A stretch of DNA of 40,038 bases, taken from NCBI GenBank assembly GCA_017416685.1, contig JAFQBN010000006.1, forward strand, positions 1-40,038. The letters are read 5' to 3'. The notes beneath the pieces are model-generated. The model had not been told where the DNA came from. It made no database searches and saw only the letters and a list, made by a program, of their open reading frames with translations. Position 1 is the first letter of the stretch, and the number at the start of each line of letters is the position of its first letter. Of the stretch, positions 1 to 40,038 are shown in pieces. Made by a program: the position numbers and the translations under genes. Source of the DNA: Oscillospiraceae bacterium. Its GTDB lineage: Bacteria; Bacillota; Clostridia; Oscillospirales; Oscillospiraceae.

Positions 1-835
1 CTCCCTGCGCCGGATCCTGCTGTCCTCTCTGCCCGGAACCGCGGTCACCTCTATCAAGATCGCCGGTATCCAGCACGAGTTCTCCACGATCCCCGGTGTG
101 AAGGAGGATGTTACCGAGATCGTCCTCAATGTTAAGGGCATCATCGCCAAGCTGCACAGCGAAGGCGTTAAGACCGTTTACATCGAGGCTGTCGGTCCCT
201 GCACCGTCACCGCCGGTGATATCAAGGCGGACGCCGAGGTGGAGATCCTGAATCCCGATCTGCATATCGCAACTCTGGACGTGGATGCCACCTTGAACAT
301 GGAGCTGACTCTGTCCCACGGCCGCGGCTACGTCCCTGCCGACAAGAACAAGAATGCTCAGTCCGTCATCGGTGTCATTCCCGTGGATTCCATCTACACC
401 CCTGTTGTCAAGGTCAACTACACCGTGGAGAACACCCGCGTGGGCGATGCCACGGACTATGATAAGCTGACCCTGGAGGTTTGGACCAACGGCACCATCG
501 ACGCCCGGGATGCTGTGAGCCTGGGCGCCCGCATCCTCTGCGACCACTTCACCCTGTTTACTGACCTGTCCGAGACTATGGGCAGCCAGTCCACTGTGGT
601 GGATAAGCCCAACGCTGAGCAGAGCAAGGTGCTGGATCTGACCATTGAAGAGCTGGACCTGTCCGTCCGCTCCTTCAACTGCCTCAAGCGCGCAAGCATC
701 AACACCGTCGCGGACCTGATCTCCAAGACCGAGGAAGAGATGATGAAGGTGCGCAACCTGGGCCGCAAGAGCCTGGAAGAGGTCATCAACAAGCTGGACA
801 TGATGGGCCTGAGCCTGTCCAAGGAAGAGCAGTAA
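1..835 (+). CDS. rpoA: RNA polymerase alpha subunit, 5' end outside window
   Basis: This is the alpha subunit of DNA-dependent RNA polymerase, which nucleates core enzyme assembly and contacts promoter UP elements and activators. The reading frame is open from position 2, so the first methionine in the window (98) is internal. The first residues visible ([19 protein letters not shown]) are the conserved alpha N-terminal dimerisation segment. The end of the protein is the C-terminal domain, with the helix-hairpin-helix-like stretch containing [14 protein letters not shown] and [12 protein letters not shown]. About 277 codons are present, so roughly 35-40 N-terminal residues are missing. rplQ follows after 150 bp, the usual order at the end of the Firmicute ribosomal protein operon. 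I saw no terminator or clear promoter in that gap. Confidence 0.98.
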
Positions 836-985
836 TTGCTCTTTGAACGGTACCGCGTGAGGGGTATGTAACGTTCCGCTCTCACCCACGGCGTACGCCG
901 TCCGCGCTGCGGGGCACCGGGCCGCAAGGCCGAAAGAACGAATTTTGAATGGATCTCGCCACGCGAGGTCGAAGGAGAGTTTACT

Positions 986-1330
986 ATGTCTCTGAAGAAC
1001 CGTAAGCTGGGCCGCACCAGCGATCAGCGCAAGGCTATGCTGCGCGCCATGGTCACCTACCTGCTGGAGAACGGCCAGATCAAGACCACCGTCACCCGCG
1101 CCAAGGAAGTCGCTCCCGTGGCGGAGAAGATGATCACCCTGGCCAAGACCAACAACCTGGCCTCCTACCGTTCCGCTCTGGCCTACATCACCAAGGAGGA
1201 TGTTGCCAACAAGCTGTTCAAGGAGATCGGCCCCAAGTACGCTGACCGCAACGGCGGCTACACCCGTATCGTCAAGATCGGTCCCCGCCGCGGTGACGCT
1301 GCTGAGATGGCTATCGTCCAGCTGGTGTAA
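986..1330 (+). CDS. rplQ: 50S ribosomal protein L17
   Basis: L17 is a large-subunit ribosomal protein. The 114-residue sequence starts [19 protein letters not shown], the invariant L17 N-terminus, and ends within the usual bacterial length of about 115-130 residues. The start is set by GAAGGAGAG about 7 nt before the ATG. It is the last gene of the rpoA operon, and a strong hairpin terminator follows 17 bp after the stop. The 150-bp gap after rpoA is longer than usual within such an operon. Confidence 0.98.
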
Positions 1331-1347
1331 TCATCACTGACCTGTGT

Positions 1348-1380
1348 AAAATGCCCCGACCGAAATGGTCGGGGCATTTT
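1348..1380 (+). terminator. Rho-independent terminator of rpoA-rplQ
   Basis: A 14-bp perfect stem (arms 1348-1361 and 1367-1380) with a 5-nt loop ends in TTTT. It closes the ribosomal operon immediately upstream of the MFS gene's ribosome binding site. Confidence 0.9.
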
Positions 1381-1409
1381 GTCAGATGTCCGAAAGAGGA
1401 GGAACTCCT

Positions 1410-2651
1410 TTGAACGAACAAGCGTTTCGCCGCACCAGAGCGGCCTGTTATTATACCAACATAACGGTCAGTACGGTGGTTTGCCTGCCGCCGCTGTTGT
1501 TCAGCACCTTCCGGAGTCTCTACGGCATTTCATACACCCTGCTGGGTACATTGGTGCTGGTAAACTTCTGCACGCAGTTGGCGGTGGATCTGATCCTCAC
1601 GTTTTGGGGAAGATGCTTCAATACAAAGTGGCTCCTGCGGGGAATGCCGCTTCTGACCACGGCGGGCCTGCTGATCTATGCGCTGGTACCCATTCTGCTG
1701 CCGCAGTATGCTTTTGCGGGGCTGCTATGCGGTACGGTGACCTTTTCTGCGGCGGCCGGCTGCAACGAAGTGCTGATCAGCCCCATCGTAGCCGCTCTGC
1801 CCTCGGATGATCCGGGCCGCGATATGAGCCGGCTGCACTCCCTGTATGGTTATGGCGTCTTGGGCGTGGTGGCAATCAGCACGGCGTTCTTTCGCCTGTT
1901 TGGGGCGGAGAGCTGGCTCTGGCTGGCCGTGTTGTTTGCGATGCTGCCTGTGGGAGCTGTGGTGATGCTGCTCCGTTCACCAATTCCCGAAATTGAATTG
2001 AGTGAGCAGAAGTCGGCCGGCGGCCGGAACAGATTGCTGCGCGGTCCGGTCCTCTTTTGTCTGCTGTGCATTTTTGCCGGCGGTTTGACCGAGTTGACCA
2101 TGACCAACTGGGTGTGCCTCTACTTGGAAAAGGGAATGGGCCTGCCCAAGGCGGTGGGCGACGTATTGGGTCTTGCCGCATTTTCCGCGCTGTTGGCAAT
2201 CACGCGCACCATGTATGCAAAGTTTGGACGCAGCATTGAAAAAGTGTTGTGCTGGAGCATGGGCAGTGCGGCGTTCTGCTATGTGCTGGCGGGTGCGACG
2301 CCTGTGCCGGCAATCGCGGTAGCCGCCTGTATGCTGACAGGGATTTGTTCCGCCATGCTGTGGCCGGGAACGCTGATCCTGTTGGAGGAACGGGTGCCTC
2401 ATCCGGGGGTGGCGGCGTACGCCCTGATGGCAGCAGGCGGCGATCTTGGCGGCGCGGCGGGACCTCAGCTGCTGGGCGCCGTGGTGGACGGTATTTCCGC
2501 AAGTGAATGGGCGGCCCGTGTCGGTCGGATGCTGACACTGTCAGCCGAACAGGTGGGAATGAAAGTGGCCATGTTACTGGCGGCACTCATTCCTGCGGCG
2601 GGACTTGCTCTGCTCCTGTGGGACAGGCGGCGCAGGAGGTGGCTGAAATGA
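1410..2651 (+). CDS. MFS-type transporter
   Basis: This is a polytopic inner-membrane protein of about 413 residues, with some twelve hydrophobic segments arranged in two halves as in the major facilitator superfamily. A central basic linker (around EIELSEQKSAGGRNRLLR) separates the halves, and the C-terminus is very basic (WDRRRRRWLK). I chose the TTG at 1410 because AGAGGAGG (1396-1403) lies just upstream; the in-frame ATG at 1365 falls inside the rplQ terminator. The family suggests proton-linked sugar or drug transport, but no substrate can be read from the sequence. The stop overlaps the Nudix gene start by 4 bp, so the two are probably translationally coupled. Confidence 0.8.
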   Translation: MNEQAFRRTRAACYYTNITVSTVVCLPPLLFSTFRSLYGISYTLLGTLVLVNFCTQLAVDLILTFWGRCFNTKWLLRGMPLLTTAGLLIYALVPILLPQYAFAGLLCGTVTFSAAAGCNEVLISPIVAALPSDDPGRDMSRLHSLYGYGVLGVVAISTAFFRLFGAESWLWLAVLFAMLPVGAVVMLLRSPIPEIELSEQKSAGGRNRLLRGPVLFCLLCIFAGGLTELTMTNWVCLYLEKGMGLPKAVGDVLGLAAFSALLAITRTMYAKFGRSIEKVLCWSMGSAAFCYVLAGATPVPAIAVAACMLTGICSAMLWPGTLILLEERVPHPGVAAYALMAAGGDLGGAAGPQLLGAVVDGISASEWAARVGRMLTLSAEQVGMKVAMLLAALIPAAGLALLLWDRRRRRWLK

Positions 2652-3115
2652 TCAACACCAGTCTTTGCTACATACTCCGAGACGGCAAGTGCCTGATGCT
2701 CCATCGCACAAAAAAGGAAAATGATCTCAATCACGACAAGTGGATCGGCATTGGCGGCAAGTTTGAGGACAAGGAGAGTCCCGAGGATTGCGTCCTGCGT
2801 GAAGTTTTCGAGGAAACGGGGCTGACACTGACCCACTACCGCTATCGGGGCGTGGTCACCTTCGTGTCCGACCGCTGGCCCACCGAGTATATGCACCTGT
2901 TCACCGCCACCGGGTTTGAAGGTGCGATAAAGCAGTGCGACGAGGGTGAGTTGGAGTGGCTGGACTGGGCTCAGCTGACCGTGATCCCTCACTGGGAGGG
3001 CGACGAGATATTCCTGCGGCTTTTGGAGCAGGAGACGCCCTTCTTCTCTCTGAAGCTGTGCTACGAGGGCGAAGTGCTGACCCGGGCCGTGCTGGATGGC
3101 AAAATCATCAAGTAA
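2648..3115 (+). CDS. Nudix hydrolase, 8-oxo-dGTP diphosphatase-like
   Basis: The 155-residue protein contains a perfect Nudix box (G-x5-E-x7-REV-x-EE-x-GL) at residues 37-59, which binds the divalent metal and positions the diphosphate substrate. The N-terminal strand and the WIGIGGKFE segment resemble MutT-like enzymes annotated as 8-oxo-dGTP diphosphatases, which clean oxidised nucleotides from the cytosolic pool. The substrate assignment is by family only. The ATG overlaps the transporter's TGA (ATGA), making a two-gene unit, and an intrinsic terminator follows the stop. A longer in-frame start exists at 2507, but it would overlap the transporter by about 145 bp and has no ribosome binding site. 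Confidence 0.85.
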   Translation: MINTSLCYILRDGKCLMLHRTKKENDLNHDKWIGIGGKFEDKESPEDCVLREVFEETGLTLTHYRYRGVVTFVSDRWPTEYMHLFTATGFEGAIKQCDEGELEWLDWAQLTVIPHWEGDEIFLRLLEQETPFFSLKLCYEGEVLTRAVLDGKIIK

Positions 3116-3123
3116 AGCAGATA

Positions 3124-3156
3124 AAAAGGACCGGCGCCATAGGCGCCGGTCCTTTT
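3124..3156. terminator. Bidirectional terminator between Nudix and ABC lipoprotein genes
   Basis: The 15-bp perfect stem (3124-3138 and 3142-3156) has a 3-nt loop. It has A-runs and T-runs on the two sides, so it can terminate both convergent transcripts. Confidence 0.9.
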
Positions 3157-3188
3157 TTAGTTAGATTATGAAATGTGCTGCGGAAGGA

Positions 3189-4214
3189 TTAGCCCATGTA
3201 GAAGATGTTGCGGTCCTTCTGCTCGTCGATGTTCTCGGCGGTGTACCACACACCGGCGATGCCCACGTCGGTGACATCCTTGCCGTCCAGCTTGGCGATG
3301 GCCATCTTGACAGCCTCATAGCCGATGTTGTAGGAGTCCTGAGCGACGGAGCCAACCAGCAGAGCGTAGGTGGCACCGGCGTCCTTCATCCAGTTGTACT
3401 GGTTGGTGCCGGCGTCAAAGCCGCAGAACAGGATATCCTTGTAGGTGGCGGCGTTGTCGGAGATCTCGGGGAACACCTCGTTCACGACACCCTCGTTGGT
3501 CATGAAGATGGCGGCAGCGCCCCAGTCCTTCAGAGCGGTCAGGCCCAGCTTGTACTCGCCGGCGTTGTTGGTCTTGACCTGGCGGTTGATGTCCAGGGTG
3601 ACACCATCAGCAGCGGCCAGCTCGGTGATCTTCTCGATGAAGCCCTCAGCGCGGTCGATACCGGTGGAGGTGGAGTCGTGCTGGATGACGCCGACCTTGT
3701 AGCCGTTGACGGCCAGGCCGTTGGTCTTCAGGTAAGCATAGAAGTTCTCGGCAACAACAGCGGCAGCAGCCTTGTTGTTGGTGGCAACGGAGCCGACGGT
3801 GGGATCCTTGCCCTCGGTGATGTCGGCACCGCCGGAGTACAGACCGGAGTCGAACTCGACAACGGGCAGACCCTTGTCATAAGCGGCGGTCAGCTCGTCA
3901 GCGAAGCCCAGACCGATGGTGGCCAGAACGATCGCCTTGGTGGAGGCGTTGTTCAGAGCGGCCTGAACCATCTCGCGCTGGGAACCGACGAACTCTTCAC
4001 TCTCGGCGGTGGGGCCGCGGAAGGTCACGTTGTAACCGGCTTCCTTACCGGCATCAACGGCACCGGCCTTAACAGCCTGCCAGAAAGCGTGGGTCTCGCC
4101 CTTGGCGATGACAGCGATGGTCTTGTCGGCGGTCTCGCCGTCGCCGGCAGTGCCGCAAGCGACCAGGCCCAGGGCCATAACGACGGCCAGAGTCAGGGAA
4201 ATAAGCTTCTTCAT
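3189..4214 (-). CDS. Sugar ABC transporter substrate-binding lipoprotein
   Basis: This 341-residue protein is the extracytoplasmic receptor of the adjacent ABC importer. It has a lipoprotein signal: two lysines, a hydrophobic core and a lipobox with the acylated Cys at residue 20 (LVAC). The mature part has the periplasmic-binding-protein type I fold seen in RbsB/LacI relatives, with IAVIAKGETHAFWQAVKAG near the start and repeated Asp/Asn contacts such as VEFDSG and FCGFDAGTNQ. It is the third gene of the ATPase-permease-receptor operon, 79 bp after the permease, with its own GGAGG. Family members bind monosaccharides. The nearby fucI-fucU genes make L-fucose or a related deoxyhexose or pentose a reasonable guess, not a proven ligand. 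Confidence 0.88.
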   Translation of the reverse strand: MKKLISLTLAVVMALGLVACGTAGDGETADKTIAVIAKGETHAFWQAVKAGAVDAGKEAGYNVTFRGPTAESEEFVGSQREMVQAALNNASTKAIVLATIGLGFADELTAAYDKGLPVVEFDSGLYSGGADITEGKDPTVGSVATNNKAAAAVVAENFYAYLKTNGLAVNGYKVGVIQHDSTSTGIDRAEGFIEKITELAAADGVTLDINRQVKTNNAGEYKLGLTALKDWGAAAIFMTNEGVVNEVFPEISDNAATYKDILFCGFDAGTNQYNWMKDAGATYALLVGSVAQDSYNIGYEAVKMAIAKLDGKDVTDVGIAGVWYTAENIDEQKDRNIFYMG

Positions 4215-4293
4215 AAAAATTTCCTCCTTTTAATTATAATTAAAACCTTTTACGCGGTTTTAATTCGGGGTTGGGGCCGGGAGTCCCGGCAGG

Positions 4294-5331
<1,038 letters not shown>

Positions 5332-5332
5332 G

Positions 5333-6832
5333 TTAATTCTCCTCCCGCATGGTGGCAAGTTGCATGATGTTTTCCTGAGTGGCTTCGCTGATGTCCAGCT
5401 CGCCGGTGACGCGGCCCTCGCACATGACGACCACACGGTCGGACATACGCAGGACCTCCGGCAGCTCGGAGGAAATCATGATGATGGACTTGCCTTGCTT
5501 GACCAGCTCATCCATCAGCGCGTAGATCTCGCTCTTGGCGCCCACGTCGATGCCGCGGGTGGGCTCGTCAAAGATGAAGATGTCAGCGTTTTTCATCAGC
5601 CAGCGGGCGATAATGACCTTCTGCTGGTTGCCGCCGGACAGGTTCTTCAAAAGCTGCTCCATGGAGGGAGTTTTGGTCCGCAGCATGTCGTTGAACTTCT
5701 GGGACTCCGCCTTCATCTTGCCGTCATTGATCAGGCCGGCGGTGATAAAGTTGTCCACGCAGGCGATGACGGAGTTTTCGGTAACGGATTTATCCAGCAT
5801 CAGGCCGTAGCGCTTGCGGTCCTCACTGAGGTAGCAGATGCCGTTGCGGACGGCCTGTTCCGGGGTGCGGATGCGGACCTTTTTGCCGTTGAGGAAAATC
5901 TCGCCGCCCTGACGGGAGTCGGCACCGTAGAGGGCGCGGGCCACCTCGGTGCGGCCGGCACCCATCAGACCCGCAAAGCCGAGGATCTCGCCCCGGCGCA
6001 GCTTGAAGCTGACGTTCTTGACTTCCTTGCCGGCGCGGAGGTTGCGAACCTCCAAAATCACGTCGGCCTCGGCGGGGCAGTTGCTGACGGCCTTCTGCTC
6101 GCCCATGATCACGCGGCCTACCATCATCTTTACGATGTCATCCTTGGTGACGTCGGCGGTGTTGACGGTGCCGACGTACTCGCCGTCACGCATGACGGTG
6201 ACACGATCGGAAATCCGGTTGATCTCGTCCATGCGGTGGGAGATGTAGATCATGCCGATGCCCTTGTCACGCAGCTCGTTCATGATCTTGAACAGTTCCT
6301 CTACCTCGGGCTGAGTCAAAGCGGCGGTAGGTTCGTCCAGTACCAACAGCTTACAGTCGCGGCTGATCGCCTTGGCGATCTCTACCATCTGCTGCTTGCC
6401 CACGGTCAGGGAACCCAGCTTGACGGAGGGGTCGATCTTGACACCCAAATGATCAAACAACTGCTGAGCCTGACGCTCCATCTCGCTGTCGTTGATCAGG
6501 CCGCCCAGCATGCTTTCCCGGCCAATGAAGATGTTCTGCGCCACGGTCAGGTCATTCATCATATTCAGTTCCTGATGGATGACGCTGATGCCGGCGTTCT
6601 GGGACTCGGCGATATGGGTGAATTCCACCGGCTCGCCGAAGTACTCGATGGTGCCGCCGTCCTTCCTGTAGATGCCGCACAGCACCTTGATCAGGGTGGA
6701 CTTGCCGGCGCCGTTTTCGCCCATCAGGGCGTGGACCTCTCCGGCATTCAGGTCAAAGTTGACCCCTTTCAGGGCGTGGACACCGGAGAAATACTTCTGG
6801 ATGCCCTGCATGCTCAGGATCTTTTCGCCCAT
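5333..6832 (-). CDS. Sugar ABC transporter ATPase with two nucleotide-binding domains (RbsA/MglA type)
   Basis: This 499-residue cytoplasmic protein holds two fused ATPase domains. The N-terminal domain has Walker A GENGAGKST (residues 38-46), a variant signature LTVGKQQ and Walker B LLVLDEPTAAL. The C-terminal domain has the degenerate P-loop GLMGAGRTE but a normal LSGGNQQ signature and IFIFDEPTRGID. This asymmetry is normal for the CUT2 carbohydrate family, which handles monosaccharides. It is the first gene of an operon on the minus strand and is co-oriented with the permease and binding protein. A promoter and a palindromic operator lie upstream, between it and the divergent LacI regulator gene. 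Confidence 0.93.
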   Translation of the reverse strand: MGEKILSMQGIQKYFSGVHALKGVNFDLNAGEVHALMGENGAGKSTLIKVLCGIYRKDGGTIEYFGEPVEFTHIAESQNAGISVIHQELNMMNDLTVAQNIFIGRESMLGGLINDSEMERQAQQLFDHLGVKIDPSVKLGSLTVGKQQMVEIAKAISRDCKLLVLDEPTAALTQPEVEELFKIMNELRDKGIGMIYISHRMDEINRISDRVTVMRDGEYVGTVNTADVTKDDIVKMMVGRVIMGEQKAVSNCPAEADVILEVRNLRAGKEVKNVSFKLRRGEILGFAGLMGAGRTEVARALYGADSRQGGEIFLNGKKVRIRTPEQAVRNGICYLSEDRKRYGLMLDKSVTENSVIACVDNFITAGLINDGKMKAESQKFNDMLRTKTPSMEQLLKNLSGGNQQKVIIARWLMKNADIFIFDEPTRGIDVGAKSEIYALMDELVKQGKSIIMISSELPEVLRMSDRVVVMCEGRVTGELDISEATQENIMQLATMREEN

Positions 6833-6877
6833 TCAAACATCACCTTTCCTCAAGGAATTGAGAGCTGCGGGACCAGA

Positions 6878-6891
6878 GCGAAACGTTTCAC
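6878..6891. promoter_or_regulatory. LacI-type operator before the ABC importer operon
   Basis: GCGAAACGTTTCAC is a near-perfect 14-bp palindrome around AAACGTTT, 46 bp before the ATPase start. It differs at two positions from the second copy at 7085-7098. Operators of this shape, with a central CG and AT flanks, are typical for LacI-family regulators, and such a gene starts at 7135. It sits some 75 bp downstream of the predicted start of transcription, so it could act as a roadblock. Confidence 0.72.
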
Positions 6892-6970
6892 CCGTGTAAT
6901 CCCAAGGGAGACGCTGGAAATTGTCGAAAAAATGCACAAAAGCCAACATCTCAAACAGCCCGTTTTTTAT

Positions 6971-6999
6971 ACTATAATAAATTTCACCAAAAAAAGCAA
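6971..6999 (-). promoter_or_regulatory. Promoter of the ABC importer operon
   Basis: On the minus strand there is TTGCTT (6994-6999), a 17-bp spacer and TATAGT (6971-6976), in an AT-rich block (about 6960-7060) inside otherwise GC-rich DNA. It drives the ATPase-permease-binding protein genes with a leader of about 130 nt. Confidence 0.65.
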
Positions 7000-7020
7000 G
7001 TGTTTTTTGAAAAAATTATA

Positions 7021-7049
7021 TTGACAGCGCAAAAAACTTTTTATATTAT
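7021..7049 (+). promoter_or_regulatory. Promoter of the LacI-family regulator
   Basis: TTGACA (7021-7026), a 17-bp spacer and TATTAT (7044-7049) give a nearly ideal sigma-A promoter. Transcription should start near 7056, about 30 bp before the palindromic operator, which suggests autorepression. Confidence 0.8.
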
Positions 7050-7084
7050 TAAGTAAAGAAAGCGGGAAGCCTTGGGCGCGAAAG

Positions 7085-7098
7085 GCGAAACGTTTCGC
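7085..7098. promoter_or_regulatory. LacI-type operator before the regulator gene
   Basis: GCGAAACGTTTCGC is a perfect 14-bp palindrome between the regulator's promoter and its start codon. The copy at 6878-6891 lies 207 bp away, a spacing that could allow looping between two bound dimers. Confidence 0.78.
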
Positions 7099-7134
7099 AT
7101 TTTGACGATTGGCAACAAAGAAACGGAGGGTTTC

Positions 7135-8115
7135 ATGGCTACCATTAAGGATGTCGCCCGAGCGGCAGGGGTTTCCCTTGCCACGGTTTCCAAGTATATA
7201 AACGGCGGCAACGTGCGGGAAGAAAACGCCCAGGCGATTCGTCAGGCTATTCAGCAGCTGGATTACCGGGTAAATCCCTTTGCCCGCAGCCTGAAGACTC
7301 AGCGCAGTCGTTCCATTGGAGTGCTGCTGCCGGATATTTCCGCGCCCTTCTTCGGTACGGTGGTTACGGCTTTGGATCGCTGCCTGCGGGAAAATGGTTA
7401 CCACACACTCATATCCTGTTACAGCTCCAATCATGCCATGGAACGGGAAAACCTGCGTTTTTTGATTTCTGCCGGCATTGACGGTTTGATCTATATTCCG
7501 GAGTATCTGTCGGCGGAGGAGTATTATGAGCTGACAGCCACCTGCAACGTGCCTATGGTACAGATGGACCGCATGATCCAGGGTGTGGACAGCGACACGG
7601 TTCTGGTGGACAATGCCGATGCTGTTTACAACGCCACTGCCCGACTGATCGAAAAGGGACACCGGAAAATTGCTATGATTTCCGGGCCAAAATATGTATT
7701 CTCGGCGCTGGAGCGGCAGGTGGGCTATCTGCGCGCCCTGTCTGACCACGCAATTATGTTTGAGGATCGCTGGTTTATTAACGGTGAGCATTCCTTCGCC
7801 ACCGGCTACACCGGGTGTCAGGAACTGCTGGATCTGGCAGACCGACCCACGGCGATCATTTCCACCAACTACGACATTACCATCGGGCTGTTCACCGCCG
7901 CCCGGGAGCGGGGACTGCGCATTCCCGATGATATTGATGTGTTTGGGTTTGACTGTGTGGATGTGTGTACCATGATGAAGCCGCCTCTGCCCGTGGTTTA
8001 TCAGCCGGAGCAGCTTATGGGTCAGACCGCCGCCAAGTACATGATCCAACGGCTGGAGGGGTATGACGGTGAAAATCGTCTGACCCGGTTAAAATGCCGT
8101 GTTATCGCGGATTGA
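7135..8115 (+). CDS. LacI-family transcriptional regulator
   Basis: The protein of about 326 residues starts MATIKDVARAAGVSLATVSK, the LacI-family helix-turn-helix, followed by the hinge helix region NPFARSLKTQRS. It then has a sugar-binding core (IGVLLPDISAPFF, VLVDNADAVYNATARLIEKGH) like ribose- or galactose-binding proteins. The ATG at 7135 follows CGGAGGG; the upstream in-frame start at 7072 would include the operator and was rejected. It is divergent from the ABC importer and directly upstream of fucI-fucU, so it probably senses the sugar and represses both units through the two AAACGTTT palindromes. The effector is unknown. Confidence 0.92.
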   Translation: MATIKDVARAAGVSLATVSKYINGGNVREENAQAIRQAIQQLDYRVNPFARSLKTQRSRSIGVLLPDISAPFFGTVVTALDRCLRENGYHTLISCYSSNHAMERENLRFLISAGIDGLIYIPEYLSAEEYYELTATCNVPMVQMDRMIQGVDSDTVLVDNADAVYNATARLIEKGHRKIAMISGPKYVFSALERQVGYLRALSDHAIMFEDRWFINGEHSFATGYTGCQELLDLADRPTAIISTNYDITIGLFTAARERGLRIPDDIDVFGFDCVDVCTMMKPPLPVVYQPEQLMGQTAAKYMIQRLEGYDGENRLTRLKCRVIAD

Positions 8116-8122
8116 ATCAGGA

Positions 8123-8149
8123 ATATAAAAGCGGCTGCCGCTTTTATAT
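8123..8149. promoter_or_regulatory. Perfect inverted repeat between lacI-type gene and fucI
   Basis: A 12-bp perfect stem (8123-8134 and 8138-8149) closes a 3-nt loop just after the regulator stop codon. The run after it is alternating AT, not a clean U-tract. It may be a weak terminator or attenuator that lowers read-through from the regulator gene into fucI. I found no convincing separate fucI promoter. Confidence 0.5.
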
Positions 8150-8215
8150 ATATAAGGTAGAAACTATTTTAATAACTGCTGCGTTCATTGCGGCAAGAAA
8201 GTGGAGGAATATACT

Positions 8216-10045
8216 ATGGCAAAGAATCGTTACGTTGGCGACTACCCCGTCATTGGCATCCGCCCCATCGTGGACGGCCGACGCGGCCCCATGATGCTGC
8301 GTGAGTCTCTGGAACCCCTGGTCTGGGCCATGGCCGAGGCCGCCAAGAAGCTGTTTGAGGAGAACCTGTTCTACTCCAACGGTGAGCCCGTCAAGGTCGT
8401 TATGGCCGACACCTGCATTGGCCGCGTACCTGAGGCCGCTGCCTGCGCCGACAAGTTCAAGAAGGAGGGCGTGTCCATCACCCTGTCCGTTACCCCCTGC
8501 TGGTGCTACGGCTCTGAGACCATGGACATGGACCCCACCACCATCAAGGGCGTTTGGGGCTTCAACGGTACCGAGCGCCCCGGCGCCGTGTATCTGGCCG
8601 CCGTGCTGGCCGGTCACGCCCAGAAGGGTCTGCCCGCCTTTGGCATCTACGGCCACGAAGTGCAGGACCGCGATCAGGTCACCCAGATCCCCGAGGACGT
8701 GAAGGAGAAGCTGCTGCGCTTCGGCCGCGCCGCCGTGGCTGTCGCTACCATGCGTGGTAAGAGCTACCTGCAGATCGGCTCTCAGTGCATGGGCATCGCC
8801 GGTTCCATCATGGATCAGGATATGATGGAGAGCTACTTCGGTATGCGCGTGGAGTCCGTGGACGAGGTTGAGATCCTGCGCCGCATGGAAGAGGGCATCT
8901 ACAACGAGGAAGAGTTCCAGAAGGCCCTGGCCTGGACGAAGGAACACTGCAAGGAGGGCCGCGACGATAACCCCGAGAGCGTGGAGTTCCTGGGTGAGAA
9001 CCGCCGCATTAAGTTCACCGACGAGGAGAAGGAAAAGCAGTGGGAGTTCACCGTCAAGATGTACTGCATCATTAAGGACCTGATGGCCGGCAACCCCAAC
9101 CTGCCCGAGCAGTTTGTGGAGGAGAAGGTCGGTCACAACGCCATCGCCGGCGGCTTCCAGGGTCAGCGTCAGTGGACCGACCACTGGCCCAACTGCGACT
9201 ATCCCGAGGCTCTGCTGTCCTCCACCTTTGACTATGAAGGCGCCCGCGAGCCTTACACTCTGGCCACCGAGAACGACATTCTCAACGGCATGGGCATGCT
9301 GATGATGCGTCTGCTGACCCACCGCGCCCAGATTTTTGCCGACGTGCGTACTTACTGGTCCGGCGAGGCGACCGAGCGTGTCACCGGCTACAAGCTGGAG
9401 GGCAAGGCTGCCCAGTCCAACGGCATCATCCACCTGCTGAACTCCGGCGCCGCCTGTCTGGACGCCTCCGGTGTCTGCACTGACGAGAACGGCAACGCCA
9501 CTATGAAGAAGTGGTGGGAGGTCACTGATGAGGACATCAAGAAGATGACCGACGCTACCGTGTGGTGCGAGGCCGGCTTTGATAACTTCCGCGGCGGCGG
9601 TTTCTCCAGCCACTACACCACCAAGGCGGAAATGCCCTGCACCATGATCCGCCTGAATCTGGTCAAGGGTCTGGGCCCCGTGCTGCAGATCGCCGAGGGT
9701 TGGACCGTCAACCTGCCCGACGAGGTGTCCGACACCCTGATGGAGCGCACCAATCCCACCTGGCCCTGCACCTGGTTTGCTCCCCGCTGCGACGGCAAGG
9801 AGGGTTCCCCCTTCAAGACCGCTTACGAGGTCATGATGAACTGGGGCGCCAACCACGGTGCCATCTCCTACGGCCACATCGGTGCCGACCTGATCACCAT
9901 GTGCTCCATGCTGCGCATCCCCGTGTGCATGCACAACGTGCCTGAGGATGACATCTATCGTCCCGCCGCCTGGAACGCCTTTGGTATGGGTAAGGAAGGC
10001 CAGGACTACCGCGCCTGCGCCACCTACGGCCCCCTGTACAAGTAA
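8216..10045 (+). CDS. fucI: L-fucose isomerase
   Basis: This cytosolic Mn2+-dependent ketol isomerase converts L-fucose to L-fuculose, and related enzymes convert D-arabinose to D-ribulose. The 609-residue sequence matches the family along its whole length: GIRPIVDGRRGP at the start, TPCWCYGSETMDMDPT, GFNGTERPGAVYLAA, and the C-terminal EGQDYRACATYGPLYK. The metal-ligand regions are intact (the ATEND glutamate, the FADVRTYW aspartate and the NWGANHG segment). The ATG at 8216 follows GTGGAGGA with 7-nt spacing; the GTG at 8201 is part of that ribosome binding site. Codon use is very biased toward C-ending codons, suggesting high expression. No fuculokinase or aldolase gene is nearby. Confidence 0.97.
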   Translation: MAKNRYVGDYPVIGIRPIVDGRRGPMMLRESLEPLVWAMAEAAKKLFEENLFYSNGEPVKVVMADTCIGRVPEAAACADKFKKEGVSITLSVTPCWCYGSETMDMDPTTIKGVWGFNGTERPGAVYLAAVLAGHAQKGLPAFGIYGHEVQDRDQVTQIPEDVKEKLLRFGRAAVAVATMRGKSYLQIGSQCMGIAGSIMDQDMMESYFGMRVESVDEVEILRRMEEGIYNEEEFQKALAWTKEHCKEGRDDNPESVEFLGENRRIKFTDEEKEKQWEFTVKMYCIIKDLMAGNPNLPEQFVEEKVGHNAIAGGFQGQRQWTDHWPNCDYPEALLSSTFDYEGAREPYTLATENDILNGMGMLMMRLLTHRAQIFADVRTYWSGEATERVTGYKLEGKAAQSNGIIHLLNSGAACLDASGVCTDENGNATMKKWWEVTDEDIKKMTDATVWCEAGFDNFRGGGFSSHYTTKAEMPCTMIRLNLVKGLGPVLQIAEGWTVNLPDEVSDTLMERTNPTWPCTWFAPRCDGKEGSPFKTAYEVMMNWGANHGAISYGHIGADLITMCSMLRIPVCMHNVPEDDIYRPAAWNAFGMGKEGQDYRACATYGPLYK

Positions 10046-10055
10046 TTCCAACCAT

Positions 10056-10087
10056 CAAAAGCGGCGGTCCTGTGACCGCCGCTTTTG
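10056..10087 (+). terminator. Intercistronic hairpin between fucI and fucU
   Basis: A 14-bp perfect stem (10056-10069 and 10074-10087) with a 4-nt loop lies 11 bp after the fucI stop. It is followed by CAATTTTGTTATT, a poor U-tract. It could be a partial terminator or a 3' stabilising structure that makes fucI mRNA more abundant than the downstream genes. Confidence 0.7.
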
Positions 10088-10114
10088 CAATTTTGTTATT
10101 AGGAGGAAACGGTT

Positions 10115-10561
10115 ATGCTGAAAAATATCCCCCCCATTCTGTCCCCGGAGCTGCTGAAGGTGCTGTGCGAGATGGGTCACTCCGACCGCATCTGCATCGG
10201 TGACGGCAACTTCCCCGGCAGTGCCATGGCCAAGGCGAAAAACGTGGTGTTCCTGCGTGCCGACGGTCACGGTGTGCCTGAAATTCTGGATGCCATCCTG
10301 CAGGTGATGCCTTTGGATACCTATGTGGACACCCCTGTCATGCTGATGGAGAAGATGGACTGCGACAAGGACCTGCACATCCCCGTGTGGGACGAGTACA
10401 AAAAGATAGTCGCCAAGTACGATGACCGCGGCGAAGCCGCTGTGGGTGCCTACGAGCGGTTTGAGTTCTACGAGCAGGCCAAGGATTGCTACTGCATCCT
10501 GCAGACCGGCGAGACTGCCATTTACGCCAACGTCATTTTGCAGAAGGGCGTTGTGAAGTAA
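10115..10561 (+). CDS. fucU: L-fucose mutarotase
   Basis: FucU interconverts alpha- and beta-L-fucose, supplying the anomer used by the isomerase. The 148-residue sequence is of the RbsD/FucU family and follows E. coli FucU closely at the start (MLKNIPPILSPELLKVLCEMGHSD) and in the C-terminal FEFYEQAK and TGETAIYANVILQKGV segments. A good AGGAGG precedes the ATG. Placement directly after fucI supports the assignment. It sits 3 bp before the AEC transporter gene, so they are probably co-translated. Confidence 0.93.
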   Translation: MLKNIPPILSPELLKVLCEMGHSDRICIGDGNFPGSAMAKAKNVVFLRADGHGVPEILDAILQVMPLDTYVDTPVMLMEKMDCDKDLHIPVWDEYKKIVAKYDDRGEAAVGAYERFEFYEQAKDCYCILQTGETAIYANVILQKGVVK

Positions 10562-10564
10562 GCG

Positions 10565-11476
10565 ATGGACAGAGTGATTGCGGTCATTGGCACCGTTGTG
10601 CCGGTTTTTCTTGCTCTTGCGCTGGGTATGCTGTGCCGCGGCCGGCAGATGATCACCCGCGAGGGTGTGGATGCCCTGAAAAAGGTGGCCATCAACCTGA
10701 CTTTGCCCTTCGTACTGTTTGATGCCTTTGCCAAGGCGGAGTATTCTCTGCAGACCCTTGCCCAGCCGGTATTGGTCTTTGTACTGTGCTGTGCGGCGCT
10801 GGGCCTTGGTATGCTGATCATCCGGGTCAGCGGCAGTAAGAGCCGTCTTGCCCCCTTCCTTGCCTCCGGCTTTGAGGCGGGCATGCTGGGTTATGCCCTG
10901 TTTGTCATGCTGTTCCCCGGGGTCAGTACGGCGAAATTTGCCATTCTGGATCTGGGACAGACCCTGTTCGTCTTTACCCTGTATAAAATATTGCTGTCCG
11001 GCAAGCGGGATTTTAAGAGCGTTGGCCGGGATATGGTCACCTCCCCGGTGCTGTGGGCGGTGGCCCTTGGCGTGGTGGCGGGAGCTACCGGTTTGTATGC
11101 CGGATTGGGGCCGTGGGCCGGTGTGGTGGACTCGGTCACAAGCTTCATGGCCGCCCCCACCGGGGTCATCATCCTGCTGAGTGTGGGCTACGACCTTGTT
11201 CTGCGGGAAATCCCATGGAGGAAGACCGCGGGCTTCATCGCCATGCGCCTTGGGGTGATGGCGGTCATGCTGGCGGCCATTGTGGCCCTGAACCGGACTG
11301 TGCTGAATGGCATGATCTTCGAGGGCGCGGCGGTGCTGATGCTTATTCTGCCTCCCCCCTACGTCATCCCCGTCTTTGCCGACGAACCTGCGGAGCGCGC
11401 GCAGATCTCCTCTGCCCTGTCCGCTCTGACCCTTGTGACGGTTATCCTGTTTGCGGTGCTGTCCGTGGTTTTGTAA
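10565..11476 (+). CDS. AEC-family (auxin efflux carrier-like) transporter
   Basis: The 303-residue protein has about ten hydrophobic segments in two five-segment halves. It has the family pattern of an N-terminal amphipathic start, VPVFLALALGMLCRGR, and conserved mid-membrane segments such as INLTLPFVLF and ASGFEAGMLGYALFV. Bacterial relatives are secondary carriers, often for organic acids such as malate or malonate. In this cluster it might export a fermentation product or carry an intermediate, but that is inference. The start ATG is 3 bp after the fucU stop, with GCGATG context and no strong separate ribosome binding site, which suggests coupling. Confidence 0.85.
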   Translation: MDRVIAVIGTVVPVFLALALGMLCRGRQMITREGVDALKKVAINLTLPFVLFDAFAKAEYSLQTLAQPVLVFVLCCAALGLGMLIIRVSGSKSRLAPFLASGFEAGMLGYALFVMLFPGVSTAKFAILDLGQTLFVFTLYKILLSGKRDFKSVGRDMVTSPVLWAVALGVVAGATGLYAGLGPWAGVVDSVTSFMAAPTGVIILLSVGYDLVLREIPWRKTAGFIAMRLGVMAVMLAAIVALNRTVLNGMIFEGAAVLMLILPPPYVIPVFADEPAERAQISSALSALTLVTVILFAVLSVVL

Positions 11477-11491
11477 GGAAGGAAGAGACCC

Positions 11492-11731
11492 ATGAAACCT
11501 GTCTATGCGAACACCTTCGGCCTGCGCAAGGTCACGTCCCCCGACGGCGACATCGTGGAGGTCACCCTTGACGTGAGCTATAAGTACATGGAAACGGCCA
11601 TGACTTTGGGCGGCAACGGCATGGAGGCAGTGTCCACCCCTGCGGCGGATCAGGTGGCCAGTCTGGTCATGACCCGCAACAGCGCCCTGGCCCTGCGCAA
11701 CCTGCTCAACGCAACCCTCGGGGAGGAGTAA
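11492..11731 (+). CDS. Small hypothetical protein
   Basis: This 79-residue soluble protein has no recognised motif. It starts after GGAAGGAAGAG with an ATG at 11492. The gene sits 15 bp after the AEC transporter and its stop is 1 bp before the HAD phosphatase start, so it is clearly part of the fuc operon. The N-terminus (MKPVYANTFGLRKVTSPDGD) suggests a short beta structure and the C-terminal half a helix (SALALRNLLNATLGEE). I do not recognise the family. Confidence 0.7.
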   Translation: MKPVYANTFGLRKVTSPDGDIVEVTLDVSYKYMETAMTLGGNGMEAVSTPAADQVASLVMTRNSALALRNLLNATLGEE

Positions 11732-11732
11732 G

Positions 11733-12560
11733 ATGTCGGTCGGACTTGTACTGCTGGATCTGGACGGCACTATGCTGACCGGAGACAAGCGGATTTCCCC
11801 CGCCACTTACGCCGCCCTGGAGCGGGCCGCGGCCATGGGGGTGCAGATCGTACCCTGTACGGGCCGCTTTTACGGCGGCATTCCGCAGGTGGTGCGGGAT
11901 CTGCCCTTTGTGCGCTACTTCATTACGGTCAACGGCGGCAACGTCTGGGACCGGCAGGAGGATAAGGTGCTGTACCAGGCGGAAATTCCCGTGGAGCGGG
12001 GGTTGAAGCTCTTTGACGCCATGGATCAACTGCCTGTCATCTATGACTGCTTCGTGGACGGAGCGGCGTGGATGGCCCGGGCAAATTATGAGCGCATCGA
12101 CGCGTTTATCTCCGTCCCGAAGGACAATGAGATGGTGAAAACCCTGCGCACCCCGGTGGAGGATCTGCGCCAATTTGTGCGCCAAACGGGCAAATCCCTT
12201 CAGAAAACCCAGATGTTTTTTGCGGATATTGACCTGCGAAATGCAATGCTGCCCCGGATCCGGGCGCAACACGCCGATCTGTTGGTCAGCACGTCTCTGG
12301 TCAATAACATCGAGTTTACCGTTCCCTCTGCCAGCAAAGGTGAGGCCCTTCGCTTCCTTGCCGCCCATCTGGGGGTGGCGGTGGCGGACACTATGGCTTT
12401 CGGCGACATGGACAATGACCGTTCGATGATAGAGGCGGCGGGTATCGGCGTGGCCATGGGCAATGCCGAGCCGTGTCTGAAAGAAATTGCCGACTGCATC
12501 ACCGACACTAACAACGCCGACGGCGTGGCAAAGGCGCTGGAGAAATTTGTTTTTGCATGA
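11733..12560 (+). CDS. Cof-type HAD-superfamily phosphatase
   Basis: This 275-residue protein has HAD motif I (LLDLDGTML, Asp9 and Asp11), motif II PCTGR, a lysine-containing SKGEALRFL motif III region, and motif IV GDMDNDRSM. The C2-type cap and length are those of Cof/YidA phosphatases, which remove phosphate from sugar phosphates and flavin or pyridoxal phosphates. Position at the end of the fuc operon suggests it removes a sugar-phosphate that builds up, but no substrate is shown. The operon ends 2 bp beyond it in a strong terminator shared with the convergent dehydrogenase gene. Confidence 0.93.
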   Translation: MSVGLVLLDLDGTMLTGDKRISPATYAALERAAAMGVQIVPCTGRFYGGIPQVVRDLPFVRYFITVNGGNVWDRQEDKVLYQAEIPVERGLKLFDAMDQLPVIYDCFVDGAAWMARANYERIDAFISVPKDNEMVKTLRTPVEDLRQFVRQTGKSLQKTQMFFADIDLRNAMLPRIRAQHADLLVSTSLVNNIEFTVPSASKGEALRFLAAHLGVAVADTMAFGDMDNDRSMIEAAGIGVAMGNAEPCLKEIADCITDTNNADGVAKALEKFVFA

Positions 12561-12596
12561 AAAAAGCGGACTGTGGAGTTCCACAGTCCGCTTTTT
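12561..12596. terminator. Bidirectional terminator
   Basis: A 17-bp perfect stem (12561-12577 and 12580-12596) has A-runs and T-runs at its ends. It serves both the fuc-HAD operon and the convergent dehydrogenase gene. Confidence 0.92.
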
Positions 12597-12605
12597 GTTC
12601 GTTTT

Positions 12606-13736
12606 TTAGAAGGTGTTACCCTTGAAGTCACTCTTGGGGGGGACATAGTCACCGAAATAACCGGCGAAATCCAGACCCAGATAGTCGCACAGATCCTGAA
12701 CCTCCACCATGGTGTTGTCCAGAACAGGGATGCCGTTTTTCATACGGTCGGCGTAAGCCTCAACTTCCTTCTCGCCGTGGGTGTAGATGCGCTCGGCGCC
12801 CTCGGCCTTGGGGGAATTGCGCAGCTCCTGCAGGTAGTTGGACAGATGCTCGCGGATGGCGGCGGCATCACCGAAGATATTGGGGTCAATGGCCACGAAG
12901 CCGTGGCACACAAGGCCCCGGTTGTTCATGGTAGTCAGGTGGGAGGGGGCGCCCAAAGACAGGATGGAGGAGAAGATCTCGCACAGCATGCCGAAACCGT
13001 AACCCTTGTGTCCGCCGAAATCCTCGGTATCGCCGCCCAGGGGCATGATACCGCCGCCGTTTTTGGCGGTGATGTTCTTCAGCACGTCGTCAGCATCGGA
13101 GGAGGGCTTGCCGTCCTTGTCCAAAGCCCAGCCCTCGGGCAGAGGCTTGCCCAGCTTGTTGTACATCTCCAGCTTGCCCCGGGTGACCACGGTGGTGGAG
13201 GCATCGAAGAAGAAGTCATAAGGCTCGGCGGGCATGGCGACCGCGATGGGGTTGGTGCCGATCATGGCCATGCGGCCGTAGGTGGGGACCATGATGGCGG
13301 TGGTGTTGGTGCAGGACATGCCGATCAGGCCCTGATCACAGGCCAGCTTGGCATAGTAGCCGGCGATGCCGTAGTGGTTGGAGTTGCGGGCGGTGACGAT
13401 GCCGATGCCCACTTTCTTGGCCTTTTCGATGGCCATCTGCATGCCCATATAGCCAATGAGCTGGCCCATACCGTCGTGGCCGTCGATAACGGCAGAAACG
13501 GGGGTTTCAAACACCACCTCGGGCTCTACGCCCAGCTTGATCATGCCCCGCTCGATGCTCTTGTGATAGCGGGCCATGCGCTGCATACCGTGGCTTTCAA
13601 TGCCGTACAGGTCGCTCAGCAGCAGCACGTCGGTGATGATGCGGGCCTGCTCCCGGGTAAAACCGAATTTGGGGTTGGTGAACGCGTCCATACAAAGACG
13701 GTCCAGCGTTTCATAGCTCCAGTACTGGGTTGCCAT
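12606..13736 (-). CDS. Malate/L-lactate dehydrogenase-family oxidoreductase (Ldh2/MDH2)
   Basis: This 376-residue protein belongs to the NAD(P)-dependent malate/L-lactate/ureidoglycolate/2,3-diketogulonate dehydrogenase family, which is unrelated to the classical Rossmann lactate dehydrogenases. Family marks are SDLYGIESHGMQRM (catalytic His region), GIGIVTARNSNHYGIAGYYA, SCTNTTAIMVPTYG, GTNPIAVAMP, and the late GGHKGYGFGMLCEIFSSIL. Substrate cannot be read. Its neighbours suggest either lactate or malate feeding pyruvate into the 2-oxo acid dehydrogenase complex upstream, or a role with fucose breakdown products. It has its own probable promoter and is separated from the complex by a terminator. 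Confidence 0.9.
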   Translation of the reverse strand: MATQYWSYETLDRLCMDAFTNPKFGFTREQARIITDVLLLSDLYGIESHGMQRMARYHKSIERGMIKLGVEPEVVFETPVSAVIDGHDGMGQLIGYMGMQMAIEKAKKVGIGIVTARNSNHYGIAGYYAKLACDQGLIGMSCTNTTAIMVPTYGRMAMIGTNPIAVAMPAEPYDFFFDASTTVVTRGKLEMYNKLGKPLPEGWALDKDGKPSSDADDVLKNITAKNGGGIMPLGGDTEDFGGHKGYGFGMLCEIFSSILSLGAPSHLTTMNNRGLVCHGFVAIDPNIFGDAAAIREHLSNYLQELRNSPKAEGAERIYTHGEKEVEAYADRMKNGIPVLDNTMVEVQDLCDYLGLDFAGYFGDYVPPKSDFKGNTF

Positions 13737-13772
13737 AAGGATACATCCTCTCTATAGGAGATTAACAGAGCT

Positions 13773-13778
13773 ATTATA
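13773..13778 (-). promoter_or_regulatory. -10 box of the dehydrogenase gene
   Basis: TATAAT on the minus strand lies 36 bp before the start codon. Only a weak -35 (TTTTCT) is present at the right distance. The leader contains GAGAGGATG as ribosome binding site. Confidence 0.45.
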
Positions 13779-13823
13779 CCGCAAACGAGTGCAAAAGAAA
13801 AGCACTTCTTGCACTGCGGAATA

Positions 13824-13859
13824 AAAAACCGGCGGGAGGAATTCCTCCCGCCGGTTTTT
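13824..13859 (-). terminator. Terminator of the 2-oxo acid dehydrogenase operon
   Basis: A 16-bp perfect stem (13824-13839 and 13844-13859) is followed on the minus strand by TTTTTT. It lies 21 bp after the E1 stop codon. Confidence 0.88.
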
Positions 13860-13880
13860 ATGCGGTTTTAAGAGGCTGAA

Positions 13881-16355
13881 TTACACGCCGGCCTTGGAGC
13901 GACGGATAGCCTCGGCCTCGGACACACCGTTCTTGAGGGTGTAGCCGGCCAGGGGGACGATCTTCTCGTGGATAGCGTCCAGGATCCAGCTGGCCTGGGG
14001 GAAGAAGAACTCGTCGAACTCGTAGGGAGGAGTGATCCAGTTGCGGGCGCCCACAACAACGGGAGGAGCGTCCAGATCATCGAAGCACAGATCGGTGATC
14101 TTGGCGGCGACATCGTTCAGGAAGGAGCCACGGGCGCAGGCGTCGGAAGCCAGAACCACACGGCCGGTCTTGCGGACGGACTCCACGATCTTGGTGTAGT
14201 CCAGGGGCACCAGGGAGTGGATGTTGATGACGTCGGCCTCCATGCCGTACTTCTCGCTCAGCTCCTTGGCAGCGTCCATAGCGCGGTACAGGGTGGCGCC
14301 GATGGTCAGGATGGTGATGTCCTTACCGTCGCGGACCTTGTTGGTGTCGCCGAACTCGATCTCATAGCGCTCGGCAGGCACGCCGCCCTCGTGGAACTGC
14401 TCGCCCACGTCGTAGATGCGCTGGCTCTCGAAGAAGACGACGGGGTCGGTGCCCTTCAGGGCGGACTCCATCAGACCCTTGGCCTCCCAGGGAGTGGCGG
14501 GGAAGCAGACCTTCAGGCCGGGGATGTGGGCGCACAGAGCGGTCCAGTCCTGGCTGTGCTGGGCGCCGTACTTGGAGCCGACGGACACACGCAGGACCAT
14601 GGGCATCTTCAGGATGCCGGCGGACATGGACTGCCACTTGGACATCTGGTTGAAGATCTCGTCACCGGCGCAGCCGATGAAGTCAGCGTACATCAGCTCC
14701 ACCAGAGCGCGGCCGCCGGACAGGGCGTAGCCCACAGCGGTACCGACGATGGAAGCCTCGGCCAGGGGGGAGTTGAACAGACGGCTGTGGGGCAGAGCGT
14801 CCATCATGCCGCGGTAGACAGCGAAAGCGCCGCCCCAGTCACGGCAGTCCTCGCCGTAGGCGACCAGGGTGGGATCCTCATAGAAGCGGTCCCAGATAAC
14901 CTCGGACAGACCGTCACGCAGGTTGTACAGCTTCATCTTGGAAACGGGCTTGCCGTCGGGACCGATGGGGCTGCGGCTCTTGCTCTTGATCTTCTTGTAG
15001 CCCTCGGCCTCCTCCTTGGGAACCAGGAACTCGGGCTCGCGGTCGTCCATCTTCTCAACCTTCTGGTTGGAGAACATCAGGCGCTCCACAACGGCGGGAT
15101 CCTTGTTGAAGTCGCAGTAGGGGCTGAACTCGGGATCGGCAGCGTACTTGCAGATCAGGGTCATGCGCTCGCGGGTCTCCTCCAGGATGGCGTCGATGTC
15201 GGCCTGCTTGCACACGCCGGCCTCGATCAGGGCGGCGGGATAGGTGGTCAGAGGATCGTAGTTCTTCCAATCGTCCATCTCTTCCTTGGTGCGGTAAGCG
15301 TTCTGGTCGGAGACGGAGTGGCCGCAGAAGCGGTAGGTCAGGGTCTCCAGAGCGACGGGGCCCTGGCCGTTGCGCAGCAGCTCCAGCTTGCGGCGCATAG
15401 CGTCGATAACAGCCAGAGGATTGAAGCCGTCCACAGTCTCAGCATGGAACTGAGTGGGGCTGATACCGGAGCCGATACGGCTCATGCAGCCCTGACCCAT
15501 GGTCTCGCCGCGGGTCTGGTCGCCCATGCCGTAGGAGTTGTTGAAGGTGTTGAACAGGATGGGCATGCCGTCGTTGTGGGACTCCCAAATGGTCTTGTAC
15601 TGGTCCATGGCGGCGAAGTTCATAGCCTCCCACACGGGGCCGCGGGCCATGGAAGCGTCACCGATGTTACAAACGCAGATACCCTTCTTGTTGTTCAGCT
15701 TCTTGTACAGAGCGGAACCGGTGGAGATGGTGGCGGAGCCGCCCACGATGGCGTTGTTGGGGTAGATGCCGAAGGGCAGGAAGAAGGCGTGCATGGAGCC
15801 GCCCATGCCCATGTGGAAGCCGGTCTCACGGGCGAAGATCTCGCTCAGGGTGCCGTACAGGATGAAGCGGATAGCCAGCTCCTTGACGTCCTTGGTCTCG
15901 CCCAGCTTCTGGGTGGCGCGCAGGCACTTGCCGTCCAGGAAGTTCTCCATGACGTTCATGAGCTGCTCGTCGCTCATCTTCTGGATGGTGGACAGGGCCT
16001 TGGCCAGGATCTCGGAGTGAGAACGGTGAGAGCCGAAGGCAAAGTCGTTCTCGTCCAGCAGGTAGGACTGACCCACGCAGGCGGCCTCCTGGCCGATGGA
16101 CAGGTGGGCAGGACCGGGATAGGTATGCTCCACGCCGTTGTAAGCGCCCTGAGTCTTGATCAGGTTCAGCATGGTCTCGAACTCACGCAGGACGGTCATG
16201 TCGCGGAAGATGCGGATCAGGTCGGCCTTGGTGAAGTTCTTCTCCTTCAGCTCGTCCTTGATGGACTTGTTGTACTGGTTGACGGGGATGCTCTCAAAGG
16301 TGACTTCACCGGCGGCGCGCACCTTTACGGGATCGACATACAGACTGTTAGGCAT
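13881..16355 (-). CDS. 2-oxo acid dehydrogenase E1, alpha and beta subunits fused
   Basis: E1 is the thiamine-diphosphate enzyme that decarboxylates the 2-oxo acid (or cleaves acetoin) and passes the acyl group to lipoyl-E2. This 824-residue protein joins an alpha part (about 1-400; EHTYPGPAHLSIGQEA, FGSHRSHSEILAKA, HMGMGGSMHAF) to a beta part (about 475-824; RDGLSEVIWDRFYEDPTLVAYGED, FNSPLAEASIVGTAVGYAL, GSKYGAQHSQDWTALCAHIPG). The two are normally separate genes. The thiamine motif is altered: GDA (232-234) replaces GDG, and the closing Asn pair (272-273) comes about ten residues later than usual. Pyruvate, branched-chain 2-oxo acid or acetoin could be the substrate. It is last in the operon E2-E3-E1. 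Confidence 0.9.
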   Translation of the reverse strand: MPNSLYVDPVKVRAAGEVTFESIPVNQYNKSIKDELKEKNFTKADLIRIFRDMTVLREFETMLNLIKTQGAYNGVEHTYPGPAHLSIGQEAACVGQSYLLDENDFAFGSHRSHSEILAKALSTIQKMSDEQLMNVMENFLDGKCLRATQKLGETKDVKELAIRFILYGTLSEIFARETGFHMGMGGSMHAFFLPFGIYPNNAIVGGSATISTGSALYKKLNNKKGICVCNIGDASMARGPVWEAMNFAAMDQYKTIWESHNDGMPILFNTFNNSYGMGDQTRGETMGQGCMSRIGSGISPTQFHAETVDGFNPLAVIDAMRRKLELLRNGQGPVALETLTYRFCGHSVSDQNAYRTKEEMDDWKNYDPLTTYPAALIEAGVCKQADIDAILEETRERMTLICKYAADPEFSPYCDFNKDPAVVERLMFSNQKVEKMDDREPEFLVPKEEAEGYKKIKSKSRSPIGPDGKPVSKMKLYNLRDGLSEVIWDRFYEDPTLVAYGEDCRDWGGAFAVYRGMMDALPHSRLFNSPLAEASIVGTAVGYALSGGRALVELMYADFIGCAGDEIFNQMSKWQSMSAGILKMPMVLRVSVGSKYGAQHSQDWTALCAHIPGLKVCFPATPWEAKGLMESALKGTDPVVFFESQRIYDVGEQFHEGGVPAERYEIEFGDTNKVRDGKDITILTIGATLYRAMDAAKELSEKYGMEADVINIHSLVPLDYTKIVESVRKTGRVVLASDACARGSFLNDVAAKITDLCFDDLDAPPVVVGARNWITPPYEFDEFFFPQASWILDAIHEKIVPLAGYTLKNGVSEAEAIRRSKAGV

Positions 16356-16373
16356 TGTAATTCTCCTCCTTAA

Positions 16374-17741
16374 TTAAATGTGGAAAATAGCTTCACGGAT
16401 GATTTCGGCCACGGTGGGATGGGGGAAGACCAGCTTCTGCAGACGGGTGGGGGTCAGCTCGGTATCCACCATCATGGTGGCGGTCATGATGATCTCGGAG
16501 GCGTAGCTGCCAACCATGTGGCAACCCACCAGACGGTTGCGGTCCTGATCCACGACCAGCTTGATGAAGCCGTTGGGATTCTCGGCCTCGGCCACGTAGC
16601 GGCCGGCGTACATCATGGGCAGCTTGACTTCCTTGGCGTTCATGCCGCGGGCCTTGGCGGCATCCAGGGACAGGCCAACGCTGGCAACCTCGGGATCGGT
16701 GTAGATAACGGAGGGGATGACGTCGTAACGCATCTCGTCCTTCTTGCCCAGCATGTGGTTGACAGCCACCTCAGCCTCGCGGTAGGCGGTGTGAGCCAGC
16801 ATGATCTTGGCATTGCAGTCGCCCACGGCGTACACGCCGGAGACGTTGGTGCACATGTGGCGGTCGGTGATGATGGCGGCGCGGTCCATCTCGATGCCCA
16901 GAGTCTCCAGACCGATGCCGGCGGTGGCGGGCTTGCGGCCGGCGGCCAGCAGCACCTTGTCGCAGGCGATTTCCTTCTTCTCGCCGTTCTCCTCATAGAC
17001 CACGGAGCCGGACTTGATCTCCAGCACCTTGCAGGACAGCTTGAAGACCATGCCGCGCTTCTCGCAGGCTTCCTGCAGCAGAGCGCAGATCTCGGGGTCG
17101 GTGGCGCCGGCGATCTTGGGCATCATCTCGATGACGGTGACGGGCACGCCCACGCTGGCGAAGTAGTAGGCCATCTCCAGACCGATAACGCCGCCGCCGA
17201 TGGCGACCATCTGCTTGGGCAGCTCGGTCAGGTCCAGCACCTCGCGGTTGGTGGTGACGAAGCCGGAGGCGATACCCTCCTTCAGGCCGGGTACGGGAGG
17301 CACCACGGTCTCGGAACCGGAGGCGATGGTCAGCTTCTTGCCGACGTAGCGCTGGCCGTTGCACTCAACGGCGAAGCCCTCGCCGTCGCGGCCGGCGATC
17401 ACGGCGTCACCGGTGATGACGGTGACCTTGTTTGCCTTCATGGTGGCGCCAACGCCGCCGACCAGAGTCTTGACGACCTTGTTCTTGCGGGCAACCACCT
17501 TGGCGTGATCGAACTTCACGTTCTCGGCGGTGACGCCGAAGTCGGCGCTCTCGGTGGCATGGCGGAACATCTTGGCGGAGTTCAGCAGGGTCTTGGTGGG
17601 GATGCAGCCCTCGTTCAGGCAGGTGCCGCCCAGAGCCTTCTTCTCAAACAGGCACACCTTCATGCCGCCCTGAGCGGCACGCTCGGCACACAGGTAGCCG
17701 CCGGGGCCGCCGCCGAGGACCAACAGATCAAACAGTTCCAT
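16374..17741 (-). CDS. lpdA: Dihydrolipoyl dehydrogenase (E3)
   Basis: E3 is the FAD enzyme that reoxidises dihydrolipoamide on E2 and makes NADH. The 455-residue protein has the FAD-binding GGGPGGYLCAE, the redox disulfide GGTCLNEGCIPTK (Cys41, Cys46), the NAD-binding GGGVIGLEMAYYF, the second FAD motif YAVGDCN, and the C-terminal HPTVAEIIREA with the catalytic His-Glu pair. There is no extra lipoyl domain. It lies 18 bp before the E1 gene (downstream) and 18 bp after E2, each with a strong GGAGG, so all three are made together. Confidence 0.96.
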   Translation of the reverse strand: MELFDLLVLGGGPGGYLCAERAAQGGMKVCLFEKKALGGTCLNEGCIPTKTLLNSAKMFRHATESADFGVTAENVKFDHAKVVARKNKVVKTLVGGVGATMKANKVTVITGDAVIAGRDGEGFAVECNGQRYVGKKLTIASGSETVVPPVPGLKEGIASGFVTTNREVLDLTELPKQMVAIGGGVIGLEMAYYFASVGVPVTVIEMMPKIAGATDPEICALLQEACEKRGMVFKLSCKVLEIKSGSVVYEENGEKKEIACDKVLLAAGRKPATAGIGLETLGIEMDRAAIITDRHMCTNVSGVYAVGDCNAKIMLAHTAYREAEVAVNHMLGKKDEMRYDVIPSVIYTDPEVASVGLSLDAAKARGMNAKEVKLPMMYAGRYVAEAENPNGFIKLVVDQDRNRLVGCHMVGSYASEIIMTATMMVDTELTPTRLQKLVFPHPTVAEIIREAIFHI

Positions 17742-17759
17742 GTTTCAAATCCTCCTTTA

Positions 17760-19400
17760 TTACTTAGCCAGCAGGGTGGTGAAGTTTTCCAGGTTCTTGC
17801 ACAACTCCATCATCAGGCGGGAAGCGGGAGCGCCGTCCACGGCGCGGTGATCGTAAGTGAGGGACAGGGCCATGGCGGGGTACAGCTCGATGCCGTTGGC
17901 GCCCATGCGGGGACGCTGCACGGTGGTACACACGCCGATGATACCGGTCTGGGGAGGATTGATAACGGGGGTGAAGGACTCAACGCCGAAGCCGCCCAGG
18001 TTGGACACGGTGAAGGAAGCACCGGTCAGCTTGTCGGGGCTGATAGCGCCGGTACGGCAGGCGCCGGCCAGCTCCTTGACTTCCTTGGAGATCTCCAGCA
18101 GGCTCTTCTGGTCGGCGTTGAAGATGGTGGGGACCATCAGGCCGCGGGGGGTGTCAACGGCCACGCCCAGGTGAACGTGCTTGAACAGGCGGATGTTGTT
18201 GTCATCCAGCATGTGAGCGTTCAGGTCGGGGCAGGACAGCACGGTGCGGGACACGGCGTACAGAATGATGTCGCCCAGAGTGATGCCCGCATAGTCGTCG
18301 CCGGCGGCCTTGAGCAGCTTGCGGTAGGCCATGATGGCGGAAGCGTCGAAAGAGAAGTTGTGGGTCAGCTGAGCCATGCCGGACAGAGACTCCTTCATGG
18401 ACTTGCTGATGGCGCGGCGGATGCCGGAGAACTTCACGTCCTCGTACTCCACCTCGGGAGCAGCAGCGGCAGCGGCGGCAGCCACAGGAGCAGCGGCGGC
18501 AGCGGGAGCGGCCTCCGCAGCGGCGGTGGCGGGAACGCCCTCCTCCATCAGGCGGCGGACATCGCGCTCGATGATGCGGCCGTTGGGGCCGGTGCCGGAA
18601 GCCAGAGCGGCGTCAACACCGGCGCGCTCGGCCAGCTTCTTGGCCCGGGGAGAGACGGGAGCGCCGGCCACGGCGGCGGCAGCCACAGGAGCGGCAGCGG
18701 CCACGGGAGCAGCGGCAGCAGCAGGAGCGGCCTCCACGGCCACGGGGGCGGCAGCGGCAGCGCCGGGACGCAGGCTGGCGGTGTCGTCGCCCTTGTTGCC
18801 GATGGCGCAGACGTTCTCCAGACAGGTCACCTCTTCGCCGTCGCCGAAGAAGATCTCCAGCAGCTCGCCCTCGGCAGTGGACTCGCACTCGAAGTTGGCC
18901 TTGTCGGTTTCATAAGTAAAGAGGATGTCGCCGATCTTGATCTGGTCGCCGACCTTCTTCTGCCAGGAGCCGATGATGCAGCTCTCCACGCTGATGCCGG
19001 CCTTGGGCATGATGACAGCGGCGGCAACGGGGCCGGTGGGAGCGGCGGGGGCGGGGGCAGCAGCAGGAGCAGCGGCGGGAGCGGGGGCAGCAGCGGGAGC
19101 GGGAGCAGCCTCTGCGGCGGGGGCGGCAGCACCGCCGGGACGCAGGGCGGAGCAATCCTCACCCTTGGCACCGATGGCGCAGACGTTCTCGAGGCAGGGC
19201 ACCTCGTCGCCGTCGTTGAAGAAGATCTCCAGCAGTTCACCTTCGGCGGTGGACTCGCACTCGAAGCTGGACTTATCGGTCTCGTAGGAGAAGAGGATAT
19301 CGCCGACCTTGATCTGGTCGCCGACCTTCTTCTGCCAGGAGCCGATGATGCAGCTTTCCACGCTGATGCCGGACTTGGGCATGATTACTGCGTTAGCCAT
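17760..19400 (-). CDS. 2-oxo acid dehydrogenase E2 with two lipoyl domains
   Basis: E2 is the structural core and acyltransferase of the complex. The order in this 546-residue protein is: lipoyl domain 1 (about 1-82, lipoyl Lys43 in ETDKS), Ala/Pro linker, lipoyl domain 2 (about 126-207, Lys167 in ETDKA), linker, peripheral-subunit-binding domain (about 249-285, SPRAKKLAERAGVDAAL), Ala-rich linker, and catalytic domain (about 315-546) ending with the active-site DHRAVDG. The start MANAVIMPKSG is preceded by AAGGAGG. Pyruvate dehydrogenase and acetoin dehydrogenase E2s look alike here, so the acyl group is not certain. It is the first gene after the promoter at 19437-19465. Confidence 0.94.
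   Translation of the reverse strand: MANAVIMPKSGISVESCIIGSWQKKVGDQIKVGDILFSYETDKSSFECESTAEGELLEIFFNDGDEVPCLENVCAIGAKGEDCSALRPGGAAAPAAEAAPAPAAAPAPAAAPAAAPAPAAPTGPVAAAVIMPKAGISVESCIIGSWQKKVGDQIKIGDILFTYETDKANFECESTAEGELLEIFFGDGEEVTCLENVCAIGNKGDDTASLRPGAAAAAPVAVEAAPAAAAAPVAAAAPVAAAAVAGAPVSPRAKKLAERAGVDAALASGTGPNGRIIERDVRRLMEEGVPATAAAEAAPAAAAAPVAAAAAAAAPEVEYEDVKFSGIRRAISKSMKESLSGMAQLTHNFSFDASAIMAYRKLLKAAGDDYAGITLGDIILYAVSRTVLSCPDLNAHMLDDNNIRLFKHVHLGVAVDTPRGLMVPTIFNADQKSLLEISKEVKELAGACRTGAISPDKLTGASFTVSNLGGFGVESFTPVINPPQTGIIGVCTTVQRPRMGANGIELYPAMALSLTYDHRAVDGAPASRLMMELCKNLENFTTLLAK
18783..19391 (-). repeat. Internal tandem duplication of the lipoyl domain
   Basis: Two copies of the lipoyl-domain coding sequence (19155-19391 and 18783-19019) encode about 79 residues each and are roughly 85% identical in protein, differing by changes such as DKSSF/DKANF. 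They point to a fairly recent or homogenised duplication within the E2 gene. The linkers between and after them are Ala/Pro codon repeats rich in GCAGCGG-type DNA on the plus strand. Confidence 0.85.
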
Positions 19401-19418
19401 AGAGATAGGCCTCCTTAT

Positions 19419-19455
19419 AAATGTTATAGCTTGTTAATAATAACATTTCGTAACA
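19419..19455. promoter_or_regulatory. Probable DeoR operator at the E2-E3-E1 promoter
   Basis: Four half-sites lie in phase: TGTTA at 19422-19426 and 19432-19436, then TAACA at 19441-19445 and 19451-19455, with spacings of 10, 9 and 10 bp. They include the inverted repeat AAATGTTAT/ATAACATTT (19419-19427 and 19440-19448) and cover the -10 box and spacer of the promoter. The same pentamer recurs before the neighbouring deoR-type gene. Confidence 0.65.
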
Positions 19456-19465
19456 TATTCGTCAA
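19437..19465 (-). promoter_or_regulatory. Promoter of the E2-E3-E1 operon
   Basis: On the minus strand there is TTGACG (19460-19465), a 17-bp spacer and TATTAT (19437-19442), about 37 bp before the E2 start codon. It is overlapped by phased TGTTA/TAACA repeats, so a repressor bound there would block polymerase. Confidence 0.78.
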
Positions 19466-19483
19466 TAGCTATTTACACAATAA

Positions 19484-19535
19484 ATATAAAAAACCCGCGA
19501 TTTTCTCCGTCAGAACAGAAAAAACCGCGGGTTTT
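19484..19535 (-). terminator. Terminator of the DeoR-family regulator gene
   Basis: A 10-bp perfect stem (19490-19499 and 19526-19535) with a large 26-nt loop is followed on the minus strand by TTTTTTATATTTA. It separates the regulator from the E2 promoter. Confidence 0.75.
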
Positions 19536-19543
19536 CGGGTCGC

Positions 19544-20293
19544 TCACAACAGGATCACACCGGCATCGGCGGCGGCCTGGGCAAAGGGGTCGGGCAGGGG
19601 GGCGTCGGAGATGATGTAGTCGGCATCCTCCAGATGGGCGAAGGTGTAGGGCATCAGGCGGCTGAGCTTGGCCCGGTCGCACATGATGACGCTGGTGCGG
19701 GCCTTTTGAATGAGCATGTGCTTGACCAGCATATCGCCCTCGGTGCCGCAGGTGAAGCCGGCCTCCACCGAGCAGCCGGACACGCCCAGAAAGGCAAGGT
19801 CGACGTTGATTTTTTCCAGCATTTCCAAGGTGTTCTGCCCGGAAAGAGCCAGATTCTTGCGGTTGATAGTGCCGCAGCACAGGGTGACGGTGGGATTGTG
19901 CAGGTGGCACAGCTCCAGAGCGATGGAGGGGCCGGTGGTAAAGATGTTCAGATTGATGTCGGGCAGGGCGCGGGCCAGCACGAGATTGGTGGTGCTGGCA
20001 TCCAGAAACACCGAGCTGTTGGGCTGGATCAGGTCCAGCGCCTTTTTGGCAATGGTGGTCTTGCCGATGTTGTTCTCCTGCAGACGCACATCAAAGCCGG
20101 GGTCGCCGGCATGGCGGACCGAGCGGGCACCGCCCCGCACCTTGACCACAGCGCCGCGGTCTTCCAGCGCCTGCAGGTCCCGGTGGATGGTCATCAAGGA
20201 CACCTCGGGACACAGCTGCTGCAGCTGCTTGATGGTGACCACATTGTGCCGCTCTATGAAGTTAAGGATAAGCTCCTGACGAACGTGATTCAT
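19544..20293 (-). CDS. DeoR-family transcriptional regulator
   Basis: The protein has an N-terminal DeoR/GlpR helix-turn-helix (HNVVTIKQLQQLCPEVSLMTIHRDLQALEDRG) and the C-terminal sugar-phosphate-sensing fold with DASTTNLVLARALP and the later GVSGCSVEAGFTCGTEGD. I place the start at 20293 because GGAGG lies 5 bp before it; the ATG at 20305 is an alternative adding four residues. It is immediately upstream of, and in the same direction as, the dehydrogenase complex genes. Its own promoter shares TAACA repeats with theirs, so it probably represses both. The effector is likely a phosphorylated sugar or related metabolite; this is inference from the family. Confidence 0.92.
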   Translation of the reverse strand: MNHVRQELILNFIERHNVVTIKQLQQLCPEVSLMTIHRDLQALEDRGAVVKVRGGARSVRHAGDPGFDVRLQENNIGKTTIAKKALDLIQPNSSVFLDASTTNLVLARALPDINLNIFTTGPSIALELCHLHNPTVTLCCGTINRKNLALSGQNTLEMLEKINVDLAFLGVSGCSVEAGFTCGTEGDMLVKHMLIQKARTSVIMCDRAKLSRLMPYTFAHLEDADYIISDAPLPDPFAQAAADAGVILL

Positions 20294-20323
20294 AGTTGCC
20301 TCCATGTGATTTTCCTAAAAACA

Positions 20324-20359
20324 TAACAGGAATATAACACAACTTAACATCAAAGTCAA
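20324..20359 (-). promoter_or_regulatory. deoR-type gene promoter with phased operator half-sites
   Basis: On the minus strand there is TTGACT (20354-20359), a 17-bp spacer and TATATT (20331-20336). The plus strand reads TAACA at 20324-20328, 20335-20339 and 20345-20349, spaced 11 and 10 bp, covering the core promoter. The arrangement suggests autoregulation by the gene product. Further upstream, ATCATGAT occurs twice (20378-20385, 20389-20396), 11 bp apart. Confidence 0.7.
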
Positions 20360-20437
20360 CACTTTATTTCATTTTTTATCATGATTTTATCATGATGACA
20401 CAATATTTTGGGTGGACAAGACGGAGCTGCCACAAAA

Positions 20438-20468
20438 AACACCCGCCTGTCATACACAGGCGGGTGTT
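20438..20468 (-). terminator. lexA terminator
   Basis: A 13-bp perfect stem (20438-20450 and 20456-20468) with a 5-nt loop is followed on the minus strand by a T-run. It lies 15 bp beyond the lexA stop codon. Confidence 0.9.
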
Positions 20469-20482
20469 AAATAAAACATGGA

Positions 20483-21091
20483 TCAATAGCGGCGCACCAC
20501 GGCCACCACCTTGCCCAAAATCTGGGCATAGGTACCGTCGATAGGTTGATAGTCGGGGTTTTCGGGCAGCAGCCAGGTTTTGCCGTTGCGGCGGTCAAGG
20601 GTCTTGACCGTCGCTTCGTCCTCCAGCAGGGCAACCACGATTTCGCCGTTGCGGGCATCCTGCTGGCGGTGGACAACCACCAGATCGTCGGGCAGAATGC
20701 CGGCGTTCAGCATGGACTCGCCCCGGACGCACAGGGCGAAATGCTCGCCCTCCATGCCGTTGGTATCAAAGGTGAGATATTCCTCCACACTCTCCTGAGC
20801 CAGAATGGGGGAGCCGGCGGCCACGTTGCCCACCACAGGCACGCGGTTTTCGTGACCGTCCATTTCCTCGGCAACGGCTTGGTCGTGCATGGAGATGGCG
20901 CGGGTCTTGCCGGCGGCCTTGGAAATCACGCCGGCCTCTTCCAGTCCCTTCAGGTGGAAGTGGACGGTGGAGGGGGAACTCAGGCCGACTGCCTCGCCGA
21001 TTTCGCGCACCGAGGGGGGATAGCCGTGTTCAGACTGAAAGGCGCGGATGTAGTCGTAGATCTGCTGCTGCTTGTTGGTGAGTTTTTTCAT
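20483..21091 (-). CDS. lexA: SOS repressor LexA
   Basis: LexA represses DNA-damage genes and cleaves itself when RecA filaments form. The 202-residue protein starts MKKLTNKQQQIYDYIRAF, with the winged-helix DNA-binding domain (YPPSVREIGEAVGLSSPSTV). It has the self-cleavage Ala92-Gly93 (NVAAGSP) and the catalytic pair Ser126 (RGESM) and Lys163 (TVKTL). The start at 21091 follows AAAGGAG; an in-frame extension to 21163 would swallow the promoter. Two operator-like boxes overlap its promoter, indicating the usual autorepression. Confidence 0.96.
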   Translation of the reverse strand: MKKLTNKQQQIYDYIRAFQSEHGYPPSVREIGEAVGLSSPSTVHFHLKGLEEAGVISKAAGKTRAISMHDQAVAEEMDGHENRVPVVGNVAAGSPILAQESVEEYLTFDTNGMEGEHFALCVRGESMLNAGILPDDLVVVHRQQDARNGEIVVALLEDEATVKTLDRRNGKTWLLPENPDYQPIDGTYAQILGKVVAVVRRY

Positions 21092-21116
21092 GGGGAGGAC
21101 TCCTTTCGCGCACACC

Positions 21117-21131
21117 CAAACAGATGTTTTA
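21117..21131. promoter_or_regulatory. LexA box 1
   Basis: CAAACAGATGTTTTA has the AAC-N4-GTT core and spacing of the Gram-positive LexA operator (CGAAC-N4-GTTCG). It lies just downstream of the lexA -10 box, over the expected transcription start. Confidence 0.65.
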
Positions 21132-21134
21132 TTA

Positions 21135-21163
21135 AATATACCACATTGCGCCGGAAAAGTCAA
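21135..21163 (-). promoter_or_regulatory. lexA: lexA promoter
   Basis: On the minus strand there is TTGACT (21158-21163), a 17-bp spacer and TATATT (21135-21140). LexA box 2 overlaps the -35 and box 1 lies at the transcription start. Confidence 0.75.
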
Positions 21164-21175
21164 ACGGATGTTCTA
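21161..21175. promoter_or_regulatory. LexA box 2
   Basis: CAAACGGATGTTCTA matches box 1 at 13 of 15 positions and is closer to the consensus (AAC-GGAT-GTTC). It overlaps the lexA -35 and lies 44 bp (about four helical turns) from box 1, also upstream of the divergent ABC exporter promoter. Confidence 0.7.
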
Positions 21176-21213
21176 ATAAAATGAAAACTTTTTTTGAACA
21201 GGCAAAAAGTGGC

Positions 21214-21241
21214 TTGTACTTCCATGCGGGCGCGATATAAT
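21214..21241 (+). promoter_or_regulatory. Promoter of the ABC exporter operon
   Basis: TTGTAC (21214-21219), a 16-bp spacer and a perfect TATAAT (21236-21241). The start point near 21248 excludes the ATG at 21246 as a start codon and supports the GTG at 21282. Confidence 0.72.
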
Positions 21242-21281
21242 TAGAATGTTGAATTATGTGTTGTTAGGAGGTGGTGAGAGC

Positions 21282-23021
21282 GTGCTTTCCCTGTTTCTCA
21301 CCCATTTGAAAGGATTGAAGAAAGAGGCCATCAAGTCGCCTGTATACATCCTTGCCGAGGTCGTGCTGGAGCTGCTGCTGCCCCTCGTCATGTCCGAGAT
21401 CGTGGATGTGGCCATCCCGGCGGGGGATACCAACCGCATTTTCGTACTGGGCGGACTGATGGTGGTCATCGCGTTGGCGGCGATGACCTGCGGTGTGCTG
21501 AGCGCCAAATATGCCACCTACGCCAGTCAGGGGTTTGGCGCCAATCTGCGGCAGGCGCTGTTTGACAAGGTGCAGGAGTTCTCCTTTGCGGATATCGACC
21601 GGTTTTCCTCTGCATCTCTCATTACCCGCATGACCAACGATGTCAACGCCCTGACTATGATGCTGAACATGAGCCTGCGCATGCTGTTCCGGGCGCCGGC
21701 CATGCTGCTGTTTGCCCTGTGCATCAGCTTTTCCATCAATGCGAAGCTGGCCTGCATCCTGCTGATCATTGTACCCGTTATGGGCGCGGCGATCGGTACG
21801 GTCATGAAGATCTGCGGTCGGCTGTTCGGCATCATGCAGCAGCGCATCGACGCCATGAACAACACCCTGCAGGAAAATCTGGTAGCGGTACGGGTGGTCA
21901 AGGCTTTTGTCCGTCAGGGCCACGAGAAGAAAAAGTTCAACAAGGCCAACGAGGACCTGATGCATGCGGGTTTGAACGTTGGTATGCGGGTGATCGCCAT
22001 CTCCCCCATTATGACGGTGGCCATGAACGTGGCCACGGTGGGCGTACTGTACATCGGTGGCCGGATGGTCATGGGCGGCACTTTCCTGCTGGGCGATCTG
22101 CAGGCGGTGCTGAACTATGTGTCTCAGGTGCTGATGAGCGTGATGATGGTGGCTATGGCGCTGCTGCATCTGGCCCGCTCTCAGGCCTGCGCCAAACGTA
22201 TCCGGGAGGTACTCAGTGCTGTTCCATCCGTCCGGGATGACGAGGATGCCGCGGAGCGGGAACTGCCCCGGGCCAAGGGGTGCGTTGAGTTCCGGGACGT
22301 GAGCTTCCGCTATGTGGAGGGCGGCACCGGCGATGACGTATTGAAGAATATCAGCTTTACGGTGCAGCCGGGCAGCTTCGTAGCCATTGTGGGCGGCACC
22401 GGTACGGGTAAGTCCTCTCTGGTCAACCTGATCCCCCGTTTTTACGACGTGACCGGTGGTGCGGTGCTGCTGGACGGTCTGGACGTGCGGCGTTACCCGC
22501 TGGAGCAGCTGCGCAGCCGCATTGGCATGGTGCTGCAGAACAACGTGCTGTTCACCGGCAGCATCCGGGAGAACCTGCTGTGGGGCAAAGAGGATGCCAC
22601 CGAGGAGGAACTGATCCGGGCCGCCAGGGATGCACAGGCCTACGATTTCATCATGGCCCTGCCAGAAGGATTTGACACCCAGCTGACCCAGGGCGGCACC
22701 AACGTGTCCGGCGGTCAGCGCCAGCGGCTTTGTATCGCCCGGGCCATGCTGCGCAAACCGGCAGTGCTGATCTTGGATGACTCCACCTCCGCTGTGGACT
22801 CCGCCACCGAAGCAGCCATCCGGGAGAGCTTTGCAAACAATTTGAAGGATACCACCGTCATCATCATTGCCCAGCGCATCTCGTCCGTGCGTTATGCCGA
22901 CGAGATCCTGGTACTGGATGACGACCATATCGCCGCCCGGGGCAGCCATGAGCAGCTGATGGCGGAAAGTGAGATTTATCAGGAGATCTATCGTTCTCAG
23001 CAGGAAGGGGTGGGTGAATAA
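21282..23021 (+). CDS. ABC exporter, first half-transporter with degenerate catalytic site
   Basis: This 579-residue protein fuses a six-helix exporter membrane domain (about 1-310) with an ATPase domain. The ATPase has Walker A GGTGTGKSS (371-379), Q-loop VLQNN, signature NVSGGQRQRL (474-483) and Walker B LILDD. The residue after Walker B is Asp500 where the catalytic Glu is expected, the hallmark of the inactive site in heterodimeric exporters such as BmrC/BmrD. The GTG at 21282 was chosen because TAGGAGGTG lies just upstream and the earlier ATG coincides with the transcription start. It pairs with the next gene, whose ATG overlaps this stop. Substrate is unknown (drug, lipid or peptide). 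Confidence 0.92.
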   Translation: MLSLFLTHLKGLKKEAIKSPVYILAEVVLELLLPLVMSEIVDVAIPAGDTNRIFVLGGLMVVIALAAMTCGVLSAKYATYASQGFGANLRQALFDKVQEFSFADIDRFSSASLITRMTNDVNALTMMLNMSLRMLFRAPAMLLFALCISFSINAKLACILLIIVPVMGAAIGTVMKICGRLFGIMQQRIDAMNNTLQENLVAVRVVKAFVRQGHEKKKFNKANEDLMHAGLNVGMRVIAISPIMTVAMNVATVGVLYIGGRMVMGGTFLLGDLQAVLNYVSQVLMSVMMVAMALLHLARSQACAKRIREVLSAVPSVRDDEDAAERELPRAKGCVEFRDVSFRYVEGGTGDDVLKNISFTVQPGSFVAIVGGTGTGKSSLVNLIPRFYDVTGGAVLLDGLDVRRYPLEQLRSRIGMVLQNNVLFTGSIRENLLWGKEDATEEELIRAARDAQAYDFIMALPEGFDTQLTQGGTNVSGGQRQRLCIARAMLRKPAVLILDDSTSAVDSATEAAIRESFANNLKDTTVIIIAQRISSVRYADEILVLDDDHIAARGSHEQLMAESEIYQEIYRSQQEGVGE

Positions 23022-25222
23022 TGGCAGGACCTGCTCGTGTTTCCGGCCCCGGCGGCCCCGGAGGTCACGGCCCCGGCGGGCGCGGCGCCCGGGGCGGCTA
23101 CCAGAAGCCCAGACATGTGGGCGCCACCATCCTGCGCCTGTCCCGTTATGCGCTGAAAAGCCTTGTGATGCTGGTGCTGGCGCTGGTCTGCTTGGGGGCA
23201 TCGGTGGCCTCCAATCTGGGCGGCACCTATATGCTGCGCGGCATCATCAATGACTTCGTCTGGTCCGGCTGCCGGGACTTCGGCGGAATGGCCCGGGCCA
23301 TCGTGGTACTGGCGCTGATCTACCTTGTGGGTGTGTTTGCCACCTACGGGCAGGCGGCGGCTATGGTGCGCCTTGCCCAGCGCGGCGTGAAGCAGCTGCG
23401 GCAGGAGCTGTTTGAAAAGCTGCAGAAGCTGCCCCTGTCCTTCTTTGACCAACACCCCCACGGAGAACTGATGAGCCGCTTTGTCAACGACGCGGACAAC
23501 GTGCAGATGGCGCTGGAGCAGAGCCTTGTGTCTCTGCTGTCCAGCTGCCTGATGTTCGTGGGTCTGGTGGTTTTGATGGTGGTCATCAACTGGAGGCTGT
23601 TTCTGGTCACCGGACTTCTGCTGTGCGTAATGATGGGACTGATCAGGATGCTGGGCGGCCGCAGCCGCAACTATTACCGCCAGCAGCAGAAGCATCTGGG
23701 CGCTATGAACGGCGATATTCAGGAGATCATCGAGGGACTGAAGGTGGTCAAGGCCTTTACCCATGAGAAAAGCGCCAAGGCTGAGTTCAGTACCCTGAAT
23801 ACCAACTACCGGGATGCGGCCCGCAAGGCGCATTTCTACTCCATCATGATCATGCCTGTGTCCGGCAACATGATGAACATCAGCTATGCCCTGACTGCCG
23901 CTTTCGGCGGACTGCTGGCGGTGCTGAGCGGATTTGATCTGGGCGGTCTGGTGGTGTATCTCAACTACTCCAAACAGGTGGGCCAGCCCCTGAACCAGAT
24001 TTCCCAGCAGCTGTCCACCATTCTGTCCGCTCTGGCGGGTGCCGAGCGCATCTTCGCAGTTATGGACACCGAACCGGAGGCGGACGCAGGTCAGGTCACC
24101 CTGACCCAGGCACAGAAGGATGCCAACGGGACCCTGTCTGTCAGCTGTGATGGCAAGCGTACCGGCGTGTGGGCCTGGCGGGTACCCCGCAGCAGCCGCA
24201 TGGCCCTTGTCCCGGTGCTTGCGGAGGGGGACGATCTGGTTGAGCTGGGTCAGGCCCTGCGTGACCGGGACGGCGCGCTGCACCTGCTGCCCCCCCATCA
24301 GGACAGTGAGCAGGGTATTTGGGTCCGGGTGGAGCCGGACGGCAGCCTGACCGAAATTGCCGACATGACCCAACTGGTACATCATGGTTGGGCATGGAAG
24401 TACGTCGGCTGGGATGGCAGCATGGGGCTGCACCAGATCCGGGGCAGCGTGCGCAATGTGCCCGGAGAGGACTACTACCTCACCGAGTTGAAGGGCGCGG
24501 TGCGATTTACCAACGTGGATTTCTCCTATGTGGAGGGCAAGCGCATCCTGCACGACGTGTCGGTCTACGCCAACCCCGGACAGAAGATCGCCTTTGTAGG
24601 CTCTACCGGCGCGGGCAAGACCACCATCACCAACCTCATCAACCGCTTCTATGAAATTGAGGGCGGGCAGATCACCTACGACGGCATCGACGTGCGGGAT
24701 ATCTGCAAGGAGGACCTGCGCCGGTCTCTCGGTGCAGTGCTGCAGGACACCCACCTGTTTACCGGCACTATTATGGACAATATCCGGTACGGCAGGCTGG
24801 ATGCCACCGACGAGGAGTGCATCGCCGCAGCCAAAAGTGCCAACGCCCACTCCTTCATCCGCCGTCTGCCTCAGGGGTATGACACCATGGTCACCGGAGA
24901 CGGTGCCAATCTCTCCCAGGGTCAGCGCCAGCTGCTGGCCATTGCCCGGGCGGCTGTGGCTGACCCGCCGGTGATGATTCTGGACGAGGCCACCTCCTCC
25001 ATCGACACCCGCACCGAGGCCCTCATCCAAAAGGGCATGGACACTCTGATGGAGGGGCGGACGGTCTTTGTCATCGCCCACCGCCTGTCTACCGTGCGCA
25101 ACGCCAACTGCATCGTGGTCATCGAGAAAGGCAAAATCGAGGAAAAGGGCGACCATGAACAGCTGCTTGCCCGGCAGGGCCGGTACTACCGCCTCTACAC
25201 CGGACAGTTCCAGCTGGATTAA
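23021..25222 (+). CDS. ABC exporter, second half-transporter with ~120-residue insertion
   Basis: At 733 residues this subunit is some 110-130 longer than usual. Residues 1-30 are Gly/Pro/Arg-rich. The membrane domain spans about 36-340. Residues about 352-487 form an extra soluble segment with repeated Trp and Gly (VWAWRVPRSS, GIWVRVEPDG, HHGWAWKYVGWDG) where relatives have a short linker. The ATPase domain follows, with Walker A GSTGAGKTT (527-535), signature NLSQGQRQ and a complete Walker B VMILDEATSSID with catalytic Glu. It therefore supplies the active ATP site of the heterodimer. Start ATG overlaps the previous stop by 1 bp. The insertion is in frame with no sign of a frameshift. Confidence 0.92.
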   Translation: MAGPARVSGPGGPGGHGPGGRGARGGYQKPRHVGATILRLSRYALKSLVMLVLALVCLGASVASNLGGTYMLRGIINDFVWSGCRDFGGMARAIVVLALIYLVGVFATYGQAAAMVRLAQRGVKQLRQELFEKLQKLPLSFFDQHPHGELMSRFVNDADNVQMALEQSLVSLLSSCLMFVGLVVLMVVINWRLFLVTGLLLCVMMGLIRMLGGRSRNYYRQQQKHLGAMNGDIQEIIEGLKVVKAFTHEKSAKAEFSTLNTNYRDAARKAHFYSIMIMPVSGNMMNISYALTAAFGGLLAVLSGFDLGGLVVYLNYSKQVGQPLNQISQQLSTILSALAGAERIFAVMDTEPEADAGQVTLTQAQKDANGTLSVSCDGKRTGVWAWRVPRSSRMALVPVLAEGDDLVELGQALRDRDGALHLLPPHQDSEQGIWVRVEPDGSLTEIADMTQLVHHGWAWKYVGWDGSMGLHQIRGSVRNVPGEDYYLTELKGAVRFTNVDFSYVEGKRILHDVSVYANPGQKIAFVGSTGAGKTTITNLINRFYEIEGGQITYDGIDVRDICKEDLRRSLGAVLQDTHLFTGTIMDNIRYGRLDATDEECIAAAKSANAHSFIRRLPQGYDTMVTGDGANLSQGQRQLLAIARAAVADPPVMILDEATSSIDTRTEALIQKGMDTLMEGRTVFVIAHRLSTVRNANCIVVIEKGKIEEKGDHEQLLARQGRYYRLYTGQFQLD

Positions 25223-25226
25223 ACAA

Positions 25227-25257
25227 AAAACCCGACCTGCACAGCAGGTCGGGTTTT
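25227..25257. terminator. Bidirectional terminator of ABC exporter and dCMP deaminase genes
   Basis: A 14-bp perfect stem (25227-25240 and 25244-25257) with a 3-nt loop has A- and T-runs on both sides and lies between convergent genes. Confidence 0.9.
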
Positions 25258-25269
25258 GATTTGGGCGGA

Positions 25270-25755
25270 TTAAAGATTTTCCGGCAGGGAGTCGTCCTCG
25301 TCCACCCACTCTTTCTCCACGTCCACCACGCGGTAGTCGGTGGCGGTGTCACGGATGACGATGCGGCGGATGCCGGCGTTGATGATAAGACGGCGGCACA
25401 TGGAGCAGGAAGTGGAGTCGGGGATCAGCTCTCCGTTCTTGGGGTCGACACAGGCCATATACAGGGTGGCCCCCAGGGTGTCCTTGCGGGCGGCGGAAAT
25501 GATGCAGTTGGCCTCGGCATGGACACTGCGGCACAGCTCGTACCGCTGGCCGGAGGGGATGTTCATGGCCTCCCGGGTGCAGAAGTTCAGGTCGGCACAG
25601 TTCTTGCGCCCCCGGGGCGCGCCGTTGTAACCGGTGGAGATGATCTCGTCATTCTGTACGATGATAGCACCGTAGCAGCGGCGCAGGCAGGTGGATCGCT
25701 CACACACAGTCTGGGCGATGTCCAGGTAATAGTTCTCTTTGTCGATGCGCTTCAT
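25270..25755 (-). CDS. Deoxycytidylate (dCMP) deaminase, ComEB-like
   Basis: This zinc enzyme deaminates dCMP to dUMP, feeding thymidylate synthesis. The 161-residue protein has the zinc and catalytic motifs VHAEANCI (His79, Glu81) and SCSMCRR (Cys117, Cys120), the substrate loop TGYNGAPRG, and an N-terminal additional CLRRCYGAIIV strand, all typical of the family. Length fits (150-190). It has its own promoter and GGAGG ribosome binding site and ends at a shared bidirectional terminator. In Firmicutes the gene is often in the com operon; here it stands alone. Confidence 0.94.
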   Translation of the reverse strand: MKRIDKENYYLDIAQTVCERSTCLRRCYGAIIVQNDEIISTGYNGAPRGRKNCADLNFCTREAMNIPSGQRYELCRSVHAEANCIISAARKDTLGATLYMACVDPKNGELIPDSTSCSMCRRLIINAGIRRIVIRDTATDYRVVDVEKEWVDEDDSLPENL

Positions 25756-25782
25756 AAGAAACCTCCGGCAGTGTTTTTTATC

Positions 25783-25811
25783 AGTATAACGGTTTTTTTG
25801 TCGGGAAGCAA
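25783..25811 (-). promoter_or_regulatory. dCMP deaminase promoter
   Basis: On the minus strand there is TTGCTT (25806-25811), a 17-bp spacer and TATACT (25783-25788), 28 bp before the start codon. Confidence 0.75.
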
Positions 25812-25843
25812 GTACAATTCACACAATGTTTACGAACGGTTCC

Positions 25844-25872
25844 TTGACGGCGGGGTGTTGGTGGAGTATCAT
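25844..25872 (+). promoter_or_regulatory. Promoter of the zinc-ribbon membrane protein gene
   Basis: TTGACG (25844-25849), a 17-bp spacer and TATCAT (25867-25872). The start point near 25880 supports the GTG start at 25907 rather than the ATG at 25826. Confidence 0.62.
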
Positions 25873-25906
25873 AGGGTTGCAGACTTTTGAGAGAGGGGGC
25901 GCAGCC

Positions 25907-26302
25907 GTGTTGCGCAATATGATACAGCGATTTATGTACGGCAGGTACGGTGTGGACCAGCTGGGCCGCGCCCTGCTGTACACGGGACTTGTCCTGCTGG
26001 GCCTGTCCGTGCTGACAGGGTCTCAGGTGGCTAACGGCTTGTCCCTTGCCATGTACGCGGTGGTGCTGTTTCGCATGATGTCCCGCAACCACGCCGCCCG
26101 CCGGCGGGAGAACGAGAGTTATTTGCGCCGCAGCGCGCCGATCACCCGCCGGGTGCGCCTGTGGCGCAGCATGCTGCGGGACAAGGAGCATCGCTACTTC
26201 AAATGTCCCGGCTGTAAAAAGTATCTGCGCGTACCCAGGGGGAAGGGCCGTATCGCCATCACCTGCCGCAGCTGCGGCTGTCAGTTCACAAAGGAGAGTT
26301 AA
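25907..26302 (+). CDS. Small membrane protein with C-terminal zinc ribbon
   Basis: This protein of about 131 residues has two adjacent hydrophobic segments (ALLYTGLVLLGLSVL and VANGLSLAMYAVVLF), then a strongly basic stretch (RNHAARRRENESYLRR), then a zinc ribbon: FKCPGCKKYLRVPRGKGR followed by ITCRSCGCQF (two CxxC knuckles). The ribbon, on the cytosolic side by charge, resembles the short rubredoxin-like ribbons of many Clostridial membrane proteins of unknown function. The GTG at 25907 follows GAGAGGGGG at 8-bp spacing; TTG (25910) and ATG (25919) are alternatives. Function unknown. Confidence 0.78.
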   Translation: MLRNMIQRFMYGRYGVDQLGRALLYTGLVLLGLSVLTGSQVANGLSLAMYAVVLFRMMSRNHAARRRENESYLRRSAPITRRVRLWRSMLRDKEHRYFKCPGCKKYLRVPRGKGRIAITCRSCGCQFTKES

Positions 26303-26337
26303 GCACCGGGGAATCTGGCCGCGGTGCTTTTCTTTTT
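26301..26337 (+). terminator. Terminator after the zinc-ribbon gene
   Basis: An 8-bp stem (26301-26308 and 26322-26329) is followed by TTTCTTTTT and overlaps the stop codon. Confidence 0.6.
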
Positions 26338-26347
26338 ACAATTTTCG

Positions 26348-26356
26348 TGCTATAAT
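26348..26356 (+). promoter_or_regulatory. Extended -10 promoter of the FAD-dependent dehydrogenase gene
   Basis: TGC precedes a perfect TATAAT (26351-26356), giving an extended -10 with only a weak -35 (TTTTCT, 26328-26333). The start codon is 35 bp downstream. Confidence 0.65.
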
Positions 26357-26390
26357 ACATCGTGATCTCGTTTTGAGAGGAGAATTTATA

Positions 26391-27785
26391 ATGAGTTTCA
26401 ACTACGACGTCGTGATTTTGGGCTGCGGCGAGGCCGGCATTTTTGCTGCCTATGAGCTGGCAAAGCTCCGCCCGGAGCTGAAAGTGCTGGCGCTGGATCA
26501 GGGCCGGGACATATACAGCCGCAGCTGCCCCATCGTGGCAGGCAAGGTGAAAGAATGTATCCACTGCGCCGTATGCGACACCATGTGCGGATTTGGCGGT
26601 GCGGGTGCGTTTTCCGACGGTAAGTTCAACTTCACTACCGCCTTTGGCGGATGGCTGACCGACTTTATTCCCGCCGACCAGGTCATGGCGCTGATCGAGT
26701 ACGTAGACAGCATCAACGTTGCCCACGGCGCCACCACCGAGGTATTCTCCACCCAGACCCCCGAAGCTAAGGCGCTGGAAAAGCTGGCATTGGCCCATGA
26801 CCTGCACCTGCTGCAGGCCCGCTGCAAGCATCTGGGGACGGAGAACAATCTGCGCATCCTGACCAACATTTACGAAGGACTGCGGGACAAGGTGGAATTC
26901 CGCTTTGATACCTCTGTGTCCGAGATCGCCCGGGAGGCAGACGGATATCGGCTCACCCTTGCCAAGGGAGGTGAGGTGTCCTGTCGGTTCCTGCTGGCGG
27001 CCCCCGGCCGCTCCGGTGCGGAGTGGTTTGCCGGCCAGTGCAAAAATCTGGGCATCAACCTCATCAACAATCAGGTGGATATCGGTGTGCGGGTGGAAGT
27101 GCCTGCCGCCGTTTTCGAGCATATCACCGACGTGGTGTACGAGTCCAAACTGGTCTACCGCACCAAGCAGTACGGCGATCAGGTGCGTACCTTCTGCATG
27201 AACCCCTACGGTCACGTGGTGGCGGAGAATGTGGAGGGCATCAACACCGTCAACGGCCACTCTTACTCTTCCCCCGAGCTGCGCAGCGAGAATACCAACT
27301 TTGCCCTGCTGGTGTCCAACCGGTTCACCTCTCCGTTCAATCAGCCCTACCGCTACGGCAAGCACATCGCCTCTCTGTCCAATATGCTGGCCGGCGGCGT
27401 GCTGGTCCAGCGCTTTGGCGATCTGGTAGCGGGTATCCGCACCAATGAACACCGCCTGAGCAAGTCTTTCGTGCGGCCCACCCTGACCGCCGCCGTTCCC
27501 GGCGACCTGTCCCTGGCCCTGCCCAAGCGCCAGCTGGACGATATCATCGAGATGATCTACGCCCTGGATAAGATCGCCCCGGGTACTGCCAACTACGATA
27601 CCCTGCTCTACGGCGCGGAAGTGAAGTTCTACTCCTCCCGGCTGGAGCTGTCCGCCGAACTGGAGACCGCTCTGCCCGGTCTGTTCGCCGCCGGCGACGG
27701 CGCCGGCGTTACAAGAGGATTGGCTCAGGCAGGCGCATCCGGCGTCCAGGCTGCAAGAGCAATTTGCCGCCGGCTGGAAGGTTGA
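26391..27785 (+). CDS. FAD-dependent dehydrogenase, COG2509 type
   Basis: The 464-residue protein starts with a dinucleotide-binding fold, VVILGCGEAGIFAAYEL, soon followed by the family's cysteine pattern CIHCAVCDTMCGFGGAGAFSDGK. It ends with a second FAD contact, PGLFAAGDGAGVTRGLAQAGASG. These features match the uncharacterised FAD-dependent dehydrogenase family COG2509, common in Clostridia; no substrate is established. The ATG at 26391 follows GAGAGGAGAA; the TTG at 26373 would lie inside that site. It has its own extended -10 promoter and a terminator, so it is a single-gene unit. Confidence 0.86.
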   Translation: MSFNYDVVILGCGEAGIFAAYELAKLRPELKVLALDQGRDIYSRSCPIVAGKVKECIHCAVCDTMCGFGGAGAFSDGKFNFTTAFGGWLTDFIPADQVMALIEYVDSINVAHGATTEVFSTQTPEAKALEKLALAHDLHLLQARCKHLGTENNLRILTNIYEGLRDKVEFRFDTSVSEIAREADGYRLTLAKGGEVSCRFLLAAPGRSGAEWFAGQCKNLGINLINNQVDIGVRVEVPAAVFEHITDVVYESKLVYRTKQYGDQVRTFCMNPYGHVVAENVEGINTVNGHSYSSPELRSENTNFALLVSNRFTSPFNQPYRYGKHIASLSNMLAGGVLVQRFGDLVAGIRTNEHRLSKSFVRPTLTAAVPGDLSLALPKRQLDDIIEMIYALDKIAPGTANYDTLLYGAEVKFYSSRLELSAELETALPGLFAAGDGAGVTRGLAQAGASGVQAARAICRRLEG

Positions 27786-27796
27786 TTGCAAGGAGA

Positions 27797-27835
27797 GAAC
27801 GCCGCCGTTTTTCACGACGGCGTTCTTGCATTTTT
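27797..27835 (+). terminator. Terminator of the COG2509 gene
   Basis: An 11-bp stem with one mismatch (27797-27807 and 27815-27825) is followed by TTGCATTTTT. Confidence 0.7.
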
Positions 27836-27964
27836 CAAAACGCCGGGCAAAAATAACCGGGAAAAATGATGCGGTTGCATAATTATTTTTGGCAGGTTTG
27901 CCAGTGCTTTTTCTGGTTGTCGGATAATGCCGACAAAAAGGGAAAGAAGCCCATGAACACAGGG

Positions 27965-27994
27965 TTTTCCACATTATCCACAGGGTTTTCCACA
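27965..27994. promoter_or_regulatory. Cluster of three DnaA boxes upstream of mnmE
   Basis: TTTTCCACA (27965-27973), the consensus TTATCCACA (27974-27982) and TTTTCCACA (27986-27994) lie head-to-tail, the first two touching and the third after 3 bp. They sit in the 358-bp gap (27786-28143) before mnmE, with an AT-rich patch at about 27880-27900. Such a dense cluster is typical of Firmicute replication origins or DnaA-controlled promoters. The neighbours mnmE and rpsF-ssb-rpsR are near oriC in many Firmicutes, but dnaA, rpmH and rnpA are not in the window. Confidence 0.75.
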
Positions 27995-27999
27995 CGGTG

Positions 28000-28047
28000 T
28001 TATGTTGACTGAAAGGGTGAAAGTACCCGAAATTCAGGGTGACATAA
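28000..28047 (+). promoter_or_regulatory. Nested stem-loop between DnaA boxes and mnmE
   Basis: Three consecutive helices nest: TTATGT/ACATAA (28000-28005 with 28042-28047), CTGAA/TTCAG (28009-28013 with 28033-28037) and GGGT/ACCC (28015-28018 with 28025-28028), with small internal loops. It could form in mRNA as an mnmE leader element or as a protein-binding palindrome. A short frame with weak start signals (from 28047) overlaps it and I did not call it as a gene. Confidence 0.5.
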
Positions 28048-28143
28048 TGATTGTCAAGGATAAAAACAAGGTCGTTTTCAACAAAGATTTTTTGCAGGAT
28101 TTTGGGGCAAAATCGCCGCCGAAGAAAAAGGAGCTGAGTCCGG

Positions 28144-29514
28144 ATGAACCGGATAGAAACCGAAACGATCGCCGCCGCTGCAACGGGGTTGCCCGGCGCC
28201 ATCGGGATCCTTAGAGTGTCTGGGCCGCAATCGATTGCGGCTGTTGGGCGGCTGTTTCGTCCTGCGGACGGTCGCGCCCTGGAGGAGCATGCGCCCCGCA
28301 CTGTGATCTACGGGGAACTGACCGACGGACAGGGCGGTGTGCTGGACCGCATCGTGGCCACCTACAGCCGCGCTCCCGCCACCTACACCGGTGAGGACAC
28401 GGCAGAGCTGCATTGCCACGGTTCGGCTCTGGTTTTGCAAATGGGGCTGGAGGCGCTCTTTGCACAGGGGGTCCGGCAGGCCCGGGCGGGGGAGTTCACC
28501 CAGCGGGCCTTTTTGAACGGAAAACTGGACCTTGTGCAAGCCGAGGCGGTGGTGGATCTCATTGATGCACAGACCCGGGAGGGCGTGCTGCAAAGCGCCG
28601 CTCAGCTGGGAGGTGCATTGAGCCGCCGGGTGGAGGACATTTACTCCGGTCTGGTGGATCTGCTGGCCCACTTCCACGCGGTGCTGGACTGGCCCGACGA
28701 GGACATTGATCCCTTCACCCAGAGAACTATGACCGATGCGCTGGACAAGGCCGCCGGGCAGCTTGACTGCCTTTTGGCCACGTGGCGGCGGGGACAGAGC
28801 ATGGTCAGCGGCCTGCCCTGCGCCATCGTGGGCCGCCCCAACGCGGGCAAGTCATCCCTGCTCAATGCGCTTTTGGGGTATGACCGCGCCATTGTTACCG
28901 ACATCCCCGGCACCACCCGTGACACGGTGGAGGAGCGGGTGCGTCTGGGCGGCACCCTGCTGCGGCTGGTGGACACCGCCGGCCTGCGGAAGAGCGATGA
29001 CCCGGTGGAGCAGCTGGGTGTGGAGCGCAGCCGCGCTGCTATGGAAGAGGCCGCGGTGATTTTGTTCCTGTGCGACCGGTCTGTTCCGTTTGCGCCGGAG
29101 GATGCGGCGCTTTTGGAGCAGGCGGCAGCCTGCGCGCCTACCATTCTGGTTTGGAACAAGTGCGACCTGCCCGCTGCCGGGCAGGACCTGCCCGACGGCA
29201 TTCCCGCCGTGGAGATCAGCGCAAAGACCGGGCAGGGCTTGGAGGAACTGGAGCGGCTGGTGGCAGAGCTGACCCGCCAGACCGGGGACGACCCCTGCGG
29301 CACGCTGCTGACCAACGCCCGTCAGGCCGAGGCTGCCCGTCAGGCCAAACAGGCGGTGGAACTGGCCCGACAGGGCCTGCTGGCCGGATTTACGCCCGAT
29401 GCGGTGCTGGTGGACGTGGAAAACGCCCTTTCCGCTTTGGGTGAGCTGACCGGCCGGACCGTCCGGCAGGACGTGACCGACCGCATTTTTCAGCGCTTCT
29501 GCGTGGGGAAATGA
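28144..29514 (+). CDS. mnmE: tRNA modification GTPase MnmE
   Basis: MnmE with MnmG installs aminomethyl or carboxymethylaminomethyl groups on U34 of certain tRNAs. The 456-residue protein has the N-terminal formyl-THF-binding domain (ETIAAAATGLPGAIGILRVSG), the helical domain with GEFTQRAFLNGKLDLVQAEAV, and an inserted Ras-like G domain: G1 GRPNAGKSS (230-238), G2 TTRDT, G3 DTAGLR, G4 NKCD. It ends with the catalytic C-x-G-K motif (CVGK). AAAGGAG sits upstream of the ATG. Unlike many Firmicutes, mnmG does not follow; a small unknown gene does. Confidence 0.97.
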   Translation: MNRIETETIAAAATGLPGAIGILRVSGPQSIAAVGRLFRPADGRALEEHAPRTVIYGELTDGQGGVLDRIVATYSRAPATYTGEDTAELHCHGSALVLQMGLEALFAQGVRQARAGEFTQRAFLNGKLDLVQAEAVVDLIDAQTREGVLQSAAQLGGALSRRVEDIYSGLVDLLAHFHAVLDWPDEDIDPFTQRTMTDALDKAAGQLDCLLATWRRGQSMVSGLPCAIVGRPNAGKSSLLNALLGYDRAIVTDIPGTTRDTVEERVRLGGTLLRLVDTAGLRKSDDPVEQLGVERSRAAMEEAAVILFLCDRSVPFAPEDAALLEQAAACAPTILVWNKCDLPAAGQDLPDGIPAVEISAKTGQGLEELERLVAELTRQTGDDPCGTLLTNARQAEAARQAKQAVELARQGLLAGFTPDAVLVDVENALSALGELTGRTVRQDVTDRIFQRFCVGK

Positions 29515-29533
29515 CCAAAAAAGGAGAAATTAT

Positions 29534-29776
29534 ATGGAAAACACCATTTTTCTGCCCAATGTGGCATCTATGGCCTATGGAAACATCTGGACGGGGAGCC
29601 GGAAGAACGCCCGCTGGCGCGTTGTACCTGCCGAGGGCGAGATGGCGGTGGAGGTGTGGCCCGGCCCTCTGTGCTACGAGTGCAGTACTGTGACCCACAC
29701 CGCCAGCTTCCCCATCAGTGACGAGGGTATCGAGCAGCTGCGCGCGTGGCTCTTTGACCGTTCGGAAGAGCTGTGA
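29534..29776 (+). CDS. Small hypothetical protein after mnmE
   Basis: This 80-residue protein has no recognised motif. AAGGAG lies 8 bp before the ATG and the gene is 19 bp downstream of mnmE, so it is likely co-transcribed. It has several aromatic and two closely spaced Cys/Glu residues (PLCYECSTV). The terminator at 29785 follows. Function unknown. Confidence 0.68.
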   Translation: MENTIFLPNVASMAYGNIWTGSRKNARWRVVPAEGEMAVEVWPGPLCYECSTVTHTASFPISDEGIEQLRAWLFDRSEEL

Positions 29777-29784
29777 TACAAACA

Positions 29785-29820
29785 AAAAATCTCCCGCTGC
29801 ATAGGCAGCGGGAGATTTTT
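29785..29820. terminator. Bidirectional terminator between mnmE unit and secG
   Basis: A 16-bp perfect stem (29785-29800 and 29805-29820) with a 4-nt loop has A- and T-runs on both sides. Confidence 0.92.
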
Positions 29821-29831
29821 GCGTTTTACGA

Positions 29832-30059
29832 TCAGATCAGGCTCAGCACCAGAGTCAGCACCAGCCAAACGGCGCACACCCACTTGGTGCCGCGGGCCAG
29901 CTTGGCATCCAGACTCTTGGCCTTGTTCTTGGACAGGAAGGTCTCGGCGCCGCCGGCGATGGCACCGGACAGGCCGGCACTCTTGCCGGACTGGAGCATA
30001 ACCACGGCCACCATGACCAGGCACAGGATCACCTGAATGATAGTAAGAGCGAGCTGCAT
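29832..30059 (-). CDS. secG: Preprotein translocase subunit SecG
   Basis: SecG assists the SecYE channel in protein export. The 75-residue protein has two membrane helices (IIQVILCLVMVAVVMLQ and WVCAVWLVLTLVLSLI) separated by the conserved Gly-rich segment GLSGAIAGGAETFLSKNKAK. Length and topology match the family. It has its own promoter and a GGAACGATG-type leader and ends at the shared terminator. Confidence 0.95.
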   Translation of the reverse strand: MQLALTIIQVILCLVMVAVVMLQSGKSAGLSGAIAGGAETFLSKNKAKSLDAKLARGTKWVCAVWLVLTLVLSLI

Positions 30060-30133
30060 TTGTTCATCGTTCCTTTCAAGTCCCGGCAGGGACAGATGTT
30101 GTTTGGGGACGGAATTCTTCCGACGTACCCCGC

Positions 30134-30162
30134 ATTATATCATGCCAAAGCAGGAAAAGCAA
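30134..30162 (-). promoter_or_regulatory. secG promoter
   Basis: On the minus strand there is TTGCTT (30157-30162), a 17-bp spacer and TATAAT (30134-30139), with TGA before the -10 (extended). It lies about 75 bp before the secG start, after the end of the HAD gene. Confidence 0.75.
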
Positions 30163-30179
30163 GCTTTTTTGCAGCTTTT

Positions 30180-30986
30180 TTAGCCCTTGAGTGCAGAGAG
30201 GATCTCGCCTGCGTCCTGCAGCACCAGATGGGGACGATCGGGGCTGGCATCCAGAATCTCCTGCGTAGTCTCACCGCTCATGACCAAAACTCCGGTGACT
30301 CCGGCGTTCAGGCCGGATTTGACGTCGGTATAGATGCGGTCACCCACCACGCAGGTGGCCTGTTTGGGGATACCCAACCGCTCCATAGCCAGCTCGGGCA
30401 TCAGGGGGGAGGGCTTGCCGATGACCACCGGCTCGCGCCCGGTGGCGTTTTTGATGCAGATACACACGCTGCCGCAGTCAGGCACGCTGCCAAACTCCGT
30501 GGGGCAGACCAGATCCGGGTTGGTGGCGATGTAGGGCAGGTCGGGGCGGGTCAGCAGCAGGTAGCTGACATCATGGAGCTTTTGGAAGGTCAGCTCCGTG
30601 TCAAAGCCCATGACCACGCAGTCCGTGTCCTCCACCCGGTCGGTAACGGTGAACCCCTCCATGCGCAGCTCTTCTTTCAGGGATCGGGTGCCACAGACGT
30701 ACAGCCGCTTGCCCTCGTGATGCTTATGGAGATAGTAGGCCGTGGCCTGAGAGGAGGTGATAAAATCTTCCCGGGTGGCCTCAATGCCCAGCCTCTGCAG
30801 CTTTTTGATGTAGTCGGCCACACTTTTGGAGGAGTTGTTGGTCATAAACAGGTAGGTGCGGCCGGTCTTTTTGATGGTGTCCAGCAGCTCGATGGTGAAG
30901 TCGTACAGCCGGTCGCCCAGATACAGGGTGCCGTCCATGTCGAACAGGAACAATTTCATGCTGGAAAGCAAGTCGTGTTGGGACAT
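30180..30986 (-). CDS. HAD-IIA family phosphatase (NagD-like)
   Basis: The 268-residue protein has HAD motif I FDMDGTLYLGD, motif II TNNSS and motif IV GDRIYTDVKSG, with the alpha/beta cap between that defines class IIA (NagD, AraL, 4-nitrophenyl phosphatase, phosphoglycolate and glycerol phosphatases). The ATG at 30986 overlaps the DUF1667 gene's stop (TAATG), so it is the last gene of the glp operon. This suggests a phosphorylated three-carbon substrate, for example glycerol-3-phosphate or a related overflow compound. That is inference only. An internal ATG at 30959 is a possible shorter start. Confidence 0.92.
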   Translation of the reverse strand: MSQHDLLSSMKLFLFDMDGTLYLGDRLYDFTIELLDTIKKTGRTYLFMTNNSSKSVADYIKKLQRLGIEATREDFITSSQATAYYLHKHHEGKRLYVCGTRSLKEELRMEGFTVTDRVEDTDCVVMGFDTELTFQKLHDVSYLLLTRPDLPYIATNPDLVCPTEFGSVPDCGSVCICIKNATGREPVVIGKPSPLMPELAMERLGIPKQATCVVGDRIYTDVKSGLNAGVTGVLVMSGETTQEILDASPDRPHLVLQDAGEILSALKG

Positions 30987-31333
30987 TATATCGCTCCTTT
31001 GGTCACCACGATCCGGCTGCCGAACAGGTCATCCATGACAATGTCACCGATGGAGACAGGCGCAGTCACCGTGGTTTGATGCAGGCGTTCCATTACGGCG
31101 AACATGGCTGCCTTTGGAACGGGGGATTCGGTCTTTACACACACCATTGTATCGTATCGGTTGGAAACACGCAAGACCGCAGTGACGGTGCGCATAGGAT
31201 TTGTACATTCGGCGATGGCATATTGCTCACCACGGGGGCAGGCGTTGCCACGGACGGTCAGTCGGTTATCGCCGCCCTCAACGCACAGGCGGCAGCCCTT
31301 GGGGCAAATAATGCAGGTCAACTCCCGAGTCAT
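30986..31333 (-). CDS. DUF1667 protein of the glp operon
   Basis: This 115-residue protein begins MTRELTCIICPKGCRLCVEG, a Cys-rich start (CxxC...C) typical of DUF1667, and has a further Cys in GNACPRGEQYA. It likely binds an iron-sulfur cluster or zinc. DUF1667 genes usually travel with the GlpA-like and GlpB-like flavoproteins, as here, with 4-bp and 1-bp overlaps to neighbours, and may act as the electron-transfer subunit of an anaerobic glycerol-3-phosphate dehydrogenase. That role is inferred from context, not known for the family. Confidence 0.88.
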   Translation of the reverse strand: MTRELTCIICPKGCRLCVEGGDNRLTVRGNACPRGEQYAIAECTNPMRTVTAVLRVSNRYDTMVCVKTESPVPKAAMFAVMERLHQTTVTAPVSIGDIVMDDLFGSRIVVTKGAI

Positions 31334-32577
31334 GGCAGTTCCTCCACTTCAACTGTGATGGTGTCGCCCGCCCGACGCAGCAGGTCGGGGGACACAGTGA
31401 TGCGCTCCATCTCGCCGGGGGCGACTCTGGGGCGGGGCAGTGCAGTCAGCAGGTCCGCTCCGCTGCGGACGGTGCAGCGCACTTTGCCCATGGGGTGGCT
31501 CACACGGAAAAACAGCGATACGTCCCGAGTTGTGTCGGTGATGGTTTGGGGCAGCACGTAGCGCACACCGTTGCCCGGCTGGGTGTTGATGCTTGTGTTG
31601 AGCAGTGCGCTGCCGCGTACAAATGCGGCGGCGCCGGCACCGGCACGCTCGGCCTCCTCCGATACATAGTCCACCAAATCGTGGACTTGCAGCACATTGC
31701 CGCAGGCAAAGATGCCGGGGATTTGGGTCTGGCAATGCTCGTCCACCAGCGCGCCGCCGGTGATGGGGTCCATAGGAACGCCGGCAGCGCGGGTCAGTTC
31801 ATTTTCCGGAATCAGGCCCACAGAGAGCAGCAGGGTGTCGCAGGGGATGAACCGGCGGGTCTCGGGAATGGGACGGCGCTGCCCGTCCACCTGGGCGATG
31901 GTGACTCCCTCCAAGCGCTTTTGACCATGCACCTGTGCCACGGTGGTGTTCAGGTACAGGGGAATGTCAAAGTCTTCCAGACATTGGACGATGTTACGGG
32001 TCAGACCGCCGGAATAGGGCATGACCTCGCATACGGCCTCTACCTTGGCACCTTCCAGCGTCATGCGCCGGGCCATGATAAGACCAATATCACCGGAGCC
32101 GAGGATGACTACCCGCTTGCCTACATGATACCCCATGCAGTTGATGAGCTTTTGTGCCGTGCCGGCGCTGTAAATACCGGCGGGGCGGGTGCCGCAGATG
32201 CGCAGCGCGCCCCGGCTGCGCTCCCGGCAGCCCATGGCAAGGATGACAGCCCCGGCTTGCAGCTTCACGATGCCATGCCGGCTTTGGGCCGTAACCACCC
32301 GGTCAGGGGTGATGTTGGTGACGGTGGTTTCCGTCAGGACGGGAATCGCACGCCGGGCAACATCCTGGGCATATACATCGGCGTATTCCGGGCCGGTCAG
32401 TTCCCGGCCCAGTTTGTGCAGACCGAATCCGTTGTGGATGCATTGCATCAGGATACCGCCCAGTTGGGGTTCCCGGTCCAGAATGACCACCCGGGTGCAG
32501 CCGGCATCGTAGGCAGCCACCGCCGCGGCCATGCCGGCCGGTCCGCCACCTACAACAACAATGTCATAGTGCATCAT
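31330..32577 (-). CDS. FAD/NAD-dependent oxidoreductase, GlpB-like position in glp operon
   Basis: The 415-residue protein has an N-terminal FAD fold (VVVGGGPAGMAAAVAAYDAG), a middle NAD-binding fold (VVILGSGDIGLIMARR) and an IFACGNVLQVHDLVDYVSEE third motif, the layout of pyridine-nucleotide-disulfide oxidoreductases without the redox disulfide. It may pass electrons between the GlpA-like subunit and NAD or another carrier. The ATG at 32577 overlaps the preceding stop codon by 4 bp; a start 15 codons earlier would run into that gene. The E. coli GlpB is a different fold, so the name is positional only and I give no symbol. Confidence 0.87.
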   Translation of the reverse strand: MMHYDIVVVGGGPAGMAAAVAAYDAGCTRVVILDREPQLGGILMQCIHNGFGLHKLGRELTGPEYADVYAQDVARRAIPVLTETTVTNITPDRVVTAQSRHGIVKLQAGAVILAMGCRERSRGALRICGTRPAGIYSAGTAQKLINCMGYHVGKRVVILGSGDIGLIMARRMTLEGAKVEAVCEVMPYSGGLTRNIVQCLEDFDIPLYLNTTVAQVHGQKRLEGVTIAQVDGQRRPIPETRRFIPCDTLLLSVGLIPENELTRAAGVPMDPITGGALVDEHCQTQIPGIFACGNVLQVHDLVDYVSEEAERAGAGAAAFVRGSALLNTSINTQPGNGVRYVLPQTITDTTRDVSLFFRVSHPMGKVRCTVRSGADLLTALPRPRVAPGEMERITVSPDLLRRAGDTITVEVEELP

Positions 32578-34016
32578 ATCGTTCCAATCCTCCCCAGTAC
32601 CATGCGGGAAGCTCCGCCGCATTTGGTGACCTGCTCCATAGAAATTCCGGTTTCCGCGCAGATTAGTTCCATGACGTAGGGTGCGCAGAACCCGCCCTGA
32701 CAGCGGCCCATGCCGCTGCGGGTGCGGCGCTTGACCCCGTCTACATCCCGGGCGCCGGGATTGGTGCGGATGGCCTGCAAAATTTCACCCTCGCTGACCG
32801 TTTCACAGCGGCACACGATTTTGCCGAAGGCGGGATTAGCTTTGATGTACGCATCCTTTTCGTCGTCAGACAGGTTGCGGAAGGCACAGGGGTCGGGGCG
32901 GGTGCCGTCCCAATCCGCCTTTTCCTGCAGAACAAGGCCCTGCTGACTCAGTAGGTTTGTCAGGTAGCGGGCGATGGACACACAGCAGGTCAGGCCCGGG
33001 GAGTCGATGGCCCCGGCGTGAATCAGGCCGGGGACGGAGGGGGAGGGCTGTAAGATGAAATCCTCCCCGGCGGTGGAGGCGCGCACTCCGGTGAAAGAGG
33101 TGATGACCTGCCGGAAGTCAATGGAGGGGACGCTTTTGGCGGCCAGACGCTCCGACTGCGCCAACCCCTCCGGGGTGGTGGAGGTGCAATCAGGAGTGGG
33201 GACCCGGACAGCGGTGGGACCCACCAGTAGGTTGCCGTGGACGGTGGGGGAAACCAAAATGCCCTTGCCCTCCTTGGTGGGGCACTGGAACAGGGTGTGG
33301 TGGGCGCGATGACCCTCTGCCTTGTCCAGCAGCAGATACTCACCCGCTCGGGGCAGAATGGTGAAGAAGGTGTCGCCGACCATGGCGGCAATGCGGTCGG
33401 AATAGCCGCCGGCGCAGTTGACCAAAAACCGGCCAGACACAACCTGTCCGTCGGCGGCGGTAACGCGGAACTGCTCCCTGCCCCAAAGAATGGAGGTGAC
33501 CTCGAAATTGCGCAGTAAGGCAACGCCGTTGTCCATGGCGTTGCCCACGGCGGCGATGGTCAGCTCGTAGGGGCTGATGATGCCGGCGTTGGGTACGTGC
33601 AGGACCCGGGTCACCGCGGGGGACAGCTCCGGCTCCAGCAAGCGGGCCTCCTCGCCGGACAGCAGAGTCAAATCCGGCACGTGGTTGGCCTGCCCGCGTT
33701 CAAACAGGGTCTGAAGCAGAGTCTCGTCCTCCGGGGAAAAAGCGCAGACCATAGAGCCGTTCCGCTTGTGGGGGACATTCAGCTGCTTTGCCGCCTCGAA
33801 CAGCAGCTCCACGCCCTGGGTGTTCAGTTGAGCCTTTAAGGTACCGGGAACAGGGTCATAGCCGCCGTGGATGATGCCGGAATTGGCCCGGCTGGCGCCC
33901 GTGGAGACATCGTTTTCCCGCTCCAAAAGGCACACAGACAGCTCGTACCGGCTCAGCTCTCTAGCCAGCATGCCGCCGATAACACCTGCACCTATGATTA
34001 CTACATCGTATGTCAT
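32574..34016 (-). CDS. FAD-dependent glycerol-3-phosphate dehydrogenase-like protein (GlpA-like)
   Basis: The 480-residue protein starts with an FAD-binding fold (VVIIGAGVIGGMLARELSRY) and the DAO-family STGASRANSGIIHGGYD segment, and continues with CAGGYSDRIA. It ends with a Cys-rich [2Fe-2S] domain like bacterioferritin-associated ferredoxin (IVCRCETVSEGEI and GRCQGGFCAPYV). This is the arrangement of anaerobic glycerol-3-phosphate dehydrogenase GlpA and relatives, which oxidise glycerol-3-phosphate to dihydroxyacetone phosphate. The start follows AAAGGAGAGG. Directly upstream lies a terminator with a GlpP-type motif, which supports the glycerol-3-phosphate assignment. Confidence 0.88.
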   Translation of the reverse strand: MTYDVVIIGAGVIGGMLARELSRYELSVCLLERENDVSTGASRANSGIIHGGYDPVPGTLKAQLNTQGVELLFEAAKQLNVPHKRNGSMVCAFSPEDETLLQTLFERGQANHVPDLTLLSGEEARLLEPELSPAVTRVLHVPNAGIISPYELTIAAVGNAMDNGVALLRNFEVTSILWGREQFRVTAADGQVVSGRFLVNCAGGYSDRIAAMVGDTFFTILPRAGEYLLLDKAEGHRAHHTLFQCPTKEGKGILVSPTVHGNLLVGPTAVRVPTPDCTSTTPEGLAQSERLAAKSVPSIDFRQVITSFTGVRASTAGEDFILQPSPSVPGLIHAGAIDSPGLTCCVSIARYLTNLLSQQGLVLQEKADWDGTRPDPCAFRNLSDDEKDAYIKANPAFGKIVCRCETVSEGEILQAIRTNPGARDVDGVKRRTRSGMGRCQGGFCAPYVMELICAETGISMEQVTKCGGASRMVLGRIGTI

Positions 34017-34032
34017 GGAAACCTCTCCTTTC

Positions 34033-34095
34033 AAAAAAGAACGGGAAAAACAGATGCGGTATCCGCATCCGTTTTTCCCGTTTCTCAAACTCTCT
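34033..34095 (-). promoter_or_regulatory. Attenuator in the leader of the GlpA-like gene
   Basis: On the minus strand, a 20-bp stem (34040-34059 paired with 34063-34082, one G-U pair) with a 3-nt loop is followed by TTTTTT and ends just before the ribosome binding site. Overlapping its 5' arm is AGAGAGTTTGAGAAACGG (34078-34095). The same motif, with one change, precedes glpP. A weak extended -10 (TGG-TATATA, 34118-34126) could start this leader independently of glpP. Confidence 0.75.
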
Positions 34096-34114
34096 TGGGT
34101 ATTTGGTTGTTATG

Positions 34115-34669
34115 TTATATATACCATAGCTCGGGGCTGCCGGTGGAGATGGCGGTTGCCCCGGCGCTCAGGGCCTCGGTTACCTCGGCTTTGGTTTGGA
34201 GCAGGCCGCCGGCGATGACCGGAATGCCGCTGTCGGCGCAGGTTTTGATGACCTTGGTCACCACACCCGGCATAATTTCCATCAGGTTGGGGTTGGTGCT
34301 GCGAAAGATGTCTCCGGCCCCCTCGGCACCGGCGGAGTCCACGGCGAAAAACCGCTGTACCGCGAACAACCCCTGCTCCCGGGCGTGGCGAATCAGCGGT
34401 CCCTTGGTGGAGAGGATGCCGTCTGCGCCGCATTGGGCCAAAAAGCGGATGCCGGTGCGGTCCTTGCCGATTCCCTCGGCCAAATCCAGGTGAACCAGAA
34501 TGTACTTGCCGGCATCATGAGCCTGTTGCACCCGGTCTGCGATGGTCAGCAGGTTGGCGGACATGTAAAAGATGACCTGAGCCGGGCTGGCGACGGCCTG
34601 CTGCCACTTGTCATCGCCGACGGCGGCGATGACGGGATTGCACTCCAGACAGGTGAGAATGTCGGACAT
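34115..34669 (-). CDS. glpP: Glycerol-3-phosphate-responsive antiterminator GlpP
   Basis: GlpP binds glycerol-3-phosphate and then prevents termination in the leaders of glycerol genes. The 184-residue protein has the family's TIM-barrel-like sequence: NPVIAAVGDDKW near the start, VHLDLAEGIGKDRTGIRFLAQCGADGILSTK, RFFAVDS and the ligand loop IPVIAGGLLQTKAEV with TGSPELW at the end. Length is close to the B. subtilis protein. The start at 34669 follows GGGGGAGG; a longer in-frame start at 34768 would include the leader. It lies upstream of the flavoprotein genes, has its own consensus promoter and carries the same leader motif it probably recognises, implying autoregulation. Confidence 0.94.
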   Translation of the reverse strand: MSDILTCLECNPVIAAVGDDKWQQAVASPAQVIFYMSANLLTIADRVQQAHDAGKYILVHLDLAEGIGKDRTGIRFLAQCGADGILSTKGPLIRHAREQGLFAVQRFFAVDSAGAEGAGDIFRSTNPNLMEIMPGVVTKVIKTCADSGIPVIAGGLLQTKAEVTEALSAGATAISTGSPELWYI

Positions 34670-34686
34670 AAGCCTCCCCCTTTTGC

Positions 34687-34750
34687 AAAAAAAGAGAAAC
34701 GGCAGCTGCGGGCGCAAAACCCGGCAGGCAATCCGTTTCTCTAACTCTCT
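34687..34750 (-). promoter_or_regulatory. Attenuator in the glpP leader
   Basis: On the minus strand, AGAGAGTTAGAGAAACGG (34733-34750) is at the very start of the transcript. Its last part forms the 5' arm of a terminator (34693-34702 with 34733-34742, then a GC-rich inner helix) followed by a T-run at 34687-34693. It matches the motif before the GlpA-like gene at 17 of 18 positions, so it is likely the GlpP target. Confidence 0.78.
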
Positions 34751-34756
34751 AGGGAC

Positions 34757-34785
34757 ACTATACAACAAGGCGTTGGAAAAGTCAA
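34757..34785 (-). promoter_or_regulatory. glpP promoter
   Basis: On the minus strand there is TTGACT (34780-34785), a 17-bp spacer and TATAGT (34757-34762). The predicted start point lies 5-7 bp before the conserved attenuator motif. Confidence 0.82.
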
Positions 34786-34810
34786 GCGGGGATGTTGTTT
34801 TGTGACCGGG

Positions 34811-35083
34811 TCACAGCAGAAACAGGAAAACCGCCCATGCGGCAGAGGCGAGGACGGCCCCTGCAACGCCCCACGCGGCCCGGGGCAGGTGCAGGCCCCG
34901 GCGGCCCCGGACGGAATGGCTGCGCAGGTAGTCGTCGGCGGCCTGGCGGGCCTGCTGAATGATCTGTTCGGGGCTGACCCCGTCACCCGCAGCATCCTCC
35001 CGCAGCAGGAAGATAGCCTGTTCGAAGAGCTTGGGGTCGGGGGATTTGACCACGACCACCTGTCGGTTGATGCCCTTTACCAT
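34811..35083 (-). CDS. Small membrane-anchored hypothetical protein
   Basis: This 90-residue protein starts MVKGINRQVVVVKSPDPKLFEQAIFLLRED, a distinctive N-terminus that I do not match to a named family. It has a basic middle (RSHSVRGRRG) and a single C-terminal membrane helix (AAWGVAGAVLASAAWAVFLFLL). The start at 35083 is 10 bp after AAAGGA; the GTG at 35092 is too near that site. It sits between glpP and the ribosomal operon, on the same strand as both. Function unknown. Confidence 0.72.
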   Translation of the reverse strand: MVKGINRQVVVVKSPDPKLFEQAIFLLREDAAGDGVSPEQIIQQARQAADDYLRSHSVRGRRGLHLPRAAWGVAGAVLASAAWAVFLFLL

Positions 35084-35157
35084 GTACACCACGTCCTTTC
35101 AAAAATTGGAACGCTATCATTCTGTCCGCGAAAGGGAGTGGTTATTCAACAGGCAAC

Positions 35158-35190
35158 AAAAAACGTCCCCTCCGAACGGAAGGGACGTTT
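35158..35190 (-). terminator. Terminator of rpsF-ssb-rpsR
   Basis: A 14-bp stem with a G-U pair (35161-35174 and 35177-35190) is followed on the minus strand by TTTTTT. It lies just after the rpsR stop. Confidence 0.8.
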
Positions 35191-35201
35191 AAGGGATGAA
35201 A

Positions 35202-35447
35202 TTAGTCGGTCACGTAGGCCAGCAGGGCGATCTGACGGGCGCGCTTGATAGCCTCGGTCAGCTGACGCTGATGCATGGCGCAGGTGCCGGTGGTGCGGCG
35301 GGGCAGGATCTTGGAGCGCTCGGACACGAAGCGGCGCAGCTTGGCGGCGTCCTTGTAATCGATGCACTCGACCTTATCCGCGCAGAAAGTGCACACCTTG
35401 CGGCGCTTGCGGCCGCGGGGAGCGCGGTTATCACGTTCCATGGACAT
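35202..35447 (-). CDS. rpsR: 30S ribosomal protein S18
   Basis: S18 binds the 30S platform with S6. The 81-residue sequence has the family core [27 protein letters not shown] and the [12 protein letters not shown] end. Its N-terminal part [17 protein letters not shown] keeps the cysteines of the zinc-binding (C+) form. It is third in the classical rpsF-ssb-rpsR operon. Confidence 0.97.
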
Positions 35448-35503
35448 GGGAAAACCTCCTTTTTACGACCATTTGGTCAAAGTTGAAGCGTTAAACGCCT
35501 GGT

Positions 35504-35950
35504 TTAGAACGGAAGCTCGCCGTCGTCACCGGACAGCTCGGCGAACTGGTCGCCCTCGGCGGGGGCGGAATAGCCGGAAGGAGCGGAGCCGTAAGCGGGA
35601 GCGGAGAAGCCGCCGTTGTCACCCTCGCGACGGGAGTCGCCAAAGTAGACATTGTCGGCCTGCACCTCAGCAGAGCGGCGCTTGTTGCCGTCCTTGTCAG
35701 TCCACTCGCGGATCTGCAGGCGGCCCTCCACCACGGCCATGCGGCCCTTGGTGAAATAGCGGCTGACAAATTCGCCGGTCTGACGCCAGGCAACCACATC
35801 GATGAAATCGGTGGCGCGCTCGCCGGTGGTTTTATCCTTGAAGTCCCGGTCTACAGCCAGAGTGAAGGATGCCACGGGCGTGCCGGTCTGAGTGCGGCGC
35901 AGCTCGGGATCCCGGGTCAGACGACCCATGATGAAGATTTTGTTGAGCAT
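35504..35950 (-). CDS. ssb: Single-stranded DNA-binding protein
   Basis: SSB coats single-stranded DNA in replication and repair. The 148-residue protein starts MLNKIFIMGRLTRDPELRRT with an OB fold (FTLAVDRDFKD, DFIDVVAWRQTGEFVSRYFTKG), followed by a flexible Gly/Ser-rich tail and the acidic tip DDGELPF, which recruits partner proteins. It lies 12 bp after rpsF and 56 bp before rpsR. Confidence 0.97.
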   Translation of the reverse strand: MLNKIFIMGRLTRDPELRRTQTGTPVASFTLAVDRDFKDKTTGERATDFIDVVAWRQTGEFVSRYFTKGRMAVVEGRLQIREWTDKDGNKRRSAEVQADNVYFGDSRREGDNGGFSAPAYGSAPSGYSAPAEGDQFAELSGDDGELPF

Positions 35951-35962
35951 GGTGACCTCTCC

Positions 35963-36262
35963 TTACACCTCGTCCTTGCAGACGATCATGGAGCGCATCA
36001 CGCCGTCGGTGATCCGGAACACACGGTCCAGCTCGGCGGGGACAGCGGCAGCGCAGGTGAAGGTCATCAGCACGTAGTAACCCTCCATCAGGTCGTTGAT
36101 GGGATAGGCCAGACGGCGCTTGCCCCACTCGTCAACCTCGGTCACGGTGCCGTTGGTCTCCACAATGCCCTTGAACTTGGCCACCAGAGCGGCGGTAGCC
36201 TCCTCGCTCAGGGAGGGGTCCAGGATGTAGACAGCCTCGTAGTTTGCGTTGATCTTTGCCAT
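35963..36262 (-). CDS. rpsF: 30S ribosomal protein S6
   Basis: S6 pairs with S18 on the 30S platform. The 99-residue protein has NYEAVYILDPSLSEEATAALV, the DEWGKRRLAYPI motif and YVLMTF typical of S6. The start at 36262 follows AAGGAGGTGC; the in-frame start at 36313 is 17 codons longer, inside the leader, and was rejected. It is the first gene after the promoter at 36351-36378. Confidence 0.97.
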   Translation of the reverse strand: MAKINANYEAVYILDPSLSEEATAALVAKFKGIVETNGTVTEVDEWGKRRLAYPINDLMEGYYVLMTFTCAAAVPAELDRVFRITDGVMRSMIVCKDEV

Positions 36263-36350
36263 TTTACTTTGCACCTCCTTATGGACATATGGCCTTTGCA
36301 TTTGCAAAGGCAAGGATGATTTGCCCGTCCCGACAAGGACAGGCTTTACT
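36263..36350 (-). promoter_or_regulatory. rpsF leader with two hairpins
   Basis: The untranslated leader of about 80 nt holds a perfect 8-bp hairpin (36293-36310, CCTTTGCA/TGCAAAGG) close to the ribosome binding site, and an earlier one (about 36324-36345, GTCC/GGAC with flanking GCC/GGC). In many bacteria an S6-S18 complex binds an rpsF leader to autoregulate. I cannot confirm that consensus here by eye. Confidence 0.45.
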
Positions 36351-36378
36351 ATTATACCGAAAAAACGGAACTTGTCAA
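36351..36378 (-). promoter_or_regulatory. rpsF-ssb-rpsR promoter
   Basis: On the minus strand there is a perfect TTGACA (36373-36378), a 16-bp spacer and a perfect TATAAT (36351-36356), as expected for a strongly expressed ribosomal operon. Confidence 0.88.
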
Positions 36379-36410
36379 GGGGTATTTTCGAGGAAAATGG
36401 TTCGATTTCA

Positions 36411-36440
36411 TTGGACTTTTGCCCCGGTTTGGGGTAAACT
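36411..36440 (+). promoter_or_regulatory. tex promoter
   Basis: TTGGAC (36411-36416), an 18-bp spacer and TAAACT (36435-36440), about 32 bp before the tex start codon. Confidence 0.5.
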
Positions 36441-36471
36441 GGAGGGGACTTGAAGCAAAGGAGCGTACCCC

Positions 36472-38625
36472 ATGGATAAACTGATCGAAAAACTGGCCGC
36501 GGAGCTGTCCCAGCCTGCGGCCTATGTGGAGAATGTGGTCAACCTCATTGATGAGGGGGCCACCATCCCCTTTATTGCCCGCTACCGCAAGGAGCTGCAC
36601 GGCTCTATGGACGACCAGCTGCTGCGCACCCTGGAGGACCGATTGCAGTACCTGCGCAATTTGGACCAGCGCAAACAGGAGGTCATCAACTCCATTGAGG
36701 GGCAGGGCAAGCTGACCGAGGAGCTGGCTGCCGCCATCGAAGCCGCCGCTACGCTGGCGGAGGTGGAGGACCTGTACCGCCCCTACAAGCAAAAGCGCCG
36801 TACCCGCGCCACCATGGCAAAGGAGAAGGGGCTGGAACCCCTGGCCCTGCTCTACTTTGAAAAGGGCGGGGTCTGCGCCGACCCGGAGGGGGAGGCAGCG
36901 GCCTACGTGGACCCGGACAAGGGCGTGGAAACGGTGCAGGATGCCATCCAGGGCGCTATGGACATCATCGCTGAGATGATCTCCGACGATGCCGCCGTGC
37001 GCCGGGTGCTGAAGGACTTCTACCACAGGAGTGCCAAGCTGGTGTCCAAGGCCGCGGACAAGGAGCCGGAGGACACGGTCTATCGCCTGTACTACGACTT
37101 CAGCACCCCCATTTCCAAGGCCATGGGCCATCAGGTGCTGGCCATCAACCGGGGTGAGAAGGAAGAGATTTTGAAGGCGGCGGTGGAGATTGACCCCGAG
37201 GCCCTTTGCATGTGTGTCCGCCGTGAGGTTGTCCCAGGCCGTGCCGCCATGCCCATCGTGCGCGAGGCGGCGGACGATGCCTGCACCCGCCTGCTGCACC
37301 CCTCTCTGGAGCGGGAGATGCGCGCCGAGCTGACCGATGCGGCGGCGGAGGGCGCTATCCACAACTTCGCCCTGAACCTGCGCCCTCTGCTGATGCAGCC
37401 GCCGGTCAAGGGCAAGGTGACCATGGGTCTTGACCCCGGATACCGCATGGGGTGCAAGGTGGCGGTGGTGGACGGCACCGGCAAGGTGCTGGATACCGCC
37501 GTGGTCTATCCCACCCACGGCCCGCGGCAGAAGGAGGAGGCCATCGCCACCCTGTCCCGCATGATCAAAAAGAACGGCGTGGTCCACATCGCCATCGGCA
37601 ACGGCACCGCCAGCCGGGAAACCGAGCAGATGGCGGTGGAGCTGATCTCCCGCGTGGGCGGCGGGGTGAGTTATGCCATCGTGAATGAAGCGGGTGCATC
37701 TGTCTACTCTGCCAGCAAGCTGGCGGCAGAGGAGTTCCCGGAATATGATGTAAACCTGCGCTCTGCTGTGTCCATTGCCCGGCGGCTGCAAGACCCCCTT
37801 GCGGAGCTGGTGAAGATCGACCCCAAGGCCATCGGCGTGGGACAGTATCAGCATGACATGCCCCAGGCGCGGCTGAGCCAGACTCTGGACGGCGTGGTGG
37901 AGGACTGCGTCAATGCGGTGGGCGTGGACCTGAATACCGCCTCTGCGCCTCTGCTGGCCCGGGTGTCCGGTCTGAACGGCACCACCGCTAAGAACATTGT
38001 AACTTATCGCGAGACCAACGGCGTGTTCACCGGCCGCAAGCAGCTTTTGAAGGTACCCAAACTGGGACCCAAGGCCTTTGAACAGTGCGCGGGCTTCCTG
38101 CGCGTACCCGAGAGCCGTGGCGTGCTGGACAACACCGGCGTCCACCCGGAGAGCTACCCCGCCGCGGAAAAGCTGCTGGAGCTGTGCGGTTACACGCTGA
38201 ACGATGTGAAGGAGGGCGGCCTTGCCGAGCTGGAGGCAAAGGCCAGGGAAATTGGTCTTGATAAGCTGTCTGCCGACTGCGGCGTGGGCGTTCCCACCCT
38301 GAATGATATTATCAAGGAACTGATGAAGCCGGGCCGGGACCCCCGTGACGAGCTGCCGCCCCCCGTCCTGCGCACCGACGTGCTGGAAATGAAGGACCTG
38401 AAGCCCGGCATGGAGCTGAAAGGTACTGTCCGCAACGTCATCGACTTTGGCGCGTTCGTGGACATTGGCGTGCATCAGGACGGCCTTGTCCACATCAGCC
38501 GCATCTGCGACCGGTTCATCAAGCACCCCTCTCAGGTGCTGAGCGTGGGCGACGTGGTCACTGTGTGGGTGCTGGAAGTGGACGAGAAGAAAAAACGCAT
38601 CAGCCTGACCATGAAGAAACCCTGA
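36472..38625 (+). CDS. tex: Tex-family RNA-binding transcription accessory protein
   Basis: Tex proteins bind nucleic acid and act in transcription or RNA turnover. The 717-residue protein runs through the known architecture: N-terminal helical domain (LIDEGATIPFIARYRKELHGSMDD, EVEDLYRPYKQKRRTRATMAKEKGLEPLA), YqgF-like RNase H fold (MGLDPGYRMGCKVAVVDGTG), helix-hairpin-helix (NGTTAKNIVTYRETNGVF), and a C-terminal S1 RNA-binding domain (GTVRNVIDFGAFVDIGVHQD, DGLVHIS). Length is typical (about 700-780). It is a single-gene unit divergent from rpsF and ends at a bidirectional terminator. Confidence 0.95.
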   Translation: MDKLIEKLAAELSQPAAYVENVVNLIDEGATIPFIARYRKELHGSMDDQLLRTLEDRLQYLRNLDQRKQEVINSIEGQGKLTEELAAAIEAAATLAEVEDLYRPYKQKRRTRATMAKEKGLEPLALLYFEKGGVCADPEGEAAAYVDPDKGVETVQDAIQGAMDIIAEMISDDAAVRRVLKDFYHRSAKLVSKAADKEPEDTVYRLYYDFSTPISKAMGHQVLAINRGEKEEILKAAVEIDPEALCMCVRREVVPGRAAMPIVREAADDACTRLLHPSLEREMRAELTDAAAEGAIHNFALNLRPLLMQPPVKGKVTMGLDPGYRMGCKVAVVDGTGKVLDTAVVYPTHGPRQKEEAIATLSRMIKKNGVVHIAIGNGTASRETEQMAVELISRVGGGVSYAIVNEAGASVYSASKLAAEEFPEYDVNLRSAVSIARRLQDPLAELVKIDPKAIGVGQYQHDMPQARLSQTLDGVVEDCVNAVGVDLNTASAPLLARVSGLNGTTAKNIVTYRETNGVFTGRKQLLKVPKLGPKAFEQCAGFLRVPESRGVLDNTGVHPESYPAAEKLLELCGYTLNDVKEGGLAELEAKAREIGLDKLSADCGVGVPTLNDIIKELMKPGRDPRDELPPPVLRTDVLEMKDLKPGMELKGTVRNVIDFGAFVDIGVHQDGLVHISRICDRFIKHPSQVLSVGDVVTVWVLEVDEKKKRISLTMKKP

Positions 38626-38634
38626 TGATAGAAT

Positions 38635-38672
38635 AAAAAACGGACATCTCCAACCGGAGATGTCCGTTTTTT
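38635..38672. terminator. Bidirectional terminator between tex and the DUF4091 gene
   Basis: A 17-bp stem (38635-38651 and 38656-38672) with a 4-nt loop has runs of A and T on the two sides and lies between convergent genes. Confidence 0.92.
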
Positions 38673-38682
38673 ACTTGAAAAA

Positions 38683-40038
38683 TTACTTCGCGGCCTCTTC
38701 CGCCAGTCGGCTCAGCAGGGTATTGCGCAGGCCGATGAGGAAGCCGTCCCGCTTGGGGAAGTTGCCGAACTCCAGCGTGTCGCCGTTGGCCTTGTCCAGA
38801 ATCTCGCACACGGCGTCCCGGCCGATGTACTGCTCCAGTGCCTGGCAGATACGCACGTCCTGCAGGGCGTCGTACATGACCTCGCCCCGGGTGGAGCCGT
38901 AGACGGTGTTGTGACCGGGATAGAGGATGAACGCGTCGCCGGAGGGGAAGGAACCCTCGGACGAGGTGGTCACCCACGGATCTACGGGGTGGTAGGACAG
39001 CTGGCTGTGGTAGAAGTTCAGACCCCACTGCATGAAGCCGCCGATATTCCAGCGGTACAGCAGGAAACCCAGCACCCGGTTGTTCCGAGCCTGCATGGCC
39101 AAAAAGCTGTTGGGGTAGCCGGTCTGAGGGCCGCAGCAGTAGTAGGTCCACAGGTCGGTAATGCCGGCATCCAGGAACTTCTTCACGGACTGCACCACGC
39201 AGCAGGGGCGACCCACCAGACCCTGCTCGCAAAACTCGGTCTTGGACAGGGCGTCGATGGTGTGGCCGTCACCCAGCAGGGGGCGCAGCAGGTCGGCGGC
39301 GGCACGGTACTGGTCGATGTTGTGCAGGTTGGGTTCGTCCGAGATGTGGAAGAAGCAGTTGTCCAGCACGCCCAGCCCCTTCAAGTGGTTGCACACGGCG
39401 GTGATATACTGGGGCAGGAAGTTGGTGTACTCTGGGCCGGTGGCGGACACGTGCCAGCCGAACAGATAGTCGGTCACGCCGTCGTGGGTGACCATGATGT
39501 TGGGGGGACACTTGGCACCCCACTGGCTGAACAGGTGCGCCATCTCGAAGCGGGTGATGCCGTGGCGCAGGCACATCGTGACGAAGCGGGTGAGCTTGTC
39601 GAAGTTAAAGGTGTAAGCGTCGCCGTTTTTCTCGATATCCACCAGCTGGACACAGGGGCGGGCAGTCCCCTCGGCAGTGTCCAAAGGCGGGGTGTGGATG
39701 GGGGTCAGAATCATGTTCATACCCACCCGGGCGGCGGCGGCCACATACTTTTCCATCAGCTCCCAATGGGCCTCGGAGAAAATCTCCACATGGTGAGCGG
39801 TGGCCACGCAGTCGGCGTGGAACCAGCGGGAGTAGATGGTCTGCTGCTCGGGCATAACCACGGGAATGACGGTCAGAGTCATGTCGCAGGGGACGGTGAA
39901 CACCGCGTCGGAGCGGCGCACGTCGGTGAAGGTCAAATCCACGGTGTACTTATAGGTACCGGCGGCGGTATCCTTGGGGATATCCAGGCTGACCCACAGC
40001 ACGGCGTTGTTGGGGCTGAGCAGGGTCTTGTTGCCCAG
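38683..40038 (-). CDS. DUF4091 glycoside hydrolase-like protein, N-terminus outside window
   Basis: About 451 C-terminal residues are visible and the frame stays open to the window edge, so the start lies beyond it. The first part visible is a beta-sandwich-like segment (VLWVSLDIPKDTAAGTYKYTVDLTF). It is followed by a TIM-barrel-like catalytic region with FFHISDEPN (acidic residues on a barrel strand), LWTYYCCGPQ and the DUF4091 end GFLLYRWNIGGFMQWGLNFYHSQLS, a pattern of uncharacterised glycoside hydrolase-like proteins. A polysaccharide or glycoside substrate is likely, but nothing shows which. No signal peptide can be judged because the N-terminus is missing. Confidence 0.85.
   Translation of the reverse strand: MGNKTLLSPNNAVLWVSLDIPKDTAAGTYKYTVDLTFTDVRRSDAVFTVPCDMTLTVIPVVMPEQQTIYSRWFHADCVATAHHVEIFSEAHWELMEKYVAAAARVGMNMILTPIHTPPLDTAEGTARPCVQLVDIEKNGDAYTFNFDKLTRFVTMCLRHGITRFEMAHLFSQWGAKCPPNIMVTHDGVTDYLFGWHVSATGPEYTNFLPQYITAVCNHLKGLGVLDNCFFHISDEPNLHNIDQYRAAADLLRPLLGDGHTIDALSKTEFCEQGLVGRPCCVVQSVKKFLDAGITDLWTYYCCGPQTGYPNSFLAMQARNNRVLGFLLYRWNIGGFMQWGLNFYHSQLSYHPVDPWVTTSSEGSFPSGDAFILYPGHNTVYGSTRGEVMYDALQDVRICQALEQYIGRDAVCEILDKANGDTLEFGNFPKRDGFLIGLRNTLLSRLAEEAAK

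Follow-up and report, generated by a model that had tools for sequence, protein, structure and literature searches.

Two putative GlpP-controlled transcription attenuators in series on a glpP operon, marked by a paired GAGA element that recurs before glycerol genes of Firmicutes

The window, i.e., the whole stretch of 40,038 nt that was analysed, carries on its minus strand a run of genes headed by glpP, with one leader region upstream of glpP and a second one separating glpP from a glpA-like gene. The features of the leaders and of the gene run are, in the direction of transcription:

34757..34785, minus strand: promoter-like site of the glpP operon, TTGACT-17-TATAGT (consensus scan, 10/12)
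34733-34750, minus strand: motif copy of the glpP leader, AGAGAGTTAGAGAAACGG
34738..34750, minus strand: core of the glpP element, AGAGA-GUU-AGAGA, near the likely first transcribed base
34731..34756, minus strand: possible glpP antiterminator hairpin, GUCC/GGAU, -1.1 kcal/mol (fold with the core held unpaired)
34687..34742, minus strand: terminator of the glpP leader, in which AGAGAAACGG pairs with CCGUUUCUCU, with an adjacent U-run, the second GAGA repeat being included (folds and script criterion)
34115..34669, minus strand: glpP, glycerol-3-phosphate (G3P)-responsive antiterminator (PF04309, 5.9e-53, residues 13-182)
34078-34095, minus strand: motif copy of the glpA leader, AGAGAGTTTGAGAAACGG
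34083..34095, minus strand: core of the glpA-leader element, AGAGA-GUU-UGAGA, in the glpP-glpA gap
34077..34099, minus strand: possible glpA antiterminator hairpin, CCC/GGG, -2.1 kcal/mol (fold)
34034..34082, minus strand: intrinsic terminator of the glpA leader, a 20-pair stem and U-run, its 5′ arm starting with the AACGG of the motif (terminator scan and fold)
32574..34016, minus strand: glpA-like FAD oxidoreductase, DAO and BFD-type 2Fe-2S domains (profile matches)
31330..32577, minus strand: Pyr_redox_2 oxidoreductase, the second enzyme of the operon (profile match)
30986..31333, minus strand: DUF1667 protein (PF07892)
30180..30986, minus strand: HAD-IIA family hydrolase, which ends the gene run (profile match)

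A strong intrinsic terminator (13 pairs, 7 GC) occupies window positions 35161-35190 (minus), just behind an 81-aa ORF (35202-35447).

For the glpA-like protein, the nearest NCBIfam family is the type 2 glycerol-3-phosphate oxidase (291.7 bits, below the cut-off of 460), and GlpA ranks third, behind L-2-hydroxyglutarate oxidase. The HAD-IIA hydrolase (window positions 30180-30986, minus) stays with the gene run in both congeners that carry the same operon; G3P or phosphoglycolate could be its substrate. The window's genome (98.9% complete) has no MIP channel match, i.e., no glpF, and no glycerol kinase over the cut-off was found in it (best match 151 vs 590 bits); the operon of GlpP and an oxidase-like enzyme is retained despite this. 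Since both are missing from the matches, glycerol is doubtful as the inducer here and may be the wrong one; the G3P that is sensed would perhaps be made from lipids or imported as such.

The sequence AGAGAGTTnGAGAAACGG has two copies in the window and no other exact match in the 1.86-Mb genome, and both lie on the minus strand at the positions given for them by the original prediction. With up to three mismatches, they are still the only two sites in the window, against a mean of 0.07 in shuffled sequences, and none of 100 shuffles had two; the whole genome holds four additional three-mismatch matches (reversed control, two). The stretch common to both leaders amounts to 22 nt with two differences, CCCWAGAGAGTTWGAGAAACGG, beyond which the leaders are dissimilar, and this speaks against plain duplication. 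The glpP core begins 7 nt past the end of the promoter-like -10 box and is thus close to the likely first base, in agreement with the predicted position of the motif almost at the start of the transcript; the motif lies 63 nt before the glpP start codon. Promoter-like sites of that quality number four in 6 kb vs 1.8 in shuffles. The 18-mer itself, proposed as a single motif, had to be narrowed: both copies are present, but what is recognisable in relatives is a 13-nt core of two pentamers, AAACGG being part of the local stem or terminator arm.

Terminators with a U-run had been proposed for both leaders and are found in both, at unequal strength. That of the glpA leader is strong: its stem (AACGGG.../...CCCGUU, followed by CUUUUUU) is far more stable than shuffled sequences (z = -7.67). 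The glpP terminator is weaker; seen in folds and by the script criterion, it is absent from the list of the terminator scan, its hairpin is interrupted, and the energy of the leader is no better than expected from its composition (z = -0.55; 57 of 200 shuffles equally good). The idea that the 3′ half of the motif is also the 5′ arm of the terminator holds for glpP, where the second GAGA repeat is shared, but not for glpA, where only AACGG enters the main stem; AACGG is common to both leaders. With the 13-nt core held unpaired, the glpP terminator goes from -25.7 to -16.0 kcal/mol and the base of its stem is displaced from the U-run. The main stem of the glpA leader retains -33.3 of -38.4 kcal/mol and the 20-pair terminator stands, so that a bound protein or hairpin must also take AACGG. 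The candidate antiterminator stems in the window are weak, with only three to four pairs and -1.1 (glpP) and -2.1 (glpA) kcal/mol; for comparison, those of Bacillus pumilus have -1.1 (glpF leader) and -4.4 kcal/mol (glpD leader). The 5′ arm of the glpP hairpin abuts the -10 box and may lie upstream of +1 and be left out of the transcript.

In relatives, the element has the consensus DGAGW-N3-DGAGW, two pentamers with a spacer of 3 nt, sometimes 4, and lies upstream of glpF and glpD in Bacillus and Paenibacillus, of glpQ-glpT in B. haynesii and of glpA-like genes in Clostridia. We searched 127 loci, all with glpP by choice, namely 100 glpP stretches drawn from PF04309 searches at family, class and phylum level, 26 named loci of Bacillus, Paenibacillus and relatives, and the window. 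The pattern [AG]GAG[AT]-N3-[AGT]GAGA, with a terminator stem starting at most 30 nt away, gave 84 matches in 59 of the 127 loci, 76 of them upstream of a labelled glp gene; the next gene was glpF in 24 cases, glpD in 24, glpA in 16, glpP in seven, glpK in five and unlabelled in eight. Many Bacillus loci are near-identical, and 39 of the 84 elements are non-redundant. Seven of eight control patterns gave 1 to 12 matches (reversed 12; complement 1; scrambles 5 and 10; spacers of 2, 4 and 6 nt 9, 7 and 4, respectively). The spacer-5 control gave 26, of which 22 precede glpD and are probably true sites such as GGAGAACUGGAGAGA in shifted register.

Counted per leader, the looser pattern NGAGW-N3-NGAGW with a terminator was present for glpF in 25/41, glpD in 25/30, glpA in 26/57, glpP in 11/129 and glpK in 5/87, and in none of 57 glpB and 58 DUF1667 leaders. 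Scrambled and complement controls gave 0 to 2; the reversed control (glpP 6, glpA 11, glpD 4, others 0) overlaps the motif and is not independent. Moreover, the glpQ-glpT leader of B. haynesii, unused in motif discovery, contains a promoter-like site followed by GUGAC-GGAGAAUUGGAGA-UUCAC and a terminator; the glpT loci of two other genomes (glpT over the cut-off) showed no element on the coding strand of 4.3 kb. Absence from other GlpP-linked genes had been named as the outcome that would speak against the original prediction; instead, a motif of the same form precedes glpF, glpD, glpK, glpA-like genes and glpQ-glpT. A phylum-wide scan for the pattern plus a T-run was abandoned, matching at least 135 of 249 genomes and being too unspecific without the terminator test.

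Other arrangements were also seen. One glpF gene is preceded by tandem gates (L209:7743-7864, minus), two complete GAGA elements at a distance of 93 nt, each with its terminator. In L043, glpP is preceded at about 200 and 100 nt by two repeated blocks, TCTAAGCTCTATGAGAGAAA..., which are not of the N3 form and each of which apparently has a hairpin, and in L088 a repeated stretch, GTTATGATGTGCTGAGGGAGTAGGGAGAATAGATAATT, follows glpP before the next gene.

The leaders could also be ordinary terminators with purine-rich, Shine-Dalgarno-like repeats, the motif being due to chance or to a recent duplication of the leader. GGAGA is indeed like a ribosome-binding site; in the window's own genome, the looser motif is unenriched (22 sites vs 18 for the reversed control), and the best match of a covariance model (described below) in the loci of the window's family, L116 with 23.9 bits, was rejected as a ribosome-binding site without terminator. 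We consider this explanation highly unlikely nonetheless: the identity of the two window leaders ends at ~22 nt, and among the 21 of the 22 genomic sites that were checked, an overlapping terminator scoring at least 11 occurs only at the two window sites, by which further copies in the genome were discarded. It is also at odds with the co-occurrence of the element with glpP.

In a class-level draw of 245 genomes, 112 have a glpA-like gene by hand count, 72 of them with glpP (the window's own included) and 40 without. We compared the leaders of the 50 glpA-like genes that scored best in glpP-bearing genomes (own genome aside) with those of the 30 that scored best in genomes without glpP over the cut-off. 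An element with terminator was present in 31/50 vs 0/30 (Fisher p = 2.3e-9; 0/29 and p = 4.9e-9 on dropping G220, whose 27.6-bit composite PF04309 match was counted as glpP-absent), and in 13/17 vs 0/15 when the first 60 leaders were tallied by hand by family (p = 7e-6), p-values that are guides only, because the sequences are related, the glpP-bearing set is richer in window-like glpA and some of the glpP-less genomes are incomplete. The glpP-bearing leaders comprise a first set with 23/30 and a next set with 8/20, the latter made up of the higher-ranked G253, G156 and G160 and 17 more; 19 of the 50 have no element by the criterion used for these sets. With the terminator ignored, the motif alone occurs twice among the 30 leaders of genomes without glpP. 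The scrambled control with terminator gave 0 in all three sets, the spacer-4 control 1/30 in the negatives and 1/30 and 5/20 in the positives; contig ends shortened 5 of the 80 upstream stretches. Four of the 20 later leaders (L371, L375, L378 and L384) have a 4-nt spacer within a clear hairpin, as judged by eye and post hoc, and the spacer is thus not strictly 3 nt.

In five genomes (G230, G197, G188, G160 and G156), the element-bearing glpA-like gene and the sole glpP match lie on different contigs, as a trans-acting regulator allows. This bears on the proposal that another RNA-binding protein, e.g., of the CsrA type, reads the element while GlpP is merely its neighbour. CsrA binds GGA in hairpin loops, and GGA in the loop of the element would look like a CsrA site. 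The pentamers in the window, AGAGA and UGAGA, are without GGA, however; in the five genomes named, glpP lies on another contig than the element, and the element is absent from the 30 glpP-less genomes tested; we regard a reader other than GlpP as very improbable.

In most relatives, the core sits in a hairpin loop closed by short arms, of which the 3′ one doubles as the 5′ arm of the terminator, so that hairpin and terminator are mutually exclusive. The arms vary: CGGUU/GACCG (glpD), ACGCGGU/ACCGUGU, GGACUU/AAGUCC, UUGGUUC/GGACCAA and GAUAC/GUAUC. For the 39 non-redundant elements, the mean stem score is 7.10 vs 3.59 (sd 0.40) on swapping 3′ flanks (0/2000 reach the observed value), and 27/39 stems have at least four pairs vs 12.0 in shuffles; when 23 leaders are added, which leaves 44 non-redundant elements out of 62, the score is 7.16 vs 3.54. 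Outside the family there are 35 non-redundant elements, of which the ungapped alignment A3 includes 34, all but L114. Its covariation score is 0.336 vs 0.204 when shuffled (0/500), and among seven registers the symmetric one scores best; only 51.7% of its cells pair in that register, because registers are mixed. Two of five covariation measures are unremarkable (double-change pairs 377/500, further pair types 39/500). Across relatives, these data argue for a competing antiterminator hairpin as the usual mechanism. The original proposal, in which bound GlpP would block the terminator, is thereby modified: the element does overlap terminators, but relatives usually have a competing hairpin rather than mere masking of an arm.

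A 29-nt covariance model, trained without the window and its family, placed the two window copies at ranks 2 and 3 in the window (10.6 and 9.7 bits, E = 0.96 and 1.6), i.e., as a divergent form, and they are missing from its nine genome-wide matches, for which 150 of 492 candidates were scored. Among the loci of the family, the model missed the elements of L117, L118, L119 and L121 and the glpP element of L122, that of L127 being the only one found (E = 0.18). As a stand-alone detector, the model was set aside, failing to single out the window copies; since it is not discriminating, the assignment of these copies rests on position, terminators, the intermediate forms within the family and co-occurrence. 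Rfam models at the gathering threshold have no match in the window and nine in seven relatives, none on the glp element.

A conserved loop combined with alternative hairpins and a terminator might also be expected of a riboswitch, an RNA that senses G3P without a protein. The element is small (~25 nt), though, and in the tested set it occurs only alongside glpP; furthermore, a B. subtilis glpD promoter and leader were uninduced in a glpP deletion, according to excerpts of PMC9604022. A protein-free sensor thus appears extremely improbable, and we retain GlpP as the presumed reader of the element.

The combination of both elements recurs in relatives. Within the family, the element is present in 6/17 glpP leaders and 6/9 glpA-like leaders, and five loci have both: the window, L117, L118, L119 and L122. 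The last four come from as many genomes, which represent three other genera (G120; G118 and G022; G078). In the window's genus, PF04309 occurs in 9/64 genomes. The two congeners with the same operon, G650 (GlpP 98% identical) and G648 (93%), keep both elements (L298 and L299, respectively). In G648, the promoter region has diverged, with TTGACT and TATCAT at the same places; the glpP core reads AGAGA-UUU-AGAGA, only the spacer having changed from GUU to UUU, the glpA core is identical and its leader is nearly unchanged. Another five congeners, in which GlpP is of a different kind and the stretch taken contains no glpA-like gene, have no element upstream of glpP (G689, G690, G643 and G656, inspected by eye over 175 nt, and G039, by script), and the glpP match of the congener G641 is partial, with a stop. 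As two congeners and these four genomes from other genera retain the pair, autoregulation seems to be conserved in pair-bearing genomes.

The element and its overlap with terminators, the covariation of the hairpin, the place before glp genes, the co-occurrence with glpP and the conservation of the pair all come from sequence comparison, and together they make it very likely that each of the two leaders is a transcription attenuator under GlpP control, the two being placed in series on one operon. The paired GAGA mark of these leaders is found ahead of glycerol genes of many GlpP-bearing Firmicutes, and GlpP therefore probably switches on itself and the adjoining target; the original reading of GlpP control with autoregulation is largely borne out by the element at glp genes, its co-occurrence with glpP and the conserved pair.

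The order of parts is promoter, attenuator 1, glpP, attenuator 2, glpA-like gene, oxidoreductase, DUF1667 and HAD, which would be read as a single transcript. Without G3P, RNA polymerase would halt at both terminators. G3P, the presumed signal here, would bind GlpP, which would then recognise the two GAGA pentamers as they exit the polymerase and hold them (in most relatives, within a short hairpin loop), removing the 5′ arm of the terminator so that transcription proceeds; the weak stems of the window would have to act in the same manner. GlpP would thereby boost its own synthesis, and the enzyme genes would be reached only past both gates, an arrangement that may provide positive feedback and a steeper response. 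More tentatively, and with doubt outweighing confidence, we put forward a wider model: an uncatalogued, Firmicutes-wide GlpP-target element, a hairpin loop with two GAGA pentamers separated by 3-4 nt and one pentamer per subunit of an oligomer, would be used here twice in series as a double-gated, possibly bistable positive-feedback device that senses internal G3P and not glycerol, since glpF and glycerol kinase were not found.

GlpP antitermination as such is known; what looks new is the element as defined here, the arrangement in series and the autoregulation. Excerpts of PMC9604022, PMC3750489, PMC3997798 and PMC7430163 and a literature search on GlpP do not state the GGAGA repeat, which may be described in the primary work on Bacillus (Glatz 1996, 1998; Darbon 2002; Holmberg), and a comparative study says, in the part available, that the GlpP regulon was not studied (PMC3750489). 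With the element defined, GlpP targets become findable in genomes, and the question of binding can be put to the test with a few point mutations. Series arrangement and autoregulation would amount to a compact positive-feedback switch made from terminators, useful in synthetic biology, where a GlpP leader is already in use as an inducible part (PMC9604022, in excerpt).

Among known systems, the RAT of BglG, LicT and SacT is similar in that the 3′ arm of a protein-held hairpin overlaps a terminator, holding by the protein being proposed here. BglG is also autoregulated. The signal for BglG, LicT and SacT is phosphorylation by the PTS, as opposed to a metabolite inducer for GlpP, and the window's regulator is of an unrelated family: in Pfam, it matches only PF04309 and, weakly, IMPDH, with no BglG-type CAT-RBD or PRD. 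TRAP is a metabolite-bound protein that controls a terminator by reading repeated triplets of the leader. HutP resembles the proposed system in the same respect, reading repeated NAG/GAG triplets, and LicT differs from it by its bulged RAT stem, where the GlpP element has a loop motif (both from excerpts of PMC7430163). Unlike the targets of HutP and TRAP, the GlpP element is limited to two GAG(A) units, which lie within a hairpin loop at a distance of 8 nt.

The nearest counterpart is GlpP antitermination in B. subtilis (glpD, glpFK and glpTQ leaders), the targets of which have a promoter, a binding site and a terminator within the 5′ UTR, as far as excerpts of PMC9604022 describe them; the window also encodes a GlpP homologue (PF04309). 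In Bacillus, the comparison covers B. pumilus and the B. licheniformis group, where GGAGA-N3-GGAGA is present in the leaders of glpF and glpD, and B. haynesii, where it is present in that of glpQ-glpT. The window departs from the B. subtilis system in its pentamers (AGAGA/UGAGA), in having no glpF and no glycerol kinase over the cut-off, and in that its glpP has an attenuator of its own and shares a gene run with the target, by which two gates come to lie in series.
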